From the NCBI RefSeq assembly GCF_012926505.1, contig NZ_JABBNT010000004.1, forward strand, positions 310,001 through 374,000: a stretch of 64,000 nucleotides of DNA. Direction: 5' to 3'. Position 1 is the first letter of the stretch; every line of letters starts with the position of its first letter. Below the pieces are notes generated by a model. That model was not told the DNA's origin. It made no database searches and saw nothing but the letters and a program-made list of their open reading frames with translations. The position numbers were made by a program, and so were the translations under genes. Positions 1 to 64,000 of this stretch are shown here, one piece after another. This stretch comes from Pacificispira spongiicola. Lineage in GTDB: Bacteria > Pseudomonadota > Alphaproteobacteria > UBA8366 > Aestuariispiraceae.

Positions 1-651
1 GCGCGGGATCATGTTCGACCAGGCGATCAGCGTGACGTCGGTGCCTTCCCGCTTGATGTCGGCCTTGCCGAATTCGACGATTATTTCGCCGTCCGGCACA
101 TGGCCCTTGGTCATATAGAGATGCTTGTGTTCCAGGAACATCACCGGGTCCGGCTGACGCAGCGCATATTTCAGCAGACCCTTGGCATCGTAAGGCGTGG
201 AGGGCATGACGACGCGCAGGCCCGGAATATGGTAGAATAACGCTTCCAAGCTTTGCGAGTGCTGCGCCGCGACGCCGCCGCCGGTACCGCCCTGGGTGCG
301 CAACACGAAGGGCACGCGTCCCTCGCCGCCGGTCATCAGGCGAAACTTGGCGGCCTGGTTGACGATCTGGTCCATGCCCAGCATGGCGAAGTCGATATAG
401 AGAATCTCCACAACCGGTCGGGCCCCCGCGATCGCCGCGCCGACCCCGACGCCGATCATGCTGGCTTCGGAAATCGGGGTATCGCGAACCCGTTTCGCAC
501 CGAATTCGGCAAGCAGGCCTTCGGTAACCTTATAGGATCCGCCGCGTTCGGCGATGCCTTCACCAATGACGAAGACCTCGGGGTTGCGCGTCATCTCTTC
601 GTGCAGAGCCTCACGCAGCGCATCCCGGTACATGATTTCCCGGTCAGACAT
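1..651 (-). CDS. Thiamine-diphosphate dehydrogenase E1 component, beta subunit (partial, runs off left edge)
   Basis: This is the beta subunit of a pyruvate/acetoin-type 2-oxo acid dehydrogenase E1, which with the alpha subunit decarboxylates a 2-oxo acid or cleaves acetoin and passes the acyl group to a lipoyl E2. The first 217 residues are present. They start MSDREIMYRDALREAL and contain the family blocks GEGIAERGGSYKVTEGL, SEASMIGVGVGAAIAG and QTGGGVAAQHSQSLEAL-like (here TQGGTGGGVAAQHSQSLEA). AGGAGG lies 6 bases before the ATG at 651. The gene follows the alpha subunit after 52 bases in the same direction, so they form one operon continuing left, where E2/E3 genes may lie. The substrate cannot be told from the sequence. 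Confidence 0.9.
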   Translation of the reverse strand, partial: MSDREIMYRDALREALHEEMTRNPEVFVIGEGIAERGGSYKVTEGLLAEFGAKRVRDTPISEASMIGVGVGAAIAGARPVVEILYIDFAMLGMDQIVNQAAKFRLMTGGEGRVPFVLRTQGGTGGGVAAQHSQSLEALFYHIPGLRVVMPSTPYDAKGLLKYALRQPDPVMFLEHKHLYMTKGHVPDGEIIVEFGKADIKREGTDVTLIAWSNMIPR

Positions 652-703
652 CGTTTCCTCCTGGATTTTTCCGTGCTTCTTTTGGGCGCTCGGCCCGGCC
701 GGA

Positions 704-1699
704 TCAGTATTCGCTGACGAATTCGCGGAATTCCTCGACCGTGATCTCGCCGGCGTTCTTGGCGGCTTCCACGGCGTCGGCGAATTCCTTCTCGATCGCT
801 TCCTCGATTTTTCTGACCTCTTCGGCGGACATGCCGCCCATGGTGATCAGGTTTTCGCGGGCACGGTCGACGGGATCGCGGGCCTTGTAATAGGCGAGAC
901 GCTCCTCCGGCATGTATTTGCCGGGGTCGTTTACATGGTGACCGCTGTGGCGGAACGTCTTCGCCTCGATCAGCACGGGCCCTTTACCGGCACGGCATTT
1001 TTCCACGGCGTCGCTCACGGTTTGATACACCAGCAGCGAATCGTTGCCGTCGATCTGGACGCTGTCCACGCCGATCGCCAAACCGCGTTTGTACAAATCC
1101 GGCTCGCGCGTCGACTCCTCGATCGTCGTCGACACCGCATATTGGTTGTTCTCGATGATGAGGATGAAGTTCAAATCCCAGATCGCCGCGAGGTTCAGGG
1201 CCTCCAGGAAGGTGCCGTTATTGGTCGCGCCGTCCGTGGTGAACGTAATCGTCACCGCGTCCGATCCGCGGACCTGATTGGCCAGCGCGGCGCCGACACC
1301 CAAGGGCGTACCGGCCCCCACGATGCCGTTGGCGCCCAGATTGTTCTGGGTGATGTCGGCGATGTGCATCGACCCGCCGTACCCTTTACAATAGCCGGTA
1401 CGTTTCTGCAGCAGTTCGGCGACCATTCCGTCGATCGACGCGCCGCGAGCGATACAATGGCCGTGGCCCCGGTGGGTCGACGCGATGTAGTCGCGATCTT
1501 CCAACGCGGCACAGGCGCCGGTCGCGATGCCTTCTTCGCCGAGATAGGGGTGGAAATACCCACGGATCAGACCCTGACGGTATAGCTTGATCCCTTCGGA
1601 TTCGAAGTTTCGGATCTTATAGGCCGTCGTGAAAAGATCTTGCAGGAGTTCTTTGGGCGGGACGTTCTGCTTCCGTCTCGCGACCGCTTTTTTTGTCAC
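704..1699 (-). CDS. Thiamine-diphosphate dehydrogenase E1 component, alpha subunit
   Basis: Alpha subunit of a heterotetrameric E1 (pyruvate/acetoin dehydrogenase family), 331 residues as expected. Visible are the HRGHGHC block (about residues 76-82), the thiamine-diphosphate/Mg motif written TDGATNN (about 155-161) and the phosphorylation-loop-like stretch RHSGHHVNDPGKY (about 250-262). The usual motif begins GDGA, so the first glycine is replaced by threonine. I chose the GTG at 1699 because GGGAGA lies just upstream and the residues after it align with family N-termini; an ATG 34 codons upstream would add an unrelated AT-rich leader. It is divergent from the RpiR-family gene and is first in an operon with the beta subunit. 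The substrate is unknown; acetoin or a branched 2-oxo acid are possible. Confidence 0.88.
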   Translation of the reverse strand: MTKKAVARRKQNVPPKELLQDLFTTAYKIRNFESEGIKLYRQGLIRGYFHPYLGEEGIATGACAALEDRDYIASTHRGHGHCIARGASIDGMVAELLQKRTGYCKGYGGSMHIADITQNNLGANGIVGAGTPLGVGAALANQVRGSDAVTITFTTDGATNNGTFLEALNLAAIWDLNFILIIENNQYAVSTTIEESTREPDLYKRGLAIGVDSVQIDGNDSLLVYQTVSDAVEKCRAGKGPVLIEAKTFRHSGHHVNDPGKYMPEERLAYYKARDPVDRARENLITMGGMSAEEVRKIEEAIEKEFADAVEAAKNAGEITVEEFREFVSEY

Positions 1700-1790
1700 T
1701 GGAGCGTTCTCCCTACACACTCGATTGTTCTGTGTCGGTTTTCCCGACGTTGCGCAGAGTTTAATCACGGTGATTTCGGCAAGTAAAGAA

Positions 1791-1803
1791 ATTTTCACCA
1801 TTT
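1791..1803 (-). promoter_or_regulatory. Putative RpiR-family operator (copy matching 3498)
   Basis: Read on the minus strand this is ATGGTGAAAATTT. The identical 13-mer occurs on the plus strand at 3498-3510, in front of the transporter operon. It lies about 90 bases upstream of the E1 alpha start. The operator role is inferred from repetition and position. Confidence 0.45.
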
Positions 1804-2221
1804 TTGGAGAAATGGCGATTTGACCCCAAAAATGAGGAAGAAATTTCCGAAATACGGGATTGATAGGTCGGCGAAATGGCTGTGCGGGAAGTGGTTGGAA
1901 TAGGGAAAAAATTATAACATTTTGTTTTTTAACGAGAAACTACAATAGAGAAGATTCTGATCACGGTAGGGCAAGGGTGCGAGAAGTTCGGGCGTTCCAA
2001 GAAAGACATTTTCAGGACGCAGTATCCGCTAGATGAAATTGCAAGTACGCCTTGTGTTGTGAAAAAAATTCCAGCCGTGTTGCTGGGGAAGCCGCGTCGT
2101 TTCCGGATATCCGTGAGGGAAGCCTCTAAGGAGGGAGGGGATGGCGGGGAATAGAAAAATTCCTAAAAATCAATCTGATAGGCGGGCACATCCAGCGACG
2201 GACGACGGTATGTCCTTGATT

Positions 2222-2239
2222 ATGGTGAAAAAATTTTAC
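2222..2239 (+). promoter_or_regulatory. Putative RpiR-family operator upstream of the regulator's own gene
   Basis: ATGGTGAAAAAATTTTAC shares ATGGTGAAAA with the sites at 1791-1803 and 3498-3515 and sits about 80 bases before the regulator start, next to a possible -10 at 2275. Autoregulation is inferred. Confidence 0.45.
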
Positions 2240-2318
2240 TCTATTTGTTTGATCTTATGACAGAATTTCGGGATTATACTCGTCTGCGGCGTATGCGTCG
2301 GGAGTTTCAGGAGGCAAT

Positions 2319-3188
2319 ATGATTGACGGGATGGGCATTGTCGCCCGTATTCAACAACGGTATCCCGACCTACGAAAATCCGAGAAGACCGTCGCAGATT
2401 ATCTCTGTGCCCATTCGGATAGCCGGCTCGAAATGTCCATTACCGAGCTTGCCAATACGCTTGGCGTCAGTGAGGCGACGGTCAGCCGTTTCACCCGTGC
2501 GCTTGGCTATCGCGGGTATTCCGAAATGAAGCTTGCGCTGGCCTCGGAAAGCAGCGCCGGTCGACAATTCGTGAACATTCCGACGACCATGCACGAAACC
2601 GATTCGCTGATCGAAATCAGTCAGAAGCTCTATGGCGCACTGAGTTCGAGTATCGGCGAAAGCCAAAAACACTTGGATTTCGAAGCGGTACAGAGCGCGG
2701 TGACCCAGGTGCTGAAGGCGGAGCATGTGTTGTTCCTGGGGGTTGGCGGCGCCGCGTCCGTCTGTGAGGAAGCCGCGCATTTGCTGCTGAAATCCGGCAT
2801 TCAGACAACGGTTCATCGCGACGGCTATACGCAACTGGTCGCCACGACGACGGTGGATGAAACTTTTACCGTGTTCGGCATCTCCCATACCGGAACGACG
2901 GATACCGTCGCGCGATCTCTGGCCTTAGCCCGGGAACGAGGATCGAAAACCTTCGCCATTACCAGCGATCGCGACTCGGCCGTCGCCACGGCCGCGGAAC
3001 ATGCCCTCATCACGTGGCATCACGGCCCGCCGCAAGTACCTCTATATGGGGACTTCCTCGAAGGTCGGATTTGCCAGATGTATATTATTTATCTGATTTA
3101 TCTGGGTGTCCTGTTCCAGTCCGGCGGTTCGGCAAAGCAGTGCCTGAACGATACGGCGGAAAATCTGAAACAACATTTCATGCGTTAA
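2319..3188 (+). CDS. RpiR-family transcriptional regulator (HTH + SIS)
   Basis: A 289-residue regulator with an N-terminal RpiR helix-turn-helix (about residues 1-80, ELANTLGVSEATVSRFTRALG followed by GYSEMKLALA) and a C-terminal SIS sugar-phosphate-binding domain (about 120-270, including LFLGVGGAASVCEEA and FGISHTGTTDTVARSLALA). Family members sense phosphosugars and control sugar catabolic operons. AGGAGG lies 7 bases before the ATG. It is divergent from the E1 genes and precedes the ABC importer in the same direction, so it is the likely regulator of both. The ligand may be the product of the FGGY kinase encoded at 8921, but that is inference. Confidence 0.92.
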   Translation: MIDGMGIVARIQQRYPDLRKSEKTVADYLCAHSDSRLEMSITELANTLGVSEATVSRFTRALGYRGYSEMKLALASESSAGRQFVNIPTTMHETDSLIEISQKLYGALSSSIGESQKHLDFEAVQSAVTQVLKAEHVLFLGVGGAASVCEEAAHLLLKSGIQTTVHRDGYTQLVATTTVDETFTVFGISHTGTTDTVARSLALARERGSKTFAITSDRDSAVATAAEHALITWHHGPPQVPLYGDFLEGRICQMYIIYLIYLGVLFQSGGSAKQCLNDTAENLKQHFMR

Positions 3189-3265
3189 AGCCGCTGTCCG
3201 GCCGGTAAAAGGGGCGCTTCCGCGCCCAGTGGGGTTCTGGGAAATATCCAAAGCCACCCAGAATT

Positions 3266-3288
3266 CCGGCGGGAATAGCGCCCGCCGG
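3266..3288. terminator. GC-rich hairpin downstream of rpiR-family gene
   Basis: CCGGCGGG, a 7-base loop, then CCCGCCGG gives a perfect 8-bp GC stem 78 bases after the rpiR stop codon. There is no clear U-run after it, so it could be a weak terminator or an mRNA-stabilising stem. Confidence 0.35.
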
Positions 3289-3497
3289 TGAATAGGCTGA
3301 AAAATTCCATCTTTTTCGACTGGTTTCAGGGCCTTGCGGCGGCGGTCGTGAAAGATTTTTCCTTATATCCGTGTGTGAACAAGCGGCAAAACACCTTCGA
3401 TTTTCCCGACTTTATAACCCAAAAGCCTTGGGATTCGGGCGTTTCGTAGAGAGAAAAATATTCCACCATTTCTTTCTATTGACACCGTGAAAGCAAC

Positions 3498-3515
3498 ATG
3501 GTGAAAATTTTCCAC
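3498..3515 (+). promoter_or_regulatory. Putative RpiR-family operator in front of the ABC importer operon
   Basis: ATGGTGAAAATTTTCCAC is a near-palindrome (GTGRAAA / TTTYCAC) and shares 13 identical bases with the reverse-strand site at 1791-1803. It lies about 72 bases before the binding-protein start codon. Confidence 0.5.
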
Positions 3516-3586
3516 AGATCAATCGGCACCAGACGGAAAGATCAGCGGGCTGCTTTGGTCATAAAAAATATAAATGGGAGGAATGA

Positions 3587-5113
3587 ATGTTTTATGCACC
3601 GAAGAATGCGCTGCACCGTAAGGTGTCGCGCCGGAAATTCCTCGAACTCGGCGGCGGCGCGGCGGGCGCTCTCGGCGTCGGCTCGATGGCTGTCGGTTTG
3701 GGGACCACGATCACCCGCCGACCTGTTTACGCGGCTTCGTCGGAAGAGGCCAAGTGGCGGCAGTATGAAGGCACGAAGCTTGTCTTCATGTCGGAAAACA
3801 CACCCCCGTCCTTTGCGATCCGCGATAATATCAAGGCCTTCTACGATAAAACCGGTATCGAAGTTGAAATCATCACCGACGGTCTGCCGGTGGTGCAGCA
3901 GAAGATCGGCATCGATCTGCGCAGCGGTAACTCCGATTTCGCCTTGAACTATGTTCAGGACAAGCCGATCGGGGCGCCCTTCGCGGACTTCTTCGCCGAC
4001 CTGACGCCGTTGATCGGCGACGATACCCTGCCGCAGGATCCGGAAGGTGTGGACCGCGATGCGTGGTTCCCGAACTTCCGCGACGCGTGCGGTTTGTACT
4101 ACGACAGTGATCGCTTGATCGCTCTGCCATATGACTCCGCCGTGGCCTGCACCTTCTATCGTCAGGACCTGTTCGAAAAATACTCGAAGCTCTTCGAACA
4201 GGAATACGGCTATCGGATGGAATACACCGCCGATACGACGTGGCAGAACGTTCTGGATTTCGCGACCTTCTTCAAGGCGCTGAAGGAATCCGGGGAAGAC
4301 GTTCCTTACGGGTATGCCCAGCACAACGGTTCGTTCGCCTGGACGACCCAGTTGGACATCCAGCGGCTGCAATTCGCTAACGGCCGGTGGACGGATTTCG
4401 ATGTCGACGACAAGTTGGGGTCTCGGGAACCGGGGCCGACGAACTGGGGCGACGAACAGTCCATCCTGATCATGGAAAAGCAGAAAGCCCTGGGCGACGT
4501 CAGTCACCCGGACAATCTGGCCAACGGGACACTGGAACTGAATACCGTTTACCAGTCCGGCCAGATTGCCATGCAGGTCCAGTATCACGAATTCGCGGCA
4601 TCGGTGGAAAACCCCGAAACCTCCGTGGCGGCCGGTGGGCGTACCGGATACGGTCCATGCCCGAAAGGCGTTCCGGAATGGATCGTCAACGGCGGCCCGG
4701 CGGTTAACGGCACCAACTGCGGTATCGGCGGTATCGGCATTAACGGCAATGCCTCCGACGATGTGAAGCGCGCGGCGTATATCTTCTCGATCTGGGCGAC
4801 GTCCCGCGACACCCAGTTCAACGTTCTGAAAGGTGTCGGCGGCACGCCCACCCGGAAGTCCGTCATGGATATCCCGGAAGTTCAAAAGGCGCGTCAGCGC
4901 CCGACGGACATGCCGAACGCGCTGACCTTCGATGCTGTCTACGATTATGGCATCAAGGACCCGCATTTCGTGCTGGGACCGAAATTCCCGGAAGCCAACG
5001 AATACCACAATATCGTTGCCGCCGAGATGCAGTCCTGCCTTGCCGGTCGGACCACGGCCGAAGAGACCTGCAATCGGATCAAGGAGCAGATCGACAATCT
5101 GAACGGCGTCTAA
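3587..5113 (+). CDS. Sugar-type ABC transporter substrate-binding protein, Tat-exported
   Basis: A 508-residue family 1 extracellular solute-binding protein. The N-terminus has a twin-arginine signal, SRRKFLELGG followed by a small hydrophobic stretch and a likely cleavage after YAA (about residue 50), so the protein is exported folded to the periplasm. The body has the two-lobe pattern of maltose/glycerol-phosphate binding proteins, with FMSENTPPSFAIRDNIKAFY near the mature start and an ALPYDSAVACTFYRQDLF hinge region. It is somewhat longer than the usual 410-450. It is the first gene of an importer operon that continues with two permeases and an ATPase. The substrate is unknown; the linked kinase suggests a sugar or polyol. 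Confidence 0.9.
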   Translation: MFYAPKNALHRKVSRRKFLELGGGAAGALGVGSMAVGLGTTITRRPVYAASSEEAKWRQYEGTKLVFMSENTPPSFAIRDNIKAFYDKTGIEVEIITDGLPVVQQKIGIDLRSGNSDFALNYVQDKPIGAPFADFFADLTPLIGDDTLPQDPEGVDRDAWFPNFRDACGLYYDSDRLIALPYDSAVACTFYRQDLFEKYSKLFEQEYGYRMEYTADTTWQNVLDFATFFKALKESGEDVPYGYAQHNGSFAWTTQLDIQRLQFANGRWTDFDVDDKLGSREPGPTNWGDEQSILIMEKQKALGDVSHPDNLANGTLELNTVYQSGQIAMQVQYHEFAASVENPETSVAAGGRTGYGPCPKGVPEWIVNGGPAVNGTNCGIGGIGINGNASDDVKRAAYIFSIWATSRDTQFNVLKGVGGTPTRKSVMDIPEVQKARQRPTDMPNALTFDAVYDYGIKDPHFVLGPKFPEANEYHNIVAAEMQSCLAGRTTAEETCNRIKEQIDNLNGV

Positions 5114-5126
5114 CCTCGCGAACTGA

Positions 5127-5157
5127 CCTGCCGTACGGCGTTGCGCCGTACGGCAGG
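5127..5157 (+). other. Perfect 14-bp stem-loop between binding protein and permease genes
   Basis: CCTGCCGTACGGCG, loop TTG, CGCCGTACGGCAGG. It sits 14 bases after the binding-protein stop, without a U-run strong enough for a terminator. Stems at this spot in ABC importer operons commonly protect the binding-protein mRNA so that it is made in excess over the membrane subunits; that role is inferred here. Confidence 0.55.
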
Positions 5158-5201
5158 GATTTTCTCGATATACGACGTTTTTACCGGACAGGTCTGCGAT
5201 C

Positions 5202-6182
5202 ATGCTGATTGAAGCGAAGACATCGTTCGTGACCGTGGATGAAGACCACGATTACGCGGCGCGTACGATCGATTATGAACCCGAAAACCGGAACACGGCG
5301 CCGCGCCGCCGATTCCATCTGTATCTGATGCTGCCGGCGATCATCACCCTGGCGGCGATTACGATCTATCCGTTCTTCTGGCTTATTTACATGAGTCTCC
5401 ACAAGATCGTGATCGGCGGCGCGGACCGTTGGGTCGGCCTGAAAAACTACGCGGGGCTGCTGACCGACGAAAAGAATATTCAAGGCTGGCTGATGCTCGC
5501 CAAATATTCCGGTCTCTGCCTCAGTTTCGAAATTCTTGTCGGGGTCCTGCTTGCCGTCATCCTGAACAACAGCCGCTTCGAAAAGGTATTGGTGACGCTT
5601 GTCCTGATGCCCATGATGATGTCGCCGGTCGTTGCCGGTCTGCTATGGTACTATCTCTACAACGGCACATTCGGCTGGTATCACTGGCTGTTCCAGAGCC
5701 TGGGCCTGCTAGGGGAAACGTCGATCCTGGCGGATTACGGCAGCGCCTTGTGGGGTGTCGTCATCGTCGATATCTGGCAATGGACTCCGCTGATCACACT
5801 GATCGCGCTGGCCGGTCTGAAACGCGTGCCGCGCGATCAGGTCGAGGCGCATATGGTCGACGGGGCCGGTCCGATCCGGAACTTCTTCGCCATTTCTCTG
5901 CCGAACATCTATCCGTTCCTGCTGATCGGCATCCTGCTGCGGTTCATGGATAACTTCCGCTTCATCGATCACATCCTGGCGATGACCGGCGGGGGACCCG
6001 GCAACTCCACACGAATTCTACCAGTCTATCTCTTCGATGTGTCGTTCCAGTTCTTCAAACTGGGCCGCGGCGCGGCAATCGCCTTCACGCTGCTGGCCGT
6101 GACAATCATCCTCGGCATGATTCTTGTGCGGGTCTTTGAAAACCCCGCGCAGAAGAAGGCCCTGGCGAACCAAAAAGACTGA
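5202..6182 (+). CDS. ABC transporter permease, MalF/UgpA type
   Basis: A 326-residue inner-membrane permease of the carbohydrate uptake-1 family. After a charged N-terminus of about 40 residues there are six or so hydrophobic segments, starting LMLPAIITLAAITIYPFFWLI. The EAA loop that contacts the ATPase reads EAHMVDGAGPIRNFFAISLP (about residue 220). It pairs with the next gene to form the heterodimeric channel. It is separated from the binding-protein gene by 88 bases containing the stem-loop at 5127-5157. Confidence 0.92.
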   Translation: MLIEAKTSFVTVDEDHDYAARTIDYEPENRNTAPRRRFHLYLMLPAIITLAAITIYPFFWLIYMSLHKIVIGGADRWVGLKNYAGLLTDEKNIQGWLMLAKYSGLCLSFEILVGVLLAVILNNSRFEKVLVTLVLMPMMMSPVVAGLLWYYLYNGTFGWYHWLFQSLGLLGETSILADYGSALWGVVIVDIWQWTPLITLIALAGLKRVPRDQVEAHMVDGAGPIRNFFAISLPNIYPFLLIGILLRFMDNFRFIDHILAMTGGGPGNSTRILPVYLFDVSFQFFKLGRGAAIAFTLLAVTIILGMILVRVFENPAQKKALANQKD

Positions 6183-6196
6183 CGAGGAGATAAGGC

Positions 6197-7075
6197 ATGG
6201 CTTCCCGCGATATCGTTCAATACGACACCGGCCTTTCCCGTCTTCTGTCGGTTTTGGCTAAAGTTTTCCTGGCCGCATATGTGGTTTGGACGATCCTGCC
6301 GTTCGTGATCATGATCGGCTCGTCGATGAAGGACCTGTTGCAGGCCTTCACCCTACCGGAGGTTGGGGATTGGGCCGGCACGTCCGCGCTGGTCCATTTC
6401 ACACCGACCTTCAAGCACTATGTCGCTCTGTTTACCGAGGAATCCTTCGGAACCTATTTGAGCAACAGTCTGCTTGCCTCCGTCGGCTCCGCTTTGTTGG
6501 CGGTCATCCTTGGCACGTCCTGTGCCTATTCCATGTCGCGCTACGAATTCCGCGGCAAGAAGGATTTGCTGTTTTGGATCATTTCCACCCGAATGGCGCC
6601 GGTCGTTGCGGTGATCGTGCCGCTCTACGCCATCTTCCGAAATTTCGGGTTGGTCGGGACGATTCCCGGTCTGATCCTGGCCTATACGACATTCAATCTG
6701 CCCTTCGCGATTTGGATGCTTAAGGGCTTCTTCGACAACGTTCCCTATGCGGTGGAAGAAGCGGCGCAGTGCGATGGGGCCACCCGATTCCAGGCGACAT
6801 TGATGATCCTGCCGCTGGTGGCGCCGGGCATCGGCGCGTTCCTGGTGTTGTGCATCCTGTTCGCGTGGAACGACTTCCTGTTCGCGACAATCATCGGAAG
6901 CGGCGCGGCCAAAACCCTGCCTGCGGCCACAAAGGAATTGGTCCAGCCCCAGAATGTGCAGTGGGGCAAGATCATGGCGGCCGGCGTGGTGACGACGGCC
7001 CCGATGATGCTGCTCGGGCTCCTGATCCGCCGATATCTGGTCGCGGGTCTGACAATGGGCGCCGTGAAGGAATGA
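6197..7075 (+). CDS. ABC transporter permease, MalG/UgpE type
   Basis: The second permease subunit of the importer, 292 residues, with about six membrane segments. Its EAA loop is EEAAQCDGATRFQATLMILP (about residue 190), followed by the usual LVAPGIGAFLVLCILFAWNDF stretch of the MalG class. It starts 14 bases after the first permease, with GAGGAGATAAGGC ahead of the ATG, and the two are surely co-translated. The short basic C-terminus ends in MGAVKE, as is typical of the family. Confidence 0.93.
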   Translation: MASRDIVQYDTGLSRLLSVLAKVFLAAYVVWTILPFVIMIGSSMKDLLQAFTLPEVGDWAGTSALVHFTPTFKHYVALFTEESFGTYLSNSLLASVGSALLAVILGTSCAYSMSRYEFRGKKDLLFWIISTRMAPVVAVIVPLYAIFRNFGLVGTIPGLILAYTTFNLPFAIWMLKGFFDNVPYAVEEAAQCDGATRFQATLMILPLVAPGIGAFLVLCILFAWNDFLFATIIGSGAAKTLPAATKELVQPQNVQWGKIMAAGVVTTAPMMLLGLLIRRYLVAGLTMGAVKE

Positions 7076-7127
7076 CACGCTGCCCGCTTCGTCCGGGCGC
7101 AAGCGAAATTAAGAAGGTAATGAGCTA

Positions 7128-8216
7128 ATGGTCGCGCTGAAAATTGAGAATGTATGGAAGTATTACGGGGACACCGTCGCCGTGCGGGATTTGAACCTGG
7201 AATGCGACGATGGAGAGTTCGTTTGCATGCTGGGCCCGTCCGGGTGCGGAAAGTCGTCGACCATGCGGATGTTGGCGGGGTTGGAGCATATCTCGTCGGG
7301 CGACATCCTGTTGGGGGATCGTCGGATCAACGATCTGGCGCCGAAGGATCGCGATATCGCGATGGTGTTCGAAAACTACGCCCTCTATCCGCATAAAACC
7401 GTCGCGGAAAATATCGGCAATCCGCTGCGCCTTGCGAAGGTCGCGAAGCACGAAATTCGAAAGCGCGTTCAGGAAGCCGCGGATTTGTTGGAGATCGGGC
7501 ATCTTCTGGACCGGAAGCCGATGGAGCTCAGCGGCGGTCAGAAGCAACGTGTCGCCATCGGTCGCGTGATCGTTCGTCAGCCGCAGATCTATCTGTTCGA
7601 CGAACCGATTGCGCATTTGGATGCCAAGCTGCGTGCGCGCATGCGGTCCGAATTAAAGCACCTGCAACAGCATCTCGGCGTGACGACGGTCTATGTGACG
7701 CACGATCAGCTGGAAGCCCTGTCGATGGCGGATCGGATCGCGGTCATGCATGAAGGCGTGTTGCAGCAATTCGGCACACCGGCGGAAATCTACTCGAATC
7801 CGGTGAATGCCTGGGTTGCCGGTTTCGTCGGCGAACCGGCGATGAACCTGATCGCCTGTTCCTGCGCGCAGGAAGGCAATGCGGTGAATCTGATGCATGA
7901 CGGGTTCAAGATCACGCTCGACGACCGATTGGCGAAAGCCGCGCTGTCGAGCGGCGAACGCGACCTTCGGCTCGGCGTCAGGCCTGAGAATGTGCGCCTG
8001 ACCGCCGATCCGGATGACGGCATGATCGCGGGTACGGTTTTCTCCCGCCAATTGCTGGGCAGCGACATGTTGGTCGATGTCCTCAGCGGGGGCGATCATA
8101 TTCGTGTCAGGACGGATCCAAAATCTCCCTTCGAAGCCGACGAAAAGTGCTACGTTTCGTTCGACTTCGATCATGCACATCTATTCTCGGCGGAAACCGG
8201 GATTTCCATCGTCTGA
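7128..8216 (+). CDS. ABC transporter ATPase, UgpC/MalK type
   Basis: A 362-residue ATPase energising the importer. Walker A is GPSGCGKSS (about residues 36-44), the signature is LSGGQKQR, Walker B is YLFDEPIAHLD, the switch histidine lies in VYVTHDQLEAL, and a C-terminal regulatory TOBE/OB region (about 240-362) contains LGVRPENVRLT. The stretch after Walker B is IAHLD instead of the more common LSNLD. AAGAAGG lies upstream of the chosen ATG. As the only ATPase in the cluster it presumably serves as a homodimer. The next gene starts 37 bases downstream. Confidence 0.94.
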   Translation: MVALKIENVWKYYGDTVAVRDLNLECDDGEFVCMLGPSGCGKSSTMRMLAGLEHISSGDILLGDRRINDLAPKDRDIAMVFENYALYPHKTVAENIGNPLRLAKVAKHEIRKRVQEAADLLEIGHLLDRKPMELSGGQKQRVAIGRVIVRQPQIYLFDEPIAHLDAKLRARMRSELKHLQQHLGVTTVYVTHDQLEALSMADRIAVMHEGVLQQFGTPAEIYSNPVNAWVAGFVGEPAMNLIACSCAQEGNAVNLMHDGFKITLDDRLAKAALSSGERDLRLGVRPENVRLTADPDDGMIAGTVFSRQLLGSDMLVDVLSGGDHIRVRTDPKSPFEADEKCYVSFDFDHAHLFSAETGISIV

Positions 8217-8253
8217 CGGGGAGTGCGGACGGCATGATCGGATTGGCGACGCG

Positions 8254-8841
8254 ATGATTGGGAAAATGGCGGATAAACGGAGTGACATCCGACCGGCGGT
8301 GGACCTGTTCCACGAAGTTCGGCGCTATCGCTATCTGTCGGATGGCGTGCGCGATCCGCTGACCATTGCCGATCGCCGCGCCGGGTCCTGCACCGGCAAG
8401 CATCTTCTGCTGAGAGACCGGCTGCGTCAGGCGGGCTTCAAGGCGGATGTCGAAACGGTCAGGGGCGACTTCGCCGCCGGGATCCCCGTACATCCCGGCA
8501 TGTCGGCCGAATTACGCGAGATGGTGCAAGAGGCGGGGGTCGACGACTTCCACAACTATGTCGTCCTGCGGATGGAGGACGGTCGGACCCTCCGTCTCGA
8601 TGCAACCTGGAATGATGCGCTTCGTCCCTTTGGCTTTCCGGTCAACGATCGGTGGCACGGTGAAGGAGACACCGCGATTGCGCTGGAGCCGCAGGCGTCC
8701 TTGGGCGTCCGCGAGGATGTCGTCGCTTTCAAGAAAGACTGCCTGGACCAATTGCCCCGCGCAAATTTGGCGCGTCGGGCACGGTTCCTGGAATTGTTGA
8801 GCGAATGGATTTCGGAGGTCGATGAAATGACGACCGGATAA
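8254..8841 (+). CDS. Transglutaminase-like (Cys-His-Asp) protein of unknown function
   Basis: A 195-residue soluble protein with the layout of the transglutaminase/papain-like fold: Cys46 in RRAGSCTGKHLLLRDRLR at the start of a helix, His100 in DDFHNYVVLRMEDG and Asp116 in RTLRLDATWND. These fit the catalytic triad positions of small bacterial transglutaminase-core proteins, which are usually peptidases, amidases or acyltransferases. There is no signal peptide. I place the start at the ATG at 8254; the open frame continues upstream into the ATPase gene but without a good start. It lies between the importer ATPase and the FGGY kinase, all in one direction, so it is probably part of the catabolic operon. 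The actual reaction is not known. Confidence 0.7.
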   Translation: MIGKMADKRSDIRPAVDLFHEVRRYRYLSDGVRDPLTIADRRAGSCTGKHLLLRDRLRQAGFKADVETVRGDFAAGIPVHPGMSAELREMVQEAGVDDFHNYVVLRMEDGRTLRLDATWNDALRPFGFPVNDRWHGEGDTAIALEPQASLGVREDVVAFKKDCLDQLPRANLARRARFLELLSEWISEVDEMTTG

Positions 8842-8920
8842 GCCGCCGAAGAACGGCATCCGGGACGTATCAAAACAAACCGCACAATGCGGATAACAAA
8901 CGTCCTGAAGGGGAGGATAA

Positions 8921-10471
8921 ATGGAAAGAGCGTTTATTGGGATCGATGCCGGGACGACCGGTTGCACGGTCATGGTATTCGATCCGAAAGGCAAATGCCT
9001 CGGTCACGGATACAAGGAATATCCCACGATTTCGCCGCGTTCGGGATGGAACGAGCAAAACCTCGACGCCGTCTGGGACGGTATTTGCGAGGCCAGCAAA
9101 GCGGCGATCGCGCAAGCGAATTTACCGGCGGAAGCCTACAAATCGGTCGGCGTTTCAAGCCAGCGCGGCACCGTTTGTTTGCTGGACAAGGACAAGAAGC
9201 CGCTCGCCGACAGTATCGTGTGGAACGATGCGCGCGCGGTGGAACAAGCGGACCGCATCGGCGAAAGCCTGCCGCCTGAAGAACACCACGATCATACCGG
9301 CATGCAGCTCAGCCCGCTATGGACGGCCTCCAAAATCGCCTGGCTGCGCGACAAGAAGCCGGATCTGTTCGAGAAGATCGCGTGGTTCGCCAATGGTCAG
9401 GAATATTTCCTGCACCGCCTCGGTGCCGAAAAATGGGAAACCGATCCGGCGTCGCTCACGCTCAACGGCATGATGGATATTGCGAAGCTGGATTGGTCCG
9501 ACCGTATCCTGGAATTATGCGGCATCGACCGCAGCCGACTGCCGCCGGTCGGGATTCCGACCGGTTTCGTCGGGACGGTATCCAAACAGGCATCCGTGGA
9601 AACGGGTATCCCGGTCGGTGTGAAACTGTGCCGCGGTGCCGGGGATCAGCAATGCGCGGCGATCGGGGCGGGCGTGATCCGTCAGGGGCTGGCGGAATTC
9701 ACGGTCGGTACCGCCGCAGTGATGGTGGCCCATCTGGATTCGCTGGACCTGATCAAGGGGCGGAACCTGTGGTGGGGCGGTCATGGTGTGCCGAACCATT
9801 GGAACATCGAAGGGGCGGCGTTCAGCCTTGGCGCCTGCCTGAAATGGTGGCGCGACAACCTCGGCAACGACGACATCCAGAAAGCCCATAAGGAAGGGAA
9901 AAGCCCGTTCGCCGTGATGGTGGACGAGGCGGGCGAGGCCAAGCCCGGCGCGTCCGGTTTGTTGTTCCATTCCTTCCTGTCCAGCCAGGTGACGCCGTAT
10001 TACGACGCCTTCGCCCGGGGCGGCTATCTGGGGCTCGGTTTGCATCACAATCGTCAGGATCTGATCCGGGCGATGCTCGAAGGATGCGCCAACGAGATGA
10101 AGATGGTGGTCGATGCCTTCGACAGCGATATCGAGGGCGGCGTCACCGAATTGCGGCTGACCGGCGGTGGGACCAAGAGCCCTGGCTTCGTTCAGATCAT
10201 GTCGGATGTGTTCGGACGTCCGGTTCATGTGACCTCGGAACGCGAATGCACCGTTCTCGGTGCCGCGATCTTGGGGGCGGTCGGTGCCGGTGAATTCACC
10301 GACGTGTCTGAAGGGGTGGGCGAGATGGTGCACCTCGAAAGCTCGTTCGAACCCAATCGCGATCTGGCCGTGCTTTATACCGAACAGCACGGAATCTATC
10401 GCGATTTCTATGAGGCGATGGCCAAGGGCTCGTATGAGAAGCTCAACGCCTTTGCCAACAAGTACTGCTGA
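8921..10471 (+). CDS. FGGY-family carbohydrate kinase
   Basis: A 516-residue sugar or polyol kinase. The first phosphate motif is GIDAGTTGCTVMVFD (residues 6-20), the nucleotide-binding fold repeats in the C-terminal half with EFTVGTAAVMV, and the adenosine motif is LTGGGTKSPGFVQIMSDVFG. The catalytic aspartate is probably in GAGDQQCAAIG. It resembles the xylulokinase/LsrK branch more than glycerol kinase. GGGGAGG lies before the ATG. Its product, a sugar phosphate, is the natural candidate ligand for the SIS domain of the linked RpiR-type regulator. Substrate specificity cannot be read from the sequence. Confidence 0.9.
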   Translation: MERAFIGIDAGTTGCTVMVFDPKGKCLGHGYKEYPTISPRSGWNEQNLDAVWDGICEASKAAIAQANLPAEAYKSVGVSSQRGTVCLLDKDKKPLADSIVWNDARAVEQADRIGESLPPEEHHDHTGMQLSPLWTASKIAWLRDKKPDLFEKIAWFANGQEYFLHRLGAEKWETDPASLTLNGMMDIAKLDWSDRILELCGIDRSRLPPVGIPTGFVGTVSKQASVETGIPVGVKLCRGAGDQQCAAIGAGVIRQGLAEFTVGTAAVMVAHLDSLDLIKGRNLWWGGHGVPNHWNIEGAAFSLGACLKWWRDNLGNDDIQKAHKEGKSPFAVMVDEAGEAKPGASGLLFHSFLSSQVTPYYDAFARGGYLGLGLHHNRQDLIRAMLEGCANEMKMVVDAFDSDIEGGVTELRLTGGGTKSPGFVQIMSDVFGRPVHVTSERECTVLGAAILGAVGAGEFTDVSEGVGEMVHLESSFEPNRDLAVLYTEQHGIYRDFYEAMAKGSYEKLNAFANKYC

Positions 10472-10503
10472 CGCAGACACCTATAAAACAGGAGGAAACG
10501 ATT

Positions 10504-11058
10504 ATGGCTATGCCAGGAATGCGCGGAATGGAACATATCGGCTTCACGGTTCCGGATATCAATGAAGCCTGCACGTTCTTTGAAGAAATCCTCGGGGCGG
10601 AAACCCTTTACACGGCCGCCACGGATTTCCGTGTCGATGACAGCGATTGGATGACCGAACACCTGAACGTCCACCCCCGTTCGGTGATCACCGAATTCCG
10701 CTATCTGCGTTGCGGGAATGGCACCAACTTGGAGGTATTCGAGTATCGGGCGCCAGACCAGGACAAGACGCCACCGAAAAACAGCGATGTCGGCGGTCAT
10801 CACCTCGCGTTCTATGTCGATGACATGGATGAGGCGATCGCCTTCTTGAAGTCGAAAGGCGTGAAGGTCCTGGGCGACCCGACATCCTATACCGAAGGGC
10901 CGAATCTCGGGCTCACCTGGTGCTACTTCATGGCACCCTGGGGGCAACAGCTGGAAATCGTGTCCGCCCCGAAGGGAACCGTCTACGACAACGACGCCAA
11001 GAAATCGGGCAAGACGCGCCTATTCAATCCGGCGAATGTTGCGGAAACCACGCTTTAA
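10504..11058 (+). CDS. VOC (glyoxalase/dioxygenase fold) family protein
   Basis: A 184-residue vicinal oxygen chelate protein. The first beta-alpha-beta unit starts GMEHIGFTVPDINEACTFFE, giving a metal-ligand histidine near residue 12, and the second unit is GGHHLAFYVDDMDEAIAFLK, ending in a glutamate-bearing strand FMAPWGQQLEIVS. Metal ligands of the H-H/E type are therefore present. Such proteins isomerise, cleave or epimerise small carbonyl compounds. AGGAGGAAACG precedes the ATG, and the gene lies 32 bases after the kinase, so it is in the same operon. The substrate is unknown. Confidence 0.85.
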   Translation: MAMPGMRGMEHIGFTVPDINEACTFFEEILGAETLYTAATDFRVDDSDWMTEHLNVHPRSVITEFRYLRCGNGTNLEVFEYRAPDQDKTPPKNSDVGGHHLAFYVDDMDEAIAFLKSKGVKVLGDPTSYTEGPNLGLTWCYFMAPWGQQLEIVSAPKGTVYDNDAKKSGKTRLFNPANVAETTL

Positions 11059-11068
11059 AGACGTGCAG

Positions 11069-11104
11069 GCGATGCCGCGGCTCTATTGAGGGCGGCGGCA
11101 TCGC
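11069..11104 (+). other. Intercistronic stem-loop between VOC and monooxygenase genes
   Basis: GCGATGCCGC and GCGGCATCGC form a perfect 10-bp stem around a 16-base loop, 10 bases after the VOC stop codon. There is no U-run. It is probably an mRNA-stabilising or processing element inside the operon. Confidence 0.4.
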
Positions 11105-11137
11105 GCCCGTGCGGGATACATACAATGGGAGGGCGTT

Positions 11138-12937
11138 ATGCCTGATACGATTATCGACAGCCCGGCCGCGACCATCGTCGCGGATTTGGGGAAAGCGCTG
11201 GAAAGCGGCGATATCGACCGTGTCATCGACCTATTCCAGGACGATTGCTACTGGCGGGACCTCGTCAGCTTCACCTGGAACATCAGCACGATGGAAGGCA
11301 AGGATGCGATCAGCGATATGTTGACCGCGCAGCTTGCCGGTATCAAACCGGCAGCGTTCCAACTGGATCCGAAAGAATCGGTGGATGAAGCCGATGGGGT
11401 GGTAACGGCCTGCATCACCTTTGAAACCGATCTGTGCCGGGGCTATGGCATGGTGCGCGTCAAGGACGGCAAGATCTGGACGCTGCTGACCGGCATGGCC
11501 GAATTGAAAGGGTTCGAGGAAACGCTCGGTTTCAACCGCCCATTCGGTGTGAAGCATGGTTCCGACCGAAGCCGCACGACGTGGGTGGAAGAACGCGAAG
11601 AAGAGCAGCGAACGCTGGGATACAGCAAGCAGCCCTATGTGGTGATCGTCGGCGGCGGTCAGGGCGGTATCGCCTTGGGCGCCCGATTGCGGCAACTCGG
11701 CGTGCCGACCTTGATCGTGGACAAGAACGACCGTCCCGGAGACGCCTGGCGCAACCGCTATAAATCCCTCTGCCTGCACGATCCGGTTTGGTACGATCAC
11801 CTGCCGTATATGCCGTTTCCGCCGACATGGCCGATCTTCACGCCGAAGGACAAGATCGGCGATTGGCTGGAAATGTATACGAAGGTCATGGAATTGAATT
11901 ACTGGACCCGCACGTCTTGCAAGAGCGCGTCCTATAATGAGGCCAAGGGCGAATGGACGCTGACGGTCGATCGCGATGGCGAAGAAGTCGTCCTGAAACC
12001 AAAGCAATTGGTGCTGGCGACCGGCATGTCGGGCAAGCCGCGCATGCCCGACTTCCCCGGCATGGATCGCTTTAAGGGCGATCAGCATCATTCGTCCAAA
12101 CATCCGGGGCCGGACGCCTATAAGGGCAAGAAAGCCGTTATCGTCGGGTCCAACAATTCGGCGCATGATATCGCCGCCGCCCTGTGGGAAGCCGGGGCGG
12201 ATGTCACGATGGTCCAACGCTCCTCCACCCATATTGTCCGATCGGACTCTTTGATGGAACTGGGCATGGGGCCGCTTTATTCGGAGCAAGCGACGGCCAA
12301 CGGCATGACCACGCAGAAGGCGGATATGATCTTCGCCTCCGTGCCGTATGCGATCATGCATACGTTCCAGAAGCCCGTTTACGACAATATCCGGAAGCGC
12401 GACGCCGGCTTTTATTCGGCCCTGGAAAAAGCAGGATTCGAACTTGATTTCGGCGACGACGAATCCGGCCTGTTCATGAAATATCTACGCCGTGGGTCCG
12501 GATACTATATCGATGTCGGCGCCTGCCAGTTGGTCATCGACGGCGAAATCAAGATTGCCCATGGCCAAGTGTCGGAAGTGGTCGATGACGGAGTCGTGCT
12601 GGACGGTGGCGAGAAACTTGAGGCGGATTTGATCGTCTACGCCACCGGCTATGGCTCGATGAACGGCTGGGCGGCCGATCTTATCGGTCGCGACGTGGCC
12701 GACAAGGTCGGGAAGTGCTGGGGCTTGGGCTCCGGAACGACCAAGGATCCCGGACCCTGGGAAGGGGAGTTGCGTAATATGTGGAAGCCGACCCAGCAAA
12801 AGGCGTTGTGGTTCCATGGCGGCAACCTGCATCAGTCCCGGTTCTATTCCCATTATCTGGCGCATCAATTGAAGGCGCGGATGGAGGGGCTGCCGACTCC
12901 CGTATATGGTATGCGCGAAGTTCATCATTTGAGTTGA
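11138..12937 (+). CDS. SnoaL-like domain fused to FAD/NAD(P)-dependent monooxygenase
   Basis: A 599-residue two-part protein. Residues 1-150 look like a SnoaL/NTF2-like cone fold (FQDDCYWRDLVSFTWNISTM, then ITFETDLCRGYGMVRVKDGKI). Residues 165-599 are a group B flavin monooxygenase of the YUCCA/Baeyer-Villiger superfamily: FAD motif GGGQGG (172-177), the FxGxxxHxxx(W/Y) region around FKGDQHHSSKHPG, a second nucleotide motif VIVGSNNSAHDIAAALWEAG, and the ATGY box. GAGGGCGTT precedes the ATG. It is soluble with no signal peptide. It probably oxygenates a carbonyl, amine or thiol compound in the pathway served by the linked importer; the substrate is unknown. Confidence 0.87.
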   Translation: MPDTIIDSPAATIVADLGKALESGDIDRVIDLFQDDCYWRDLVSFTWNISTMEGKDAISDMLTAQLAGIKPAAFQLDPKESVDEADGVVTACITFETDLCRGYGMVRVKDGKIWTLLTGMAELKGFEETLGFNRPFGVKHGSDRSRTTWVEEREEEQRTLGYSKQPYVVIVGGGQGGIALGARLRQLGVPTLIVDKNDRPGDAWRNRYKSLCLHDPVWYDHLPYMPFPPTWPIFTPKDKIGDWLEMYTKVMELNYWTRTSCKSASYNEAKGEWTLTVDRDGEEVVLKPKQLVLATGMSGKPRMPDFPGMDRFKGDQHHSSKHPGPDAYKGKKAVIVGSNNSAHDIAAALWEAGADVTMVQRSSTHIVRSDSLMELGMGPLYSEQATANGMTTQKADMIFASVPYAIMHTFQKPVYDNIRKRDAGFYSALEKAGFELDFGDDESGLFMKYLRRGSGYYIDVGACQLVIDGEIKIAHGQVSEVVDDGVVLDGGEKLEADLIVYATGYGSMNGWAADLIGRDVADKVGKCWGLGSGTTKDPGPWEGELRNMWKPTQQKALWFHGGNLHQSRFYSHYLAHQLKARMEGLPTPVYGMREVHHLS

Positions 12938-12970
12938 GGAAGCGGCGGTTTCCCGTCGTTGCTGGGGCCT

Positions 12971-13618
12971 ATGGACGTTTCGATCGTTTTCGACCTGGAC
13001 GGCACGCTGATCGACAGTGCGCCGGACATTCAAGGCATCGCCAATGGGCTGTTGGCGCGCGAAGGGGCGGAACCGATCAGTCTGGCGGAGACGCGGGCGT
13101 TCATCGGCGATGGGGCGGCGGTTTTCGTTGCCCGCATGCGGGCCGCGCGGGGGATTGACGAAGCATCTCAAGACCGGTTGCTGGCGGATTTCACCGGGAC
13201 CTACGAAACCGCCGTAACGCTGACCCATCCGTATCCCGGTGTTCCGCAGGCTCTAGCCGACCTTCGGAATGCCGGGGCACGGCTTGGGGTTTGCACCAAC
13301 AAGCCACTTAGACCGACGCGCGCTGTGTTGGCGCATCTGGGACTGTCCGATTTCTTCGAAATCGTTCTGGGCGGCGACAGCTTGCCGGTCCGGAAACCCG
13401 ACCCCGCCCCGCTGTTCGCAGCGTTTGACGCGTTGGGCGGCGGACGGCGGGTCTATGTCGGGGACAGTGACGTCGACGCCGAAACAGCATCGCGGGCGGC
13501 AGTCACCTTTTTCCTGTTCACCGAAGGCTACCGAAAAAGCGCCGTCGAAGACCTGCCGCATACGGCGAAATTCGATGCCTTCGCCGACCTGCCGAATTTG
13601 ATCCGGTCGATGAAATAG
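12971..13618 (+). CDS. HAD-superfamily phosphatase, phosphoglycolate-phosphatase-like
   Basis: A 215-residue HAD hydrolase. Motif I is DLDGTLIDS (residues 8-16), motif II lies in GVCTNKPLR, the motif III lysine is in VRKPDPAPL and motif IV is VYVGDSDVDAETA. A helical cap sits between motifs I and II, as in Gph. Length and motifs match phosphoglycolate phosphatases, but many such enzymes act on other sugar phosphates. It starts 33 bases after the monooxygenase and likely ends the cluster A operon. It is tail to tail with the MocR gene, with only 10 bases between the stops. A weak GGGG precedes the chosen ATG; a TTG four codons upstream is possible. Confidence 0.87.
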   Translation: MDVSIVFDLDGTLIDSAPDIQGIANGLLAREGAEPISLAETRAFIGDGAAVFVARMRAARGIDEASQDRLLADFTGTYETAVTLTHPYPGVPQALADLRNAGARLGVCTNKPLRPTRAVLAHLGLSDFFEIVLGGDSLPVRKPDPAPLFAAFDALGGGRRVYVGDSDVDAETASRAAVTFFLFTEGYRKSAVEDLPHTAKFDAFADLPNLIRSMK

Positions 13619-13628
13619 TCGGCTAATG

Positions 13629-15002
13629 CTACAGTAGTTTCTGGAGTTCGCGGCACAGGAAGTCGTAGAAACGCGGCGATTCCGCCCAGGCGATATTGAC
13701 CCGCATACCGGACCGGTTCGGTTTCCTGTCGACGCAGAAAAGGCTGCCCGGCGCCGTGAAGATGCCTTCGCCCATGGCTTGACGGGCCAGGTGCATATCG
13801 TCGATCCCGGATGGGAAACGCAGGTAGACATAATATCCCCCGGTCGGTGTCGACAGGGTTGAAAGGCCCGTCCGCTCCAAATTCTGCGTTACCACGTCCG
13901 TGGCCCGTCGAACGCGCTGAGCAAGACGCTTTAAGTGGCGATGATAGTGACCGTCGATCATGAGCCCGTGGACGAGACGCTCGACATAACTGGAACTGTT
14001 GACGCTGGTCAGCATCTTCAATTCGGCCAGGGAGGCGATGATGTCGGGCCTAGCGGCGACATATCCGCAGCGTAGACTGGCGGACAGTGTCTTGGAAAAG
14101 GTGCCGATGTGGATCACGTTCTGCAATTGATCGAGTTGCGCCATGAATGGCCCGTCCACAGTCGGTAGGTCCAGGAACGGTTCGTCTTCCACCACGACAA
14201 AACCATGCTGTTCTGCCAGCGTAAGGACTGCATGAGCGGTTGGCAGCGTTATCGATCCGCCGGTGGGGTTATGTGCAAGCGATTGGGTGAAAAAGATTTT
14301 TGGGCGTTCTCGCTCCGCCTTTTCTCGCAAATCGTCAATGTCCGGACCAGACGCCAGCCGACTCACGCCGACCATGCGGATCTGCGAGAGCTTCAGCTTC
14401 GCGAACAGGGGATAGTATCCCGGATCATCCACCAGAACTGTATCCCCGGGCAGAAGCAGACGGCGGATTATCAAGTCGAGCGCGTGATTGGCACCAAAGG
14501 TTAAAAGTATCCCGTCGGTCCCGACTTCAACGCCCCGGTCCATATAGTTCATCGCCAACCTGTCCCGAAGACCGGGGTAGCCCATCGCCGAACCGTATCC
14601 GTCCTCCCGGGATGCGGCAGGAAGCTTGAAGCGACCAAGATGACGCTGAAGCTCTGATTCTTCTGTCCAGGAGGCGGGGGGGCGGCCGTCGCCGACCCGG
14701 ATTGAGAAGTTCTGTTCAAGTTGTGCACTCAACAGCGACGCGATGTCGACGGCCTCTGCTACATGTTGGGAGTGATCGGATGCCAGTTGAGTGTACCTAT
14801 TGGCGACCGTAAACCCATACCCGGTCCGTGATGAAATCAGACCCGCTGAAACCAACCGGTCATAGGCTTCCACGACAGTGTTTTTCGAAACTTCATATTC
14901 CTCTGCGGCTCGCCGAATGGATAGAAGACGGCTTCCCGGCTCCAAGAGGCCGCTCTCGATTCGTTTGGTGATCTTATCAACGATGGTTTCGGTTAGTGTC
15001 AT
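13629..15002 (-). CDS. MocR/GntR-family regulator with aminotransferase-like domain
   Basis: About 457 residues. The N-terminal GntR winged helix (residues 1-70) includes SRLLSIRRAAEEYEVSKNTV, a linker follows, and then comes a fold-type I aminotransferase domain with the PLP lysine in IGTFSKTLSASLRCGYVA and the PLP-contact HNPTGGSI. MocR proteins use the PLP domain as an effector sensor and normally control a neighbouring or divergent gene. Here the divergent target would be the HMG-CoA reductase/transporter operon. The ATG at 15002 is my choice; a GTG three codons upstream is possible. No Shine-Dalgarno sequence is visible, so the mRNA may be nearly leaderless. Confidence 0.9.
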   Translation of the reverse strand: MTLTETIVDKITKRIESGLLEPGSRLLSIRRAAEEYEVSKNTVVEAYDRLVSAGLISSRTGYGFTVANRYTQLASDHSQHVAEAVDIASLLSAQLEQNFSIRVGDGRPPASWTEESELQRHLGRFKLPAASREDGYGSAMGYPGLRDRLAMNYMDRGVEVGTDGILLTFGANHALDLIIRRLLLPGDTVLVDDPGYYPLFAKLKLSQIRMVGVSRLASGPDIDDLREKAERERPKIFFTQSLAHNPTGGSITLPTAHAVLTLAEQHGFVVVEDEPFLDLPTVDGPFMAQLDQLQNVIHIGTFSKTLSASLRCGYVAARPDIIASLAELKMLTSVNSSSYVERLVHGLMIDGHYHRHLKRLAQRVRRATDVVTQNLERTGLSTLSTPTGGYYVYLRFPSGIDDMHLARQAMGEGIFTAPGSLFCVDRKPNRSGMRVNIAWAESPRFYDFLCRELQKLL

Positions 15003-15313
15003 ATATATCACGTAATATCAGAATGTTAGATCGGTTTGCGGTCTTGCCTTACGGGCCCTTTCATAAAGAATGCGCTGCATGATCCATATTTCCCCGTGCC
15101 CGAAAGTTCGAAAACGCAGACCTATTAATATATCGGATTATCCGTCGTTGCGCCCCCTTCTGGCAAGGAATGTTATGGTGCGATGCGGTATTCTGTAATG
15201 GATACGGTAAGGATACATTTATTTAAACTGTACCTTGCAGTAGAAGGTGAGGTCGGTGTCAGATCGATGTCAACGTCGCCGGAACCAATCCGGTGCAGGG
15301 TAGGGAGGACAAC
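15003..15313. promoter_or_regulatory. Divergent promoter region between mocR-type gene and HMG-CoA reductase
   Basis: These 311 bases have no gene and are AT-rich around 15120-15240. A direct repeat GGATAC occurs at 15200-15205 and 15211-15216 (11-bp spacing), with GTATTC in the opposite sense at 15189. MocR regulators often bind such direct repeats, so this is a candidate operator. AGGGAGG at 15301-15307 is the ribosome binding site that fixes the reductase start. Confidence 0.45.
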
Positions 15314-16633
15314 GTGATCGTTGGCACCGATGCGGAAAAACCGCGCCGGGCGGTAAATTCGCGGATCGCTGGGTTTCGCGATCTCGAACCGTCGGAACGA
15401 CTTCAAAAACTAGCTGAAATCGCCGGTCTGAGCCAATCGGATACCCATGCGCTACGGGGCGGTGGCGCTCTGCCGCTCGCTCTGGCGAATGGAATGATCG
15501 AAAACGTCGTCGGGACGTTCGACCTACCAATCGGCGTGGCGACAAATTTCACGATCAACGGTCGCGATTACCTGATTCCCATGGCGGTGGAGGAACCGTC
15601 GGTGGTCGCTGCGGCGTCCTACATGGCGAAAATCGCCCGAGACAATGGCGGATTCCGTACCTCCAGCACCGATCCGGTTATGATCGCCCAGGTTCAGGTC
15701 TTGGGTACGAACGATCCGAATGGCGCTCGCCAACGGATTTTGGAGCGCCGAGACGAAATTGTCGCGACCGCGAATGAGAAAGACAAGGTCCTAGTCGGAC
15801 TGGGTGGCGGTTGCCGGGATATCGAGGTGAATGTCTTCGAGACGACGCCTGTCGGCCCGATGGTGATCGTGCATCTGCTGGTCGATGTTCGCGACGCGAT
15901 GGGCGCAAACACCGTCAATACCATGGCGGAAGGCGTCGCGCCGATGGTCGAGGAACTCGCCGGCGGACCGGTTCGGCTTCGCATTCTGTCGAATCTCGCG
16001 GACCGGCGGTTGGCCCGGGCCCGGATGGAACTATCCATCGACTCGCTGGCGACCGGGGAATATTCGGGCGATCGCATTGCCCAAGGCATCGTTGAGGCTT
16101 GCGCCATGGCCATCGTCGACCCGTACCGCGCCGCGACTCACAACAAGGGGATCATGAACGGTATCGATCCTGTCGTCGTCGCGACAGGAAACGATTGGCG
16201 AGCGATTGAAGCCGGGGCTCATGCCTGGGCCGCTCGTGCCGGCCGCTATACCTCCCTAACGCGCTGGGAGATTTCCGGTGTCGGTACGCTGGTGGGCTGC
16301 ATCGAAATGCCAATGGCTCTGGGTCTTGTGGGCGGGGCAACCCGCACCCATCCGGCAGCTCAGGCATCGCTGGCGCTGTTGGACGTTCGATCGGCTCAAG
16401 AATTGTCGGAAATCGCCGTCGCGGTCGGACTCGCACAGAATATGGCGGCGCTGCGTGCGCTGGCCAGCGAGGGGATTCAGCGCGGCCACATGACACTGCA
16501 TGCGCGGAACATCGCCATCGTCGCCGGAGCCACCGGCAATCAGATCGAAATTGTGGCTGGCGAACTGGCTGAAAGTCAAGATGTGCGCGTCGACCGAGCG
16601 AAGGAAATCCTTCGCCGTCTGACGGGCGAGTAG
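15314..16633 (+). CDS. mvaA: Class II (degradative-type) hydroxymethylglutaryl-CoA reductase
   Basis: A 439-residue class II HMG-CoA reductase, which interconverts mevalonate + CoA and HMG-CoA with two NAD(P)(H). It carries the expected catalytic set: Glu in [12 protein letters not shown] (about 93-94), Lys278 in [10 protein letters not shown], Asp294 in TGNDW and His396 in TLHARN, plus [12 protein letters not shown] (63-74) and DAMGAN (194-199). The GGGCRDIE stretch places an Asp (169) where the Pseudomonas mevalonii enzyme has the one favouring NAD(H), which suits the oxidative direction. The GTG at 15314 is chosen over one seven codons upstream because AGGGAGG lies between them. It is the first gene of an operon with a ribose-type ABC importer, and no mevalonate-pathway biosynthesis genes are nearby, so a catabolic role is inferred. 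Confidence 0.95.
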
Positions 16634-16663
16634 AATCAGGACGGGATAGGGAAGGCACGTCCC

Positions 16664-17656
16664 ATGCGATCCTTGGCACCCGGTCCGGCGTCTCTCGTGA
16701 AGAGTCAGGAAGGCATCGTCTTCTTGCTGGCGCTGCTTGCCTTCCTCGCTTTCGCGTTGTTCCTTCCGGCGTTCTTCAGTGCGGGGAACCTTCTAACGCT
16801 GGTGCGTAGCGTGTCGATCCTCGGCATCCTGGCCCTCGGCATGGCTTTGGTTGTGGTCGGACGCGGGATTGATGTGTCGATGGTCGCGACCATGGTCGTC
16901 TCCGTTTCCTGGGCATTCGCTCTGTCCCGATCTGGATATCCTTTAGAAGTCGCGCTGTTGATCGGCGCCGGGTTCGCGTTGCTGACCGGCATCATCATCG
17001 GCTTCGCCGTAGCAGTGGGCGAGGTGCCGCCGATCTTTGCCACCCTAGCCGCTGGGTCGATCATTTATGGCCTGGGACGTACGTTCTTTTTCACCCTGGA
17101 GATGCAGAACGTCCCGCCGGGCGAGGATTGGTTCGCGCTCATCGGTCAGGGGCGAATACTCGGTATTCCGGTCACGGTCGTCGCCTTCGCGATGCTATGC
17201 TTCGTTGCCCACATTCTGTTGAGCCGCACCCGCTTCGGCTGGCAGCTCTATGCGATGGGCAACAATCCGGAGGCGGCTAAGATCACCGGCGTGCCCTTTC
17301 GCCCGATGGTGGTCGCGCAATACGCGATCAGCGCCTTTGTTGCCTTCGGGGCGGGGCTGATCCTGGCGTCCTCGGCCTCGGCGATCAATGCGCGGCTCTA
17401 CAATTCGACCTTCATCTACGACATCTTGCTGGTCGTTGTCCTGGGTGGCATCGGTTTGAACGGCGGGCACGGGAAAATCCGCAACGTCATCCTTGGGACC
17501 ATGTTCGTCGGCATCCTTTTGAACGGCATGACGATCATGAACATCCCCTTCACGGTCCAGAACCTGGTGAAGGGCGTGGTGCTGCTGTTCGCTATCATCA
17601 TCGATTCACTGGTCAACCCGCGCGACGAACAGACGTCGCAGCAAGGGGACCTGTGA
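16664..17656 (+). CDS. Ribose-type ABC transporter permease
   Basis: A 330-residue permease of the RbsC/XylH class with about nine membrane segments. The conserved stretch ILALGMALVVVGRGIDVSMVATM corresponds to the RbsC motif TGGIDLSVGS (here GRGIDVSM), and the EAA-like coupling region is MGNNPEAAKITGVPFRPM. It starts 30 bases after the HMG-CoA reductase. A second permease is encoded at 18738, so the channel is probably a heterodimer. Confidence 0.9.
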   Translation: MRSLAPGPASLVKSQEGIVFLLALLAFLAFALFLPAFFSAGNLLTLVRSVSILGILALGMALVVVGRGIDVSMVATMVVSVSWAFALSRSGYPLEVALLIGAGFALLTGIIIGFAVAVGEVPPIFATLAAGSIIYGLGRTFFFTLEMQNVPPGEDWFALIGQGRILGIPVTVVAFAMLCFVAHILLSRTRFGWQLYAMGNNPEAAKITGVPFRPMVVAQYAISAFVAFGAGLILASSASAINARLYNSTFIYDILLVVVLGGIGLNGGHGKIRNVILGTMFVGILLNGMTIMNIPFTVQNLVKGVVLLFAIIIDSLVNPRDEQTSQQGDL

Positions 17657-17704
17657 CAAACACACACATCAAAAACGGTTAACGAAAAAAGAGGGAGGAA
17701 CGTT

Positions 17705-18718
17705 ATGAGTAAGTCGCTACTGATTAAACTGATGGCCGTTGCCTGGGTCGTCTTTGTTCCATTCGCCGCACAGGCCCAGAACAAAGGGCTCGAAAATCCA
17801 CGCAGCACAGCCTTCCACGGAGAGTTGGAAGGAAAGAACGTGGTGTTCCTGCCGCTGTCCATGGGCTTCGATCTGACCGAAGGCTGGGCCGCAAAGATGC
17901 GTCAGCAGGCGGAACGTTTGAACTACAACTTCGAAATTCGGGATCCTGCGTGGAGTACAGACGCCGGAACGCGCGCGTTGCAATCCTTGATCGGAGAAAA
18001 ACCCGACCTGATCGTTGCCCACAATCCGGATATTCAGTCCTATGCCCGCCTTTTGGCTCGAGCCCAGGCGGAGGGGATCAAAGTCATCCAAATCAACCTG
18101 GAATCAAATACCCAGACGGACTCGTATGTCGGGGCCGACTGGACGGAAATTGGGCAGCAGGCGGCGTTGGCCGTCGTCGATCGCTGCGCCGAAGGTAAAG
18201 GCGTTTCCAGTAAGGTCGCGATCGACACCGGCGTTCCGACGGCCGCGTCGGATGTTTTCCAGTTGGACGGAATCTACCGCGTGCTGGATCAGCATCCTGA
18301 AATCGAAGTCGTTTCGCAGCAGGCGACGGAATACAATCCGGAAAAGGCGCGAGCCATCATGGAAACCGTGCTTCAGCAGCACCCGGATCTGTGCGGGGCG
18401 ATCGGTATATGGGACAACCAGGACACCGGAACGGCCTCCGCCATTCAACAGGCAGGAAAGGGCGATCAGGTCTTCCTGGTGACCAGCGGTGGCGGCAACA
18501 TGGTCGGTTGCGAGAATGTCTCAAAGGGGTTGTTCAGCCTCTACATCAGTTACAACGTGCCGCTTCAGGGCGACATTCTGAATGCGGAAATCGCACGATT
18601 GCTGCGATCCGATGCGGATGCCGGGGAAATGAAGGCGATGTACTTCAACCCGTTGACGCTGATCACCAAGGACGATGTCAACCAGCGTAATTGCTGGACT
18701 CTCGAAGACCTGCAGTAA
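17705..18718 (+). CDS. Ribose-type ABC transporter substrate-binding protein
   Basis: A 337-residue periplasmic binding protein of the RbsB/LacI-like type I fold. It has a Sec signal peptide (positive MSKSLLIKL, hydrophobic core, AQA cleavage near residue 24). The two Rossmann-like lobes show GWAAKMRQQAERLNYNFEI and DLIVAHNPDIQSYARLLARA; a second lobe contains LCGAIGIWDNQDTGTASAIQQAG. GAGGGAGGAACGTT precedes the ATG. Operon position next to HMG-CoA reductase suggests mevalonate or mevalonolactone as ligand, although this fold is usually seen with sugars and related hydroxylated molecules. Confidence 0.9.
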   Translation: MSKSLLIKLMAVAWVVFVPFAAQAQNKGLENPRSTAFHGELEGKNVVFLPLSMGFDLTEGWAAKMRQQAERLNYNFEIRDPAWSTDAGTRALQSLIGEKPDLIVAHNPDIQSYARLLARAQAEGIKVIQINLESNTQTDSYVGADWTEIGQQAALAVVDRCAEGKGVSSKVAIDTGVPTAASDVFQLDGIYRVLDQHPEIEVVSQQATEYNPEKARAIMETVLQQHPDLCGAIGIWDNQDTGTASAIQQAGKGDQVFLVTSGGGNMVGCENVSKGLFSLYISYNVPLQGDILNAEIARLLRSDADAGEMKAMYFNPLTLITKDDVNQRNCWTLEDLQ

Positions 18719-18737
18719 GCACGGGCACGTAAGGATC

Positions 18738-20855
18738 ATGGCCGTCAGCGATATGCTTCTCCGGCTTCGGTACCGGATTGTCCCGGACCGGCTGTTCGGC
18801 GAACTCCTGACCAAGAGCTGGATCGACAACGTCATTCCGGTGCTTGTGCTGGCGGTCACTGTTTTGGTGATGACCGTCCTGATCCCCGGCTATCTCTCGA
18901 CCGGGAACATGGCGGATTTGGGCCGGCAGGTTGCCGAGTTCGGGCTGATCGCGATCGCGCTGACGATCGTGATCCTGTCCGGCGGGATCGACCTGTCGGT
19001 CGGGTCCGTGTTCGCGCTGACCGTCTTGACCGCGTTGGTCTGCATGAACGTGTTGGGCGTGCCCATCGGTGTCGCTTTGGCCGCGACCCTGGGCGTCGGA
19101 CTGGTGTGCGGTCTGTTGAACGGGGTGCTGGTCGGGTACCTGCGGCTACGCGCCTTTATCACGACCTTGGTTACGTTGGTTATCTTCCGGGCGATCTACG
19201 ACATCGTCTTCCCGAAGCTGGCCAGCGCCATTGTCGCCAGCATGCCGTCGTCGTTCCTGTGGGATTACATTGGTTTCGGTAACGTCGTCGGTATTCCGAT
19301 ATCGTTCCTGATCTTCGTCGCGATCGCGCTGGTCGTACATATCGTGTTGTCAAGGATGCGGCCCGGTTGGCGATTGCGGGCCGTCGGTGGGGCGCGACGG
19401 TCCGCCTTCAATGCTGGCATCAATGTGAAGCTGACGGTTTGCATGGCCTATGCGGCGTCGGGTGTTCTCACCGCGATGGCGGCATTCCTGTTTTCCGCCC
19501 GATTGGGTAGTACCGGCGCCGATACTGGAATCGGGTTGGAAATCGTGATCCTGACCGCGGTCGTGCTGGGTGGGGTTTCCCTGGGCGGCGGCCGCGGGTC
19601 CGTCGGCGGCGCGATTATCGGGACAGTGCTGGTGCTGATTCTAAGCAACAGCCTGATCCGGATGGCGGTACCCGGCTCGCTCAACCAGTTGATCCTGGGC
19701 GTGGTTTTAGTCGCGGCGGTTCTGTTCGATGTGAAATGGGTCAAGAACCGCGGCAAGATCTTGAGCAAGGTCTACGTCTCGCCCACCTATCTGGCGCTCA
19801 AGGAGCGCCCACGGGTCGCGGAAGATCCGGTGCTGGCCGTGAACGACCGACTGGGCGATGCTCAGCAGATCGGTGTCGGTGCGGTCGAGGGGCCCGAAGA
19901 CGTCATTCTAGATCGGGATGGAAATCTCTATACCGGGACGCGTCACGGCAATATCGTGCGCTTCTTCGCACCGGACTACAACACGCACGAAATCTTTGCG
20001 CGGGTCGGCGGGCACCCGCTTGGGCTGGCCTTTACGCGGGATGGAGATCTTGTCACGTGCGTCGGGGGCATGGGGGTTTATCGGGTGACCCCGGATGGAA
20101 CCGTCCACAAGGTGACGGACGAAACCAACCGCAGCGCCCTGTCGATCATCGACGATTCCCGATTGCGCCTGCCGGATGATCTCGATATCGCGCCGGACGG
20201 CCGGATTTTCTTCAGTGAGGCCACAATTCGCTACGAGATGTCGGAATGGGCGGTGGACGCGCTGGAAGGCCGCGGCAATGGTCGTTTGCTGTGCTTCGAT
20301 CCGAAGACCGGGACGACGCGGACTCTGCTGCGTGGCCTCGTCTTCCCGAACGGGATCACGGTCTGCCGCGACGGCCAGTCGCTTCTGTTCGCCGAAACCT
20401 GGGCCTGCCGCATTATGCGCTATTGGTTTGACGGACCGAACAAGGGCAAGCGGGAAACCTTCGTCGACAACCTTCCCGGCTATCCCGACAACGTCAACCG
20501 CGCGTCCAATGGCGGCTATTGGGTGGCACTCTTGGGCATGCGTACGAAAACATTCGATCTGGCCATGAGAAAACCCGGTTTCCGGCGTCGCATGGCGAAG
20601 CGCATCGCGGCGGATGAATGGCTGTTTCCCAACATTAACCGGGGGTGCGTCATTCGGATGACGGCGGACGGGACGATTACGGATTCCTATTGGGACGCGG
20701 ACGGGGAGAAACACCCCTCGATCACCTCCATGCGGGAGCATAAGGGCTATCTTTTCCTTGGTGGGGTGTCGAACAACCGGATCGGGCGTGTGCGCATCGC
20801 CGACGCGGATCCGGATTGGACAGCACCGGACGATTATTGGGGGGATGCGGAATGA
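18738..20855 (+). CDS. Ribose-type ABC permease fused to SMP-30/strictosidine-synthase-like beta-propeller
   Basis: A 705-residue fusion. Residues 1-345 are an RbsC-class permease (LSGGIDLSVGSVFALTVL is the family motif; eight or more hydrophobic segments). Residues 370-705 form a six-bladed propeller of the SMP-30/gluconolactonase/strictosidine-synthase class: EGPEDVILDRDGNLYTG, LRLPDDLDIAPDGRIFFSEA, GLVFPNGITVCRDGQSLLFAET, NLPGYPDNVNRASNGGYWVALL. Acidic and Asn residues of the Ca2+-binding centre (E in EGPED, N in PNGIT, DN in PDNV) are present. RbsC-type C-termini face the cytoplasm, so an esterase or lactonase acting on incoming substrate is likely. AAGGATC precedes the ATG. Confidence 0.88.
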   Translation: MAVSDMLLRLRYRIVPDRLFGELLTKSWIDNVIPVLVLAVTVLVMTVLIPGYLSTGNMADLGRQVAEFGLIAIALTIVILSGGIDLSVGSVFALTVLTALVCMNVLGVPIGVALAATLGVGLVCGLLNGVLVGYLRLRAFITTLVTLVIFRAIYDIVFPKLASAIVASMPSSFLWDYIGFGNVVGIPISFLIFVAIALVVHIVLSRMRPGWRLRAVGGARRSAFNAGINVKLTVCMAYAASGVLTAMAAFLFSARLGSTGADTGIGLEIVILTAVVLGGVSLGGGRGSVGGAIIGTVLVLILSNSLIRMAVPGSLNQLILGVVLVAAVLFDVKWVKNRGKILSKVYVSPTYLALKERPRVAEDPVLAVNDRLGDAQQIGVGAVEGPEDVILDRDGNLYTGTRHGNIVRFFAPDYNTHEIFARVGGHPLGLAFTRDGDLVTCVGGMGVYRVTPDGTVHKVTDETNRSALSIIDDSRLRLPDDLDIAPDGRIFFSEATIRYEMSEWAVDALEGRGNGRLLCFDPKTGTTRTLLRGLVFPNGITVCRDGQSLLFAETWACRIMRYWFDGPNKGKRETFVDNLPGYPDNVNRASNGGYWVALLGMRTKTFDLAMRKPGFRRRMAKRIAADEWLFPNINRGCVIRMTADGTITDSYWDADGEKHPSITSMREHKGYLFLGGVSNNRIGRVRIADADPDWTAPDDYWGDAE

Positions 20856-21958
20856 GCGGCCTGATCACATCCCTCATGCGGAACCTGCTGGGGTACAGCG
20901 ATACGGGCATCAGCATTCCGCCGATGGATAATATGTTCAAACCGAACAATCGGTTGGAAGCGGCAAAGATCGTCACCCGGATTGACGGGCTGGACGATAT
21001 CGCCCCGACGACGGACGGTTTTTTGTGCAGTGCCCGTGACGCTCTCCTTCGCGTGTCGCTCGGCCCGGATGGTGCGCGGGTGGAAAAACTCGACCGGCTC
21101 GACGGGGCGATTACTTTCCTGGCCGCGCGTGCGGATGGGGAACTTGCCTTGGCAACGGAAAAGCGCGGGTTGCGCATCGGCCGCCCCGGCGCGTGGCGCT
21201 CGGTGGAACTGCCGGAGGATCAGGCACGTTGCCTGACCGCCGGTTGTTTCCTACCGGATGGTAGTTTGACGCTCTGCGTCGGATCTGTGCGAAACCCGGC
21301 ATCCGCCTGGAAGAGGGATTTGATGCAGCATGGTGCGTCGGGCTGTGTCTTTTCCATCGCGCCGGACTGCGGTTCCGTCCGGATGTTGGCGGATGGACTG
21401 GGGTTCCCCTATGGGATCGTGTCGTTGGAAGATGGGGCGCTGGCGGTTAGCGAAAGCTGGCGGCATCGGGTGCTGAGAGTAGAAACCGAAGCGAAGAGCG
21501 TGCGTCCCGCGCCGATGCTGTCGAATTTACCCGCCTATCCGGCGCGGATCGCTCCGTCGGCGGAGGGCGGATATCTATTGGCTCTGTTCGCCCCTCGCCG
21601 GCAGCTCTTTGAAATGATTCTGATCGAGGACGAATACCGGATGGAGATGATGGAAACGATCGATCCGTCCGAATGGGTCGGTCCGGACCTGCGCCAAACG
21701 GACGATCCGGATCAGCCGTTGCAACAGGGTTCCGTCCGCCAAATGGGCATTCTGAAACCGTGGGCCCCGTCGCGGTCCTATGGGCTAGTGGTGCGGTGCG
21801 ATGCGTCGATGACGCCGGTGGAAAGTTGGCATAGCCGCGCGGACGGCACGCGCCACGGCATCACCGCGACCTGTGAAAGAGGTGGTGTTGTCTTTGCGGC
21901 ATCCAAAGGGGCGGGGGAGCTGTTGCATCTGTCGGACGAAAGGGAGGGCGCGCAATGA
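20852..21958 (+). CDS. Beta-propeller protein, SMP-30/strictosidine-synthase-like
   Basis: A 368-residue protein without signal peptide, starting at an ATGA overlap with the fusion gene. Repeats of the propeller type are visible (DGLDDIAPTTDGFLCSARD, ADGLGFPYGIVSLEDGALAVSES, LSNLPAYPARIAPSAEGGYLLALF), which parallel the PNGIT and GYPDN blocks of the fused domain, but the metal-site residues are altered (PYGIV for PNGIT, AYPAR for GYPDN). It is therefore a diverged second propeller: a partner subunit, a different-specificity hydrolase, or an inactive scaffold. It is translationally coupled to both neighbours. Confidence 0.75.
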   Translation: MSGLITSLMRNLLGYSDTGISIPPMDNMFKPNNRLEAAKIVTRIDGLDDIAPTTDGFLCSARDALLRVSLGPDGARVEKLDRLDGAITFLAARADGELALATEKRGLRIGRPGAWRSVELPEDQARCLTAGCFLPDGSLTLCVGSVRNPASAWKRDLMQHGASGCVFSIAPDCGSVRMLADGLGFPYGIVSLEDGALAVSESWRHRVLRVETEAKSVRPAPMLSNLPAYPARIAPSAEGGYLLALFAPRRQLFEMILIEDEYRMEMMETIDPSEWVGPDLRQTDDPDQPLQQGSVRQMGILKPWAPSRSYGLVVRCDASMTPVESWHSRADGTRHGITATCERGGVVFAASKGAGELLHLSDEREGAQ

Positions 21959-23454
21959 CCGATGTTGTTGCCTTTCGCAACGCGACCAAATCCTTTCGCG
22001 GCAACCCCGCCGTCAAGAACGTGGATTTCACCCTGCGCAGGGGTGAGGTCCACGCCCTGCTTGGCGAAAATGGGGCAGGGAAGTCGACCTTGACCAAGGT
22101 TCTGGCCGGGCTTTATCCCCTGACATCTGGCGAAATGCTGATGGACGGCAAGGCCGTGTCCTTTGCCTCGCCCGCCGAGGCAATGGAAAACGGCGTCGCG
22201 ATGGTGTTCCAGGAGACAAACCTGGTCCCCTCTATGACCGTCGCGCAGAATATCTTCCTAGGGGACGAAAAATTCTTCAACCGCATTCGCGGGATCAACA
22301 TTCAGGCGCAACAGCATCTTCAACGAATGAGCTTTCATGTTGAGCCGACGGCCCTCGTCTCCGGTTTGGGCGCGGCGAAGAAGCAGATGGTGGAAATCGC
22401 GCGCGCCGTCCATCACAAGGCGCGAATCTTTATCTTCGATGAGCCGACGGCGACCCTGACGCCGGAAGAAAAACAGCATTTTTTCGACCTGATGGACCGG
22501 CTAAAGGGAGAAGGGGCGTCGATCATCTTCATCTCTCATGCGCTGGAGGAGGCGTTAAGTGTCGCCGACAGGATCAGTATCCTCCGTGACGGGGAATTGG
22601 TTGTGACGGACGATGCCGGGGCCTTCAGCCGGGAGTCCATCATTCAGGCCATGGTCGGGCGTCAGTTGACCGGCGAGCTTTATGGGGAGGGGGGACGCCA
22701 GCGCGTTGCCCGCAAGCCGGGGGAACGGGTGTTGGCAATCGAAAACCTGTCCATGGGGAAGGTCGTGCGCAATGCGACTTTGTCGGTCTTTGCCGGTCAG
22801 GTCACGGGGCTCTTCGGTCTGGTCGGAGCCGGCCGGACGGAGATGATGAAGATCGCCGCCGGGGTTCTGAGACGCGATTTTTTTCATGGTGGGGTGGTCC
22901 GCCTGAATGGCGTGCCGGTCCGTTTTCGCGTGCCGCGTCAGGCGGTCAGCCGAGGCATCGCCTACGTGACGGAAGACCGGAAGTACGACGGTCTGTTCAC
23001 CACCATGGGGGTGATGCAAAACGTCTATCAGGGAAAGCTTGCCCGCGGTTCCAACCCCGTTGAGTTCGTGCGGATGGAGGATGTTCAGCACCAGGCCCAG
23101 GAATGGATAGAGCGCCTGAATGTGCGGGCCATCGGCGGCGACGCCAAAGTGGTTGAACTGTCCGGCGGAAACCAACAAAAGGTGGTGATCGCTAAATCCC
23201 TGATCCAGGAACCGTCGGTCGTCATTTTTGACGAGCCGACCCGCGGCGTCGATGTCGGCGCGATTGCGGAAATTCATCAAACGATCGAGCGTCTGGCCGA
23301 TGCCGGTGCGGCGATCGTCGTCATATCGTCCTATTTACCGGAAATCCTCAATCTGTCAGATCGCATCCTTGTCGCGCGCCAGGGCCGTATCGTCGAGGAA
23401 ATGATGATCGAGGAAGCGACCGAAGAGAAGATTATGTACGCGGCTGTGCATTAG
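21955..23454 (+). CDS. Ribose-type ABC transporter ATPase (two nucleotide-binding domains)
   Basis: A 499-residue double ATPase of the RbsA/MglA class. The first domain has Walker A GENGAGKST (37-45), a diverged signature LGAAKKQMVEIARA and Walker B IFIFDEPTATLT. The second has the degenerate Walker A GLVGAGRTE typical of the family, with signature LSGGNQQKVVIAKSL and Walker B VVIFDEPTRGVD. It begins at an ATGA overlap with the preceding gene and is the last gene of the importer operon. No clear terminator follows it. Confidence 0.94.
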   Translation: MTDVVAFRNATKSFRGNPAVKNVDFTLRRGEVHALLGENGAGKSTLTKVLAGLYPLTSGEMLMDGKAVSFASPAEAMENGVAMVFQETNLVPSMTVAQNIFLGDEKFFNRIRGINIQAQQHLQRMSFHVEPTALVSGLGAAKKQMVEIARAVHHKARIFIFDEPTATLTPEEKQHFFDLMDRLKGEGASIIFISHALEEALSVADRISILRDGELVVTDDAGAFSRESIIQAMVGRQLTGELYGEGGRQRVARKPGERVLAIENLSMGKVVRNATLSVFAGQVTGLFGLVGAGRTEMMKIAAGVLRRDFFHGGVVRLNGVPVRFRVPRQAVSRGIAYVTEDRKYDGLFTTMGVMQNVYQGKLARGSNPVEFVRMEDVQHQAQEWIERLNVRAIGGDAKVVELSGGNQQKVVIAKSLIQEPSVVIFDEPTRGVDVGAIAEIHQTIERLADAGAAIVVISSYLPEILNLSDRILVARQGRIVEEMMIEEATEEKIMYAAVH

Positions 23455-23614
23455 TGTCGGTGGGGTGCCGTGTATCTGAATAGCCCGTAAAGGGTCAGCA
23501 AGCGGACGCCCCCTTGATGGTGTTTGACGAGGACGAGGTCGACCAATCTAGAGATGCGTGATCACGATGGCACTCAGGCTATTCATTTTGGACATAAGAG
23601 CCTTAGAGGCCCGA

Positions 23615-23704
<90 letters not shown>

Positions 23705-24073
23705 GCGGATGGGGCGGGTCGCGGTTGCGAGGCCCCGGTCAGAACGGGCGCCTGTCTACACGATGGGGGGATGCCTGCCAAGCCTGAATTGGCGGCGGTC
23801 GGAACGGATTTTCGCGGCATCGGCGGAACGAGGCGGAAGTCTGTGACAAATATGAGAATGTCGTTGACTATGGGAGGGTGATCCGTATATTCCGCGCGTC
23901 TCGGCGGCCCCGACCTGATGGAAGGGGTCCCGATATATATGCGTGACTGCGCAGTCCGAGGTTCGGTCGGGATCATGGTTCCGGGCCGCCGTTGTAGGAA
24001 AGATCGTCCGCCGAAGGCATGACGCCGGGGACGACACCACAGGGCGCGTGAAGCGAAGACAAGGAAGAGACCG
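23705..24073 (+). promoter_or_regulatory. rplU leader region with sigma-70-type promoter
   Basis: A 369-base non-coding stretch. A good promoter is seen: -35 TTGACT at 23864-23869, a 16-base spacer, and -10 TATATT at 23886-23891. Transcription from there would give a leader of roughly 175 bases before rplU, containing several GC hairpins (for example around GGTCCCGATATATATGCGTG). AAGGAAGAGACCG precedes the rplU ATG. The first 150 bases, upstream of the promoter, hold nothing I can recognise. Confidence 0.6.
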
Positions 24074-24568
24074 ATGTTCGCGGTAGTGAAAACGGGCGGC
24101 AAGCAATACCGTGTCGCCAAAGACGATGTAATCCGCGTCGAAAAGCTCGACGCCGAGGCCGGTGCGACCGTCCTCCTGGATCAGGTTCTGATGATCTCCG
24201 ACGAGAATGGCGCCAAGACCGGTGCGCCGCTTCTGGACGGTGCCGTCGTTGAGGCGGAAGTTCTGGAGCAGGCTCGGAACAAGAAGGTCATCATCTACAA
24301 GAAGAAGCGGCGCCAGAACTATCGCCGCAAGAAGGGCCATCGCCAGCATGTCACCGTCCTGAAGGTCGTGGACATCGCGCTGGACGGCTCCAAGAAGGTT
24401 GCGAAGGCCCCGGCCAAGACCGCAGCCAAATCCGAAGCGTCGGCCGATGCGCCGGCTGCCAAGGACGCGCCGGTGAAGAAGGCCGCCGCGAAGAAAACCA
24501 CGGCCAAAAAGGCCGCTAAGAAGACCGCCGCCAAGAAGGCAGCGGCCAAGAAACCCGACGCCGAATAA
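24074..24568 (+). CDS. rplU: 50S ribosomal protein L21 with long basic C-terminal tail
   Basis: A large-subunit ribosomal protein binding 23S rRNA near L20. Residues 1-103 are a complete L21 ([20 protein letters not shown] at the start, [17 protein letters not shown] and the TVLKVVDI end). A further 60-residue tail is made almost only of Lys, Ala, Pro, Ser and Thr ([18 protein letters not shown]-like), resembling histone H1 or bacterial AlgP/HU-tail sequences. Tails of this kind occur in other alphaproteobacterial L21 proteins. It is the first gene of rplU-rpmA. Confidence 0.98.
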
Positions 24569-24597
24569 GGCCGGACGTAAGCAAAGGAGCTTGAACC

Positions 24598-26038
<1,441 letters not shown>

Positions 26039-26092
26039 CGAACGGCCCTAAATCAAAGGCCACAGACCGAGAGGCGAAGGCGGAAGAAGACG

Positions 26093-27241
26093 ATGACGGT
26101 GCGCGTATCGAAACGCCTGGTGATCAAGATCGGTTCCGCGCTGTTGGTCGAAAAGAACGGCGAGATCCGCCGCGCCTGGTTGGAGGCGCTGGCCGACGAC
26201 ATTGCGGTGTGCAAGGCGCGTGGACAGGAAGTCCTGATCGTGTCCTCCGGGTCCATCGCGGTCGGGCGTCGTCAGCTCGGTCTGGGTGACGGCACGCTGA
26301 AACTGGAAGAAAAGCAGGCCGCCGCCGCGATCGGTCAAATCGAATTGGCGCATGCCTATAAGGAAGCGCTGGGGCGGCACGGAATCAAGGTCGCGCAGCT
26401 TTTGCTGACGCCGTCGGATACGGAAGAACGCCGCCGTCACCTGAACGCCCGCGCCACGGTGATGCAGCTTCTCAAGCTGGGTGTGGTGCCGGTCATCAAC
26501 GAAAACGATACGGTCGCGACCAGCGAAATCCGCTATGGCGACAATGACCGACTCGCCGCCCGCGTGGCGACGATGGCGAGCGCCGATCTGCTGGTCCTGT
26601 TGTCGGATATAGACGGGCTGTACACTGCTGATCCGCGCAAGCACCCGGACGCGCGTCACATTCCGGAAATCGCGGCGATTACGCCGGACGTCGAGGCTAT
26701 GGCGGGCGATGCCGTCCCCGGCGTATCGACCGGTGGCATGATCACCAAGCTGGATGCGGCGAAGATCGCGGTTGCCGGGGGCTGCCGGATGGCGATTGCG
26801 TTGGGCAAGGAAAATCACGCCTTGAAAGCCTTGGCCGATGGCGCGCGGGCCAGTTGGTTCCTGCCGTCGGATCAGCCGCTGACAGCCCGGAAGCGCTGGA
26901 TATCCGGTACCTTGAAGCCGGTCGGGGAGGTCGTGGTCGATGCTGGCGCCCTGGCGGCGCTGGGGCGGGGCAAGAGCCTGCTGCCCGCAGGGGTGAAGGC
27001 TGTGCATGGCAGGTTCGACCGCGGCGACGCGGTCCTGATCAAGGGGCCGGACGGGCGGGTCGTCGGCAAGGGCTTGTCGGCCTATTCGTCGGAGGATGCG
27101 GAGCGGATTGCCGGACGCCGCACCGCGGATATCCAAAAAATCTTGGGCTTCGATGGGCGCGCGGAATTGATCCACCGGGACGACATGTCCATTGAGACTG
27201 TTGCCGACACCGCCGAAACGGCCCTAGGGTCGACGGTCTAA
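26093..27241 (+). CDS. proB: Glutamate 5-kinase
   Basis: The first enzyme of proline synthesis, phosphorylating glutamate; 382 residues. It contains the amino-acid kinase domain ([51 protein letters not shown]-like here [12 protein letters not shown]) and a C-terminal PUA domain (about 285-382; [19 protein letters not shown]). The PUA domain commonly mediates proline feedback control. It is 12 bases upstream of proA in one operon. Confidence 0.98.
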
Positions 27242-27253
27242 GGGAGAGGATAA

Positions 27254-28534
27254 ATGAACGAGACCCTCGCCACGGCGGAAAACGCCGAAGAACAATTGAT
27301 CGAGATGGCGCATCGGGCCCGCAAGGCATGCCGTGCCTTGGGCCTTGCCACACCGGCGCAACGCACGGACGGTCTGCGCAAGGCGGCGGCAGCGGTGCGC
27401 ACCCGCGCGGCGGAGATCGAGGCCGCGAACGCCAAGGATATGGCCTTCGCCAAGGAAAAGGGCCTGAGCCCGGCCATGCTGGACCGCCTGCTGTTGAACG
27501 CGGATCGGATCGAGGCCATGGCGTCGGGATTGGAGTCGGTCGCGGAACTGCCCGATCCGGTCGGTCAGGTGATCGCCGAATGGGATCGTCCGAACGGTCT
27601 GCATATCGAACGTGTCCGAACGCCGCTGGGCGTGATCGGCGTGATTTATGAAAGCCGTCCGAATGTGACGGCGGATGCGGGGGCGCTTTGCGTCAAGGCG
27701 GGCAACGCGGCAATTTTACGCGGCGGGTCGGAAAGCCTGCATTCGTCGGGTCTGATCGCGGATTGCCTGCGCCAGGGCCTGGCGGAAGCGGGATTGCCGG
27801 AAGACGCGGTGCAGATCGCGCGGACCCGCGATCGAGATTTCGTCGGCGCGATGCTGGGCGCGTCGGGGTTGATCGACGTGATCGTACCGCGCGGCGGCCG
27901 CAACCTGATCGAACGGGTGCTCAGCGACGCACGAGTACCGGTCTTTGCGCATCTGGAAGGTCTGGTGCATCTCTACATCCACGAAGCCGCCGACCCGGAG
28001 AAGGCCGTGGTGCTGGCCGTGAACAGCAAGATGCGGCGCACCGGAATCTGCGGGGCGGCGGAAACGCTGTTGATCGATCGGTCGGTCGCGGCAGCGCTGC
28101 TGCCGAAGATCGCATCGGCCTTGATCGAGGTCGGCTGCGTATTGCGCGGCGACGCGGCGGCACGGGCGGTGATGCCGATCATGGAACCGGCGAGCGATGA
28201 GGACTGGCGTACGGAATATCTGGATTCCATCCTGTCCGTACGGGTCGTCGATGGGATCGATCAGGCGATGACCCATATCGCGGATCATGGGTCCGACCAC
28301 ACCGATTGCATCGTGACGGAAGACCAAGCGGTCGCGGATCGTTTCCTGAACGAGGTCGATTCCGCCATCGTCATGCACAATGCATCGACCCAGTTCGCGG
28401 ATGGCGGCGAATTCGGTATGGGGGCGGAAATCGGCATTTCGACGGGCCGCATGCATGCCCGTGGTCCGGTTGGCGCGGAACAGCTCACCAGCTTCAAGTA
28501 TCGAGTGCGGGGAAATGGCCAGACCCGGCCGTGA
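27254..28534 (+). CDS. proA: Gamma-glutamyl phosphate reductase
   Basis: The second enzyme of proline synthesis, reducing glutamyl-5-phosphate to the semialdehyde with NADPH. It has 426 residues of the aldehyde-dehydrogenase fold, with the catalytic cysteine in [12 protein letters not shown] and family blocks [24 protein letters not shown] and [28 protein letters not shown] lies before the ATG. Its TGA overlaps the nadD ATG by one base. Confidence 0.98.
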
Positions 28535-29220
28535 TGAGGGCGCTCGTATCGGGGTATGATGGTGTGATGTCCGGACGGCGACAGACGATCGGATTGCTGG
28601 GGGGGTCGTTCAACCCCGCGCATGAGGGCCACCTGCATATCTCGCGGGAGGCCTTGAAGCGCCTGGGCCTGGATCAGGTTTGGTGGATGGTGTCGCCGCA
28701 GAACCCGCTGAAAACCACTGACGACATGGCTGGGTTCGATCAGCGTCTGGCCTCGGCGAGGGCCATGGCGCGCGATCCGCGTATTCGCGTTACAAGCATC
28801 GAACGACGGTTGGGGACCACTCAGACGGCGCTGACCCTGCGAAAGCTGAAACGGCGATTTCCGAACGCTCGTTTCGTATGGTTGATGGGCGCGGACAACC
28901 TGTTGCAAATACATCGCTGGTATCGATGGAAAGACATCTTCACGCTGGTTCCCCTTGCCGTTTTCGCCCGTCCTACCTATGATTCAAAGGCGTTGTCCGG
29001 GTTGGCGGCGACCCGGTTCGCCAGGGTTTTCGTGCCGGAGCGTTTTGCATCCACCCTGGCATTTAGGAAGCCGCCGGCCTGGGTATTTTTGGCGATACGC
29101 CGTCACGAAGCGTCGGCCACCGCCATTCGGGCGTCGGGTGCGTTCCCGGTAACCCGGGACGATACCGGATCGACTGACCGGGATCCCGCTCCGGATCCAG
29201 GCAGTCACGGTTCCGAATGA
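28534..29220 (+). CDS. nadD: Nicotinate-nucleotide adenylyltransferase
   Basis: NAD biosynthesis enzyme that adenylylates nicotinate mononucleotide. The nucleotidyltransferase motif is GLLGGSFNPAHEGHLHIS with the HxGH pair, and the second motif is SATAIRASG near the end. There are 228 residues from the ATG at 28534, which overlaps the proA stop by one base; the ATG at 28567 (MSGRRQTIG) is an equally plausible start and would give 217. The C-terminal 25 residues are Asp/Pro-rich and not typical of the family. Confidence 0.93.
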   Translation: MRALVSGYDGVMSGRRQTIGLLGGSFNPAHEGHLHISREALKRLGLDQVWWMVSPQNPLKTTDDMAGFDQRLASARAMARDPRIRVTSIERRLGTTQTALTLRKLKRRFPNARFVWLMGADNLLQIHRWYRWKDIFTLVPLAVFARPTYDSKALSGLAATRFARVFVPERFASTLAFRKPPAWVFLAIRRHEASATAIRASGAFPVTRDDTGSTDRDPAPDPGSHGSE

Positions 29221-29285
29221 ACGGACCGGTTCGGGTGTTCACAGGCGGCATTGATTAGGAGAAACCGACAATCTCTAGCCTCTCT

Positions 29286-29666
29286 TTGCAGGCGACTGAC
29301 CCTGACGCGATGTTGGGGTTGATCGAAACCTCTCTCGATGACGACAAGGCGCAGGCCGTGACCGTGATCGAGCTCCGCGGGAAGTCGTCCATCGCCGATC
29401 ACATGGTGATCGCATCCGGCACGTCGACCCGGCAGGTCGTTTCCATGGCCAACCACCTCATCGAAAGATTGAAGAAAGCGGGCGTCGAAGGGACGACCGT
29501 CGAAGGCATGAATCAGGGCGACTGGGTTCTGATCGATACCGGCGACGTTATCGTTCACCTGTTCCGCCCGGAAGTGCGCAGCTTCTACAATCTTGAGAAG
29601 ATGTGGGGCGTCGCCATGCCGGAAACGGCGCAGGACGCGATCGGCGCGGTCGGCGGACACGCCTGA
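29286..29666 (+). CDS. rsfS: Ribosomal silencing factor RsfS
   Basis: An Iojap/RsfS homologue that binds L14 and blocks subunit joining in starvation; at least 126 residues. Family blocks are DDDKAQAVTVIELRGKSSIADHMVIASGTSTRQ, shortened here to its ends, and GDWVLIDTGDVIVHLF. The start is uncertain: the best Shine-Dalgarno (AGGAG, 29257-29261) is placed for a codon at 29271, which is ATC, in the same frame. TTG at 29286 is the first conventional start but lies 24 bases from that site; ATG at 29310 has no site. It lies between nadD and rlmH, as in most proteobacteria. Confidence 0.93.
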   Translation: MQATDPDAMLGLIETSLDDDKAQAVTVIELRGKSSIADHMVIASGTSTRQVVSMANHLIERLKKAGVEGTTVEGMNQGDWVLIDTGDVIVHLFRPEVRSFYNLEKMWGVAMPETAQDAIGAVGGHA

Positions 29667-29696
29667 TCGGAACGCGACTTCGGTCGAGAGGGTTCG

Positions 29697-30155
29697 GTGA
29701 AGATACGTATTGTCGCTGTCGGCCGCGCGCGGCGCGGGCCGGAGCAGGAACTTTTCGATTTTTACAAGTCTCGGATATCCTGGCCCCTGGACCTGATAGA
29801 GGTTGAGGAAAAACGCCCGCTGCCGGTCGATCAACGTATCCAGCGCGAAGATGAACTGATCCGCGCGAAAATTCCGCCGGGGGCCGTGATCGTCGGCATG
29901 GATGAAACGGGCGAGGACCCGACCAGCCGCAAACTGGCTGACCATTTCAGAAAATGGGAGGATGCCGGGACCGCCGATCTGGTTTTTCTGATCGGCGGCG
30001 CGGACGGATTGTCCGACGGGCTGAAGCGCGATGCCCGCCTGTTGATCCGTTTCGGCCGGGTCACCTGGCCGCATATGCTGGTCCGGCCGATGCTTGCGGA
30101 ACAGATTTATCGGTGCCGTCAGATATTGGACGGCCACCCCTATCACCGGGACTGA
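29697..30155 (+). CDS. rlmH: 23S rRNA pseudouridine-1915 N3-methyltransferase
   Basis: A SPOUT-class methyltransferase modifying the 23S rRNA helix 69 loop; 152 residues. The SAM-binding knot is LVFLIGGADGLSDGL, and the conserved C-terminus HPYHRD is complete. The start is a GTG (VKIRIVAVGRARRG), with GAGAGGGTTCG ahead. It follows rsfS by 30 bases in the usual order. Confidence 0.97.
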   Translation: MKIRIVAVGRARRGPEQELFDFYKSRISWPLDLIEVEEKRPLPVDQRIQREDELIRAKIPPGAVIVGMDETGEDPTSRKLADHFRKWEDAGTADLVFLIGGADGLSDGLKRDARLLIRFGRVTWPHMLVRPMLAEQIYRCRQILDGHPYHRD

Positions 30156-30160
30156 CGTCA

Positions 30161-30472
30161 ATGAACGTGATCAAACCGCAGGACTTCACCGGCAACCGTG
30201 CTTGGGAGGCGTTGGATATCGAGCGGATCGACGATGCGACGGTGCGCCTGCATTGGACCGATCAGCCCTATAAATGGCACGTGAACGATGGGCCGGAAGT
30301 ATTCGTCGTGCTGACCGGATCCGTCGACATGCATATCCGTCAGAATGGCGTGGAGGCGGTTCATCGCCTGGGGCCCGGCGACATCTTCCACGCGCAGGAC
30401 GGGGACGAACATGTCGCCCATCCGATCGGCGCGGCGCGCGTCCTGGTGGTCGAACGCGCGGGCAGCGTTTAG
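30161..30472 (+). CDS. Small cupin-domain protein
   Basis: A 103-residue single-domain cupin. Motif 1 is HVNDGPEVFVVLTGSVDM and motif 2 is LGPGDIFHAQDGDEHVAHP; metal ligands H, E, H are in place, with the first His in KWHVND. It begins 5 bases after rlmH and is probably co-transcribed with it. Such proteins bind metal and may be isomerases, dioxygenases or sensors; no specific role can be assigned. Its stop lies 5 bases from the convergent gene at 30477. Confidence 0.82.
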   Translation: MNVIKPQDFTGNRAWEALDIERIDDATVRLHWTDQPYKWHVNDGPEVFVVLTGSVDMHIRQNGVEAVHRLGPGDIFHAQDGDEHVAHPIGAARVLVVERAGSV

Positions 30473-30476
30473 CCCA

Positions 30477-30872
30477 TTAGGACGCGTATCGATCCGGCAT
30501 GACGAAGCCGGACCGCGCGTCGGCATCGTTCAGGCGGTCGGCGCTATACCAAACCCCCATCAGTTTTGGAACAGACCCGAACAGGTCGGTATTGCCGGCG
30601 CGAAACGTCTCCCAGTCTTCGGTCTCCGGTGCTCTCGCAATGCGTTCGCGGATCATGGACAGGAAGGCGAAGGTAATGGTTTCGTGATACTTCGCCGGTT
30701 GGCCGATATGGGCGGCGAATGCTTTCAACCCGTCCCGGTATCGCTGCATGGCTTCCGGCAGGGGTTGGTCTTTGAGATACAGCCACGCCAGACGGACATG
30801 CGCCGCGTGGTCGAAACTTGCGGGTGGTAGAGACAAGGTCTCGAAAGCGGTTTGAAACTCTTCATCGGTCAT
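30477..30872 (-). CDS. Conserved hypothetical protein, His-rich helical (FDHAAHVRLAW family)
   Basis: A 131-residue protein, mostly alpha-helical by pattern. Notable stretches are FDHAAHVRLAWLYLKDQPL (residues 20-38) and GQPAKYHETITFAFLSMIRERI (about 56-77). The three spaced histidines and the glutamate could bind metal. I do not recognise a named family, though similar proteins of about this size occur in many bacteria. Its start overlaps the end of the ribbon-helix-helix gene by 11 bases, which makes it translationally coupled. Confidence 0.7.
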   Translation of the reverse strand: MTDEEFQTAFETLSLPPASFDHAAHVRLAWLYLKDQPLPEAMQRYRDGLKAFAAHIGQPAKYHETITFAFLSMIRERIARAPETEDWETFRAGNTDLFGSVPKLMGVWYSADRLNDADARSGFVMPDRYAS

Positions 30873-31119
30873 CCGGGTTCTCCTTGAGCATATGGCTGTC
30901 CGACGCGGTCAGATCCAATTGATAGACCGCGCGCAGTTTGTCGATCTGGGCCAAGGTCGCGGGCCCGAACGGGGCTTTTCCTTCGAAGGCATGCAGCATC
31001 ACCCCCTCGATCAGGTCGCCGAGGGAAAGGTCGTGCAGTTCCGCGACGGCCTTCATGACCTTGATCAGGCGCTTTTCGATCCGCACGCCGGTTTGGACGC
31101 GCTCAATTGCTTTGGTCAT
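30862..31119 (-). CDS. Ribbon-helix-helix-like small protein
   Basis: An 85-residue protein. RVQTGVRIEKRLIKVMKAVAE then HDLSLGDLIEGVMLHAFEG gives the strand-helix-helix order of MetJ/Arc DNA-binding proteins. I start it at the ATG at 31119 because GGAG at 31126-31129 is 6 bases away; ATGs at 31125 and 31131 are less well placed. A perfect 24-bp palindrome lies immediately upstream (31130-31153), as expected for an autoregulator. It overlaps the next gene by 11 bases. Confidence 0.72.
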   Translation of the reverse strand: MTKAIERVQTGVRIEKRLIKVMKAVAELHDLSLGDLIEGVMLHAFEGKAPFGPATLAQIDKLRAVYQLDLTASDSHMLKENPDDR

Positions 31120-31129
31120 TTTCATCTCC

Positions 31130-31153
31130 ATATTGGTACAAATGTACCAATAT
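31130..31153. promoter_or_regulatory. Perfect 24-bp palindrome, likely RHH operator
   Basis: Arms ATATTGGTACA and TGTACCAATAT are separated by AA. It ends right at the Shine-Dalgarno site of the ribbon-helix-helix gene, and binding would block its transcription. It is more AT-rich than its surroundings. Confidence 0.7.
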
Positions 31154-31247
31154 AACAAAAAAGAGTCAAGGCAGCGGTCGCCGGGCCGCGCGAATCGATC
31201 GAATGCGAGGCTGATTTCGGTTGTTCGAGTGGACTCTTGAAGGGGGG

Positions 31248-31964
31248 TTACCGTGCCGTCGTTTGCTGGAAAGCACGGGCGGCGGCCAGGCTGCGGGAGG
31301 CGCTGTCGTCCGGCGCGGTCCGCTCCGGTTCGACGGATGCGGCGGGTGACCCTTCGTCGGACTCTGCTTGCGCCAGTTCCGCCCTCGCTTCGACGAGGGC
31401 CTGTTGGGCTTCCGTCGCGACGCGGCGATCCTGGGCGGACGGTTGCGCCGGGGCCAGGGCCGCGCGGCGGACTTGCTGCATCTTCGCGATGGTTGCTTCC
31501 GGGTCGCCGGGGATGGCGCTGGTATCGATGCTGACCTCTCCGCCGACGGCATAGAATTGGCCGTCGGGGCCGCGTTCATATTCGTAGGACGGCGCACCGG
31601 CATATTGCCCGCCCACGGCGGCATGCGCCTGTTCATGGCGGCGGACTTCGGCATCCCGCTGTTGCAGGTCGTCCACGATTGCTTCTTCTTCAGGCGTCAG
31701 ACCGTCTGATCCGGTCTCGTCCTGGTCGGACGGCGGTTTCCCGTCGGTCCTATTTTGTCCCTGAACGGCCGTGATCGTATCGGCGCTGAGCGGCGATTGC
31801 GTATAGCCGACGGCAGGCGGAACAGGAGGGGCGGCCCCTTCGGGACGCGCTGCCGGATCACCCTTTTTCGGGGAAGGCGTTGCCGTCGCCGTCGCCGTGC
31901 GGCTTGCCTGCACTGCCGTTATGGCCAAATCGGCCGACCCGATGCGCATCGTCTGTCCGTTCAA
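31248..31964 (-). CDS. Putative metalloprotease, CJM1_0395/SprA-related family
   Basis: A 238-residue protein with a disordered Pro/Ala/Thr-rich first 90 residues and then the family core RDAEVRRHEQAHAAVGGQYAG, SYEYERGPDGQFYAVGGEV. HEQAH is a zinc-metalloprotease-like HExxH motif. The C-terminal 80 residues are Ala/Gln/Glu-rich and probably helical. No signal peptide is evident. Members are widespread in proteobacteria and of unproven activity. It is a single gene, upstream-adjacent and divergent to cysH. Confidence 0.85.
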   Translation of the reverse strand: MNGQTMRIGSADLAITAVQASRTATATATPSPKKGDPAARPEGAAPPVPPAVGYTQSPLSADTITAVQGQNRTDGKPPSDQDETGSDGLTPEEEAIVDDLQQRDAEVRRHEQAHAAVGGQYAGAPSYEYERGPDGQFYAVGGEVSIDTSAIPGDPEATIAKMQQVRRAALAPAQPSAQDRRVATEAQQALVEARAELAQAESDEGSPAASVEPERTAPDDSASRSLAAARAFQQTTAR

Positions 31965-32092
31965 GGCGTGAAGGTCGGTTTCTTCCGTCTTCCGCGGTCC
32001 TCGTTCGGACCCGGCGGCATTCTGCCGTCCGGGATCGCGGCACTATAGCAACGGGGCGTAAGAGAGGCCACACGCAAAAAAATTCAAAAACA

Positions 32093-32115
32093 GTGTGGAA
32101 TATTTTGATTCACAC
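32093..32115. promoter_or_regulatory. Imperfect inverted repeat upstream of cysH
   Basis: GTGTGGAAT then ATTTTG then ATTCACAC: an inverted repeat (one bulged base) in the AT-rich gap 39 bases before the cysH start. It could be an operator for a sulfur-metabolism regulator; the protein is not identifiable. Confidence 0.35.
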
Positions 32116-32153
32116 AATAGATATGTTTATAACTGATCCGCATGGAGACCATG

Positions 32154-32867
32154 ATGACCGAAGCAGCAATCACAGAACACCGCTTTGACGCCGCGTTGCA
32201 GGCGTTGTCGGGCTATGACGACGTCGAATTGTTGAGTAAGGCGATGGGCGAAATATTTCCCGACCGCATCAGCGTGGTGTCGGCCTTCGGCGCGGAATCC
32301 GCGGTGGTTCTGGACATGGTCGCGCGGATCGATCGCAAAATTCCGATCCTCTTTGTGGATACCGGAAAGCATTTCAAGGAAACGTTGGAATACCGCGATA
32401 TGCTGATCGACCGGCTGCGCCTGGAAGACGTGCGCAGTATCGGCCCGGCGCAGGACAAGATCGCCGGCGACCAAACCGGATTGCTGCATCAGACGAATAC
32501 GGATGCGTGCTGTGAAATCCGCAAGGTGATCCCGCTGGAAGAGGCTCTGTCGGAATTCGATTGCTGGATCACCGGACGCAAACGCTTTCAGGGCGGATCG
32601 CGCTCAACCCTCGCGACGGCCGAAGCCGACGGGCCGACCCGATTGAAGCTCAATCCACTGGCGAATTGGTCGCCCGCCCGCATCGACGCCTATTTCGACA
32701 ATTACGGCCTGCCGCGCCATCCCCTGTGGTTCAAGGGATATGCCTCCATCGGCTGCGGCCCGTGCACCGGGTTGCCGACGGAAGCGGGCGACTCCCGGTC
32801 CGGACGCTGGTCCGGTCTCGGCAAAACCGAATGCGGCATTCACCGCTACGGCAGTCAGGCCGCCTGA
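32154..32867 (+). CDS. cysH: Thioredoxin-dependent adenylyl-sulfate (APS) reductase
   Basis: Assimilatory reductase releasing sulfite from activated sulfate; about 237 residues. The P-loop-like motif is VSAFGAESAVVLDMV and the catalytic cysteine is in KTECGIH near the C-terminus. The two CC/CxxC pairs (DACCEIRKVIPL and YASIGCGPCT) that hold a 4Fe-4S cluster mark it as an APS rather than PAPS reductase. ATG codons at 32142, 32151 and 32154 are possible; GGAG at 32144 best fits 32154. No other sulfate-assimilation gene is adjacent, which is unusual. Confidence 0.93.
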   Translation: MTEAAITEHRFDAALQALSGYDDVELLSKAMGEIFPDRISVVSAFGAESAVVLDMVARIDRKIPILFVDTGKHFKETLEYRDMLIDRLRLEDVRSIGPAQDKIAGDQTGLLHQTNTDACCEIRKVIPLEEALSEFDCWITGRKRFQGGSRSTLATAEADGPTRLKLNPLANWSPARIDAYFDNYGLPRHPLWFKGYASIGCGPCTGLPTEAGDSRSGRWSGLGKTECGIHRYGSQAA

Positions 32868-32897
32868 CCGGTATCCCGATCAACCGAAGTGGGTCTA

Positions 32898-33404
32898 TTA
32901 GAGATAGGCGAAGGACTTGTCCTTCGTCATCTCCTTGGCCAGCTTCTTCGCCACGCGGGCGATCAGTTTCGTCCCCGCCTTGGAAATCGCCAGTTGGTCG
33001 GGGAAAGGCGGTCCCTTGCTGATCCGGTCGACCAAGCCGTATTGCGACAGCAGGATCAACAGCCGCCGGATCGTTTCGCGGGATACGCCGATTTTTCCGA
33101 AAATCTCGAACAGCGCGGATTGGCTGAGATTAGGGAAAATTTTCAGGTTGCCGGGTGTTGCCACCCCATGCCGGTCGAGAAGGGTTTCGAACTGCTTCTC
33201 ATTCAGGTCCGACGACGCGAAATCCGCAAGGAACATCAGAATCGTATAGCTGTGAATGCTGCACAGCTGGGAGGAATCCTGCCGGGCCAGCGGCGTTTCC
33301 GACGCATCCAGGATTTTCATGATTTCCCGTTCGAAAGCCCTGAGAGCAAGCGCGGGCGATCTGAGTGTTGCGTCGAAAGCCGGTGCCTCCTTGGCTTTAG
33401 CCAT
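32898..33404 (-). CDS. Winged-helix (MarR-like) putative regulator
   Basis: A 168-residue protein starting at the ATG at 33404, with AGGGGGA 5 bases upstream. A dimerisation helix region (SPALALRAFEREIMKILD) is followed by a winged helix: LSQSALFEIFGKIGVSRETIRRLLILLSQYGLVDR (shown by its ends: LSQSALFEIF and LLILLSQYGLVDR) then a wing ISKGPPFPDQLAISKAG. The basic C-terminus is KKLAKEMTKDK. No ligand domain is seen. Two operator-like direct repeats lie 58-90 bases upstream, in the gap shared with gpmI. Confidence 0.7.
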   Translation of the reverse strand: MAKAKEAPAFDATLRSPALALRAFEREIMKILDASETPLARQDSSQLCSIHSYTILMFLADFASSDLNEKQFETLLDRHGVATPGNLKIFPNLSQSALFEIFGKIGVSRETIRRLLILLSQYGLVDRISKGPPFPDQLAISKAGTKLIARVAKKLAKEMTKDKSFAYL

Positions 33405-33461
33405 ACTGTCCCCCTGCGGATTGCTGGATGAGAGTGGTTGCCGTCGCGCCCATGGCTCAAT

Positions 33462-33494
33462 GGCCTTTATATGGTCCTTGGCCTTTAAATGGCC
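33462..33494. repeat. Tandem operator-like repeats between wHTH gene and gpmI
   Basis: GGCCTTTATATGGTC (33462-33476) and GGCCTTTAAATGGCC (33480-33494) are 15-base near-identical copies spaced 18 bases apart, each nearly palindromic. The position between two divergent genes suggests a binding site for the winged-helix protein. Confidence 0.5.
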
Positions 33495-33650
33495 CGGCGA
33501 TTGCGATATTACCCATAACGAAGGCGGTGCCCTGTATTTTGTATGTGCCCGGCGGCTTGTATGCGTCCTGTGGCGATCGCATGTGCACCGTACTATAGTG
33601 TGTATAGGCGGGAATTGCATTACTCGCTGTATGAAAATCCGAGAGACGGC

Positions 33651-35225
33651 ATGACACGACCCGAAAAATCTTCGCGCCCAGACGCGCCGCGCCCCGTGGT
33701 TCTCTGCATCCTGGACGGTTGGGGCGAACGGGCGGAAACCGACAATAACGCGATCGCCGCGGCCCGGACGCCGGTCTTCGACCGGTTGAAGGCAACCGGC
33801 CCCTTCGCGGTGTTGGATGCGTCGGAAGGCTTCGTCGGACTGCCGTCCGGACAGATGGGGAATTCCGAGGTCGGCCACATGAATCTGGGCGCGGGCCGCG
33901 TCGTCATGCAGGAATTGCCGAAGATCGACGCGGCGATTGAGGACGGCTCACTCGCCGCCCATTCGCGCCTTGCGGCCTTCGCGGCCGCACTGAAGAAGAC
34001 CGGCGGCACCGCGCATCTGATGGGCTTGCTGTCCGATGGCGGCGTGCACAGCCACCTGCGGCATATGGCGGCGCTGGCCAATCGCCTTGTCGAATTGGGC
34101 GTGCCGGTCGCGGTGCATGGCTTCCTGGACGGTCGCGATACGCCGCCGCGCAGCGCCGACGGTTTCGTCGCCGATTTCGAGGCCGCCGCCCCGAAGGCCC
34201 CGATCGCGACCCTATGCGGACGCTATTGGGCGATGGATCGCGACAAGCGATGGGATCGCGTCAAAAAGGCCTATGACCTTCTGGTCGATGGGACGGGTGC
34301 GGCCATCGAAAGCGCGTCGGAAGCGGTCGCGGCATCCTATTCGGCAGATATCGGCGACGAATTCGTCGAACCGGCGGCGATCAACGGCTATGCCGGAATG
34401 AAGGACGGCGACGGGCTGCTGATGGCGAATTTCCGGGCCGACCGGGCGCGCGAAATCCTGTCCGCCCTGCTGGATCCCGGTTTCGACGGGTTCGACCGGG
34501 CGCGGCGTGTTTCCTTCGCGGATGCGCTGGGCATGGTCGAATATTCCCAGGCGCATAAGGCGTTCCTGGATTCGATTTTCCCGCCGGAAGATCTGGTCGA
34601 TGTGTTGGGCGCCGTCGTGGCGGATGCGGGCCTGAAACAGTTGCGTATCGCGGAAACGGAAAAATACGCACATGTGACCTTCTTCCTGAACGGTGGGCGC
34701 GAGGATGTGTTCGACGGTGAGGACCGCATTCTCGTTCAGTCGCCGGATGTGAAGACCTACGACCTGCAGCCGGAAATGTCCGCGCCGGAAGTCACCGACA
34801 AGCTGGTCGCCGCGATTGAGGCCGGGACATACGACCTGATCGTCGTGAACTACGCCAATACGGACATGGTCGGTCATACCGGCGATTTCGACGCGGCGGT
34901 GCAGGCGGTGCAGGCGGTCGACGGTTGCCTGGGCCGGTTGGAACAAGCGCTGACAAAGGCCGGCGGTCGCATGCTGATCACGGCGGACCACGGCAATGCC
35001 GATATGATGGTCGATCCGTCCAGCGGCGGCATCCACACCGCCCATACCTTGAGCAAGGTGCCGCTGATCCTGGTCGGCGCGCAGGCAGGCGAGGTCGAGG
35101 GCCTGGGCAACGGGCGGCTTGCGGATATCGCGCCGACTTTGCTGGAATTGATGAAGCTGCCGCAACCGGCGGCGATGACAGGACACAGCCTGTTGCGCCG
35201 CGCGGCCCGCCATGCCGCTGAATAA
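33651..35225 (+). CDS. gpmI: 2,3-bisphosphoglycerate-independent phosphoglycerate mutase
   Basis: A glycolytic mutase using two Mn2+ ions; 524 residues, normal size. The N-terminal LCILDGWGE carries the first metal aspartate, the phosphoserine is in GNSEVGHMNLGAGR, the lid domain has HGFLDGRDTPPRS, and the C-terminal metal sites are NYANTDMVGHTG and TADHGNADMM. The ATG at 33651 precedes the conserved start; the frame is open 36 codons upstream without family similarity. Its last 14 bases overlap the envC-like start. Confidence 0.97.
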   Translation: MTRPEKSSRPDAPRPVVLCILDGWGERAETDNNAIAAARTPVFDRLKATGPFAVLDASEGFVGLPSGQMGNSEVGHMNLGAGRVVMQELPKIDAAIEDGSLAAHSRLAAFAAALKKTGGTAHLMGLLSDGGVHSHLRHMAALANRLVELGVPVAVHGFLDGRDTPPRSADGFVADFEAAAPKAPIATLCGRYWAMDRDKRWDRVKKAYDLLVDGTGAAIESASEAVAASYSADIGDEFVEPAAINGYAGMKDGDGLLMANFRADRAREILSALLDPGFDGFDRARRVSFADALGMVEYSQAHKAFLDSIFPPEDLVDVLGAVVADAGLKQLRIAETEKYAHVTFFLNGGREDVFDGEDRILVQSPDVKTYDLQPEMSAPEVTDKLVAAIEAGTYDLIVVNYANTDMVGHTGDFDAAVQAVQAVDGCLGRLEQALTKAGGRMLITADHGNADMMVDPSSGGIHTAHTLSKVPLILVGAQAGEVEGLGNGRLADIAPTLLELMKLPQPAAMTGHSLLRRAARHAAE

Positions 35226-36576
35226 AGCACGGTCCCATTTCTCTGAAATATTGCGGTCCTCGGTTGCCGGGGCCGCGCTCTCGGCAATTTTGTGTTTCAG
35301 CCTGCCCCTATGGGCGGCGAATGCCCCGGAAGACGAGGCAGCCCGCATCCAGAGCGAGATCGAGGCAGAGCAGCAGCGCAGCCGCGATCTGGAAGCCCAG
35401 GCGCAGACCCTGTCGCACGAATTGGAACAGTTGCGCCAGCAACTGGTTACCGCCGCCCAGGATACGCAGGAACGCGAAAACCTGATCGCGAATATCGAAG
35501 TCCAGATCATGGAACTTCAGGCGGAAACGGAACTGCGCCAGGAAACTCTGGCCGAACGCCACCGCCAGTTGACGGGTACGCTGGCCGCGCTGACCGGCTT
35601 GTCGGAGGACGCACCCCGCGCTTTTTTCCTGTATCCCGGTCCGCCGCTGGACGCCGTGCGCGGATCGATCCTGCTACAAGCCGCCGCCCCCGCTATCGGA
35701 CGCAGGGCTGCCGTTCTGCGAGAAGATCTTGCGGCGTTGGACGCCGTGCGGTCCGACCTGAACGCCAAGCTGGCGCAATTGAGTTCCGCCGATCAGGCAC
35801 TTGCCGGGGATCGAGAACATCTGCAACAGCTCTTGGAAAAGAAGAAGGCCCTATATCAGCGTACGGCGGCGGAATCGCAGGCGGCGAACGAACGCCTGAA
35901 ACGATTGGGGGAGAAGGCGGAATCGCTGAAAGACCTGATGGCCGCGCTGGAACAGGAACGCATCTCGCGGGAAGCGGAGGAAGCCGAACGCCGGAAAGCG
36001 GAAGCGGCGGCACAGGCCGCAGCGGATGCGCAGGCCGAGGCGCAAGAGGCTCCGCCGGAACCTGACAATTCCGCGCAACTGGCCGCCCTGGCCGCGGTGC
36101 CGACGCAACGGCCCGAGGGGATCCGCGCCTTTCCGGATTCCGGCGCGATCACCGCGCCTGCCGTCGGTGTCCTGGTGCAGCAGTACGGCCAGGACACAGG
36201 GTATGGCCAAACCGCCAAGGGGATCGAGGTTGAAACCCGTGCCAATGCGACCGTTCTGGCGCCCTATGACGGGCATGTCGTCTTCGCCGGACCGTTCCGC
36301 GATCTAGGGCTTGTCTTGATCATCGAACATGACGGTGGATATCATACCGTTCTGGCCGGGTTCGCGCGGATCGACGTCGGTGTCGGACACTGGATTCTGG
36401 CCGGTGAGCCCATCGGGCAGATGCCGCAGACGCATTTGGTGGACGCGAATGCGTCCGGAAGTCAAAAAACGAGTAGCGGAGGCCGCCCGCGACTCTATAT
36501 GGAATTGAGGCGCGGAGGCCAGCCGGTCAATCCGCTTCGATGGTTAACCGCCGGCAGCATTAGGATGAACGGATGA
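35212..36576 (+). CDS. EnvC-like murein hydrolase activator
   Basis: A 454-residue periplasmic protein with an N-terminal signal sequence (SVAGAALSAILCFSLPLWAANA), long coiled coils (about residues 40-150 and 195-275, Glu/Gln/Arg/Ala-rich) and a C-terminal LytM/M23 domain (about 325-454). The zinc ligands of active M23 enzymes are missing: the HxxxD site reads TAKGIEVET and HxH reads LYMEL. This fits EnvC, which activates amidases at the septum and lacks activity of its own. It overlaps gpmI by 14 bases and ctpA by an ATGA. Confidence 0.92.
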   Translation: MPLNKARSHFSEILRSSVAGAALSAILCFSLPLWAANAPEDEAARIQSEIEAEQQRSRDLEAQAQTLSHELEQLRQQLVTAAQDTQERENLIANIEVQIMELQAETELRQETLAERHRQLTGTLAALTGLSEDAPRAFFLYPGPPLDAVRGSILLQAAAPAIGRRAAVLREDLAALDAVRSDLNAKLAQLSSADQALAGDREHLQQLLEKKKALYQRTAAESQAANERLKRLGEKAESLKDLMAALEQERISREAEEAERRKAEAAAQAAADAQAEAQEAPPEPDNSAQLAALAAVPTQRPEGIRAFPDSGAITAPAVGVLVQQYGQDTGYGQTAKGIEVETRANATVLAPYDGHVVFAGPFRDLGLVLIIEHDGGYHTVLAGFARIDVGVGHWILAGEPIGQMPQTHLVDANASGSQKTSSGGRPRLYMELRRGGQPVNPLRWLTAGSIRMNG

Positions 36577-37949
36577 TCGCGCATTTCTCGAAGACCCTGC
36601 TTCTTTCCCGATCCGCGTTGGGGGCGGCTGCAATCGCGGCCGGGTTGGGCCTCACCGCGCTTCCAGCCACGTCCTGGCTGACGGCGCCGGCCTTCGCCCA
36701 GGAAAATGACGGCGCCCCGGCGGCGGCGCCATCGGACGCCCCGCCGATGAACGAGCCGGACACGTTCGAGTTGCTCGATCTCTTCGGCGAAGTCTTCAAC
36801 CGCGTGCGAGAGGAATATGTCGAGGAGATCAGCGATAAGCAGCTGATCGAAGCGGCGATTCGCGGGCTGGTCGGCAGCCTGGACCCGCATTCGACCTATC
36901 TGGACGAAGAAAGCTTCGACGCCATGCAAACCCACACGAAGGGGGAGTTCGGCGGTCTGGGCATCGAGGTCAGCCTGGATGAAAGCGGTCTGGTCAAGGT
37001 TGTGTCCCCCATCGACGATACCCCGGCGGCGAAGGCGGGTATCCTGGCGGGCGATCTTATTTCCCATCTGGACGGCGATCCGGTGAAGGGCATGACCCTG
37101 AACGATGCGGTCGAGCACATGCGCGGGCCGGTCGGGGCGGATATCACCCTGACGATCATCCGCGAAGGCGTGGCCGAACCCTTCGAGGTGGTTTTGACCC
37201 GCGATAAGATTCAAATCCAGTCCGTGCGTAGCCGCATGGAAGGCGATATCGGTTATATCCGCATCACCAGCTTCTCCGGCCAGACACAGTCCGGTCTGGA
37301 AAAGGCGATCGCGACCATTCAGGAAGAAGGCGGCGACGGGCTGCTGGGCTATATCCTCGACCTGCGCAACAATCCGGGTGGCCTGCTAAATCAGGGCGTT
37401 TCGGTGGCTGATACCTTCTTGCAGCACGGGGAAATCGTCTCAACGCGCGGCCGGAACACCGAAAACATCCAGCGCTTCCAGGCGACGCCGGGCGACCTGA
37501 CGGACGGCATGCCATTGGTCGTGCTGATCAACGGCGGGTCCGCCAGCGCGTCGGAAATCGTCGCGGGCGCATTGCAGGATCAGCACCGTGCGATCATCCT
37601 GGGGACGCGCAGCTTCGGGAAAGGGTCGGTGCAGACGATCACGCCGCTGTCGCGCAACGGCGCGGCGCTGAAACTGACGACCCAACGATTCTATACGCCG
37701 TCGGGCAAGTCGATCCAGCAGTTGGGAATTTCGCCCGACATCGTCGTCGAACGGGCGCGGGTGGAAGTTCTGGAAGGCGGCTTCGGTCGCAGCGAGAAGG
37801 ATCTTGCCGGATCGTTGAAGAACGAAAACGGCGAGGTCGAACAGGAAACCCTGTCCGGCACCGATACCCAGATCGAGGATTACCAACTGGCGCGCGCTCT
37901 CGACCTCGTGCGCGGAATCGGATTGTATAGGAGCCAGTCTCAAAATTAA
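36573..37949 (+). CDS. ctpA: C-terminal processing peptidase, S41 family
   Basis: A 458-residue periplasmic serine protease. It has a signal peptide (cleavage near AFAQE, residue 42), a PDZ domain (about 110-190, GEFGGLGIEVSLDESG and GDPVKGMTLNDAVEHMRGP), then the S41 core with catalytic Ser325 in GGSASASEIVAGAL and Lys350 in RSFGKGSVQT, the usual 25 residues apart. It starts at an ATGA overlap with the EnvC-like gene. The pairing envC-ctpA is conserved in proteobacteria and links envelope proteolysis with murein hydrolase control. Confidence 0.96.
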   Translation: MIAHFSKTLLLSRSALGAAAIAAGLGLTALPATSWLTAPAFAQENDGAPAAAPSDAPPMNEPDTFELLDLFGEVFNRVREEYVEEISDKQLIEAAIRGLVGSLDPHSTYLDEESFDAMQTHTKGEFGGLGIEVSLDESGLVKVVSPIDDTPAAKAGILAGDLISHLDGDPVKGMTLNDAVEHMRGPVGADITLTIIREGVAEPFEVVLTRDKIQIQSVRSRMEGDIGYIRITSFSGQTQSGLEKAIATIQEEGGDGLLGYILDLRNNPGGLLNQGVSVADTFLQHGEIVSTRGRNTENIQRFQATPGDLTDGMPLVVLINGGSASASEIVAGALQDQHRAIILGTRSFGKGSVQTITPLSRNGAALKLTTQRFYTPSGKSIQQLGISPDIVVERARVEVLEGGFGRSEKDLAGSLKNENGEVEQETLSGTDTQIEDYQLARALDLVRGIGLYRSQSQN

Positions 37950-37991
37950 GGGACGGTCCCCTTATTATAAAGGGGCGTCCGGAAACGACGC

Positions 37992-39413
37992 ATGAAGATA
38001 CCGCTTCCCAAGCCCGATCTCGCAGGCCTTGCCGCGAAGGTGAAAGGCATGCTGCCCGGACGGAAGGGCGGCAAGGCGGAAAAGCGCGTTGAGCCGGACG
38101 AGGATATTCCGGCCCATTTGCGTCCGACATTCTTCCAGCGCAACGCGCATCTGATGCCGGCCATCGGCACCTATGCCTTCGTCGCCGTCGTGGTGGCGGG
38201 GACGGCCGTCTATCTTCTGCTCAACGGCGACAAGATCGAAGAGGAGTTGAAGGCGGGGATTCCGAAGACCGAGGTCTCCCAATTCCAGTTCGTGGACCGT
38301 AGCGGCGAGAATGCGGAACCGGCGGCTGAACAAACGGCGGACCAGACGCCAGACCATTCGGCGGAAACGACCGCCGAAAGCGACCATGGCGATACACCCG
38401 CCATGGATGCCGCGCCGGAAACTCAGGACGCCCACGCGACCCAGCCGGAACACGCCCCGACCGCCGAAACGGCGGATGCGAATGCCGCGCCGGAAGCCGA
38501 TGCCCATGGGACGGCGGAAACGGCGGATGCCGGGCACGGGATGGCCACGGATGAAGAACCGCTGCCGCCCGCAACGGATGGCGGGCCGGACGCCTATGCG
38601 GGGACTCTGGCCGCCTATCCCGATCCGGGCTTGGTGGAAAGCATCGAGACCGTGGGGGACGTGCCCGTCATCGGTCAGGATGGGCGGGAGCCATGGAAGG
38701 TCTATGCCCGCCCGTCCAGCAGTATCGAAACCCGGCCACGCATCGCGGTGGTCGTTACCAATCTGGGTTTGATGACCCGAACGACGGAAACGGCGCTCGC
38801 CATGCCGGGCCCGGTGTCTCTGTCCTTTTCTCCCTATTCCGGGAAGCTGGAAGACTGGATCAAGGAAGCGCGCGACGTCGGGCATGAGGTCCTGTTGGAC
38901 CTGCCGATGGAACCGCGCGACTTCCCGCGCAGCGATGCGGGCCTGCTGTCGCTGATGACCGCGGCGGATACCGATCAGAACATCCTCAACCTCAACCGCG
39001 TGATGAGCGAGGGCAGCGGCTATATCGGCCTCGTCAACTATCAGGGCAGCGGTTTCACGGCCAGCCGCGCTTCGGTTCAGCCGATGATGCAGGCGCTGGC
39101 GAAGCGCGGGCTCGTCTATCTCGACTCCCTGGAAAACGCGACCAGTGTCGCGCCGGAGGAAGCGGCCCGGTTCAGCGTGCCCCACGCGACGGCGGATCTG
39201 CTGATCGATCAAAGCCTGTCGCGTGCCGCCATCCTGGCCCGGTTGTCGCAGGTAGAACTGCTGGCGAAGACCCGGAATTCAGCGATCGTCGTCGTTCAGC
39301 CGGTGCCGATGTTGTTGGATCGCGTCGATCGCTGGATGCGCGGGTTGGCGGATAAGGGAATGGTCCTGACCCCGCTTTCGGGCGTGATTTTGTCGCGCAT
39401 CCGGGGTAGTTGA
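37992..39413 (+). CDS. Divergent polysaccharide deacetylase family protein (YibQ-like)
   Basis: A 473-residue protein. Residues 1-50 are basic, one membrane segment follows (LMPAIGTYAFVAVVVAGTAV, about 57-76), then a low-complexity Ala/Glu/Thr/His linker (about 110-200), and then a deacetylase-like fold (about 245-470) with IAVVVTNLGLMTRTTETAL, EVLLDLPMEPRDFPRSDAG and RDVGHEVLLD. The NodB metal site is altered (TNLG for the usual TFDD), as in the DUF610/divergent deacetylase group. It follows ctpA by 42 bases, in conserved order before rppH. Substrate unproven. Confidence 0.9.
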   Translation: MKIPLPKPDLAGLAAKVKGMLPGRKGGKAEKRVEPDEDIPAHLRPTFFQRNAHLMPAIGTYAFVAVVVAGTAVYLLLNGDKIEEELKAGIPKTEVSQFQFVDRSGENAEPAAEQTADQTPDHSAETTAESDHGDTPAMDAAPETQDAHATQPEHAPTAETADANAAPEADAHGTAETADAGHGMATDEEPLPPATDGGPDAYAGTLAAYPDPGLVESIETVGDVPVIGQDGREPWKVYARPSSSIETRPRIAVVVTNLGLMTRTTETALAMPGPVSLSFSPYSGKLEDWIKEARDVGHEVLLDLPMEPRDFPRSDAGLLSLMTAADTDQNILNLNRVMSEGSGYIGLVNYQGSGFTASRASVQPMMQALAKRGLVYLDSLENATSVAPEEAARFSVPHATADLLIDQSLSRAAILARLSQVELLAKTRNSAIVVVQPVPMLLDRVDRWMRGLADKGMVLTPLSGVILSRIRGS

Positions 39414-39504
39414 AGTAATGCGCTGATCCCAAGCGGTCCGATCCGGATGGCGACGGCGCCAGAAAAAGCTATGCCGGGAAAACCGGTCCAAGGGTTGGGA
39501 GCGT

Positions 39505-40059
39505 ATGTCGAATTCGGGTCAGTCCGACGAAAAGAAAACAGTACCGACGCGCACCGGCGTCATGTCGATAACGGATTCGGTCGATCCCTATCGCGACGAC
39601 CCGCGCCCTTACCGGCCCTGTGTCGGCCTGATGGTTTTCAATAAGGACGGCCTGGTCTTCGTCGGCAATCGCATCGACGTCCCCGGCGATCATTGGCAGA
39701 TGCCCCAAGGCGGGATCGATCCGGGTGAAACGCCGGAACAGGCCGCCTGGCGCGAATTGCGCGAGGAAGTCGGCACCGACAAAGCGGAAATCCTCGGCGA
39801 AAGCCGGACATGGTATCCCTATGACCTGCCGCCCGGCCTGTCGCGGCGTATCTGGAAGGGCAAGTATCGCGGTCAGACGCAACGCTGGTTCGCCCTGCGC
39901 TTCCTCGGACAGGACACGGAAATCGACCTGACGCTCCACCAGCCGGAATTCAGCGAGTGGCGCTGGGTCAGCTTGACCGATCTGCCGGACATGATCGTAC
40001 CCTTCAAACGGCCAATCTATGAACGGGTGATTGAGGAGTTTTCCGACCTCGTTTCGTAA
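39505..40059 (+). CDS. rppH: RNA pyrophosphohydrolase (Nudix)
   Basis: Removes pyrophosphate from 5'-triphosphorylated RNA to trigger decay; 184 residues. The Nudix box is GGIDPGETPEQAAWRELREE followed by VGT (residues 69-91). RPYRPCVGLMVFNKDGLVFVGNR and DHWQMPQGG are typical of RppH. GGGAGCGT precedes the ATG. A 25-residue Ser/Lys/Thr-rich N-terminus is longer than in E. coli. Position after ctpA and the divergent deacetylase is conserved in alphaproteobacteria. Confidence 0.95.
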   Translation: MSNSGQSDEKKTVPTRTGVMSITDSVDPYRDDPRPYRPCVGLMVFNKDGLVFVGNRIDVPGDHWQMPQGGIDPGETPEQAAWRELREEVGTDKAEILGESRTWYPYDLPPGLSRRIWKGKYRGQTQRWFALRFLGQDTEIDLTLHQPEFSEWRWVSLTDLPDMIVPFKRPIYERVIEEFSDLVS

Positions 40060-40085
40060 CGCGTCGGGACGGGAGGGAAATCGGC

Positions 40086-40628
40086 ATGAACTTTCTCGCG
40101 GTTTCCGGCAGTACACGAAAGACTTCAACGAATACCGCATTGTTACGGGTGATGGCGAACAGTGCCGGGCCGGATCATAGGGTTACGGTATTCGACACGG
40201 TCGGCGACTTGCCCGTATTTTCCCCCGATTTGGAATCCGCTCCGTTGCCACGGTCGGTGCAGGACTTTGCCGAAATGGTTCGGCTGAGCGACGGTCTTAT
40301 CCTTTCAAGTCCCGAATATGTGCGGTCGATCCCCGGCGGTCTGAAGAACGCGATCGATTGGCTGGTCTCACGGGATGAAATCATCGACAAGCCGATTGCG
40401 CTAATGCATGCCTCCCATCGTGGGGACGATATGTTGGACCAGCTCAGACTCGTGCTGTCGACGGTCACGACGCGGTTCACGGACGATCCGTTCCTGCGGG
40501 TCGGGCTTATGAAGAAAACACCCGGCGAAATCATGGAAATCATGAACGAGACGGAGAACCGTCAGGCCGTCACCGATTTCCTTCAACGATTTTCAGAATA
40601 TTGCCGTCAGGCGAGGATGTCGCCTTAA
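40086..40628 (+). CDS. NADPH-dependent FMN reductase family protein
   Basis: A 180-residue flavodoxin-like oxidoreductase. The FMN phosphate loop is AVSGSTRKTSTNTALLR (residues 5-21) and the flavin-contacting SSPEYVRSIPGGLKNAIDWL is the family hallmark. Likely an NAD(P)H quinone or azo/chromate reductase. GGGAGGGAAATCGGC precedes the ATG. It is 26 bases after rppH and its stop overlaps the convergent acetyltransferase gene by 4 bases. Confidence 0.9.
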   Translation: MNFLAVSGSTRKTSTNTALLRVMANSAGPDHRVTVFDTVGDLPVFSPDLESAPLPRSVQDFAEMVRLSDGLILSSPEYVRSIPGGLKNAIDWLVSRDEIIDKPIALMHASHRGDDMLDQLRLVLSTVTTRFTDDPFLRVGLMKKTPGEIMEIMNETENRQAVTDFLQRFSEYCRQARMSP

Positions 40629-41095
40629 AGTTCCAGCTTCAGGAACGGGCCGACGTGATGGAATCCGTGCCGCTCGTAGAAGCTGCGGGTTCTGGCCCAT
40701 TGTTCGCCGTCGGGGGAATTGACCTCCAGCACCGTCCAGCCGCGCGTGCCGCCTATGGTGCGGGCTTCCTGGATGAGGCGGTCGCCGACCCCGGCGGATC
40801 GGGCATCGGGCACGACGTAAAGCTCCATGATGATCCCCAGCTTGCCCTCGGCATAGATCGCGACGGCTTCGGTCAGGGTCATGACACCGACCGGGCGGCG
40901 TTCTGAATCGAAGGCCAGGACGGCAGTGAAGCGATTGTCTTCTTCCAGCAATTCGCGGCAGACGTCGTGAATGCGTTCGGCATCCGGCGCGCCGTGCCAC
41001 GCGCCGACCTCATGCAGCAGGCGGTGCACCATGATCGCGACCAGGTCGGCGTCGTTTTCGCCCGCGCGGACGATTTCCAGCGGTCCCGTTTCCAT
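40625..41095 (-). CDS. GNAT-family N-acetyltransferase
   Basis: A 156-residue acetyltransferase. The acetyl-CoA loop is VVPDARSAGVGDRLIQEA (motif A, about residue 93-110), followed by GWTVLEVNSPDGEQWARTRSFYERHGF (its last part ERHGF is motif B). The substrate is unknown. Its ATG shares one base with the moaE stop codon, so it is the last gene of the pgsA-mobB-moaD-moaE operon. Confidence 0.88.
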   Translation of the reverse strand: METGPLEIVRAGENDADLVAIMVHRLLHEVGAWHGAPDAERIHDVCRELLEEDNRFTAVLAFDSERRPVGVMTLTEAVAIYAEGKLGIIMELYVVPDARSAGVGDRLIQEARTIGGTRGWTVLEVNSPDGEQWARTRSFYERHGFHHVGPFLKLEL

Positions 41096-41574
41096 CAGAC
41101 TTCGTTCTCCTCCCGCCAGCGATCGGCGGCATGCTCGTCGCTGTCCCGCGCCTCGACCCAGCGGGTTTCGCCGCCGGGCAGTTCCTCCGCTTTCCAGAAC
41201 GGCGCTTTTGTCTTCAGCCAGTCCATCAGAAAATTGCAGGCGTCGAAGGCCGCCTGCCGATGGGCGCTGGCGGCGGCGACCATGACGATACGGTCGCCCG
41301 GTTCCATCCTACCATAGCGGTGGATGATCAGCGTCGCATCCAACGGCCACCGTCGATGCGCCTCTTCCTCGATTTCCTCCAGCATGCGTTCGGTCATGCC
41401 GGGATAATGTTCCAGGGTCATCGCGCCGACGCCGCTGCCGTCGTTCATGTCGCGGACCAGCCCGGTAAAACTGCACAATCCGCCGATGCCGGTATTGCCG
41501 TCGGTCAGCGCGGACAGTTCCGCACCGATGTCGAAATCTTCCTGTTGAACGCGGACGGTCATGGTCCTAGCCAC
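41095..41574 (-). CDS. moaE: Molybdopterin synthase catalytic subunit
   Basis: A 159-residue MoaE, which transfers sulfur from MoaD to cyclic pyranopterin. Family blocks are GGLCSFTGLVRD, LEHYPGMTERMLEEI, HRYGRMEPGDRIVMVAAAS and HRQAAFDACNFLMDWLKTKAPFWK (ends shown as HRQAAFDAC and KAPFWK), giving the conserved lysines of the active site. It overlaps moaD by 8 bases. Confidence 0.97.
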   Translation of the reverse strand: MARTMTVRVQQEDFDIGAELSALTDGNTGIGGLCSFTGLVRDMNDGSGVGAMTLEHYPGMTERMLEEIEEEAHRRWPLDATLIIHRYGRMEPGDRIVMVAAASAHRQAAFDACNFLMDWLKTKAPFWKAEELPGGETRWVEARDSDEHAADRWREENEV

Positions 41575-41818
41575 CCGTCACCGGCGGGAAGAAGGCGACC
41601 TCGTCATTCGCGGCGATGGGCGTGTCGCGCGTGCCGAAGGCCTGATTGACAGCGATCTTCACCGCGCGCGCATCCTTGAAGGCGGCCTCGTATCCCGGGC
41701 CGCGCGTCTTCAACCAGTCGACAAGCTGCCCGGCGGTCTCCACGCCGGTCGGCGGGTCCACGGTTTCCTCCCCCATGCCGATCTTCTGCCGCAGCCAGGC
41801 GAAATACAGGACTTTCAT
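41567..41818 (-). CDS. moaD: Molybdopterin synthase sulfur carrier subunit
   Basis: An 83-residue ubiquitin-fold protein ending in VAFFPPVTGG; the terminal Gly-Gly is thiocarboxylated to carry sulfur to MoaE. The start MKVLYFAWLRQKIGMGEE is typical. A 106-base gap separates it from the small gene upstream, so a separate promoter is possible. Confidence 0.96.
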   Translation of the reverse strand: MKVLYFAWLRQKIGMGEETVDPPTGVETAGQLVDWLKTRGPGYEAAFKDARAVKIAVNQAFGTRDTPIAANDEVAFFPPVTGG

Positions 41819-41924
41819 TGCAACACCTCCACATCGACCGATGCCCGACTCCAGGCAAATGCAGCCTCTGTGTCTCGATATAGGGTATCCGACCCGATAC
41901 TACCACCTGTCCGAAGGGGGCGGA

Positions 41925-42164
41925 TCACAGATGCCGGCCGCGTTCCAGGATTTCCAAAGTGTATTCCCGATAGGTCATGCCCAATTCGCGGGCACGGCGG
42001 CACCGCATCCGGACGACTTCCGGCGGCGGGGTCTTCCAGGCCTTCTTCTGCGCCTTGCGCCAGCAGACGGCCTTCCAGGTATAGCGGGATTGCAGCGGCG
42101 GTCCGCCATTGTGGCCGATGCCGGGTGGGATGAGGCGGGGGTCGCGGAAATGATCGTCCGGCAT
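41925..42164 (-). CDS. Small conserved hypothetical protein (GHNGGPPL)
   Basis: A 79-residue basic protein. The N-terminal IGHNGGPPL block recurs in small alphaproteobacterial proteins; the rest (YTWKAVCWRKAQKKAW, RARELGMTYREYTLEILERG) is Arg/Lys/Trp-rich and could bind nucleic acid. It has no known function that I can name. It begins 6 bases after the mobB stop and is probably co-transcribed with the molybdenum cofactor genes. Confidence 0.65.
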   Translation of the reverse strand: MPDDHFRDPRLIPPGIGHNGGPPLQSRYTWKAVCWRKAQKKAWKTPPPEVVRMRCRRARELGMTYREYTLEILERGRHL

Positions 42165-42170
42165 CGGGAC

Positions 42171-42674
42171 CTACCGTTCCCAGCCGATGAAGGACAGGAC
42201 GAAATCCGCAACGGCGCCGATATCGTCGATGGGCAGCAGGGGGACGCGAACTCCGTCCAAGTTATCGGCATCCGTGGCGACGGCGACGACATTCGGGTCG
42301 TCCCTTGCCAAGAGCGGTTGGGCGACCGACGGGCGGAAGACTTCCAGCTTTTTGTGATCGCCGAATTTCCAACCTTCGACCAGGACGACATCGACCGGGG
42401 ATAGCTTGGCGACCAATTCGTCCAGCGACGGTTCCGCCGCGCCTCGATGTTCGTGCATCAAGGCCCAACGCTGCGGCGAGGAGACAAGCACCTCCATCGC
42501 GCCCGCATGGCGGTGTTCGTAGGAATCCTTGCCGGGCGTATCGACGTCGAAATTGTGGTGAGCGTGTTTGACGGTGGAGACGCTGACGCCGCGATGCGTC
42601 AGTTCCGGAATCAGTTTGGTGACCAGCGTCGTTTTGCCGGCCCCGCTAAACCCCGCGATACCGAGAAGCTTCAT
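42171..42674 (-). CDS. mobB: Molybdopterin-guanine dinucleotide biosynthesis adapter MobB
   Basis: A 167-residue GTP-binding protein that assists MobA. Walker A is GFSGAGKTT (residues 7-15), then VSTVKHAHHNFDVDTPGKDS and VDVVLVEGWKFGDHKKLEVF, as in MobB. The start ATG at 42674 is fixed by the P-loop; the frame is open far upstream across pgsA but that is not real. It lies 5 bases after the pgsA stop. Confidence 0.96.
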   Translation of the reverse strand: MKLLGIAGFSGAGKTTLVTKLIPELTHRGVSVSTVKHAHHNFDVDTPGKDSYEHRHAGAMEVLVSSPQRWALMHEHRGAAEPSLDELVAKLSPVDVVLVEGWKFGDHKKLEVFRPSVAQPLLARDDPNVVAVATDADNLDGVRVPLLPIDDIGAVADFVLSFIGWER

Positions 42675-42679
42675 CGCCG

Positions 42680-43234
42680 TCAGTCCGTCATATGCTTCAA
42701 ACCGGCCCGCAGATAGTCGAACCCGGTGATGACGGTCAGAAATGCGGCGATCCAGATCAGAACCTCGCCGATCAGCGTGCTGGGAATCATGGCGGGACTT
42801 GCTTCCCCGACGATCAGGAAGCCGAGCGCCAGCATCTGGATCGTCGTCTTCCATTTGGCGAGGCTGGACACCGGCACGCCGACGCGCACTTCCGCCAGAT
42901 ATTCGCGCAGTCCCGATACGGTGATTTCGCGGATCAGGATGACGAGGCCGGGCAATACGGCATAACCGCGAAGGTCCCCGACCGCGACCAGCATCAGGAT
43001 GACCGCCGAAACCAGCAGCTTGTCGGCGATCGGATCCAGGAAGCGGCCCAGCTTCGAAACCTGACCGGTGGCGCGCGCCAGATAGCCGTCGAAAAAGTCG
43101 GTAATACCTGCAATGGCGAATAGGCCGAATACCGTCCAATTCGTCCAATTGCCGTCGACATAGAACAGCACAACGATCGGCGCGATGGCGACGATCCGCA
43201 ACAGGGTGAGGATATTCGGCAGGCTGAACAGCAT
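42680..43234 (-). CDS. pgsA: CDP-diacylglycerol--glycerol-3-phosphate 3-phosphatidyltransferase
   Basis: Membrane enzyme for phosphatidylglycerol synthesis; 184 residues with about four hydrophobic segments. The CDP-alcohol phosphatidyltransferase motif D-G-x2-A-R-x8-G-x3-D-x3-D is complete in DGYLARATGQVSKLGRFLDP followed by IADK. SLPNILTLLRI is the usual start. It leads an operon with mobB, moaD and moaE. Confidence 0.97.
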   Translation of the reverse strand: MLFSLPNILTLLRIVAIAPIVVLFYVDGNWTNWTVFGLFAIAGITDFFDGYLARATGQVSKLGRFLDPIADKLLVSAVILMLVAVGDLRGYAVLPGLVILIREITVSGLREYLAEVRVGVPVSSLAKWKTTIQMLALGFLIVGEASPAMIPSTLIGEVLIWIAAFLTVITGFDYLRAGLKHMTD

Positions 43235-43315
43235 TCTATGGTTTCCCGATCGGTGCCCGTATTCCTAGCCGCCTTCCCGATGCGGCGCAATGTAGGAGCG
43301 AAACTTTTCCGTAGG

Positions 43316-45535
43316 TTACATAAAGCTATAAGGATCGATGTCTATCTGCACCCGGACCGACGACGGCGGTTTTATCCGCGACATCCAGTCACTGAGAACG
43401 CGCTGGATGCTGATGGTTCGGTCGGCCTTCAACAACAAGCGGCGCCGATGGCGGCCGCGTAGAAGCGCAAGCGGCGGCGCGGCGGGACCCAGCACGCGTA
43501 CATTGTCGAGGCGCGGGGCGCTGCGCGCCAGATCGCCCGCCGTGCGCTCGACATGGCCTTCGTCTTCGCCGGACACGATGATCGCTGCCAGCTTGCCGTA
43601 GGGCGGCCAGCCTAGATCGCGGCGCATATCGGCCTCCGCCGCGTAAAAACCGTCGCGGTCGCCGTCGGCAATCGCGCGCAGAACCGTCGCGTTGGGATTG
43701 GCGGTTTGCAGCAGGACGCGGCCCTTGTGTCCGGCGCGCCCGGCGCGGCCCGCGACTTGGCTCAACAATTGGAAGGTTCGTTCCGACGCGCGCAGGTCGC
43801 CGCCTGCGAGTCCCAGATCGGCGTCGACCACCCCGACAAGAGTCAGCAAGGGGAAGTGATAACCCTTCGCGACGATCTGGGTGCCGATGATCAAATTGAC
43901 CTCACCGCTCGTCACCCGGTCGACGAAAGCGGCGGCCGCCAACGGGCCTTGCAGCGTATCCGACGTCACGACCTCGATCCGTGCCTCCGGCAGGATTGCC
44001 ACCGCTTCCTCGAACAGGCGCTCCACGCCGGGACCGCAGGCGACGAGGCTGCCCTCGTCGCCGCAGGAGGGGCATTTCTCCGGCGTCTTCATGGAAAAGC
44101 CGCAGTGATGGCATTCCAGCCGCCGCCCGAATCGATGCTCCACCAGCCAGGCGTCGCAATCCGGGCATTCGATGCGATGTCCGCAGGTGCGGCACAGGGT
44201 CAGCGGTGCGTATCCCCGGCGGTTCAGGAACAAAAGCGCCTGTTCACCCTTTGCCAGCGTTTCCTCCAACGCGTCCTGCAGGGGCGGGGCGATCCAGCGT
44301 TGCCGGGGGGGCGGTGTCTTGCGCAGATCGACCAGGGAAACCTGCGGCAGTTCCGCTTCCCCATGCCGTTCGGGCAAATGGGCCAGCCGGTAGCGCTGCG
44401 CCTCCACATTGGCGAGGCTTTCCAGGCTGGGTGTCGCGGAGGCGAGGATGATCGGGCAGTCCGAAATCTGCGCCCGCAATACCGCCATGTCCCGCGCGTG
44501 ATAGATCACGCCTTCTTCCTGCTTATAGGACCCGTCGTGTTCCTCGTCGACGACGATCAAGCCCAGATCGGGGAAGGGGAGGTGCAGGGCCGACCGTGCG
44601 CCGACCAGAATTTGCACGCGGCCTTCCGCCACCGCTTTCCAGGTACGGCGGCGCGTTCCGGGGGACAGGTCGGAATGCCATTCGGCGGGCAAGGTGCCGA
44701 AGCGTTCTTCGAACCGCTCCAGCCATTGCGCCGACAGGGCGATTTCGGGCAGCAGGACTAGAACTTTCTTTCCCGCCCCCAGGGCGGCGGCGACGGCTTC
44801 GAAATAGACTTCCGTCTTGCCGGAACCCGTGACGCCGTCCAGCAGGGTGACGGAAAATCCGCCCGCCAGGACGGCACGGGACATTTCTTCGGCGATGTTC
44901 TGCTGCGCGTCGGACAGGGCCGCGCGCGGGTGATCGGGGTCCGGCGTTTCGAAGAAAATCGAATCCGGCAGACGCATCGGCAGCAGCCCACCCGCATCGG
45001 CCAGACCCCGCACGACGCCGGAACTGACGCCCGCTTCCCGCGCCAGATCGGCGGCGGAGCGCGGCGGGTCTTCCTGCGCCAAGGCATAGACGCGGCGGCG
45101 GGCGCTGGTCCAGCGCAGATCCTTCGGGGCCGGATCGGCGGCGGTATAGACCGTGCGTTCGGATGCCGGTTCCAATGCCTTGGGCGAACTCATCGCCATG
45201 CGCAGAACCTGACCCGGCGGCGCCAGGGTATAGGCGGCCATTCGATCGACGAAGCGCCGCGAAGCTTCCGGCAGGGGCGGGACCGGTACCACACCGGCAA
45301 CCGGACGCAGCTTGGATTCGGGCACACCATCCGGGTCGGGCTCGTCGTCCCAGACGATGCCGACGATTTGTCGTCCACCCAGCGGCACGGTCACGAAACT
45401 GCCGGGGCCGACGTCCATTCCTTCCGGAACGGCATAGTCGTAGGCACTGTCGAGCGGCAGCGGCAATAGCACCTTGACCCGACGGGCCGGAGGGAACAAA
45501 GACAGGGGCTGAGACGGCGATACGTCGGACGTCAT
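43316..45535 (-). CDS. priA: Primosomal protein N' (replication restart helicase)
   Basis: A 739-residue superfamily 2 helicase restarting stalled forks. The N-terminal 3' DNA-binding domain is present ([20 protein letters not shown]). Walker A is [13 protein letters not shown], Walker B is [12 protein letters not shown], and eight zinc-binding cysteines occur in [14 protein letters not shown] and [18 protein letters not shown]. Motifs IV-VI include [15 protein letters not shown] and QVAGRAGR. It is divergent from the transaldolase gene, 159 bases away. Confidence 0.98.
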
Positions 45536-45694
45536 TCCGACCTCCGTCCCGGGAATCCGGGGGAACGGAAAGTGACGGCCCGTATCGAAAGGCGGTGGAC
45601 AGCCGCGAATCGGGGCAAAATCCCAAAATGCTTCCGATCCGGTCGCGACCCTTGGTTTAGGGGCGTCCGGCGGAAAGCCAGAAGCGAGGCAGGT

Positions 45695-46348
45695 ATGAAG
45701 TTCTTCATCGACACGGCGGATATAAACGAGATTCGCGATCTGGCCTCAACCGGCCTGGTCGACGGTGTGACGACGAACCCGTCCCTGGTCGCCAAGAGCG
45801 GCCGGAATTTCCTGGAAGTCGTGGAGGAAATCTGCGGCGTCGTCGACGGCCCGGTTTCCGCCGAATGCGTGGCGACCGATTTCGAAACCATGTTGAAGGA
45901 AGGCCGCAAGCTTTCCAAGATCGCCGACAATATCGCGGTCAAGGTGCCGCTGACTCCGGCGGGGCTCAAGACCTGCAAGGCGCTCAGCGACGACGGCGTC
46001 ATGGTCAACGTCACTCTCTGCTTCTCCGCCGCCCAGGCGCTGTTGGCTGCCAAGGCGGGCGCGACCTTCATTTCGCCCTTCGTCGGGCGTTTGGACGATA
46101 TCGGTCAGGACGGTATGGACCTGATCGCCGATATCGTCACGATATATCAGAATTACGACTTCGCCACGGAAGTGCTGGTCGCGTCCATCCGTACCCCGAT
46201 GCATGTCGTTCACGCGGCGAAGCTGGGTGCCGGTGTCGCGACGCTGCCGCCGGGCGTGCTGCGTCAGCTGTTCGGTCATCCGTTGACCGACAAGGGTTTG
46301 GCCGCGTTCCTGAAGGATTGGGAAGCGACGGGCCAGTCGATTCTCTAA
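45695..46348 (+). CDS. Small transaldolase / fructose-6-phosphate aldolase
   Basis: A 217-residue TIM-barrel enzyme of the short transaldolase class (TalC/Fsa). [32 protein letters not shown] and the Schiff-base lysine in [13 protein letters not shown] are diagnostic, and the C-terminal [16 protein letters not shown] matches. Sequence alone does not separate transaldolase from F6P aldolase; most alphaproteobacterial members are called transaldolase. GCGAGGCAGGT precedes the ATG. Confidence 0.95.
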
Positions 46349-46411
46349 CAGGCTGATCCCGCCACCGTCGAGGGACGGTGCGGCGGACAGCCGTCGAAGG
46401 AGGGAATTCCG

Positions 46412-47125
46412 ATGAAGACCTCACCAGGCAGTCAGACCGCCGCCGCGCCGTCCGTCGAAGAGAAGGACGTCGTCGCCTTTCTTAGGGACAATCCCTCCTT
46501 TCTGAACGAACATCCTGACCTTCTGTCCGAACTGGACCCGCCGAAACGCGAGGGCGGCAACGGGGTGTTCGATTTCCAGGACGCGATGATCCGTCGCCTG
46601 CGGTCTCGTGTCGAGGAAACGGCGGAAGTCGCCCGCGAGTTGATCGACAATAGTCGTGAAAACCTGAACAGTCAGGCCCGCGTCCATGATTGCGTCCTGC
46701 GGCTGTTGGAGGCGAAAAGCTTCGAACAGCTGATTTCCCTGGTGCAAACGGATGTCGCGGTAATCCTGGACCTGGATGTCGTGTCCCTGGCCGTGGAAAC
46801 GGAAAAGGCGACGGACTTCCCGCTGCGCAGCGTCAATCTGGTGCCGCCCGGGACTGTCGACCGCCTGCTCGGCGGGAAGAACCAGGATATCATTCTGCGC
46901 GCGCATATTTCGGGCGACCCGGACCTGTTCGACGGGGCGGCCCCCCTGGTGCAGAGCGACGCGTTGGTGCGCCTGCACATCTCCCCCGCCTCGCCGCAGG
47001 CGCTATTGGCCTTCGGGCATCGCGATCCGGAAAAATTCCATCCCGGTCAGGCGACGGAACTGATCTGTTTCCTGTCCGCGGTTCTGGCACAGTTGGTCCG
47101 CATATGGCTGGACCTGCCGGAATAA
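46412..47125 (+). CDS. DUF484 family protein
   Basis: A 237-residue GAF-like protein of the DUF484 family, which is typically encoded next to xerC. The N-terminus has VAFLRDNPSFLNEHPDLLSEL, followed by a coiled coil (RRLRSRVEETAEVARELIDN), and then a GAF-type domain (LVQTDVAVILDLDVVSLAVE). The function is unproven. GAAGGAGGGAATTCCG precedes the ATG. It lies between the transaldolase and xerC on one strand. Confidence 0.92.
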   Translation: MKTSPGSQTAAAPSVEEKDVVAFLRDNPSFLNEHPDLLSELDPPKREGGNGVFDFQDAMIRRLRSRVEETAEVARELIDNSRENLNSQARVHDCVLRLLEAKSFEQLISLVQTDVAVILDLDVVSLAVETEKATDFPLRSVNLVPPGTVDRLLGGKNQDIILRAHISGDPDLFDGAAPLVQSDALVRLHISPASPQALLAFGHRDPEKFHPGQATELICFLSAVLAQLVRIWLDLPE

Positions 47126-47154
47126 GGCGACCCGAATGAGGCAGTCAGGGTGAT

Positions 47155-48114
47155 ATGACGGACGATCGCTTCGATCTTTCCCTTCACCCCACGGCCGGAC
47201 AAGGCGACACGGCCCAGGCCTTTCGCGCGTTCCTGTCCTGGTTGACGGGGGAACGCCGGTACAGCCCGGTCACGGTGAACGCCTATCACCGGGATGTTTC
47301 TGGCTTCCTTCTCTATATGTCGGAACATCTGGGGCAGCCGCCCTCGCTATCCGATTTGTCGTCCCTGCAATTGATGGATTTTCGCTCCTGGCTGGCGAAG
47401 CTGACCAATGACGAGGTGCAAAGCGTCTCTCGGGCCAGAAAGCTGTCCGCCGTCCGGACCTTTTTCCGGTTCCTGCGCAAACGCGGGCTGGCGGAAAACG
47501 ACCGGCTGCTGCTGGTCCGCACGCCGAAGGTGCCGCGCGGCGTGCCGAAGCCGCTGACCGTCGGGGATGCCGAAACCCTGATCGACGCGATCGGCGACAT
47601 GGCGTCCGAACCCTGGGTCGGGAAGCGGGACACGGCACTGCTGACCTTGTTGTATGGCTGCGGTCTGCGTATCGCGGAGGCGTTGTCGCTGAACGAAAAG
47701 GACGTGCCGACCGGTGACGGCATGAAAATCCTGGGGAAGGGGAACAAGGAACGCTATGTGCCGGTGCTGCCTGTCGTGCGGGAAGCACTGGTGGATTATC
47801 TGGCGGACAGTCCCTTTTCCGGCGATCCGGACGCCCCCCTGTTTCGTGGGGTGCGTGGCGGGCGTCTGGGCGGCGATGTGGCACGTAAGGCGATTCGCGG
47901 CCTCCGCGTTGCTCTGGGTTTGCCGGATAGTGCCACGCCGCATGCCCTGCGGCACAGTTTCGCGACCCATCTGCTGGCCGAAGGCGGTGACCTTCGCGCG
48001 ATCCAGGAATTGCTCGGTCACGCCTCCTTAAGCACTACTCAACGTTACACACAGGTCGACACGGCGCGCCTGATGGCGGAATATCGCAAGGCGCATCCGC
48101 GAATGCGGGGATAG
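47155..48114 (+). CDS. xerC: Tyrosine recombinase XerC
   Basis: A 319-residue recombinase resolving chromosome dimers at dif with XerD and FtsK. The SAM-like N-terminal domain (residues 20-115) precedes a catalytic domain with Arg172 (GLRIAEALSL), Lys196 (ILGKGNKER), His263 and Arg266 (HALRHSFATHLL), His289 (LLGHASLSTT) and Tyr298 (QRYTQVD). All six catalytic residues are present. FtsK is encoded 9 kb downstream in the same window. The start is the ATG after GTGAT. Confidence 0.96.
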   Translation: MTDDRFDLSLHPTAGQGDTAQAFRAFLSWLTGERRYSPVTVNAYHRDVSGFLLYMSEHLGQPPSLSDLSSLQLMDFRSWLAKLTNDEVQSVSRARKLSAVRTFFRFLRKRGLAENDRLLLVRTPKVPRGVPKPLTVGDAETLIDAIGDMASEPWVGKRDTALLTLLYGCGLRIAEALSLNEKDVPTGDGMKILGKGNKERYVPVLPVVREALVDYLADSPFSGDPDAPLFRGVRGGRLGGDVARKAIRGLRVALGLPDSATPHALRHSFATHLLAEGGDLRAIQELLGHASLSTTQRYTQVDTARLMAEYRKAHPRMRG

Positions 48115-48126
48115 AGGTCGTTCTGG

Positions 48127-48657
48127 ATGATCCGTTGGAACAAGGTTGGTATCGGTTCGGGCACCGTCGAAGGGTCGGATGGCTGGTCCTATAGATTGTT
48201 CGCCCCGGATTGCGATCCCGCTGAATTTGGAGAGTTAGAGCCGATGGTCGCGCTGTGGCAGCGCGTCCGTGGCGGGGGTCGGTCCTATCCGCGCTGGAAA
48301 GACTTCGATTTCGCCGACTTTATCGGTTGGCACCGCTGGATACATCTGATGGAAGTCAGTTGGCCGGATGGGAAGTTCACCCTACGCCATCGGATATGGG
48401 GGAGTGGCCTTGCGGATATGAGCCGGATGGATCCGACGGGGCAGTTCGTTATCGAAGGCGTCGTCGGATTCGACGCGGAAGATATCCACTTTTTGCAGCG
48501 GATCGTTGAAAAACAGGTTCTCGGCTTCTGGACCGGCCCGTTTTTTTGGATGGATCGCGGCAATGTAAGGCAAGAAATTGCTGTTGCGCCGCTATCGAGC
48601 ACCGGTGAAACCGTCGATCGCCTGATCAGCTTCACGCATCTGCCTGGTTATCGGTGA
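48127..48657 (+). CDS. PAS-like domain protein
   Basis: A 176-residue single-domain protein resembling the PAS_5 group: LWQRVRGGGRSYPRWKDFDF, DFIGWHRWIHLMEVSWPDG, FTLRHRIWGSGLADMSRMDPTG (ends FTLRHRIWGS and RMDPTG), and a closing strand RQEIAVAPLSSTGETVDRLI. No kinase, HTH or GGDEF output is attached. It is 12 bases after xerC and probably co-transcribed. It may be a sensory adapter; the ligand is unknown. Confidence 0.75.
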   Translation: MIRWNKVGIGSGTVEGSDGWSYRLFAPDCDPAEFGELEPMVALWQRVRGGGRSYPRWKDFDFADFIGWHRWIHLMEVSWPDGKFTLRHRIWGSGLADMSRMDPTGQFVIEGVVGFDAEDIHFLQRIVEKQVLGFWTGPFFWMDRGNVRQEIAVAPLSSTGETVDRLISFTHLPGYR

Positions 48658-48897
48658 TCCTCGACAAAGCGTGCCATTTTGCATCGCAGCATCACGGAGT
48701 CCGTTTACAGTCCGACCCCCCCTTGGTATATCCCACCCGCGTGGCCGTTCTGTCTCCGGCCCGACCGACCCAATGGGGAAATCGGTGCCGAATTTACGGG
48801 GGCAAGCGGGGGTTGTGATCGATAGCGGGGGAGGTCGCGCCCGGGGTCGTACCCGAAAGGCGCGGGTGAGCTCAGCGCATCAAGGATAGATCGTCTC

Positions 48898-49833
48898 ATG
48901 AAGATTGTTGCCGGCAATTCCAACAAGCCGCTCGCCGAAGCCATCTCAGCCTGTATCAACGTACCCCTTACCAAAGCATCCATCCGACGGTTCTCCGACA
49001 TGGAGATTTTCGTCGAAATTCTTGAAAATGTCCGGGGGGAGGATGTCTTCGTCATTCAGTCGACGAACTATCCGACCAACGACAATTTGATGGAGTTGCT
49101 GATCATGATGGACGCGCTGCGGCGCAGTTCCGCGCAGCGCATCACAGCGGTTATTCCCTATTATGGCTATGCCCGTCAGGACCGTCGGACCGGTCCTCGG
49201 ACCCCGATTTCCGCGAAGCTGGTGGCCAATCTGATCGAGACGGCGGGCGCCAACCGCGTTTTGACCGTCGATCTGCATGCCGGTCAGATTCAGGGCTTTT
49301 TCGAGGCGCCGACGGACAACCTGTTCGCGCTGCCGGTCCTGCACAAGGACCTGAAGGAAACGCTGAAGGAAGAAGAAAAGCTGTTGGTCGTGTCGCCCGA
49401 CGTGGGCGGCGTGGTGCGTGCCCGCGCCCTGGCCAAACGCCTGGACTGCGATCTGGCGATCATCGATAAGCGCCGGGAAAAAGCGGGCATTTCCGAAGTC
49501 ATGAACATTATCGGCGATCCGAAGGACAAGGCCTGTATCCTGATCGACGATATCGTCGATTCGGCCGGGACGCTCTGTAACGCCGCGCAGGCGTTGAAGG
49601 ACGCCGGGGCGAAGTCGGTTCGCGCCGTCGTCACCCACGGTGTGCTGTCCGGCGGCGCCGTCGCGCGTGTCGCGGCATCGCCCCTGGAAGAACTGGTCAT
49701 TACCGATTCCATCCAGGCGACGGAGGCGGTCCGCGTCAGCCACAATGTCCGGCAGGTTACGATCGCGCCATTGCTGGCCGAAGCAATCCGGCGTATTTCC
49801 GAAGATCAATCGGTTTCCAGTCTGTTCGACTAA
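48898..49833 (+). CDS. prs: Ribose-phosphate pyrophosphokinase
   Basis: Makes PRPP for nucleotide, His and Trp synthesis; 311 residues. The ATP-site region has [18 protein letters not shown] and [18 protein letters not shown], the flexible loop follows, and the PRPP-binding motif is [18 protein letters not shown]. The start [17 protein letters not shown] is standard. AAGGA lies 12 bases ahead. The 240 bases before it hold no gene or clear structure that I can see. Confidence 0.98.
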
Positions 49834-50043
49834 CGCGGTTGCGACTGTCGCAAAACAGGGCGATTCCGTTTGCCCTGACAGCGATCCAAGTGTAGAAGAA
49901 GCCGCTTTTCGGACCCGAGCCCTTGCGGGCGGTCGGGCGAATGGCGCATCTGGTCCGTATCAGGACCCCAGCCGACACCCCTGGAGGTCGGTCGCCGGAT
50001 CATGGGATCCGGTGAAATCATAGAGACTCGAAGGAGCTAAAAG

Positions 50044-50685
50044 ATGGCTGAAGAAGCGATCTTCCACGCCAAGACTCGCGATCGGGCAGGTAAGGGGGCA
50101 GCCCGTGCCGTGCGTCGTGAAGGCCTCGTGCCGGGCGTTGTTTACGGTGACCACAAGGACCCCCAGACCATCGCGGTCGATCCGCGCGTGATCATGAAGC
50201 AGCTGGAGCAGGGTGTCCTGTTCAACACGATCTACACGATCGAAGTTGACGGCGGTCAGAACGAAAAGGCGCTGCCGCGCGACGTTCAGTTCCACCCGGT
50301 GACCGACGCCCCGTTGCACATCGACTTCATGCGTCTGACCAAGGGCTCCAAGGTACACGTCATGGTGCCGGTGCACTTCCTGAACGAAGACAAGTGCGAA
50401 GCGCTGAAGCAAGGCGGCATTTTGGCCGTCACCCGCGATGAAGTCGAACTCGTCGCCCCGGCCGACGCCATTCCGCACGAAGTCGTCTGCGATCTGACCG
50501 GCCTGTCGATTGGCGATACGATCCGTATCTCCATGGTTCAGCTGCCGGAGGGCGTGACCCCGGCGATTACGGACCGCGATTTCGTCGTGGCGAACATTGC
50601 CTCGCCGGTCGTTTCCGAAGCGGCCGATTCCGATGAGGATGACGCCGACGGCGAAGCCGAAGACGAAGGCGACGGCGAGGAGTAA
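50044..50685 (+). CDS. rplY: 50S ribosomal protein L25, long (Ctc/TL5) form
   Basis: A 5S rRNA-binding protein, 213 residues. Residues 1-95 are the L25 domain ([38 protein letters not shown]), followed by the TL5/Ctc beta-domain (about 96-190) and an acidic tail of Asp/Glu (about 190-213). GAAGGAGC precedes the ATG. The leader has a stem CCGGATC/GATCCGG at 49995-50012. It starts the rplY-pth-ychF operon. Confidence 0.97.
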
Positions 50686-50712
50686 TCCTCGCTGCCTGAA
50701 AGGCGGTTGCTT

Positions 50713-51408
50713 ATGCGTCTCGTTGTTGGGCTCGGCAATCCCGGACCGAAATACGAGCGCAACCGGCACAATGTCGGGTTTATGGCGGTGGACGAAATTG
50801 TCCGCCGCCATTCCTTTAGTGCCTGGCGCAGCCGCTTTCAGGGCCTGACCGCCGACGGCGACATCGGCGGCGAGAAAGTCCTGGTCCTGAAACCCGCGAC
50901 CTATATGAACGAAAGCGGCCGGGCGGTCGGGGAGGCTTTGCGCTTCTTCAAGCTCGCCCCCAAGGATGTCGTCGTTCTGTATGACGAGTTGGACCTGCCG
51001 CCGACCAAGGTGCGGGTGAAGAAGGGCGGCGGCAACGGCGGTCACAATGGTTTGCGGTCCATCGACGCGCATATCGGGACCGACTATTGGCGCGTTCGGA
51101 TCGGCATCGGCCATCCCGGCGACAAAACGAAGGTCACGGGTCACGTCCTGGGCGATTTCGCCAAGCAGGAATGGCCGGACTTTGAACGCCTGATCGAGGA
51201 TATTTCGGATCGGGTCGATCTGCTGATCGCGGGGCGGGAATCGGACTTCATGTCCAAACTCTCCCAAAACAAGCAGCCGGCCCCGAAGAAGGAAAAGGCG
51301 GAGTCCGCGAAAGATCAGGCGGACCCCGCCCCTGCCAAAGAAGAAACGCCGCCGGATACCGGGCTCGCCGCGCAGTTGAAGCGTTGGATGTCCGGCGACA
51401 AGAACTGA
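50713..51408 (+). CDS. pth: Peptidyl-tRNA hydrolase
   Basis: Recycles peptidyl-tRNA; 231 residues. The catalytic histidine is in [12 protein letters not shown] (residue 20 or so), the other site residues are in [13 protein letters not shown] and [27 protein letters not shown] (its core [12 protein letters not shown]). The C-terminal 40 residues beyond the enzyme fold are Lys/Ala/Pro-rich. The ATG at 50713 is chosen over a TTG two codons upstream. Confidence 0.97.
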
Positions 51409-51427
51409 TTTCGAGGAGAGAGCCGCC

Positions 51428-52528
51428 ATGGGCTTCAATTGTGGGATTGTCGGTCTGCCGAATGTCGGGAAGTCGACCCTGTTCAACGCGTTGACGGAAA
51501 CCCAGGCGGCGCAGGCGGCGAATTTTCCGTTCTGCACGATCGAACCCAATGTCGGGCGCGTCGGCGTGCCGGATCCGCGCCTCGACAGGCTGGCGGAACT
51601 GGCCGGTTCGCAGAAGATCATTCCGACCCAGTTGGAATTCGTCGATATTGCCGGTCTGGTGAAGGGCGCGTCGAAGGGCGAAGGCCTGGGCAACCAGTTC
51701 CTGGGCAATATCCGCGAGGTGGATGCGATCTGCCACGTGCTGCGCTGCTTCGAAAACGGTGACATCACCCATGTCGAAGGCTCCGTCGATCCGCTGCGCG
51801 ATGCGGAAACGGTGGAAACCGAATTGATGCTGTCCGACATGGAAAGCCTGGAACGCCGCATTCAGCCGCTGCAGAAGAAAGCCAATTCCGGCGACAAGGA
51901 AGCGAAGGCGGAGGTCGATTTGATGACCCGCGCGCTGGACTTGCTGCGGGACGGGAAACCGGCCCGTATGGCCGAAATCGCGAAGGACGAGGAAGTTCGC
52001 TTCCATCGCCTGAACCTGATCACGGCGAAGCCGGTTCTCTATGTCTGTAATGTCGAGGAAGATTCGGCGGGCACCGGCAATGCGCAGTCGGAACGGGTCT
52101 TCGAAAAGGCCAAGGCCGAAGGCGCCCAGGCCGTCGTCATCTCCGCCGCCATCGAAGCGGAAGTCGCCCAGTTGGACTCCGACGAAGAACGCGCGGAATT
52201 TCTCGATTCCCTGGGCCTGGAAGAAACCGGCCTGACCCGCGTTATCCGTGCTGGCTATTCTTTGTTGAAGCAGATCACCTTCTTCACCGTCGGGCCGAAG
52301 GAAGCCCGCGCCTGGACCGTGTTCCAGGGCGCGAAGGCCCCCCAGGCGGCGGGCGTCATCCATACGGATTTCGAACGTGGTTTCATCGCGGCGGAAACCG
52401 TCGCCTTTGACGATTACGTCGCCTGCGGTGGGGAGTCGGGCGCGAAGGAGGCCGGGAAGCTGCGTCTCGAAGGCCGCGACTATCTGGTCAAGGACGGCGA
52501 CGTCTTCCACTTCCGCTTCAACGTCTGA
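51428..52528 (+). CDS. ychF: Redox-regulated ATPase/GTPase YchF (Obg family)
   Basis: A 366-residue ribosome-associated nucleotidase. G1 is [14 protein letters not shown] (residues 9-22), G3 lies in [15 protein letters not shown], the NxxE-type specificity motif is CNVEE, and the C-terminal TGS domain (about 280-366) has [20 protein letters not shown] and [24 protein letters not shown] precedes the ATG. It is the last gene of the operon and faces ubiH across a REP-like element. Confidence 0.98.
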
Positions 52529-52537
52529 TCCCGGCAG

Positions 52538-52656
52538 CCCCTCACCCCGACCCTCTCCCAGGGGAGAGGGGTAGCAAAGGGGTGACCTCTCAGGAGTAAG
52601 GGGAAGGCGCGAGGAGAAACTCCCTCTCCCCCAGAGGAGAGGGTTGGAGTGAGGGG
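52538..52656. repeat. REP-like inverted palindromic element between convergent genes
   Basis: Outer arms CCCCTCACCCCGACCCTCTCC (52538-52558, given by its ends) and GGAGAGGGTTGGAGTGAGGGG (52636-52656) are inverted copies. Each side also folds alone: CCCTCTCC CAG GGGAGAGGG on the left, CCCTCTCC CCCAGA GGAGAGGG on the right. This is the familiar extragenic palindrome style of many proteobacterial genomes and probably acts as a two-way terminator or mRNA stabiliser. Confidence 0.8.
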
Positions 52657-52657
52657 G

Positions 52658-53881
52658 CTAAAGCGCCTCGCCCCGTGTCATGCGGGGCAGGGTGCCGACC
52701 GTTCCCATTGCGTGACGCATCAGGAATTTCTTCAGCGGCGGCAGTTTGTTGACGGCGGCGAGCCCGATGTCGCGGGCCATCCGCACCGGCGGGATATCGT
52801 TGTTGAACAGCCGCAGCAGCCCGTCCGTCACGGCGGCCAGCAGCACATTGTCGAAACGCCGCCATTTCTCATACTGACGCAGGACCGACGCGGAGCCGAT
52901 ATCGAGACCGAGGCGGTGCGCGTCGACGATCGCTTCCGCTAGGGCGGCGACGTCGCGCAGGCCCATATTCAAACCCTGTCCCGCGATCGGATGCATCGCA
53001 TGCGCCGCGTCGCCGACCAGGGCGAAGCGCGTATCGGTGTAGCGTTCGGCCTGTTGCAGGCTGAGCGGATAGGAGAAACGCGGCCCGGCGAGGTCGACCT
53101 CTCCCAACCAGTCGCCGAAGCGCTGTTTCAGTTCCGACAAGAACTGCGCATCGTCCAACGCCATGAACCGCCTTGCCGCGTCGCGGGTTTCCGACCAGAC
53201 GATGTTGCTGCGGTTTCCGGTCATGGGCAGCATCGCGAACGGCCCGCCCGGCAGGAACAGTTCCACTGCGACGCCCTGATGGTCGCGCTCGTGGCGGACC
53301 GTGGCGACAATGGAGGTCTGGTCGTAGTCCCACCCGCTGATCTTGATCCCCGCTTCTTCCCGCCGGGTTGAGAATTTCCCGTCCGCGGCGATGGCAAGCG
53401 TCGCCGCGATCGTTCGTCCGTCGTCCAGATGGGCGGTCGCCATGTCGGGGTCCCGGTCCAGCCGCATAACGGATGCCGGGGCGAATTGCGTCAGGCCGTC
53501 GGTTTCGGCGGCGGCTTTCTGCAGCGCTTGCCGCGTAACCCGGTTTTCGATGATCCAACCGAAGGGCTCATCCCCCAGATCCGTGTGATCGTAGTGCAGG
53601 AACAAGGGCGATACGCCGCGAAGCGGGTGTCCGTCGACGACGCGGATGTCCCAGATCGGCGAGACTTCCCCGTCCATATGCTTCCAGACGCCCGCTTGTT
53701 CGAGAATACGTTTGGAGCCGAGCGCGATGGCCGATGCTCGCCCGTCATAGGCGAGGTCAAGAACCGCCTCCGGCGTTTCACGGTCGACCACGGCAACGGT
53801 CAGCCCGGACCGAGCCAGGGCCACTGCAAGGCTCAACCCCACCATGCCACCACCGGCGAAAACGACATCAAACCGCGTCAT
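52658..53881 (-). CDS. UbiH/UbiF/VisC/COQ6-family ubiquinone hydroxylase
   Basis: A 407-residue FAD monooxygenase of ubiquinone ring hydroxylation. The dinucleotide fold is VVFAGGGMVGLSLAVALARSG (shortened: GGGMVGLSLA, residues 10-19), the DG motif lies in LAIAADGKFSTRR and the second FAD motif is ALVGDAAHAMHPIAGQGLNMGLRD (core GDAAHAMHPIAGQG). Which ring carbon it hydroxylates cannot be read from the sequence; UbiH or the broader UbiL/UbiM types are possible. Confidence 0.93.
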   Translation of the reverse strand: MTRFDVVFAGGGMVGLSLAVALARSGLTVAVVDRETPEAVLDLAYDGRASAIALGSKRILEQAGVWKHMDGEVSPIWDIRVVDGHPLRGVSPLFLHYDHTDLGDEPFGWIIENRVTRQALQKAAAETDGLTQFAPASVMRLDRDPDMATAHLDDGRTIAATLAIAADGKFSTRREEAGIKISGWDYDQTSIVATVRHERDHQGVAVELFLPGGPFAMLPMTGNRSNIVWSETRDAARRFMALDDAQFLSELKQRFGDWLGEVDLAGPRFSYPLSLQQAERYTDTRFALVGDAAHAMHPIAGQGLNMGLRDVAALAEAIVDAHRLGLDIGSASVLRQYEKWRRFDNVLLAAVTDGLLRLFNNDIPPVRMARDIGLAAVNKLPPLKKFLMRHAMGTVGTLPRMTRGEAL

Positions 53882-54267
53882 GAAAAATACCCTCTTTAGC
53901 CATGCCCGAAGCTTCGCGCCGCGGCCCGGTCAAGTCCAGCCCGAAGCGCGTCGATTGCGTGATTAAAAATTATGCAACAATCGGAAATGGCTAAAAAATA
54001 GACAATTTTGTTTGTGCGGCGCAACAGTTCTCAAAGATGATCTTTTTTTAACTATCTGAAAAGCAACGATTTTCATGAAAACGTCAAATTGGCACGCATC
54101 TTGTTATATCGGAGGGTGAACCTTGTGCGCTGCAGCAATGCGCGCTGCTGTGACGGCGGCCAAGCGGTGCGGGAGGGGGAGTTACATGCAAACGAGGGTT
54201 TCCCCCTTTGTGTGACACGGAATCTGGGACGTCACGACGGGGAATTCACGATGAATGGGGAAAAGCG
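53882..54267 (+). promoter_or_regulatory. Nitrogen-responsive leader/promoter region of glnK-amtB
   Basis: A 386-base non-coding gap with an AT-rich centre (53960-54080) and the sigma-54 promoter at 54089-54105. Upstream, TTGTGCGGCGCAA (54014-54026) is a short dyad that might be an enhancer half-site for NtrC, though it is not a close match. AAGATGATCTT followed by a T-run (54037-54053) resembles a small hairpin. The roughly 150-base transcribed leader repeats GCGCTGC twice (54128, 54141). GGGGAAAAGCG precedes the glnK ATG. Confidence 0.5.
54089..54105 (+). promoter_or_regulatory. Sigma-54 promoter of glnK-amtB
   Basis: TTGGCACGCATCTTGTT matches the -24/-12 consensus YTGGCACG-N4-TTGCW except T for C in the -12 GC. 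GG and GT are separated by exactly 10 bases. It lies 163 bases before glnK, fitting NtrC-type control of ammonium transport in nitrogen limitation. Confidence 0.8.
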
Positions 54268-54606
54268 ATGAAATTGATCATGGCCATCATCAAGCCCTTC
54301 AAGCTGGACGATGTGCGTGAGGCTTTGACGGCCTTGGGCGTTCAGGGGCTGACGGCGACCGAAGTTAAAGGTTTCGGACGTCAAAAAGGGCAGACCGAAG
54401 TTTATCGCGGGGCCGAATACTCCGTGAGCTTCCTGCCGAAGGTCAAAATTGAAGTTGTTGTGCCCGCCGATATGGCGGCCAGCACGGTCGAAGCGATCCA
54501 GAAGGCCGGCAACACCGGACGGATTGGCGACGGCAAGATTTTCGTTCTCGACGTCGCGCAGGCCATGCGAATTCGCACCGGCGAAACCGACGCTGACGCG
54601 CTATAA
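54268..54606 (+). CDS. glnK: Nitrogen regulatory protein P-II (GlnK type)
   Basis: A 112-residue trimeric nitrogen sensor. The T-loop TEVYRGAEYSVSFLPK carries the uridylylation site Tyr51, and the ATP/2-oxoglutarate region is KAGNTGRIGDGKIFVLDV. The ATG at 54268 is fixed by the invariant MKLIMAIIKPFKLDDVREAL start. Thirteen bases separate it from amtB, so it controls the channel directly by binding it. Expression from a sigma-54 promoter is predicted. Confidence 0.97.
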   Translation: MKLIMAIIKPFKLDDVREALTALGVQGLTATEVKGFGRQKGQTEVYRGAEYSVSFLPKVKIEVVVPADMAASTVEAIQKAGNTGRIGDGKIFVLDVAQAMRIRTGETDADAL

Positions 54607-54619
54607 GGAGGTGGATTCA

Positions 54620-55939
54620 ATGAGCGTATCGATGATCAAACGCGTCGCGCTTGTCGGTGGGGTTGTTGCCGCCGCGACGCTGGCGGCCGGGCCCGCCATG
54701 GCGGAAGTTCCGCTGGAGACCGGCTATATCTTCAACACTCTGTCCTTCCTGCTGCACGGCTTCCTGGTCATGTGGATGGCCGCAGGTTTCGCCATGCTGG
54801 AAGCGGGCCTCGTCCGCTCCAAGAACACGGCGACCCAATGCCTGAAGAACATTGCCATCTATTCCATCGCCGGTCTGATGTTCTACATCGTCGGCTACAA
54901 CCTGATGTATCTCGACGTTTCCGGCTGGATCGGCACGTTCTCCATCTGGGATGCGGGCGAAATTCCGGCCGCTGACGCGCTGGAAGGCGGCGAATATTCC
55001 GCCGGTTCCGACTGGTTCTTCCAGATGGTCTTCGTTGCGACCACCGCCTCCATCGTGTCCGGCACGGTTGCCGAACGCGTGAAGCTGTGGCCGTTCTTCC
55101 TGTTCACGGTGATCCTGACCGCCATCCTCTACCCGATCCAGGGCTCCTGGAGCTGGGGCGGCGGCTGGCTCAGCGAAGCGGGCTTCCTGGACTTCGCCGG
55201 GTCGAGCATCGTTCACTCTGCCGGTGGTTGGGCCGCGCTGGCCGGTGCCATCGTCATCGGTGCGCGTAAGGGCAAATACGGCGCCGACGGCTCCATTCAC
55301 CCGATGCCGGGTTCCAACCTGCCGCTCGCGACGCTGGGTACCTTCGTCCTGTGGCTCGGCTGGTTCGGCTTCAACGGCGGCTCGCAGCTCGCCATGGGCA
55401 CGATGGAAGACGTCTCCGCGATCGGCACGATCTACATCAACACCAACCTGGCCGCGGCTGCCGGTGTCGTCGTCGCGATGATCCTGACGCAGATCCTCTA
55501 CAAGAAGATCGACCTGACCATGGCGCTGAACGGCGCGCTGGCGGGTCTCGTCTCGATCACCGCCGAACCGCTGGCTCCGTCCCCGATGCTCGCCATCTTC
55601 GTCGGCGCTGTCGGTGCGGTCCTGGTTGTGATCGTCGTGCCGCTGCTGGACAAGCTGAAAGTTGACGACGTTGTCGGCGCCATTCCGGTCCACTTGGTCT
55701 GCGGCATCTGGGGTACGATCGCCGTCGTCCTCTCGAACAGTGACGCGACCTTCGTCGGCCAGCTGACTGGCATCATCGGCATCGGCGTCTTCATGTTCGT
55801 CACCAGCCTGATCGTCTGGTTCGTGATGAAGGTGACCATCGGTGTCCGTGCCTCCGAGGAAGACGAAATGATCGGCCTCGATAAAGCGGACCTGGGTATG
55901 GAAGCCTATCCGGACTTCGGGGTCACTTCCTCGAAGTAA
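54620..55939 (+). CDS. amtB: Ammonium transporter AmtB
   Basis: A 439-residue channel with a cleavable signal peptide (AGPAMAE, about residue 28) and eleven membrane helices. The twin-His pore pair is in SSIVHSAGGWAAL and IPVHLVCGIWG, with the outer aromatic gate in the GFAMLEAGLVRSKN region. AAGGAGGTG is a near-perfect Shine-Dalgarno. It pairs with glnK in the standard order and ends at a strong terminator. Confidence 0.98.
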   Translation: MSVSMIKRVALVGGVVAAATLAAGPAMAEVPLETGYIFNTLSFLLHGFLVMWMAAGFAMLEAGLVRSKNTATQCLKNIAIYSIAGLMFYIVGYNLMYLDVSGWIGTFSIWDAGEIPAADALEGGEYSAGSDWFFQMVFVATTASIVSGTVAERVKLWPFFLFTVILTAILYPIQGSWSWGGGWLSEAGFLDFAGSSIVHSAGGWAALAGAIVIGARKGKYGADGSIHPMPGSNLPLATLGTFVLWLGWFGFNGGSQLAMGTMEDVSAIGTIYINTNLAAAAGVVVAMILTQILYKKIDLTMALNGALAGLVSITAEPLAPSPMLAIFVGAVGAVLVVIVVPLLDKLKVDDVVGAIPVHLVCGIWGTIAVVLSNSDATFVGQLTGIIGIGVFMFVTSLIVWFVMKVTIGVRASEEDEMIGLDKADLGMEAYPDFGVTSSK

Positions 55940-55970
55940 GACACGACAGTAATTTCAATCCCGCGACTTA

Positions 55971-56004
55971 CCCCGGAGGGTCTCCCCTCCGGGGTCTTTT
56001 TTTT
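55971..56004 (+). terminator. Rho-independent terminator after amtB
   Basis: CCCCGGAGGG, loop TCTC, CCCTCCGGGG, then TCTTTTTTTT. A 10-bp GC stem with a clear U-run, 31 bases after the amtB stop. Confidence 0.95.
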
Positions 56005-56187
56005 GGGCGCGTCGTGGCGGCTTTCTCGGGCGGGTCAGTGGAAGATGTTTGCGCGATTGGATCGCACCCCATATTTAGTATAGACTACGTTATAGGCGTA
56101 TCCGTGCATTCAAGGCTTCTATACTTGGTGAAGAATTGGCGGTTTTCCGGGGGCCGAACGGAATGGCCCGCGAGAATCGGAGAAGGT

Positions 56188-57405
56188 ATGACCGTTTCCC
56201 GTCTGGATCTTTTGAAGAACAATCCCTATCGGCGCCTGGCGGAACTGCTGGGCGACGCGGAACCGGGCAAGGAGCCCCTGTTCCTACAGGTCGGGGAACC
56301 GCAGGACGCGGTGCCGGACATCGTGGCCCGCGAAGTCGCGGCCAATGCGGCGCTGTTCGGTAAGTATCCACCCCCGAACGGATCGCCCGGCTATCAGGAT
56401 GCGGTCGCGCGATGGCTGGAGCGACGCTATGGCCTGAACGTTGGATCGGTGGATGCGGGGCGTCAGGTGCTCGCGCTGTGCGGGACCCGGGAAGGTCTGT
56501 TTCAGGCGGCGCTGGTCGCGATTCTGCGCAAGCGGGAAAGGCTGAATCCGTCGGAGACGCCCGCCGTGCTGCTGCCCAATCCCATGTATCATGTTTATTT
56601 CGGCGGCGCCGTCGTGGGGGAGGCGGACCCGATCCTGGTCAACGCGGATGCCGAGACGGGCTTCGTCCCGGATTTCGCGGGATTGCCGACGGAGGTTCTG
56701 GACCGAGCGGCGATCTGTTATTTCTGCACCCCGGGCAACCCGACCGGTGCAGTGGCGAAGCGTGCGGATATCACGCGCATGCTGGCGCTTGCCCGAAAAC
56801 ACGATTTCGTCCTGGCCGTGGATGAATGCTATTCCGAAATCTGGTTCGATACCCCGCCCGCGGGCGGTTTCGACGCGGCGGTCGATCTGGGGGGCGATAC
56901 CTCGCATTTGCTGGTGCTGAATTCGCTGTCGAAGCGGTCGGGATCGCCCGGTCTGCGTTGCGGATTCGTCGCGGGTGATCCGGCGCTGATCGAATCTTTC
57001 GCGATGCTGCGCAGCTATGGCGGGGCGCAGGTTCCGGGGCCGTTGATGGCGGCGGGGGAAGCCCTGTGGCGCGATGAAGCGCATGTGGAGGAAAACCGGC
57101 GGCACTATTCGCAACTGGTGGCGATCGCGGATCGGCATCTGGCGGGCGTTCCCGGCTATGTCCGGCCGGAAGCCGGTTTTTTCCTGTGGCTGGACACGAC
57201 GAAGACCATTGGGGATGGGGAAACGGCGGCGAAGCGGTTATGGTCGGAAGTGGGCGTGAAGGCCCTGCCCGGACGCTATATGGCACGCCCCGATCCGGAA
57301 ACCGGCGGCACGCCGGGAGACGCCTATATCCGACTGGCGCTGGTCCACGATCCGGCGCGTGTCGAGGAGGCGATGTCGCGTGTCGCTTCCGTACTGAAAG
57401 ACTGA
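56188..57405 (+). CDS. Class I/II aminotransferase, succinyldiaminopimelate-transaminase-like
   Basis: A 405-residue PLP enzyme. The PLP lysine is in LNSLSKRSGSPGLRCGFVAG, the NPTG loop is CTPGNPTGAVAKRADI and the cofactor aspartate and tyrosine are in AVDECYSEIWFD. The N-terminus NPYRRLAELL and GEPQD resemble DapC enzymes of lysine/peptidoglycan precursor synthesis, which is my best guess. GGAGAAGGT precedes the ATG at 56188; the frame is open 58 codons upstream but starts inside the amtB terminator region. It is 16 bases before ftsK. Confidence 0.88.
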   Translation: MTVSRLDLLKNNPYRRLAELLGDAEPGKEPLFLQVGEPQDAVPDIVAREVAANAALFGKYPPPNGSPGYQDAVARWLERRYGLNVGSVDAGRQVLALCGTREGLFQAALVAILRKRERLNPSETPAVLLPNPMYHVYFGGAVVGEADPILVNADAETGFVPDFAGLPTEVLDRAAICYFCTPGNPTGAVAKRADITRMLALARKHDFVLAVDECYSEIWFDTPPAGGFDAAVDLGGDTSHLLVLNSLSKRSGSPGLRCGFVAGDPALIESFAMLRSYGGAQVPGPLMAAGEALWRDEAHVEENRRHYSQLVAIADRHLAGVPGYVRPEAGFFLWLDTTKTIGDGETAAKRLWSEVGVKALPGRYMARPDPETGGTPGDAYIRLALVHDPARVEEAMSRVASVLKD

Positions 57406-57421
57406 CGACAGGACCGAAATC

Positions 57422-59812
57422 ATGGCGGCGAAGACGCAGGAAAAATCGGCCTTTCTTCCGGCCGGAACGACCGACTATTTGAAGCGACGCGGCGTCGAAG
57501 CGTCGGGCATCGCGCTGATCGTCGTGGCGCTGGCCTATTTCGCGGCCCTGGTATCGTACAATGCGGCCGATCCGTCGCCGAACTATGCCAGTGATCGCCT
57601 GCCGACGAATCTGTTGGGCCTGCCGGGCGCCTTCGTGTCCGATGTCGCTCTGCAGAGCCTGGGGCTCGCGGCCTATATGGGCGTACCGCTGCTGGCCGGA
57701 TGGGGGTGGCGGTTACTGGTCGACCGTACCTTGCCGCGTGCCTGGATCCGCTTGGCGCTGACGCCGGTTCTGATCCTGTTGGCCGCCATGACGCTTGCCG
57801 GGTTCGCGACGCCGAACGGCTGGGCGCTGGCGGTCGGAATGGGTGGCGTCCTGGGCGATATGGTGATGAACGGCCTGACGGAACTGCTGGTCCGCTTCAA
57901 CGCCCCGCCGGTGGAACGCAGTTGGATTTCCCTCGCGGCGATCCTGCCGACCATAGGGATCGCACTATATGGCTTCGGGATCACGCTGTCGGAATGGCGT
58001 CAGGTGGCGCAGCGCAGTTGGACGGGGACGCTTGCGACTTTCGGCCTGCTTCGCAAGGTCGACAGGGTCGGCCCGGTGGTGAAAGACCTGTTGACGCGCG
58101 GGGAAGGGCGGATCGAACCGACCCTGAAACCGGCCGTGAGAAAGGCGTTGCCGGCCCGCAAGGCGCCGGTCGCAGCCCGTCCGCAGCGCGACGACCGGGT
58201 GGAAACGCCGGAATCGACCAAGCCGTCCAAACGGGCGGAGGCGCAACGGCAGATCACGCTGGACCTGCCGCCCCAGGATGGCGAATTCCACCTGCCGCCG
58301 CTGGATATCCTAGTGGACCGCCAACCGGACCCGGACGACCAGACGCAGAACAGCGAGGGATTGGAACAGAACGCCCGCATGCTGGAAGGCGTGTTGGAGG
58401 ATTTCGGCGTGAAGGGCGAAATCGTGAAGGTCCGCCCGGGCCCGGTCGTGACCCTGTACGAATTGGAACCCGCGCCGGGCACGAAGACCAGTCGCGTGAT
58501 CGGCCTCGCCGACGATATCGCGCGGTCGATGTCCGCCGTGTCGGTGCGTATCGCGACGGTTCCGGGCCGCAGCGTCATCGGCATCGAATTGCCGAACGCG
58601 CGGCGGGAGATGGTCGGCTTCCGCGAATTGGTGGCATCCGAAACCTATGACCGGTCCAAGGCGAAGCTGCCGCTGATCCTGGGGAAGGATATCGGCGGAA
58701 CGCCGGAAGTCGTGGATTTGGCGACCATGCCGCACTTGCTGATCGCCGGGACGACCGGGTCGGGCAAATCGGTCGGCATGAACACGATGATCCTGTCACT
58801 GCTCTACAAGATGTCGCCGGATCAGTGCCGTTTCATCATGGTCGACCCGAAGATGCTGGAATTGTCGATCTATGACGGGATTCCGCATCTGCTGGCCCCG
58901 GTCGTGACCGATCCGAAAAAGGCCGTGGTCGCCCTGAAATGGGCGGTGCGGGAAATGGAAGACCGCTACCGCGCTATGTCCAAATTGGGCGTGCGGAATA
59001 TCGAAGGCTACAACAAGCGCGTCGCGGAGGCGGAACGGAAGGGCGAGGTCATCACCCGCCGCGTCCAGACCGGTTTCGATCCGGATACCAGCAAGCCGAT
59101 TTTCGAGGACGAACCGCTCGACCTCACGCCGCTACCCTATATCGTCATCATGGTCGACGAGATGGCGGATTTGATGCTGGTCGCGGGCAAGGATATCGAG
59201 GCGACGATCCAGCGTCTGGCGCAGATGGCGCGCGCCGCCGGTCTCCACTTGATCATGGCGACGCAACGTCCGTCGGTCGACGTCATTACCGGCACGATCA
59301 AGGCGAACTTCCCGACGCGAATTTCCTTCCAGGTCACGTCCAAGATCGACAGCCGCACCATCCTGGGCGAACAGGGGGCGGAACAGCTGTTGGGCCGCGG
59401 GGATATGTTGCACATGGCCGGCGGCGGTCGGATCACGCGCGTGCACGGCCCCTTCGTCGACGATACCGAGGTCGAAGCCGTTTGCCAGTATTTGAAGGCA
59501 CAAGGCGCACCGGCCTATGTTGACAGCGTGACGGACGAGGACGATATGTCAGGCGGTTTCGATACCGATGTCAGCGGCGCGTCGTCGATGGGCGGTGGAG
59601 AAGGCGGAAGCGGTGAAGACGCTCTCTACGACCAGGCGGTTGCCCTGGTCGCGCGGGAGGGTAAATGTTCCACCAGCTTCGTGCAGCGTCATCTCCAGAT
59701 CGGGTACAACCGCGCGGCGCGCATCGTCGAGCGGATGGAAAAGGAAGGTGTTGTCAGTGCTGCGAACCATGTCGGAAAACGCGAAGTCCTGGTCGGCGAT
59801 CATTCGGCCTAG
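57422..59812 (+). CDS. ftsK: DNA translocase FtsK
   Basis: A 796-residue septal DNA pump. Four membrane segments occur in residues 25-190, then a short Pro/Arg-rich linker (about 215-290, much shorter than in E. coli), and then the RecA-like motor with Walker A AGTTGSGKSVGMN (about residue 442) and Walker B YIVIMVDEMADLM. The C-terminal gamma domain (about 730-796; LYDQAVALVAREGKCSTSFVQRHLQIGYNRAARIVERME, ends LYDQAVALV and NRAARIVERM) reads KOPS sites and activates XerCD. Its end overlaps lolA by 44 bases. Confidence 0.98.
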   Translation: MAAKTQEKSAFLPAGTTDYLKRRGVEASGIALIVVALAYFAALVSYNAADPSPNYASDRLPTNLLGLPGAFVSDVALQSLGLAAYMGVPLLAGWGWRLLVDRTLPRAWIRLALTPVLILLAAMTLAGFATPNGWALAVGMGGVLGDMVMNGLTELLVRFNAPPVERSWISLAAILPTIGIALYGFGITLSEWRQVAQRSWTGTLATFGLLRKVDRVGPVVKDLLTRGEGRIEPTLKPAVRKALPARKAPVAARPQRDDRVETPESTKPSKRAEAQRQITLDLPPQDGEFHLPPLDILVDRQPDPDDQTQNSEGLEQNARMLEGVLEDFGVKGEIVKVRPGPVVTLYELEPAPGTKTSRVIGLADDIARSMSAVSVRIATVPGRSVIGIELPNARREMVGFRELVASETYDRSKAKLPLILGKDIGGTPEVVDLATMPHLLIAGTTGSGKSVGMNTMILSLLYKMSPDQCRFIMVDPKMLELSIYDGIPHLLAPVVTDPKKAVVALKWAVREMEDRYRAMSKLGVRNIEGYNKRVAEAERKGEVITRRVQTGFDPDTSKPIFEDEPLDLTPLPYIVIMVDEMADLMLVAGKDIEATIQRLAQMARAAGLHLIMATQRPSVDVITGTIKANFPTRISFQVTSKIDSRTILGEQGAEQLLGRGDMLHMAGGGRITRVHGPFVDDTEVEAVCQYLKAQGAPAYVDSVTDEDDMSGGFDTDVSGASSMGGGEGGSGEDALYDQAVALVAREGKCSTSFVQRHLQIGYNRAARIVERMEKEGVVSAANHVGKREVLVGDHSA

Positions 59813-60503
59813 GCTGTTCGTAAGCGCCCTTCTTTCCGCTCTTTTGTTGATCGTCGGGACCGTATCGGCCCCGAGCCCAACCTTGGCCCAGCAATCGAAT
59901 TCCTGGACCGATCCCAATGCGCCGCTTGTCGGCACCGACCGGCAGCCCCTGGGGCCGTCGGAACAGGCGATCCTGTTCAACGAAATCGAATCCTATTTCG
60001 ACGGTATCGATACGCTGCGGTCCAAGTTCCTGCAGTTCAACATGGACAACAGCGTCTATTCCGGGACCCTGACGATGGATCGGCCCGGTAAGATGCGGAT
60101 CGAATATGACGATCCGATCCCCTATCTGATCGTTTCGGATGGGGATTTCTACATCTTCGTCGACAAGGAATTGAAGGAAGTCAGCTATATCCCACTGGGC
60201 TTGACCCCTGCGAATATGCTGCTGCGGAAACCGATGAAGCTGCAGGAAGATCTGACCGTCGTCGATGCGGCACGCGATCAAGGGATGCTGTTCATCACCG
60301 TGGCGCAGAATGAAGCGCCCGATGCGGGCACGTTGACGCTGACCTTTCAGGAAGATCCGCTGACCCTGCGGCAGTGGACCGTGATCGACGCACAGGGCCT
60401 GATTACGCGGGTTGTTCTGGAAAATGTCGAAACGGGAATCCCGCTGGACCGCGATCAGTTCTTCTTCGCGGACCCTTGGATTGGGAAGCGTCAGAACAAC
60501 TGA
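59769..60503 (+). CDS. lolA: Outer-membrane lipoprotein carrier LolA
   Basis: Periplasmic chaperone for lipoproteins; 244 residues from the ATG at 59769, which lies inside the ftsK end. It has a signal peptide (LFVSALLSALLLIVGTVSA, cleavage near LAQQ), then the LolA fold: IESYFDGIDTLRSKFLQFN, SGTLTMDRPGKMRIEYD and VSDGDFYIFVDKELKEVSY. GTG at 59757, with AGGAAGG 8 bases upstream, is an alternative start. The ftsK-lolA pairing is conserved. Confidence 0.93.
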   Translation: MSENAKSWSAIIRPRLFVSALLSALLLIVGTVSAPSPTLAQQSNSWTDPNAPLVGTDRQPLGPSEQAILFNEIESYFDGIDTLRSKFLQFNMDNSVYSGTLTMDRPGKMRIEYDDPIPYLIVSDGDFYIFVDKELKEVSYIPLGLTPANMLLRKPMKLQEDLTVVDAARDQGMLFITVAQNEAPDAGTLTLTFQEDPLTLRQWTVIDAQGLITRVVLENVETGIPLDRDQFFFADPWIGKRQNN

Positions 60504-60512
60504 CGCGTATTC

Positions 60513-61295
60513 CTATCCGAAAGAATAGGCGTCCATGGCGAGGATCGAATACATGACCTCGTCATGCAGGCGTTTCGCCTTATTCAACCCGCCCGCGCCC
60601 ATGGCGACGAAGATCGGCAGGAAATGTTCGTCCGTCGGATGATTGCGTTTCCCCTCGGGTGCGGTGTCGAAATCTTCCAGCGCGACCAAATCGTTCTTCG
60701 CGATCGCATCGGCCACCCATTTCTGGAAGGTCAGAACCCAGTCCTTCGGATCGACGGAACCGTGCAAATAGGCGGGCCTGAATTCACGCAGGTTATGCGT
60801 CAGACTGCCTGACGCGAAGATCAGAATTCCTTCGTCCCGTAGCGATCCCAGCGCTTCACCGATTGCATGGTGGTAGGCCGCGCCGCGGTGGGGCTGGATC
60901 GACAGTTGGATGACGGGAATATCCGCATCGGGATACATCAACTCCAGCGGTACCCAGGCGCCATGGTCCAGGCCGCGCGTGCCGTCCAGGGCCGCGTCCT
61001 TGAGCCCGGCGTCTTGCAGGATATCGACGACGCGCTGCGCCAGATCCGGTGCCCCCGGCGGTTCGTAGCGCATGGCATAGAGTTCCGGCGGAAAGCCGTA
61101 GAAGTCGTGGATCGTCGTTTGCCGCGCCAGGGACGACACGCGCGGCGCGCTGGTTTCCCAATGGGCTGAAATCGCCAGGATCGCCTTCGGGCGGGACAGG
61201 TCGGCGGGCAGCGCCTTCAGAAAGTCGCGGGTCGGGCAATCCGTCATGCCCAGCGTCGGGGCACCGTGAGACACGAAGAGAGCAGGTAACGTCAT
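60513..61295 (-). CDS. Class III extradiol dioxygenase, DODA/YgiD type
   Basis: A 260-residue LigB-fold enzyme. Metal-site histidines are visible in LFVSHGAPTLG (His10), AISAHWETSAP and TRGLDHGAWVPLELMYP, with another catalytic His in LTHNLREF. TTIHDFYGFPPELY is characteristic of the 4,5-DOPA dioxygenase extradiol group. The natural substrate is a catechol of unknown identity. The gene is convergent with lolA (9 bases between stops). The putative small RNA at 61433 lies upstream of it on the same strand. Confidence 0.9.
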   Translation of the reverse strand: MTLPALFVSHGAPTLGMTDCPTRDFLKALPADLSRPKAILAISAHWETSAPRVSSLARQTTIHDFYGFPPELYAMRYEPPGAPDLAQRVVDILQDAGLKDAALDGTRGLDHGAWVPLELMYPDADIPVIQLSIQPHRGAAYHHAIGEALGSLRDEGILIFASGSLTHNLREFRPAYLHGSVDPKDWVLTFQKWVADAIAKNDLVALEDFDTAPEGKRNHPTDEHFLPIFVAMGAGGLNKAKRLHDEVMYSILAMDAYSFG

Positions 61296-61432
61296 CGCTA
61301 TTGACCTTCGAAAGGCGGTGATTGTTTCATTACTGAATATGGTTGAACGAAAAGTTTTTGAATAGATACGTTCGAGGAAACAGTCTGAGACTGAAAGATA
61401 AACGCCGCTGTCGGAGGCCGAAATGGGGCGTT

Positions 61433-61545
61433 GAAAATGAAAGCGCCCCGTCTCGGGGGAGGGGGAGAGACGAGGCGCCGGCCTTTCGAGAAGGCACTGG
61501 AAGCGTCGCCGTTCGTTGGGGGAGGAGGAGGGCGCCGCTTCCTAT
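61433..61545 (-). ncRNA. Putative anti-Shine-Dalgarno small RNA (CcsR/cuckoo-like)
   Basis: Read on the minus strand this is a three-hairpin RNA. Hairpin 1 (61542-61499) pairs GGAAGCGGCGCC with GGCGACGCTTCC (one mismatch) around a loop with CTCCTCCTCCCCC. A small stem GCCTT/AAGGC follows (61495-61481). Hairpin 3 (61478-61443) pairs GCGCCTCGTCTC with GAGACGGGGCGC, all 12 pairs formed with one U-G wobble, around TCCCCCTCCCCC, and is followed by TTTCATTTTC as terminator tail. On the plus strand the wobble would be a C-A mismatch, which favours the minus strand. Loops complementary to ribosome binding sites are the hallmark of alphaproteobacterial CcsR/cuckoo RNAs. The rest of the 61296-61752 gap holds no gene. 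Confidence 0.6.
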
Positions 61546-61654
61546 TGAGGGGTATATGGTCCCTCACACCCGAAATGTAGAGTGAACAATTCGCAGCCCC
61601 GATATGAATCTGGCGCATAGCTCCGCCCCTTGGAATCGAAAGGCGGTGGAACGG

Positions 61655-61692
61655 CCCTTGCCAAGCTCCCTTGCCAAGGCCCCTTGCCAAGG
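61655..61692. repeat. Three tandem 13-bp repeats upstream of pepP
   Basis: CCCTTGCCAAG occurs three times at exact 13-base spacing (61655, 61668, 61681). CTTGCCAAG is itself palindromic. It lies 61 bases before pepP and could be a regulator binding array or simply an unstable minisatellite. Confidence 0.7.
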
Positions 61693-61752
61693 CGGTGCGC
61701 GGTTCATAGCTTCGTCATGTTACAGTCCACCAGTCGTTTCGAGGATATATCC

Positions 61753-63771
61753 ATGACCAGTTCCGCTCTGTCCGACCTCAAGGCCTTATTGCTGGATGCC
61801 GATATCCGGCGGGAAGACGCCGAACTGGAATCCCTGCTGCGCGGCGCGGCGGCGGCCCCGGACGATGCCCGGGACCGTTGGACGGAATTGCTGGCGCCCT
61901 CCGCCGATCCTGGATTGCGGGACCGCTTAATCAATGCGGGTCGCCGTTTCATGGATGGGTTGGGCGACAGTTTCACCGACGGCCCGGCCCCGGCCTCGCG
62001 ATTGGAGGCCTTGCGCGAAGAAATGCGCCGGCAAGGTTTGGACGGGCTGGTCATCCCGCGCACCGACGAGTATCAGGGCGAATATATCCCGCAGAAATCG
62101 GAACGTGTCCTGTGGCTGACCGGGTTTTCCGGATCGGCGGGGACGGTGGTCGTCGGCCTGGACAAGGCCGCGATTTTTGTCGACGGACGTTATACGCTTC
62201 AGGTTCGCGATCAGGTGAATATCGACCTGTTCGAACCGCGCCATCTGATCGAACAACCGGCAACCGACTGGATCGCGGAAACCTTCAAGACCGGCGACCG
62301 GATCGGCTTCGATCCCTGGCTGCATACCCAACATGGCGCGGGGCATTTGAACATCGCCGCTCAAAAGGCGGGGGCGGTTCTGATCCGGGTGGAAAACAAC
62401 CCGGTCGATGCGGTTTGGGCCGATCGTCCCGCCGCGCCGGTCGCCCCGGTCGTGCCGCAGGAAATGCGTTTCGCCGGGGAAAGCGCGGAAGACAAACGGG
62501 CGCGGTTGGGCAAGGCCCTGACCGATAAGGGGATCGACGCCGCCGCGATCACGGCGACGGATTCCATCGCCTGGCTGTTGAATATGCGCGGGGCCGATGT
62601 GCCGAATTGCCCCCTGCCGTTGAGCTTCGCCCTGCTGAATGCCGATGCGACTGTGGACTGGTTCATCGACGATCGGAAATTGACGCCGGACGCCCGCGCG
62701 GCGCTGGGCAACGGCATCGTCGTGCGCCCGGAATCGGAATTTGCGGACGCCCTTGCCGATTTGGGGCGACAGGGGAAGGTGGTACAAGCCGATCCGGCGA
62801 CCGCGCCCTGTCTGGTTTTCGACCGCTTGTCGCAATACGGGGCGAAGACGGTGGAAGCCGCCGATCCCTGCCTGTTGCCTAAGGCCTGCAAGAACGACGT
62901 TGAAATTGAGGGGACCCGTACCGCGCATAAACGGGACGGCGCGGCCCTGTCCCGGTTCCTGCATTGGCTGTCCGTCGAAGCGCCGAAGGGTGGACAGACT
63001 GAATTGAGCGTCATCGACCGGCTGGCCAAATTCCGGGCGGAAGGCGAGCATTTCCGGGGGTTCAGCTTCGACACGATCGCCGGTGCCGGGCCGAACGGCG
63101 CGGTCATCCATTATCGCGCCGTGGAACGCACGAACCGTAAGGTCGAAACAGGACAATTGCTGCTTGTCGACAGCGGCGGTCAGTATCTGGACGGGACGAC
63201 CGATGTCACCCGCACCATGGCCGTCGGCACCCCGGCGCGCGAAATGATGGAACGGTTTACCCTGGTCCTGAAGGGGCATATCGCCATCGCGACCGCCCGC
63301 TTTCCGGTCGGCGTAACGGGCAGCCAGTTGGACACATTGGCGCGTCTGCCCCTGTGGCAGGCGGGGCTGGATTTCGACCACGGCACCGGCCATGGCGTCG
63401 GCAGCTATCTGAACGTCCATGAAGGGCCGCAACGCATCGCCAAGGCCTTCAATGCCGTGGCGCTGAAGCCGGGCATGATCCTGTCGAACGAGCCCGGCTA
63501 TTATAAGGCGGGCGAATACGGCATTCGGATCGAAAATCTGGTCGTGGTGCGGGCGGTCGAAAGCGCCCCCGACGGTGCGGAACGGGATCTGCTGGAATTC
63601 GAAACGATCACGCTGGCCCCGATCGACCGGACGCTGATCGTCGTGGATATGCTGACCGGGCCGGAACGGGAATGGCTGAACGCCTATCACGTCCGCGTCC
63701 GCGACGCGATCCTGCCGCAATTGGACGGCGAGGCCTCAGACTGGCTCCGTCAAGCGACGGAGCCAGTCTGA
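61753..63771 (+). CDS. pepP: Xaa-Pro aminopeptidase (M24B, long form)
   Basis: A 672-residue creatinase-fold aminopeptidase P removing N-terminal residues before proline. Two N-terminal creatinase domains (about 70-370; IPRTDEYQGEYIPQKSERVL, TGFSGSAGTVVV) precede the M24 catalytic domain, with metal ligands Asp in LLLVDSGGQYLDGTTDVTRT, His in DHGTGHGVGSYLNVHEGPQR and Glu in SNEPGYYKAGEYGIRIENL. The first 65 residues are an unusual helical extension (SDLKALLLDADIRREDAELE). The ATG at 61753 has GAGG 8 bases upstream; the frame is open further through the tandem repeats. Confidence 0.95.
   Translation: MTSSALSDLKALLLDADIRREDAELESLLRGAAAAPDDARDRWTELLAPSADPGLRDRLINAGRRFMDGLGDSFTDGPAPASRLEALREEMRRQGLDGLVIPRTDEYQGEYIPQKSERVLWLTGFSGSAGTVVVGLDKAAIFVDGRYTLQVRDQVNIDLFEPRHLIEQPATDWIAETFKTGDRIGFDPWLHTQHGAGHLNIAAQKAGAVLIRVENNPVDAVWADRPAAPVAPVVPQEMRFAGESAEDKRARLGKALTDKGIDAAAITATDSIAWLLNMRGADVPNCPLPLSFALLNADATVDWFIDDRKLTPDARAALGNGIVVRPESEFADALADLGRQGKVVQADPATAPCLVFDRLSQYGAKTVEAADPCLLPKACKNDVEIEGTRTAHKRDGAALSRFLHWLSVEAPKGGQTELSVIDRLAKFRAEGEHFRGFSFDTIAGAGPNGAVIHYRAVERTNRKVETGQLLLVDSGGQYLDGTTDVTRTMAVGTPAREMMERFTLVLKGHIAIATARFPVGVTGSQLDTLARLPLWQAGLDFDHGTGHGVGSYLNVHEGPQRIAKAFNAVALKPGMILSNEPGYYKAGEYGIRIENLVVVRAVESAPDGAERDLLEFETITLAPIDRTLIVVDMLTGPEREWLNAYHVRVRDAILPQLDGEASDWLRQATEPV
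63737..63770. terminator. Perfect 15-bp hairpin overlapping the pepP stop codon
   Basis: CAGACTGGCTCCGTC, loop AAGC, GACGGAGCCAGTCTG. It encodes the last residues of PepP and ends at its stop codon, 10 bases from the stop of the convergent GMC gene. Without a U-run it is either a two-way barrier or an mRNA 3' end stabiliser. Confidence 0.6.
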
Positions 63772-63780
63772 CGAACATGG

Positions 63781-64000
63781 TTATCCGTAGTTCCAGACGG
63801 GCAAGTCCATCCTGGGAAGCGGCGCGCGGTCGAGGATCGCGTCGCTCAGCTTGAAGGCCATCATCATGGTGGGGCAGTTGGTATTGCTGTTCACCACCAC
63901 CGGCATCAGCGATGCATCGACGACGCGCAGTCCCTCGACGCCATAGACGCGACCTTTCGGGTCGCACACCGCCATCGGATCGGTATCCGCGCCCATCTTG
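63781..64000 (-). CDS. GMC-family oxidoreductase, C-terminal part (runs off right edge)
   Basis: The last 72 codons of an FAD-dependent glucose-methanol-choline oxidoreductase. [20 protein letters not shown] then [19 protein letters not shown] and [15 protein letters not shown] correspond to the conserved C-terminal block (usually DASxMPxxxxxNxNxPT) that contains the second active-site His/Asn (here NTN). The start is outside the window. The substrate, an alcohol of unknown kind, cannot be inferred. Confidence 0.9.

Follow-up and report, generated by a model that had tools for sequence, protein, structure and literature searches.

The window, a 64,000-nucleotide stretch of the Pacificispira spongiicola genome, carries a six-gene operon that begins with an HMG-CoA reductase (HMGR) gene and, judging from its comparison with other HMGR loci, very likely serves mevalonate catabolism. 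Our best explanation, which we hold with a confidence somewhat above even, is that the operon provides for growth on mevalonate, most likely imported as mevalonolactone and opened by a propeller domain fused to one of the permeases of the importer. The genes are all open frames, at or near the coordinates given in an earlier, sequence-only reading of this DNA, and the features are as follows:

13629..15011, minus strand: MocR-type regulator, with a GntR HTH and an aminotransferase-like domain (PF00392, PF00155) and K307 in the PLP-lysine context FSKTL
15201..15236, plus strand: predicted operator, with GATACGGT at 15201-15208 and AAACTGTACCTT at 15225-15236
15314..16633, plus strand: HMGR, degradative type (TIGR00532, 1qax alignment, catalytic residues)
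16664..17656, plus strand: CUT2-type ABC permease 1 (PF02653)
17705..18718, plus strand: substrate-binding protein (SBP; PF13407), with an N-terminus that by eye resembles a signal peptide
18738..20855, plus strand: permease 2 with a C-terminal lactonase-type propeller (PF02653, PF20067, PF03088, PF08450)
20852..21958, plus strand: second propeller, with a degenerate metal site (D, T, Y, A), recognized by blastp homology to the fused propeller
21955..23454, plus strand: CUT2-type ABC ATPase with two ABC domains (PF00005 in two stretches)

The gaps of 30 nt between HMGR and permease 1 and of 48 nt between permease 1 and the SBP, followed by ATGA overlaps at 20852 and 21955, bear out the tight packing that the sequence-only reading had described, and the regulator gene is divergent from the operon, as it had also stated. 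The GTG at 15314, from which HMGR starts, is preceded by GGGAGGA.

Catabolic HMG-CoA reductases are long-known enzymes, and mvaAB of Pseudomonas mevalonii provides for mevalonate catabolism by an HMGR-to-lyase route. The product of 15314-16633 matched the model 'HMG-CoA reductase, degradative' (TIGR00532) with a score of 438.8 bits, the cut-off being 259.95, and could be aligned without gaps, over residues 14-438, with the class II, NAD-type P. mevalonii enzyme (mvaA structure 1qax). Its residues E94, K278, D294, H392 and D157 stand at the places of E83, K267, D283, H381 and D146 of 1qax; the earlier assignment as a class II HMGR with all of the catalytic Glu, Lys, Asp and His thus stands. The enzyme would run oxidatively, with NAD; indirect signs of this are D157 and the lack of a genomic match for HMG-CoA synthase and mevalonate kinase. 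Profile searches of the operon's genes found no isoprenoid biosynthesis family, as had been claimed, and no lyase gene. In a genome-wide search for HMG-CoA synthase, mevalonate kinase and Dxr only the last was found, and a biosynthetic HMGR was ranked low because the first two had no match. The prediction of a lyase encoded outside the operon proved right: an HMG-CoA lyase gene at G000:C17:66752-67618 (444.5 bits against NF004283; cut-off 246) sits in a leucine-type cluster, where a genome search found no copy of the operator. The proposed pathway is like that of mvaAB in its HMGR and in the HMGR-to-lyase route; unlike the known mvaAB system, the operon is without a lyase gene and has a MocR regulator and a CUT2 importer with propellers.

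The surroundings of HMGR were compared in 38 proteobacterial loci, with counts made by tblastn because the gene caller had missed HMGR in L022, L028, L034 and L149. A divergent MocR orthologue was present in 30/38 loci, a lyase gene in 20/38 and an importer of one of four unrelated classes in 27/38, while a Drp35 homologue adjoins HMGR in 3/38 (L006, L024 and L038); most loci have TctA or TRAP importers and no propeller gene. L002, G379 and Shinella pShin-02 each have a copy of the entire operon, ending with a lyase gene in L002 and G379, so that reductase, importer and propellers are kept together in three other genomes. With the operator described below, the MocR, lyase and importer genes of these loci strongly support the earlier proposal of mevalonate catabolism under a MocR regulator. 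The refuting conditions of the sequence-only reading that genome comparison could address did not come true: HMG-CoA synthase and mevalonate kinase had no match, a lyase is encoded elsewhere, and the gene neighbourhood is conserved. Counting against our best explanation are the 35 loci without a Drp35-like gene, the 11 with none of the four importer classes and the 8 without MocR.

The regulator has the features of its class, namely the GntR HTH, the aminotransferase-like domain with K307 at the place of the PLP lysine, and a predicted repeat operator in the promoter. When one mismatch was allowed, the ACTGTACC operator was found in 34 of 35 MocR-HMGR gaps, against a mean of 1.7 and a largest number of 7 matches when the gaps were shuffled. 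The operator 12-mer occurs without mismatch once in the genome, upstream of the window's HMGR; the left half is poor here, GATACGGT having two mismatches to GGTACAGT, and the halves are 26 nt apart, start to start. According to Suvorova and Rodionov (2016; PMC5320631), the operators of MocR regulons consist of repeats that often contain a TGT core and whose spacing is constant within a group, and the predicted MocR-HMGR operator is likewise of the repeat type. The main text of that study contains none of mevalon, HMG, mva or GTAC, and an unnamed group in its supplements may include the window's regulator; in the literature searched, we found no description of a MocR-HMGR operator. We infer that MocR acts through the ACTGTACC operator at the shared divergent promoter.

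The sequence-only reading had placed two propellers of the lactonase class in the operon. Both are present, but the first is not a gene of its own: 18675-20855 is one gene, in which a PF02653 permease is joined to a strictosidine-synthase-like/SMP-30-like propeller (PF20067, PF03088, PF08450). ATG 18738 is a likelier start for it than ATG 18675, because AAGGA precedes 18738 and the match to the L002 orthologue begins at residue 22. Drp35 of Staphylococcus aureus is reported, from experiment, to be a mevalonolactonase (PMC6052127; 2dg0, 2dg1). When its metal ligands were mapped, by way of the Drp35 homologue in L006, the fused propeller was found to have the Glu, Asp, Asn and Asp of the SMP-30/Drp35 type at E408, D501, N559 and D605 (numbered from ATG 18675), although, unlike Drp35, it belongs to the strictosidine-synthase-like branch and is fused to a permease. 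Among 19 such fusions, the Glu, the Asn and the last Asp are kept in all 19 and the first Asp in 17, a conservation that suggests an active enzyme, and a Lys/Arg-rich stretch after the last membrane span suggests that the propeller is cytosolic. The fusions of the window, L002, G379 and Shinella pShin-02 form a single clade with a support of 100/100. The ligands are also kept in sister cassettes without HMGR and therefore do not identify the lactone.

The second propeller (20852-21958) stays below every Pfam cut-off, its best match being Str_synth with an E of 0.064, but blastp shows its homology to the fused propeller (E 1.6e-22 at 25% identity); a structure model made from two sequences only is strand-rich, with a mean pLDDT of 67.5 and a pTM of 0.69. 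It does not have the SMP-30/Drp35-type ligands: Asp replaces the Glu, and T, Y and A occupy the other three places. Over 19 copies, both the first Asp (once an Asn) and the last Asp are lost in every one and the Asn in 16, while the Glu has become Asp in 15/19 and is kept in 1/19. The assignment to the lactonase class is thus supported by the ligands of the first propeller and doubtful for the second, and a pair of active lactonases was rejected or ranked low on these losses.

The complete ribose-type importer of the sequence-only reading was recovered. Like other CUT2 (ribose/xylose/arabinose-type) importers, it consists of a PF13407 SBP, two PF02653 permeases and an ATPase with two ABC domains; unlike them, it has a propeller on permease 2, an extra propeller gene and replacements at sugar-binding residues. 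In an alignment of the SBP with 2ioy, Asn-Leu stands in place of the Asp-Arg pair of ribose-type binding proteins, presumably sugar-binding residues, and the named NCBIfam sugar models listed for the permeases, the SBP and the ATPase were all below cut-off; on these two grounds an ordinary sugar importer was ranked low. The importer-propeller cassette was found at 14 places in 10 genomes of the class, linked to HMGR only in the window and at one of the G379 places, and it also adjoins unrelated enzymes; in G244, HMGR and cassette are both present, about 256 kb apart. The neighbours of the L111 cassette (glycerol kinase, PyrF, TrpF, TrpB and TrpA) were given little or no weight as a clue to the substrate.

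According to our best explanation, the SBP and the CUT2 importer would bring in neutral mevalonolactone, the propeller on permease 2 would open it to mevalonate at the cytosolic face, the degradative HMGR would convert mevalonate, CoA and 2 NAD+ to HMG-CoA, and the lyase of the leucine-type cluster would cleave this to acetyl-CoA and acetoacetate; the operon would be accessory and was probably acquired horizontally. Mevalonolactone as the imported species is supported indirectly, by the Drp35-type gene beside HMGR in the three loci given above and by the lactonase-type ligands of the fused propeller. Since the cassette also stands beside unrelated enzymes, we regard lactone import and opening as no more than plausible. 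Further points against our best explanation are the position of the lyase gene outside the operon, with no operator copy, the poor left operator half and the occurrence of the cassette without HMGR.

A rather unlikely alternative keeps mevalonate catabolism and lets the importer carry mevalonate itself or another precursor, the propellers being structural, regulatory or inherited and not mevalonolactonases. The propellers do belong to the cassette whatever its neighbours, most HMGR loci lack a propeller gene and have TctA or TRAP importers, whose families take their names from carboxylates, and little is left of the metal site in the second propeller; however, the Drp35-type genes adjoining HMGR show that lactone opening can belong to the mevalonate pathway, and the fused propeller, with its conserved ligands, is probably an active enzyme. 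Moreover, an apparently exported Drp35 pairs with a carboxylate-type importer, whereas the window's propeller appears to be cytosolic. It is improbable that the operon degrades a larger compound with a mevalonate or anhydromevalonate unit, HMGR handling the released unit only: a class III CoA-transferase and an enoyl-CoA hydratase follow HMGR in G335, G244 and L039-type loci, and a hydratase and a lyase in Rhizobium CC-CFT758, as if other feeder steps existed, but profile searches found no such enzymes in the window's operon. That an ordinary sugar importer lies by chance beside a biosynthetic or relic HMGR is very improbable, for although the permeases and ATPase are similar to those of importers for ribose, arabinose and xylose and cassette copies occur without HMGR, the window's HMGR is intact, HMGR is linked to the cassette in four genomes whose fusions form one clade, HMG-CoA synthase and mevalonate kinase have no match, and the listed sugar-SBP models are far below their cut-offs.

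Beyond the window, we tentatively suggest an importer family, which we think rather less than evenly probable, in which a permease carries its own cytosolic lactonase, the HMGR clade serving for mevalonolactone and the sister cassettes for other lactones, with the second propeller in a structural or regulatory role. If so, a neutral lactone would be hydrolysed as soon as it enters, giving a charged acid unable to leak back. In the literature searched, we found no description of a lactonase-like importer fusion, of bacterial mevalonate uptake or of the control of mevalonate use.

Sterols and terpenes are built from mevalonate, and the Drp35 homologues in catabolic HMGR loci suggest that mevalonolactone does serve as a nutrient in nature. 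The comparison of loci points to a single metabolite served by several importer classes that can stand in for one another, and it yields a testable regulon in Alpha-, Beta- and Gammaproteobacteria, MocR with its ACTGTACC operator. In the fusion of a permease with a lactonase-type domain, import would be coupled directly to chemistry.

The operon lies in the genome of Pacificispira spongiicola (G000; 4.2 Mb, 19 contigs), on contig C14, of which the window is 310001-374000, and comprises the following genes:

13629 (start of locus), minus strand, MocR-type regulator, divergent from the HMGR operon
15314-16633, plus strand, HMG-CoA reductase (HMGR)
next, plus strand, permease 1
17705-18718, plus strand, substrate-binding protein (SBP)
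18738-20855, plus strand, permease 2 fused to a propeller
to 23454, plus strand, second propeller and two-domain ATPase

The gene coordinates, gaps and overlaps of the sequence-only reading were correct; it missed that the first propeller is part of permease 2. Upstream of the operon (7128-12937, plus strand) are encoded a sugar-type ABC ATPase (identified by eye), an FGGY kinase, a glyoxalase-like protein and a protein that combines a SnoaL domain with a flavin monooxygenase, possibly another catabolic operon.

With TIGR00532, the degradative model, HMGR scored 438.8 bits, and with the NADPH model TIGR00533 it scored 42.8 bits. It aligns gap-free with the P. mevalonii enzyme and retains the catalytic residues and the Asp linked to NAD use. 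Genome-wide searches of G000 (97.85% complete) matched neither HMG-CoA synthase (PF01154) nor mevalonate kinase (TIGR00549), although they gave matches in control genomes; Dxr was found. The HMG-CoA lyase that had been supposed to be encoded elsewhere was located on contig C17 (66752-67618; 49% identity to the query, E 2.5e-85; 444.5 bits against NF004283), and a second, weak match covers 79 residues within a longer protein on C15. Since the genes ahead of the C17 lyase encode carboxyltransferase, enoyl-CoA hydratase and an MCC-alpha-domain biotin carboxylase, its cluster is of the leucine-degradation type.

A scan with HMGR matched at least 592 stretches; the comparison covers the best 80. 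Thirty-eight of these are proteobacterial (L002-L036, L038, L039, L066), and by tblastn a divergent MocR lies within 700 nt of HMGR in 30 of them and a lyase of at least 40% identity within the examined stretch in 20. Beside HMGR in these 38, with class names taken from representative loci, are a TctA-type permease (19), TRAP (5), a LIV-type ABC importer (2), a cassette of the window type (permease-SBP-fusion-propeller-ATPase; 1) or none of these (11). In the remaining 42 of the best 80 (Chloroflexota, archaea, one Firmicute) no MocR orthologue, permeases, SBP or propellers were found. At locus L004 (8867-10709) and 18 others of the best 80, the TctA-family permease has a partner of ~150 aa, whose L004 copy matched nothing in Pfam or NCBIfam; the pair may form an unusual mevalonate transporter of the tripartite-tricarboxylate type.

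In an even draw of 385 genomes from the class, 13 carry HMGR at E 1e-100 or better, and called genes place a divergent MocR beside it in nine (window, G379, G335, G244, G374, G203, G075, G300, G093); it was not seen among those called in G043, G357, G235 and G327, in the last of which the caller missed HMGR itself. TRAP genes of the type at locus L003 follow HMGR in G374, G203, G075 and G300, and more distant ones (25-39% identity) adjoin it in G357, G235 and G327. HMGR occurs in three of 43 genomes of the window's order and in none of five others of its genus. At L140 (4639-9308), L141 (6645-9216) and L039 (10001-14644) a class III CoA-transferase and an enoyl-CoA hydratase (established by family search for L140) lie downstream of HMGR, followed in L140 by a LIV-type SBP; this is another catabolic context, perhaps, as an idea only, for anhydromevalonate.

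The gap between MocR and HMGR holds a predicted operator. We compared 35 gaps, 30 from the best 80 of at least 592 HMGR matches and those of L107, L118, L119, L120 and the window. Eighteen gaps contain ACTGTACC unaltered and 34 contain it with at most one mismatch, the exception being L120, which carries the inverted form; for this motif, 200 dinucleotide-shuffled sets had mean counts of 0.07 (maximum 1) and 1.7 (maximum 7), respectively. The inverted GGTACAGT, with at most one mismatch, starts 26 or 27 nt upstream in 18 of the 35. The left half in the window is GATACGGT, at 15201, with two mismatches. Across G000, AAACTGTACCTT has one exact site, upstream of the window HMGR, and one 1-mismatch site on contig C13, neither at the lyase; read backwards, the pattern occurs at nine places at one-mismatch tolerance. 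According to PMC5320631, MocR operators often have TGT cores, with constant spacing within a group, and the predicted operator resembles them in both.

The whole arrangement, MocR / HMGR-permease-SBP-fusion-propeller-ATPase, is also present in three other genomes, those of Mangrovicella endophytica (L002), G379 and Shinella (plasmid pShin-02), where reductase, importer and propellers are kept together. The L002 fusion is 72% (permease part) and 76% (propeller part) identical to that of the window. The lyase is the last gene in L002 and in G379 (L106/L107; 64% identical to the L002 lyase), where two more cassettes adjoin the operon, one of them truncated at the edge of the sequence examined; no lyase was found within the 21 kb examined of pShin-02. 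The four HMGR-linked fusions form a single clade with 100/100 support among 19.

The cassette is nevertheless not tied to HMGR. It occurs at 14 or more places in ten of the 385 class genomes (best two candidates scored per genome; G379 has at least one more), in two of the 43 genomes of the order and in 16 plasmid records, and is HMGR-linked in the window, at one G379 place and, among plasmid neighbourhoods (which leave out records H4, H6-H9, H11-H14 and H16), in pShin-02; in G244 the two are ~256 kb apart. Alcohol and aldehyde dehydrogenases adjoin cassettes in G000, G303 and Salipiger, and acyl-CoA ligase and enoyl-CoA hydratase in G244, G083 and G007; the remaining copies examined have varied neighbours. 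Downstream of the G000 copy, the second cassette of that genome (contig C18, L091 2573-12183), lie genes for Zn alcohol dehydrogenase and aldehyde dehydrogenase, an arrangement shared by G303. The window SBP has Asn-Leu in place of the Asp-Arg pair of ribose-type binding proteins; since sister SBPs also lack the pair, the loss informs on the family and not on the substrate.

Both propellers had been read as lactonase-class, which is supported for the fused one, whose places matching the Drp35 ligands are kept (E408, D501, N559, D605), and doubtful for the second, which retains little of the metal site. Among 19 fusions, the Glu, Asn and last Asp are invariant and the first Asp is kept in 17 (Asn in L113 and L115). 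The Asn and last Asp are missing from two aligned strictosidine synthases and present in rice protein 8kg3, the top match of that comparison. At these places the second propeller of the window reads D, T, Y and A, and across 19 copies this propeller has lost both the first (one is Asn) and the last Asp in all and the Asn in 16, the Glu place being Asp in 15, Gly in three and Glu in one. Because sister cassettes keep the ligands too, these cannot name the lactone.

An independent line of evidence links propeller lactonases with HMGR loci. Directly behind TctA, L006, L024 and L038 encode Drp35 homologues (L006, E 6.8e-83; L024 and L038, 87% and 56% identical to it), which tblastn did not find in the other 35 of the 38 loci from the best 80 of at least 592. 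According to PMC6052127, Staphylococcus aureus Drp35 opens mevalonolactone at 478 umol/min/mg, with rates on the other assayed lactones lower by 100-fold or more, and some staphylococci have its gene next to mvaS and mvaA or next to the mvaK1/D/K2 operon. The three homologues have N-termini that by eye resemble signal peptides, and are apparently exported. By hydropathy, four of five fusions have 9 or 10 membrane spans ahead of the propeller and the other has 8. The final span is followed by a stretch rich in Lys and Arg, an indication that the propeller is cytosolic; the method is simple, and an odd count would flip the side unless the N-terminus lies outside.

The tRNA-Ser(CGA) gene (23615-23704) begins past the downstream edge of the operon, which ends 160 nt before it. 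This tRNA, rplU and Obg are retained in all five congeners; in the 6 to 11 kb examined ahead of the tRNA none has MocR, HMGR, permease 1, SBP, fusion or second propeller, and the only related gene there is a distant ABC ATPase (28%) in L161. The operon thus lies in accessory DNA and was likely gained horizontally; G+C content around it has no clear break. Plasmid-borne copies fit such a gain. Thirty plasmid records carry HMGR, and layouts were taken from four: that of Shinella, Ruegeria pomeroyi megaplasmid (MocR / HMGR-DctPQM), Rhizobium etli pRsp8C3a, typed conjugative (lyase-MocR / HMGR-TctA), and a Rhizobium CC-CFT758 plasmid (MocR / HMGR, with hydratase and lyase). HMGR stands at 254735 both in G300 and on Tistrella mobilis plasmid pTM1.

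The MocR-HMGR regulon, this importer and the permease-lactonase fusion are not described in the literature searched, mostly without subscription papers and without supplements. The operon very probably serves mevalonate catabolism. If so, import as the lactone and opening by the fused propeller is a moderately likely route, which we infer from TctA, of a carboxylate-named class, being paired with an apparently exported lactonase, whereas the CUT2-type importer carries an apparently cytosolic one.
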